Shown here in pieces: positions 1 to 9,334 of a stretch of DNA of 9,334 nt (position 1 is the first letter of the stretch; each line of letters starts with the position of its first letter). Position numbers and translations under genes: made by a program. The notes beneath the pieces were generated by a model. That model did no database searches and was not told where the DNA came from. It worked only from the letters and a program-made list of their open reading frames with translations. The DNA lies in contig USDE01000041.1 of NCBI GenBank assembly GCA_900553345.1, forward strand, positions 1 through 9,334, in the 5' to 3' direction. The stretch is from an uncultured Collinsella sp. (GTDB taxonomy: Bacteria; Actinomycetota; Coriobacteriia; Coriobacteriales; Coriobacteriaceae).

Positions 1-542
1 GCCCGTTCGATCCCGCCATGCAGGAAGGCGACTTCCGCGTTGTCTCCGTCGATGCGTCTACCAAGGACCAGGTGGTCATTGATAAGCTGGCGCTCGACAT
101 TGCCGGCAACGATGCCGAGGCGGTGCTGGGGCTCAATAAAAAGAGCATCCGCACCTGGGCGCGCAAGGCTCGCAAGCATAAGGACGGCCTGGTGATGGTA
201 CCGGTCTACTTTGTCGATCGCCCAGCGACGGACAGCCGCGATGGCGAGCAGGTGCGCATTGCCGTAAACGGCCAGACGGGCCGCGCGGCCGCGGTGGTGT
301 TTAGCGACAAGCGTGAGACGCATGTGGTGGCGCCGCTCAACCCGAGCCTGCATCTATCGAACGAAAGTACCGTACATGCCACGCCCATCGAGGTCAAATA
401 CGTTAAATCGCCCTTCCTATACCAGATCGTGCGTCGTGGAGACGGCGAACAGCCGCGTCAGGTGGCAGCGGTTGCCGAGGGTTCCTACCGAGAAGAAAAG
501 CCCAAACGCAAGGGCTTGCTCGCTGCGATCTTTGGGAAGTAG
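1..542 (+). CDS. C-terminal part of a possible zinc-ribbon family protein (5' end outside window)
   Basis: The reading frame is open from the left edge (Pro-Phe-Asp-Pro-Ala ahead of the first ATG at 18) to the TAG at 540-542, so the ATG at 18 is probably internal and the gene starts upstream. About 179 residues are visible. A segment reading VPVYFVD, then a charged stretch, then IAVNGQTGR resembles the C-terminal half of bacterial proteins annotated as TFIIB-type zinc-ribbon proteins, where a 'PVW' strand precedes 'NGQTGK'. The zinc-binding Cys residues would lie in the missing N-terminus. There is no membrane segment here. The protein ends in a basic tail with KPKRKG followed by a short hydrophobic end. 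The family call rests on this local motif only and could be wrong; that it is a real coding gene is much surer. No terminator follows directly; the first strong one is at 763-790. Confidence 0.6.
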   Translation, partial: PFDPAMQEGDFRVVSVDASTKDQVVIDKLALDIAGNDAEAVLGLNKKSIRTWARKARKHKDGLVMVPVYFVDRPATDSRDGEQVRIAVNGQTGRAAAVVFSDKRETHVVAPLNPSLHLSNESTVHATPIEVKYVKSPFLYQIVRRGDGEQPRQVAAVAEGSYREEKPKRKGLLAAIFGK

Positions 543-762
543 GGGAGTAGTGCCGGTCGGCGCTGCGATCCGATAGCTAGAGGAACGGGGCAGCTCGCAG
601 GAGTGCGGACTGTCGTCTGATTGTTTGAGGGTGCCAGATGTAAATAATCGGTGGAGCGGCTGCAAAAGAGCCGTCTCGCTGGGTAAAATCAGGATGTGCC
701 GCGGAACCCGCTCCTCAGCTAGTCACACTTCGGAAGCGCGGGCAACGCAGGTATTATCGTCT

Positions 763-790
763 AAAGGGCCGGCTGCAACCGGCCCTTTTT
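763..790 (+). terminator. Rho-independent terminator
   Basis: A perfect 10-bp stem AAAGGGCCGG / CCGGCCCTTT (763-772 and 779-788) closes a 6-base loop and runs into a T tract ending at 790 on the plus strand. It could end transcripts of the gene at 1-542, about 220 nt upstream, or a separate small RNA. The A tract on the other side makes the hairpin partly usable for minus-strand transcripts, but only three T follow in that direction. Confidence 0.8.
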
Positions 791-810
791 ATGACTCCCT
801 TCGCTATCCG

Positions 811-903
811 TTACTGCTTATATTCCCGCCAGATCGAGTAGAGGTTCCGGGCAATGCCGGTCACATACATCGAGAGGCGCAGGATTTCAAGAAACAAGTT
901 CAT
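811..903 (-). CDS. Possible 30-residue small protein, unknown function
   Basis: On the minus strand an ATG at 903-901 opens 30 codons ending in TAA at 813-811. It is preceded by GGGGTG six bases upstream, a fair ribosome binding site. The peptide starts MNLFLEILRLSMYV and ends SIWREYKQ. That gives a hydrophobic, probably helical N-terminal half and a basic/polar end, as in small membrane-associated peptides. Most codons end in G or C, as in the real genes of this window. It stands alone: the nearest minus-strand gene ends 143 bases upstream, and the hairpin at 763-790 lies just beyond its stop. I do not recognise a family. At this length it could be a chance open frame; conservation in related genomes would settle it. 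Confidence 0.35.
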   Translation of the reverse strand: MNLFLEILRLSMYVTGIARNLYSIWREYKQ

Positions 904-1046
904 AGGCTTCACCCCAATCGGAGATCGGAGCGTTGCCCGCAGACGGATTCCGCGGCAGTCAAGATTTTACCTCACAGGCCGCGGTGGGAGACATCCTGCC
1001 CATTCCATGGTTTGGAACGGTGTCGATCTAACGGGCAATCAAACCC

Positions 1047-1232
1047 CTAGCACTCTTTGAATTGAGCAAGCATCTGCCCGAAGAAGCTGAGCCCGGATGG
1101 CTCATAAATGAGTGAGCCGCCATCTTCGGTTCGGTAGACCCCGCAGGGGAGGTAACGCCCGTCGGGGAGAACATAGAGGTTGGCTTCTTCCTTCAGTCCT
1201 GCTGGAAATAGCGGAATCCCGTTTTCGTCCAC
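1047..1232 (-). CDS. Small hypothetical protein downstream of the ADP-ribosylglycohydrolase; may start further upstream
   Basis: The standard-codon start is the GTG at 1232-1230, giving 61 residues. The frame stays open upstream to a TGA at 1283-1281. The added residues (ERKIANIDEFQ) look like protein, and a perfect AGGAGG sits at 1278-1273 with an ACG at 1268-1266, four bases after it. By contrast, no good binding site precedes the GTG. I therefore suspect a 73-residue protein starting at 1268, either with a rare ACG start or with a start codon lost by mutation from ATG. The sequence includes YVLPDGRYLPCGVYR and a C-terminal FFGQMLAQFKEC. It has no signal peptide or membrane segment, and I recognise no family. 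The AGGAGG begins 26 bases after the end of the ADP-ribosylglycohydrolase gene, so the two are likely co-transcribed and perhaps functionally linked. Confidence 0.55.
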   Translation of the reverse strand: MDENGIPLFPAGLKEEANLYVLPDGRYLPCGVYRTEDGGSLIYEPSGLSFFGQMLAQFKEC

Positions 1233-1265
1233 TTGGAACTCGTCTATATTTGCGATCTTTCTTTC

Positions 1266-1278
1266 CGTGGTGCCTCCT
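1266..1278 (-). promoter_or_regulatory. Strong ribosome binding site followed by ACG
   Basis: On the minus strand AGGAGG (1278-1273) is followed by CACC and then ACG (1268-1266), in frame with the small gene ending at 1047. The four-base spacing is the same as that between GGAGG and the ATG of the PI-PLC gene at 6209, so the site is correctly placed for initiation at this codon. No ATG, GTG or TTG lies at the expected distance. Confidence 0.5.
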
Positions 1279-1303
1279 GGTCAGTTTCTATCGTAAGTGC
1301 GCC

Positions 1304-2092
1304 CTAAAACAAACACTGCTCTATCAGCTCTTTACCGCGCAAGGCGTCGGTCCACTCCTGCGGAATTGCGTCGATGCCGTATACCGTGCCGGCGAGGGCG
1401 CCGGCAACGGCTGCGGTGGTGTCGGTGTCGTCGCCTAGGTTGACGGCGGCAAGCACGCAATCTTCGTAGCTGTTAGTGTTGACGAAGCACCAGGTGGCTG
1501 CCTTAAGCGTGTCGCGCACGAAGCCACCTGACCTGATTTCCTGCTCAGGCACGCCTTTCAGATGGAGTGCCCGCGAGGGGAGCGCGCCGTTCATCACATT
1601 CCTCATCAGCTCAACAAATATGATGCATGCATCGGTTGATGTTCTGTGGGCGTGCGTGATTGCCGAGACCTCGCGGATCTCGTTGTCCGTCGCATCGGTG
1701 AACGCCAGGGGAGCGATGCGCATGAGCGAACCGTTGCCGTTGTCGCGCTCGCCGGAGCCTCCTTTGCCGGTGTGCAAGGCGCGGGCGGTCGTGCCGCCGT
1801 AATCGAAAACGCCGTCGATTGTATACTCGCCACGGGCAATCCAGCTTACGAACTTGTCGCGCATGTCCGCGGTGTCGATATGCCCTAGCTCCCTAATCGA
1901 GTCGCAGGTAGCAAGCGTCATGGACGTGTCATCGCTCCAGATGCCGGCGGGCTGTCCATGCGTGCCGTAGCCGATCATGTCGGTGCATTCGAACGTGCCG
2001 CGGGGCCTGAACTCGTAGGGAACGCCCAGTGCGTCGCCGACGGCGAGCCCATAGATGCAGTCGCGCAGCGTTGTTTTCGGTCTGTCTGTCAT
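1304..2092 (-). CDS. ADP-ribosylglycohydrolase family protein (DraG/ARH type)
   Basis: Proteins of this family hydrolyse the N- or O-glycosidic bond that links ADP-ribose to a target or to free ligands, using a two-metal (Mg or Mn) site in an all-helical fold. The 262 residues cover the fold from start to end. Visible features are IYGLAVGDALGVPYEF at the N-terminus, the first metal motif WSDDTSM (residues 52-58), GNGSLMRIAPLA (119-130), the ITHAHRT segment (145-151) and the second metal motif NLGDDTDTTAAVAGALAG (218-235). All expected metal-binding Asp residues are present, so it should be active. The length is a little below the common 280-350. There is no signal peptide, so it acts in the cytoplasm. 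The ATG at 2092 has GAGGAG six bases upstream. It lies 63 bases after the nuclease gene and just ahead of a small unknown gene on the same strand. The substrate cannot be told; no partner ADP-ribosyltransferase is visible here. Confidence 0.9.
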   Translation of the reverse strand: MTDRPKTTLRDCIYGLAVGDALGVPYEFRPRGTFECTDMIGYGTHGQPAGIWSDDTSMTLATCDSIRELGHIDTADMRDKFVSWIARGEYTIDGVFDYGGTTARALHTGKGGSGERDNGNGSLMRIAPLAFTDATDNEIREVSAITHAHRTSTDACIIFVELMRNVMNGALPSRALHLKGVPEQEIRSGGFVRDTLKAATWCFVNTNSYEDCVLAAVNLGDDTDTTAAVAGALAGTVYGIDAIPQEWTDALRGKELIEQCLF

Positions 2093-2155
2093 GGAAAGCT
2101 CCTCTTATCCCGGGTGATGTGGAGCGCCATCGGTGGTGTCGGTCGCAACGTATTG

Positions 2156-3208
2156 CTATCCTTGTGCTTCGCCATTAGTCGCTTCGTTGATGGCGCGGTA
2201 CTCGGCACTCAGCTCGCGCGCCAGCTCTTCCTTGCTTGGAAGATACGGCAAGTATTTGGCGGCAAACACTTGGTCGTTGTCTTCGGGCAGCGTGTACTCG
2301 ACAATCGAGTCGCTTTTGTCCGCGCAGAGCACGATGCCTATAGGCGGATTGTCGCCTTCGTTCATGAGCTCGCGCGTGTAGTAGTTCACATACATTTGCA
2401 TCTGGCCCAGGTCCTGATGCGTAAGGTCATCGGTCTTAAGGTCGATGAGCACGAAGCAGCGCATCAGATAGTTGTAAAACACAAGGTCAATATAGAAATG
2501 GCGCCCATCAAAGGTGATGCGCTTTTGGCGCGCCTCGAAAGCGAAACCACGGCCAAGCTCCAGCAGGAACTTCTGAAGATGCGTGATGAGCGCCTGCTCT
2601 AGATCGCTCTCGCGGAACGCAGTATCGTCCGAGAAACCTAAAAACTCCAGTACATATGGGTCGCGGATGATATCCTCGGGGCGACGAGCCGGGGCGCTCT
2701 TTTGGATTTCCTGGGTGACGGCCTCCTTGTCCTTGCTGGCAAGCAGGCGCTCGCGGAACATGGTGTTGATCTGGCGCTCGAGCTGACGCGTGCTCCAACG
2801 AGAATCGGCGCATTCGTTCATGTACCAGGCGCGAGCATCAGGGTCGGGAATGCGCATCAACCTGCGGTAATGAGTCCAGCTCAATTCGCTACGCAGTGCG
2901 TCGCGAATTGGAAACGCAAGAAAGAACTGACGCATATTGCGAAGGTTTGCGATGCCAAAGCCTCTTCCGAAATCCGCGGTAAGCCTTCTGGAGAGGCCTG
3001 CAATCAATGCCTCTCCATATGCTGCGCGCTCCTCTCCGCCCTGCTCATCAACAATGCTCTTGCCGATCTCCCAATACGCCTCAACCATCGCAAAGTTAAC
3101 GGCGGTATAGGCCTTGTCGCGAGCGGCGTTGAGAATCGAGGAAACCTGCTTGTAAAAAACTTCTGGCACGATTGCCGATTCTCCACGGTTTACCAGTTCG
3201 CCCATCAC
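2156..3208 (-). CDS. PDDEXK nuclease-domain protein, YhcG/DUF1016 family
   Basis: This 350-residue protein shows the two-part build of YhcG-like proteins. An N-terminal DUF1016-type helical domain spans about residues 15-165, with VEAYWEIGKSIVDEQ, FGRGFGIANLRNMRQFF and LSWTHYRRLMRI. A C-terminal PDDEXK nuclease-like domain spans about 175-345, with FLGF, FLLELGRGFAFEARQKRI, FYIDLVFYN (Asp241), FVLIDLKTD (Asp256, Lys258) and LGQMQMYVNYY. The Asp and Asp-x-Lys elements of the catalytic core are intact. Known members are putative nucleases often found near restriction or mobile-element genes, and their physiological role is mostly unproved. The start is GTG at 3208 or the ATG directly after it at 3205; upstream GTGGGG or AGAGGA could serve as binding site. 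The stop lies 63 bases ahead of the ADP-ribosylglycohydrolase start, so the two may share a transcript. Confidence 0.9.
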   Translation of the reverse strand: MMGELVNRGESAIVPEVFYKQVSSILNAARDKAYTAVNFAMVEAYWEIGKSIVDEQGGEERAAYGEALIAGLSRRLTADFGRGFGIANLRNMRQFFLAFPIRDALRSELSWTHYRRLMRIPDPDARAWYMNECADSRWSTRQLERQINTMFRERLLASKDKEAVTQEIQKSAPARRPEDIIRDPYVLEFLGFSDDTAFRESDLEQALITHLQKFLLELGRGFAFEARQKRITFDGRHFYIDLVFYNYLMRCFVLIDLKTDDLTHQDLGQMQMYVNYYTRELMNEGDNPPIGIVLCADKSDSIVEYTLPEDNDQVFAAKYLPYLPSKEELARELSAEYRAINEATNGEAQG

Positions 3209-3322
3209 TGTCGCCCCACTTTCCTCTTATGGAATGCATCTTTATCGCATTTAGTTTAAAGCCTCGCGCGGACACGAATTGCTGTGCTGTCTGGCACCTT
3301 CGCATGGGAGCCTTGCGGTGAC

Positions 3323-3328
3323 TAAAAT
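3323..3328 (+). promoter_or_regulatory. Possible -10 box of the PH-like gene
   Basis: TAAAAT at 3323-3328 matches five of six -10 positions. It lies 46 bases before the proposed ATG at 3374. A weak TTCGCA at 3299-3304 sits 18 bases upstream as a candidate -35. The region between this gene and the divergent nuclease gene (3209-3328) is locally AT-rich around 3220-3260, fitting promoters in both directions, but I see no convincing hexamer pair for the minus strand. Confidence 0.35.
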
Positions 3329-3373
3329 GTGGCCATAGAGGCAGTTTTAGCGAACCCTGTGGGAGTGACACGC

Positions 3374-3643
3374 ATGGATAACAACACTTTGCTGTTCCAG
3401 GACAAAGGTTCGGGTAGGTTTAAAGACGTTAAGATCTACCCCAACCGTATTGAGGTGCTCAAGAAGGGCACTTTCGGCGGCAAGCACACCGAGATTGTCT
3501 ACCTTAAGGACATCACGGGCGTTAACAGGGTCAAGGGCCGCAGTGTTTTTCTACGTAACAGGCTGTTGACTGCCTGTGTCTTTAGCCTGAGCAGCCGCTC
3601 CCAGACCCAGGAATTTGTGAACGCGCTGAACATGGTGATGTAG
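3374..3643 (+). CDS. Small PH-like domain protein
   Basis: The protein is 89 residues if started at the ATG at 3374, which has GGGAG eight bases upstream; an in-frame ATG at 3329 has no comparable site and adds an unlikely leader. The order of strands is typical of short bacterial pleckstrin-homology-like folds: LLFQDKGSGRFKDVKIYPNRIEVLKKGTF (written here as separate strands LLFQ, KDVKIYP, RIEVLKK), then KHTEIVYLKDITGVN, then a basic VKGRSVFLRN turn, then CVFSLSSRSQTQEFVNALNMV as the closing strand and helix. In the family such domains often act as small binding modules and occur alone or fused to SHOCT or similar segments. This one stands alone, with no membrane anchor. It is convergent with the PI-PLC gene and shares the hairpin between them. 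The fold is likely; the cellular role is unknown. Confidence 0.65.
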   Translation: MDNNTLLFQDKGSGRFKDVKIYPNRIEVLKKGTFGGKHTEIVYLKDITGVNRVKGRSVFLRNRLLTACVFSLSSRSQTQEFVNALNMVM

Positions 3644-3668
3644 CCCATGGCGGCGTTCGGGCCAAGGT

Positions 3669-3708
3669 AAAAATCGGGGGCACAGAACGGTGTCCTGCGC
3701 CCCCGATT
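3669..3708 (-). terminator. Terminator between convergent genes
   Basis: A perfect 10-bp stem (AATCGGGGGC at 3672-3681, GCCCCCGATT at 3699-3708) extends past one A/C mismatch into a CAG/CTG inner stem. On the minus strand it is followed by a run of T (the A tract at 3669-3673), making it a good terminator for the PI-PLC gene that stops at 3738. On the plus strand no T tract follows, so it would act only weakly for the PH-like gene ending at 3643. Confidence 0.8.
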
Positions 3709-3737
3709 GAGTCGATGTGTCTAAAAGGCGGGCTTGC

Positions 3738-6209
3738 CTATTCGCTGTCGTCCCCAGCGTTTTCGCGGTCACTGGCAAGCATTGCTGCGCCGGCGACCGT
3801 CGTCACCACGGCGGCAGCGGCGAGCCCGGCGGCGATGCCAGAGCCGTCGCCCGTGTCGGCGAGTTTTCCGCCCGAGCCCTTGCCCTTGTTGCCCTTGCCA
3901 TTCTTATCAGCGCCGTCTGCGTTGGAACCCGTGCCGCTGCCGGTGCCGCCTGCACTGCCCGAGGCCGCTACGGTGAAGCTTGCGGCTCCATCGCTGGCGA
4001 GCATGTAGTTCTGTGCCGCGTCGCCCAAAAGGCTTTTCACGCGCACCCAGTACGTTCCTGCGGCAAATGTTTCGCCCTCGGCCATTGCCGTGCCCGGAGC
4101 GCCGTCCGCGTCGTGCACAAACTCGAGCTGGGCCGTGCAGGCATCGGTTTCGAGCTTGCCCTCGAGTGATGCCGCAATCTTGGCGCGCGCGTCTTCGCCG
4201 GCCTTAAGGCCTTCGAGTCCCTCAAAATGGGGCGTCAGCGCACGTGGATCGATATCGATGGGCACAGGGCCCTGCAGCCCCGTAACAGTCTCGTTGCCCA
4301 GGGCGTCGACATCCACATATTCGATGGCAAACGCATGTCCCGAGGCTGCTACGTTGAGTACGTTGCTGCTATCGACGAGGCGGAAATGACCCTCGCCAAC
4401 GGTCTTGCCGTCCTGGAGCGAGGCGTCGCTCAGCGAGTCGCCATATGTCATGTGCATGCGGGCTGGGAGGTAGCACGAAGCCGTCTGCTTGTGCTCCGTA
4501 TCGTAATTGCGCTGGTAGATGCTCCGGGCCAGTGCCGCATCAACAAAGTCGGATGCGATGATGCCAATGTGCTTGCGGCAGTCCGCCTTTGTGCTCTCAA
4601 CTCCGGTATTGTTTATATATGAGCTCTTGTACAGGTGCTCGTTGACCACTCGCGCTGCGGTAAAAGGGTTGTTTTGCGTGCAGCTAGTGTAGTTGATAAA
4701 CCAGCAGCGCTCCGTTGCCTGCACCGTTGTCCCGTCCGCGGCAGTGATATCTACGGTGCTGCGCTCGAACTCGGACGCTGCCTTCAGGGCCATATCGACC
4801 CAGTCGATCTTACTGGATCCCGTGCAGTTGTAATGGTCTTGGGCATATACCGCTGTGCTATAGGGCTCTTTGTCGCCCGTATTGCCCGCAGCCTCAAAGC
4901 CTTGCTCGTATTTCACGAGGCACATGGACTTTCCGGAATGCGCCTTGATCTTGTCATCCCATTCGGTGAGGTCGAGGCCCCACGTGTGGCCGTCTACGCT
5001 GTCGCCGGCGAGTTTAAATCGACGCAGCAGGACGATCTTTCCGCGCACCTCGTTCAGTGTGGGGACATGGCTCGACGTATAGAACAGATCGGAGTTATTG
5101 TCCATAACATTGGCGAAAGCCGTCGTAATGCTTTCGTCGGTAGCTTCGTCGTTGCCTCGTGACACCAGCATGATGAGCGCTTCTGACGGGTTTTCGTTCA
5201 AAAATGTTTTGAAGTAACCGATGACATCGGAGAGATGTATAAAGCCCCCGTCTTTTTTGAGCAAGTAGCATATTCCATGGTCGATGCCGGGGTCGCCTTT
5301 ATCGTTGTTCTTTCCAAGTCGGATATCAAAATAGCGAATGCCTTCGAGCAACTGCGTGGGGATGTAATCCTGCTGGCACTTTGCAAGCGAGGTTTGGGGC
5401 TCGGTGTCGTTGTCGACGCTGCAGGTGCTTGAATCATGCGTGCCCGGGATGCTCAGCTCGTCGAGGTATTTGTTGCCGTCGACGTATTTCATCCAGCATG
5501 GTCCGTCGACGTAGCTGCTATACGTGGTCCAGTCGATGCTGCTAACTGTGGCATTGGTCTTGTCCATGCTGTAGCCGACAAGCTCGAGTTCCCACGGAAT
5601 GCTCTTACTCTTATGGCAGATCTTATTGTTGTCCTGGTCTTTGCCGTCCTTTTCTATGGCCAGGTACTTAATGTCTTTTTTCTCGGTTTCTTTCTCGACC
5701 GTGCGGTCTCGGATGATATAGGTACCGTTTGATTGACGCTTGAACGCAAAAGAGCGACTGGCCTTGCCGTCATGCTCGCCACTCCATACGTGGATGACCT
5801 TTCCATCTTTGTCCGAGTCGCCATCGACCGACCAAATGCTGTAGCCCGTCTTCTTGTGCTCTTCGAAATTGAGCAAGGTGCGAATAGCATACCAGTTTGT
5901 ATCGTCATTCTTGGTCGTTACGTTCTCAAGGATGAGCTTGCTGGACGTGCCGTCATTAAACAGGTGGCAGACGTTGCCGATGACGTTGCCGTCTTCGTTG
6001 ACGCTCGCGGTGCGAAAATAGCCCGCGGGGCGAAGGCGAATGACGAACTTGTCGAGGGTGGCCGCCGATGTGGGCGTGTCTTCTGCAAATGCCGCGCGCA
6101 GGGGAATGCCCGGCGCTGCGGTTTCGGGCAGGCTTGCAAGTGGTGACAACGCCGCAAGCCCTAGGCCCAGCGTAAACGCTCGACGGCTGATGGCGTGGTG
6201 TTCGGTCAT
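3738..6209 (-). CDS. Tat-exported, wall-anchored phosphatidylinositol-specific phospholipase C-domain protein
   Basis: The enzyme family cleaves the phosphodiester bond of phosphatidylinositol, and in some members of GPI anchors. The 823 residues read as a modular surface protein. A twin-arginine signal (SRRAFTLG, residues 8-15, then a hydrophobic stretch to about 30) comes first. Residues about 50-215 look like a ricin-type beta-trefoil (VIHVWSGEHDGK, FAFKRQSNGTYIIRD). The PI-PLC X domain spans about 235-560, with SIPGTHDS (His258), YFDIRLG (Asp295, Arg297), DHGICY (His311) and HIGIIASDFVD (Asp554). The two catalytic His and the Arg are present. A beta-rich region follows (about 605-748), then a Gly/Ser/Lys spacer. 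The end is LADTG (783-787), a hydrophobic helix and a short charged tail, that is, a variant sortase signal. The ATG at 6209 has GGAGG four bases upstream. It is alone in its transcript, with a terminator just past the stop. The true lipid substrate is not shown by the sequence. Confidence 0.88.
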   Translation of the reverse strand: MTEHHAISRRAFTLGLGLAALSPLASLPETAAPGIPLRAAFAEDTPTSAATLDKFVIRLRPAGYFRTASVNEDGNVIGNVCHLFNDGTSSKLILENVTTKNDDTNWYAIRTLLNFEEHKKTGYSIWSVDGDSDKDGKVIHVWSGEHDGKASRSFAFKRQSNGTYIIRDRTVEKETEKKDIKYLAIEKDGKDQDNNKICHKSKSIPWELELVGYSMDKTNATVSSIDWTTYSSYVDGPCWMKYVDGNKYLDELSIPGTHDSSTCSVDNDTEPQTSLAKCQQDYIPTQLLEGIRYFDIRLGKNNDKGDPGIDHGICYLLKKDGGFIHLSDVIGYFKTFLNENPSEALIMLVSRGNDEATDESITTAFANVMDNNSDLFYTSSHVPTLNEVRGKIVLLRRFKLAGDSVDGHTWGLDLTEWDDKIKAHSGKSMCLVKYEQGFEAAGNTGDKEPYSTAVYAQDHYNCTGSSKIDWVDMALKAASEFERSTVDITAADGTTVQATERCWFINYTSCTQNNPFTAARVVNEHLYKSSYINNTGVESTKADCRKHIGIIASDFVDAALARSIYQRNYDTEHKQTASCYLPARMHMTYGDSLSDASLQDGKTVGEGHFRLVDSSNVLNVAASGHAFAIEYVDVDALGNETVTGLQGPVPIDIDPRALTPHFEGLEGLKAGEDARAKIAASLEGKLETDACTAQLEFVHDADGAPGTAMAEGETFAAGTYWVRVKSLLGDAAQNYMLASDGAASFTVAASGSAGGTGSGTGSNADGADKNGKGNKGKGSGGKLADTGDGSGIAAGLAAAAVVTTVAGAAMLASDRENAGDDSE

Positions 6210-6252
6210 AGTTCCTCCGTTCGCAGAGTGCGGTTATGCGCTCGTTTTGGTC

Positions 6253-6258
6253 ACTATA
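6253..6258 (-). promoter_or_regulatory. Possible -10 box of the PI-PLC gene
   Basis: TATAGT on the minus strand (plus strand ACTATA) matches five of six -10 positions and sits 43 bases before the ATG at 6209. The DNA 16-18 bases further upstream does not resemble a standard -35, so either the promoter needs an activator or the box is fortuitous. Confidence 0.3.
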
Positions 6259-6410
6259 CTGCCCAGATGTTTAAAGACGCCGGTTTAATTGTCTGCGCGG
6301 CGCAATAAATCGGCGGGCGGACGTGTTGGGGTGTTTGTCGTTTTCGTACTGTTGCCACATTTGGGGTGGTTCCGGCGTCCGGCATCCTCGCGTTCGTCGG
6401 CTATCGGCAT

Positions 6411-6443
6411 AAGAAAGGGAGGGCCGGTTTACCGGTCCTCCCT
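6411..6443 (-). terminator. Rho-independent terminator of lipoprotein A
   Basis: Stem AGGGAGGGCCGGT (6416-6428) pairs with ACCGGTCCTCCCT (6431-6443) with one G-T wobble. On the minus strand it is followed by a T-rich TTTCTT tract. It lies 72 bases past the stop of the lipoprotein gene at 6515. Its GGGAGGGCCG arm is shared with the terminator of the paralogous gene at 7252-7280. Confidence 0.8.
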
Positions 6444-6514
6444 GGGTACGAAGCGCTGGGGCACCGCCGCTTGTTAGCACTGCGCTCGTGTTTCCCGTTG
6501 CGCTCGCCAGTCGC

Positions 6515-7108
6515 TTAGCGCTTGATCTCGATATCGTCGAGCTTGACGTCCATGGCCTCGGTCTTTGCCTCGGCGATGTCATCGGCAAATTCCAGAGACT
6601 TCATCATGGTTTCGACGGCATCCTTGTGCTCCTCGACATTGTCGATGCGCACGTAGACGCTGCCGCCGCCTGCTTCGGTGAAGTACTCAGTCGTCACGCC
6701 GCCCGAGTGTGTATAGGAAGCGTTGCGCCAAGTCTTGCCGTTGTACTTGACGGGGTCATTCTCGGTCCACTCAAAGCTGGCATTCCACTTTGCCTCGTAG
6801 TCGAACAGCTCGTCGGCGTTCTTGTCAGGATCGAAGACGGGGATGAAGCGGTCGCTGGCGTGCTCGCTCTCGGTGAACTTAAACTGGGCCCTGTCGGCCG
6901 TGTCGCCGGCAACATCGGTGATCTCAACGCCCTCGGGGACCTCGACCTTAAACCAAATGAAGTCGGTCCTCATATCCACGGCTGGCTTTTCTGCTCCGCC
7001 GCCACCGCCACTGCCGGTAGCGCCGCCGCTTCCGCCACAGCCCACCAGGGCAACCGCGGCAAAGAGACTGATGCAGAGGGTGAGAATCGCAAAGGCCTTC
7101 TTTTTCAT
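6515..7108 (-). CDS. Putative lipoprotein A (paralog of lipoprotein B)
   Basis: The 197-residue protein begins MKKKAFAILTLC and has a hydrophobic core and the lipobox LVGC with the lipidated Cys at residue 24. A Gly-rich spacer (25-38) and a compact acidic domain follow. It should therefore be anchored to the outer face of the membrane. The mature domain starts at TDFIWFKVEVPEGV, contains DRFIPVF, an FEWTENDPVKYNGKTW segment and a C-terminal helix-like EHKDAVETMMKSLEFADDIAEAKTEA, and ends KLDDIEIKR. These blocks occur in the same order in the neighbouring 199-residue protein, so the two arose by tandem duplication. The domain resembles small secreted proteins of unknown function; I assign none. 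The ATG at 7108 has AGGAGG eight bases upstream. Gene A has its own upstream element (7181-7199) and its own terminator. Confidence 0.85.
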   Translation of the reverse strand: MKKKAFAILTLCISLFAAVALVGCGGSGGATGSGGGGGAEKPAVDMRTDFIWFKVEVPEGVEITDVAGDTADRAQFKFTESEHASDRFIPVFDPDKNADELFDYEAKWNASFEWTENDPVKYNGKTWRNASYTHSGGVTTEYFTEAGGGSVYVRIDNVEEHKDAVETMMKSLEFADDIAEAKTEAMDVKLDDIEIKR

Positions 7109-7180
7109 GGTCGTGTCCTCCTCGATCTGTAACCGCCCATGGATTACCTGCTTTTACTGTACGCGTTGACGGCTCGCTAG

Positions 7181-7199
7181 GGTGGGCCATGTGTCCCAT
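7181..7199 (-). repeat. 19-bp promoter-region element, copy A
   Basis: GGTGGGCCATGTGTCCCAT (plus-strand reading) recurs exactly at 8137-8155. It contains an imperfect dyad of form TGGGnCAnnnnTGnCCCA at 7183-7198, typical of a protein binding site. It lies about 75 bases upstream of the start of lipoprotein A. The only candidate -10 I see nearby is TACAGT (minus strand, 7161-7156), which is weak. Confidence 0.6.
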
Positions 7200-7251
7200 T
7201 CTGAGGGCCGGATTTGCGCCGTTAAGTGGCAATATGTTCGGGCGCAAAAGA

Positions 7252-7280
7252 GGGGAGGGCCGATGTTGTCGGCCCTCCCC
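7252..7280 (-). terminator. Rho-independent terminator of lipoprotein B
   Basis: A perfect 12-bp stem GGGGAGGGCCGA (7252-7263) / TCGGCCCTCCCC (7269-7280) with a five-base loop is followed on the minus strand by TCTTTT. It lies 60 bases past the stop of the gene at 7340 and separates it from the lipoprotein A promoter region, so the two paralogs are independent units. Confidence 0.85.
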
Positions 7281-7339
7281 GGGGTTGGGTGCCCGTTGTT
7301 TTAATGGGGCGCGCGTACGTGGGCGTGTGCGGGGTCCCG

Positions 7340-7939
7340 TTACTTGATCTCGATGCTCGAAATCTCAACTTCGCGTGCCTCGGCAACTGCCTTCGCCATG
7401 TCATCGGGGAACTCGATGGAGTTGAGGAGCGTCTCGGCTTCTTTCTCGTGCTGATCGAAGTTCGCGATGAGAACGCAGACGCTTCCCGGTTCAACGTCGG
7501 TAAAGAGATAGGTATGGGTGCCGCGGTTGTCCTCGCACGTTCCGGTGAGCCATGTCCTGCCGTTGTACTCGACGGGGTCGCCAACTTTCCACTGGAACAT
7601 GCTGTTCTTTCGACCCTCATCGGCAAGAGCTTCTTCTGCCGTCATCTTCTCTTCCCAAACGGGGATAAAGCGGTCGACTGTGGTGTTCTCGTTCTCGGGG
7701 AAGGTGAGCTGGACCCTGTCGACGTTCTTGCCGGCGGAGTCGCTTACGCCAACGCCCTCGGGCATCTCGACCTTAAACCAGATAAAGTCAGTCTTTTCGG
7801 CAACGGGGGCCTTTTCCTTGCCTTCGCTCTTTGAGGTACTGCCGCCCACGCCCGATGCGCTCCCGCCGCAGCCGACAAGGGCAAACGCGGCAAAGAGGGC
7901 GATGCACAGGGAAAGGATCGATAGGGTCTTTTTCTTCAT
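7340..7939 (-). CDS. Putative lipoprotein B (paralog of lipoprotein A)
   Basis: I place the start at the ATG at 7939, which has AGGAGG eight bases upstream and gives 199 residues beginning MKKKTLSILSLCIALF. An in-frame ATG at 7972 would add 11 polar residues ahead of the signal and lacks a binding site. The signal peptide ends in the lipobox LVGC with Cys24, followed by a Gly/Ser/Lys linker to about residue 48. The mature domain repeats the order seen in lipoprotein A: TDFIWFKVEMPEGV, VDRFIPVW, GDPVEYNGRTW, a VLIANFDQHEKEAETLLNS helix, FPDDMAKAVAEA and a final ISSIEIK. Similarity is clear over the whole length but far from identity, so the duplication is not recent. Function is unknown; surface location is well supported. 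Confidence 0.85.
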   Translation of the reverse strand: MKKKTLSILSLCIALFAAFALVGCGGSASGVGGSTSKSEGKEKAPVAEKTDFIWFKVEMPEGVGVSDSAGKNVDRVQLTFPENENTTVDRFIPVWEEKMTAEEALADEGRKNSMFQWKVGDPVEYNGRTWLTGTCEDNRGTHTYLFTDVEPGSVCVLIANFDQHEKEAETLLNSIEFPDDMAKAVAEAREVEISSIEIK

Positions 7940-8093
7940 GGTGGTGTCCTCCTTGTCCGCCGATGACATCACGGCGCCGCATGCTGTTGGGGTACTGATT
8001 GCGCTGGCGGCGGATGTCTCTGTGTGCTGTGCGGCTTATGCCTCCGTTCATCTCTTGTGGCCGTTGCGCGGCCGTGCCCCAACGGGTTCCTTA

Positions 8094-8099
8094 CTTATA
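8094..8099 (-). promoter_or_regulatory. Possible -10 box of lipoprotein B
   Basis: TATAAG on the minus strand matches five of six -10 positions. No good -35 is seen at the right distance. The 19-bp element would then be centred about 60 bases upstream of the transcription start, a place used by activators. Confidence 0.3.
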
Positions 8100-8136
8100 G
8101 ATATGCCCCGGTTTGTGCCGTCCGGGAGTCTCGAAA

Positions 8137-8155
8137 GGTGGGCCATGTGTCCCAT
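8137..8155 (-). repeat. 19-bp promoter-region element, copy B
   Basis: Exact second copy of the element at 7181-7199, with the same imperfect dyad (8139-8154). It lies about 200 bases upstream of the lipoprotein B start and 56 bases from the -35 box of fchA on the other strand, so a protein bound here could act on either gene. Confidence 0.6.
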
Positions 8156-8210
8156 GTTTGCGGCGCCGACGCCTATCGTTCGTCATAGAAATCCGTGATG
8201 GCCAGGTGTG

Positions 8211-8239
8211 CTGACGCTCATGTGCTTATGGGCTAGACT
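8211..8239 (+). promoter_or_regulatory. Promoter of the fchA-folD unit
   Basis: CTGACG (8211-8216) and TAGACT (8234-8239) match the -35 and -10 consensus at four of six positions each, with an exact 17-base spacer. Transcription would start near 8246, leaving a leader of about 70 nt before the fchA ATG. Confidence 0.55.
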
Positions 8240-8262
8240 TAGCATCATTACGTGTTTGATGC

Positions 8263-8292
8263 GGTTGGTCGGCAGTTGCCGCCCGACCGATC
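8263..8292 (+). promoter_or_regulatory. Hairpin in the fchA leader
   Basis: GGTTGGTCGG (8263-8272) pairs with CCGACCGATC (8283-8292) over 10 base pairs with two G-T wobbles, closing a 10-base loop. No T tract follows, so it is not a terminator. It ends 10 bases before the GAAGGTG ribosome binding site (8303-8309). It could affect mRNA stability or translation. It does not resemble the known tetrahydrofolate riboswitch. Confidence 0.45.
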
Positions 8293-8316
8293 TATATGAC
8301 TTGAAGGTGCATACGT

Positions 8317-8949
8317 ATGAGCCAAGAGATGATGGACAAGACCTGCCGTGGGTTTGCCGAGGCGCTGGCCGCGCGCGAGCCGGTTCCCGGCGGCGGTAGC
8401 GCGAGCGCCTTTGTGGGCGCGCTGGGCGCCTCGCTTTGCGGGATGGTCGCTCGCTACGGGGCGACCAATCCCGCGCTTAGCAATCGGGCGGACGATCTGA
8501 CGCGTGCATTTGCCCAGGCAGACGAGTTGGCGCAGGAACTAGTGGGTCTGGTTGCCGAGGATGTTCGTGCATACGGCCAGGTGTCTGCGGCATACGGCAT
8601 TCCGCGCGAGGACCCGGCTCGACCCGCGGCGATTCAGGACGCGTTGCGCGTGGCGGCCATGCCGCCGTACCGGATCATGGATGCCTGCGGGCGCGCGCTG
8701 GCGCTGCTCGAGGACATGGCCGACAAGGGTTCGCGCCAGTTGCTGTCCGACGTGGCATGCGGCGCCGTGTTCTGCCGCGCCGCCATGCAAGGCGCGAGCC
8801 TGACGCTCTTTGCCAATACCACATCTATGAAAGACCGGGCGCGCGCCGAGGAACTCGAGGCGGCGTGCGATGAACTACTAGATACGTGGCTGCCGCGCGC
8901 CGATGCACTGGCGCGCCGTGCTGCTGACGCCGCAAGGAAGAGGGGATAG
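8317..8949 (+). CDS. fchA: Methenyltetrahydrofolate cyclohydrolase (formiminotransferase-cyclodeaminase family)
   Basis: The enzyme hydrolyses 5,10-methenyl-tetrahydrofolate to 10-formyl-tetrahydrofolate; relatives of the same fold act as formimino-tetrahydrofolate cyclodeaminase. The 210 residues are all-helical in character, with the family signature EPVPGGGSASAFVGALGASL (residues 21-40) near the N-terminus, the PALSNRADDL region, and a central block around MPPYRIMDACGRALALLEDMA. The length equals that of stand-alone FchA proteins. The ATG at 8317 follows GAAGGTG by seven bases, a moderate binding site. The stop is two bases before the folD ATG, so the genes are co-transcribed and probably translationally coupled. 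Pairing with folD favours the cyclohydrolase role over histidine degradation; no histidine-utilisation gene is visible. The neighbouring FolD lacks cyclohydrolase residues, which makes this role stronger. Confidence 0.88.
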   Translation: MSQEMMDKTCRGFAEALAAREPVPGGGSASAFVGALGASLCGMVARYGATNPALSNRADDLTRAFAQADELAQELVGLVAEDVRAYGQVSAAYGIPREDPARPAAIQDALRVAAMPPYRIMDACGRALALLEDMADKGSRQLLSDVACGAVFCRAAMQGASLTLFANTTSMKDRARAEELEAACDELLDTWLPRADALARRAADAARKRG

Positions 8950-8951
8950 CC

Positions 8952-9334
8952 ATGGCCGAACTGCTCAAGGGTGCTCCCGTTGCCCGCGCTTTGACCGAGG
9001 AACTTGCCGCTCGTTGCGCCGCCCTGCGCGAACAGGGCATCGTGCCGACACTGGCCATCGTTCGTGTGGGCGAGCGCGAGGACGACCTGTCCTACGAGCG
9101 CGGCGCCCTCAAGCGCTGCGAGAAGATTGGCATTGAGGCTCGCCGCGTTTTGCTTCCCGCCGATGTTTCACAGGACGAGCTGTTGGCGGCTATTAAGGAC
9201 ATCGATGCCGACCCCGCTGTTCACGGCTGCCTGATGTTTCGTCCGTTGCCCGCTGGGCTTGACGAGGATGCAGTTGCCGCGGCACTCGAGCCCGCCAAGG
9301 ATGTTGACTCCATGACGCCGGCCTCGCTGCTCAC
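8952..9334 (+). CDS. folD: Methylenetetrahydrofolate dehydrogenase FolD, N-terminal part (runs off window), probably dehydrogenase only
   Basis: FolD oxidises 5,10-methylene-tetrahydrofolate to the methenyl form with NAD(P) and usually also hydrolyses that product. Here 127 residues of the catalytic domain are visible and the Rossmann domain lies beyond the edge. The frame shows LAIVRVGEREDDLSYERGALKRCEKIGI (residues about 34-61, read in pieces: VRVG, LSY, LKRCEKIGI), HGCLMFRPLP (91-100) and AKDVDS (115-120). In usual bifunctional enzymes the first motif has Tyr-x-x-x-Lys and the second Gln-Leu-Pro-Leu-Pro. Here the Lys is Ala52 and the Gln is Phe96, while Tyr48 and the Asp of KDVD are kept. 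These two are cyclohydrolase residues, so this copy is predicted to keep only the dehydrogenase step. The ATG at 8952 overlaps the end of the fchA region, two bases after its stop, with GAGGGG upstream. Confidence 0.9.
   Translation, partial: MAELLKGAPVARALTEELAARCAALREQGIVPTLAIVRVGEREDDLSYERGALKRCEKIGIEARRVLLPADVSQDELLAAIKDIDADPAVHGCLMFRPLPAGLDEDAVAAALEPAKDVDSMTPASLL

Follow-up and report, generated by a model that had tools for sequence, protein, structure and literature searches.

The window analysed here, a stretch of 9,334 nucleotides from an uncultured Collinsella sp. (contig USDE01000041.1), ends in two adjacent forward-strand genes. The fchA open reading frame (8317..8949) encodes a 210-residue predicted methenyl-tetrahydrofolate (methenyl-THF) cyclohydrolase of the FTCD_C family and is followed by the first 127 codons of folD (8952..9332), an open reading frame still open at the window end that encodes a predicted dehydrogenase devoid of cyclohydrolase activity. 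The fchA stop codon TAG (8947-8949) and the folD ATG (8952) are separated by two bases, in agreement with the 2-bp gap reported in a first-pass annotation of this DNA. A purine-rich stretch read within the 3' end of fchA (8934..8945, forward strand) is the likely ribosome-binding site of folD, and the two genes are presumably co-translated.

The remainder of the window contains a Collinsella-1 RNA (RF01700) on the forward strand at 589-785, which scores 215 bits (gathering score, 35), and several genes on the reverse strand. Pfam matches identify an ADP-ribosylglycohydrolase family protein (1304-2092), a YhcG/DUF1016 nuclease-like protein (2156-3208) and an 823-residue protein with a PI-PLC-X domain (3738-6209). 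The N terminus of the last is signal-like and its C terminus hydrophobic, and it is probably secreted or surface-bound. Two further reverse-strand open reading frames (6515-7108 and 7340-7972) encode small proteins that resemble each other, begin like lipoproteins (LVGCGG) and match no Pfam or NCBIfam family; they are likely a duplicated lipoprotein.

The FolD fragment matches the Pfam family PF00763 (THF_DHG_CYH; E = 1.8e-33, 115.7 bits against a curated cut-off of 32.8) and is 89 to 95% identical to its counterparts at 20 Collinsella loci, 11 of which are named C. aerofaciens. A full-length Collinsella relative, L001, comprises 284 residues and both FolD domains, with the NAD(P) domain (PF02882) scoring 184.6 bits; the next gene downstream of folD at this locus encodes a family C69 peptidase. 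Approximately 11 kb separate fhs from fchA on one contig of the Collinsella genome G001. The window FchA matches PF04961 (FTCD_C; E = 9.3e-50, 169.3 bits against a curated cut-off of 24.5), and its best match among solved structures is the methenyltetrahydrofolate cyclohydrolase 7vg4 (E = 1.3e-25). As it scores 133.3 bits against the NCBI FchA equivalog NF045657, the cut-off of which is 275, we regard the FchA assignment as a likely function rather than a curated one.

Five single-chain FchA–FolD proteins (P0003, P0004, P0010, P0011 and P0015) were found in Collinsella-like metagenome clusters, each representing one to five member sequences. An altered fchA end is read through in P0003, P0004 and P0015 but not in P0010 and P0011. 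Given these altered ends and the small number of members, frameshifts or sequencing errors may account for the fusions, and we do not accept fusion as the normal state of the pair. Such proteins in some metagenomes would point to a possible physical pairing of FchA and FolD in Collinsella.

The first-pass annotation had assigned Ala52 (codon GCC, 9105..9107) to the site of the cyclohydrolase Lys and Phe96 (codon TTT, 9237..9239) to that of the Gln which positions it, in an alignment described as unforced. With L001 as the query, these residues align with Lys and Gln in each of five solved FolDs compared, out of 26 matches, and the region spanning both sites is free of gaps in each of them. The assignment is corroborated by a 197-row FolD alignment comprising 112 Lys-type rows, 81 rows with hydrophobic residues at the two sites and four Gln/Gln rows: Lys, Gln and a Ser at position 45 are each present in 112/112 Lys-type rows. 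The annotated spacing of eight residues from VG to Tyr, in turn, has to be corrected to seven.

Neither Lys nor Gln occurs at the two sites in any of 80 related loci, so the Ala52/Phe96 pair is not a product of chance. Site 52 is occupied by Ala in 76 of these loci, by Ile in three and by Val in one, and site 96 by Phe in 77, Leu in two and Met in one. The 81 hydrophobic-group rows carry Ala (59), Ile (12), Leu (6) or Val (4) at the Lys site and Phe (51), Leu (22) or Met (8) at the Gln site. Nearby positions differ as well. The Ser site is an Asp in 72/81 hydrophobic-group rows, as in the window FolD (Asp45, codon 9084..9086), and Glu49 is present in 66/81. The residue following the Gln site is typically Arg in this group (71/81; Arg97 in the window, codon 9240..9242), as opposed to Leu (71) or Met (29) in the 112 Lys-type rows, and position 233, an Arg in 106/112 Lys-type rows, is mostly Trp, Val or Phe. 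Among the 120 matches listed for the Collinsella FolD, 117 have Ala/Phe, two Thr/Phe and one Ala/Ser. According to the first-pass annotation, the yeast monofunctional dehydrogenase Mtd1 carries Thr and Tyr there.

Tyr48, Pro98 and Asp117 are present in 81/81 hydrophobic-group rows and Asp119 in 80/81, and all four are conserved in the Lys-type group, as are the NAD(P)-domain residues Arg166, Ser167, Gly171 and Pro173 in both groups. The window fragment lacks the catalytic Lys of the YxxxK motif and the Gln by which a bifunctional FolD is recognized and retains the substrate-site Tyr and Asp, its NAD(P) domain being judged from L001. A dead FolD is ruled out by the conservation of the dehydrogenase residues and by the presence of a single FolD copy in 48 of the 49 genomes holding related loci (G006 has two).

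In the available part of a study of the cyclohydrolase reaction, the Lys serves as general acid/base and the Gln positions it (PMC3338484). The accessible portion of a second paper also involves the Lys/Gln pair in the dehydrogenase step (PMC3368264), and a simulation paper on MTHFD2, likewise available in part, leaves a role of the Lys open without excluding it (PMC9173628). In the literature searched, which consisted partly of excerpts and left most subscription papers outside, we found no statement of the residue signature together with fchA co-occurrence, nor of the extension of this rule to Actinomycetota.

To relate the residue signature to gene content, we used two evenly drawn genome samples, one from the class of G001, taken to be Coriobacteriia (119 genomes, FolD in 117), and one from the class of G018, taken to be Clostridia (148 genomes, FolD in 138); the group names follow from the Collinsella record L001 and the Sporobacter record L039. 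All 117 FolD-containing Coriobacteriia genomes were residue-typed, yielding 44 with a non-Lys FolD and 73 with Lys/Gln; the Clostridia were typed from their folD loci in 137 genomes and from locus L039 for G018. An FchA-family gene is present in 44/44 non-Lys Coriobacteriia (detected by BLASTP at the folD locus in 42, in L001 for G001 and elsewhere in the genome for G145) and in 0/73 Lys-type ones. Among the Clostridia, FTCD_C exceeds the cut-off in 50 of the 51 genomes with a non-Lys FolD only and in two of the 86 with a Lys-type FolD only (G222 and G234); in a third Lys-type genome, G296, the match stays under this threshold. FTCD_C is also found above the cut-off in two of the ten Clostridia without FolD (G248 and G262). 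The FolD score of G284, 32.1 bits, falls marginally short of the cut-off of 32.8. G195 was counted as non-Lys on the basis of a Phe at the Gln site, its Lys codon falling in a sequence gap. The four genomes with a Gln/Gln FolD (G312, G263, G207 and G235) all contain FTCD_C. G171 has both kinds of FolD and FTCD_C above the cut-off: an Ile/Phe FolD lies 2 bp behind fchA at one of its loci (L312 and L329), and the Lys/Gln FolD is encoded on another contig.

These data largely confirm the expectation, raised with the first-pass annotation, that non-Lys FolDs are always accompanied by fchA, and the counterexamples it called for are few. G200, a non-Lys Clostridia genome, has no FTCD_C match in the genome, no fchA beside folD and no Fhs. 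Among the 80 related loci, an FchA relative lies near folD in 63 and not in 17, within the stretch fetched, and genome searches covering 50 of these loci returned an FTCD_C match in 48 of 49 genomes; of the 16 genomes searched for the 17 loci with no nearby relative, 15 gave a match. The exception is G008, which has a non-Lys FolD and no FTCD_C match in the genome search. G042 comes close to being another, with a match of 34 bits only. Its contig ends 1.3 kb behind folD, and at L054, another Oscillospiraceae record, the FchA relative lies 2.6 kb behind folD, so the corresponding gene of G042 may be situated past the end of its contig.

The non-Lys FolDs form one clade of 85 rows (SH-aLRT 99) in a tree of 197 rows, thinned of near-duplicates from 219 and computed with the two trait columns removed; L164 (short), L301 (untyped) and 39 Lys-type loci added later are not part of it. 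When the tree is rooted on a Lys-type row, the four Gln/Gln rows branch first, followed by the 81 hydrophobic rows (support 91). Coriobacteriia and Clostridia rows are intermixed inside the clade, and G198, G258 and G284 have long branches. We interpret the single clade as one old event, maintained since then and spread through descent or transfer. This one clade and an independent-pairs test, which gives one pair, rule out independent Lys losses. A separate origin of the Gln/Gln group is ruled out as well, as that group falls inside the non-Lys clade (support 99) beside the hydrophobic group. The co-occurrence is accordingly strong as a prediction rule and weak when taken as a number of independent trials. 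This rooting suggests that replacement of Lys by Gln was the first step of the change.

The division of labour between FolD and FchA is real at the level of sequences and genome content, and it is likely functional as proposed. We consider it very probable that the Collinsella FolD is a dehydrogenase only and that FchA takes the cyclohydrolase step. The split of a bifunctional enzyme put forward in the first-pass annotation is thereby supported by the residues and by genome co-occurrence, the loss of cyclohydrolase activity from FolD itself being what we infer from them. Lacking Lys and Gln, FolD would be restricted to the NAD(P)-dependent dehydrogenation of methylene-THF, and the step between methenyl-THF and 10-formyl-THF would likely fall to FchA. 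Together with Fhs, the two enzymes would connect formate and 10-formyl-THF with methylene-THF. The change in FolD may have become permanent because FchA was present. The stricter proposal that the loss was tolerated only for this reason fits the co-occurrence and draws on one old event instead of repeated losses.

Two other explanations have to be weighed against this division of labour. FolD could still be bifunctional, with Asp45, Glu49 and Arg97 replacing Lys and Gln in cyclohydrolysis and FchA merely adding capacity. The group does conserve these three residues (72/81, 66/81 and 71/81, respectively), and in the part of the MTHFD2 simulation paper that is available the base need be neither Lys nor Gln (PMC9173628). 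However, FchA as mere added capacity does not agree with the pooled samples, in which an FchA-family gene is present in 94/95 non-Lys genomes and absent from 157/159 Lys-type ones, nor with the Blautia producta enzyme, which is termed monofunctional in the accessible text (PMC6443876). We therefore regard a bifunctional Collinsella FolD as improbable.

A still slimmer prospect, in our estimation, is that the FchA-family gene encodes a formimino-THF cyclodeaminase feeding methenyl-THF to a dehydrogenase-only FolD, with no cyclohydrolase present and 10-formyl-THF supplied by Fhs only. PF04961 spans both activities, formimino-THF cyclodeaminases being among its members, and the window FchA scores below the FchA equivalog cut-off (133 versus 275 bits). 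Against this stands its best solved match, the cyclohydrolase 7vg4. We searched for the formiminotransferase (PF02971) and for Fhs in 80 genomes, namely 52 non-Lys Clostridia and 28 of the 44 non-Lys Coriobacteriia. Fhs is nearly universal (79/80, with G236 carrying a fragment where its contig ends), which fits a supply of 10-formyl-THF by Fhs. The formiminotransferase is absent from 28/28 Coriobacteriia, Collinsella G001 included, which makes a cyclodeaminase instead of a cyclohydrolase unlikely there. The Clostridia are less clear-cut: the formiminotransferase occurs in 18/52 and directly adjoins the sole FTCD_C gene in five (G208, G223, G250, G251 and G278), so the FchA-family gene in such genomes may serve formimino-folate breakdown. 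In G208, G223, G250 and G278, the non-Lys folD lies directly behind fhs and the sole FTCD_C gene beside the formiminotransferase; one enzyme may serve both roles in these four genomes.

Extended beyond Collinsella, the dehydrogenase-only reading becomes tentative. An ancient clade across Actinomycetota and Bacillota might be dehydrogenase-only in its entirety and tied to FchA, having first exchanged Lys for Gln while retaining the original Gln and lost the latter afterwards, with a physical FchA/FolD pair in Collinsella and many 'bifunctional' names in error; we hold this combination to be possible and somewhat doubtful. The two-residue signature would allow bacterial FolDs that depend on FchA to be predicted from sequence. 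It would also put right the 'bifunctional' label of such proteins in the records covered here and improve folate models for common gut bacteria. In such species FchA would act as a step of its own, one that may be essential, and inhibitors designed for the Lys/Gln pocket of FolD may have a different effect on these bacteria.

Monofunctional dehydrogenases are known from Blautia producta and, accompanied by FchA, reportedly from Clostridium perfringens, so that the split is of a kind already known. A 2016 study by Aluri et al. in Microbiology (162:145) is said to have found that the C. perfringens FolD is a dehydrogenase only, that FchA supplies the cyclohydrolase and that both are needed to replace the Escherichia coli FolD. 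The C. perfringens FolD, FchA and Fhs would thus show the same division of labour as we propose for Collinsella. The FolDs of likely Clostridium genomes in our sample are Gln/Gln, whereas that of Collinsella is Ala/Phe, and the C. perfringens FolD therefore probably belongs to the sister group. All 120 matches listed for one Gln/Gln FolD are themselves Gln/Gln; they belong to Clostridium wherever the name is complete, and most are named 'bifunctional'.

The methylene-THF dehydrogenase of Peptostreptococcus productus (now Blautia producta), which belongs to a different phylum from Collinsella, is monofunctional and NADP-dependent according to the available part of one paper (PMC6443876). In the genus of G046 (Candidatus Blautia), 47 of 60 genomes match the window FolD, two of them weakly. 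The best 30 of these 47 are all Ala/Phe, like Collinsella, and each has an FchA relative close to folD in the same orientation. The other 13 genomes gave no FolD match to the window fragment, for which either incompleteness or true loss may account. The NADP-dependent enzyme of P. productus was reportedly described by Wohlfarth et al. in 1991.

The acetogens Acetobacterium woodii and Tepidanaerobacter acetatoxydans carry fchA and folD as neighbours in fhs–fchA–folD clusters, as described in the accessible parts of two reports (PMC10472528, PMC3584212), and resemble Collinsella in this respect. The acetogen clusters are part of the Wood–Ljungdahl pathway, whereas in Collinsella G001 fhs stands apart from the pair by the distance given above. 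The bifunctional FolDs and the dehydrogenase–cyclohydrolase domain of MTHFD1 belong to the same fold family as the Collinsella FolD by sequence (Pfam and the 26 solved matches) and share its substrate-site Tyr and Asp, but the cyclohydrolase Lys, its Gln and the nearby Ser are all replaced in the Collinsella protein.
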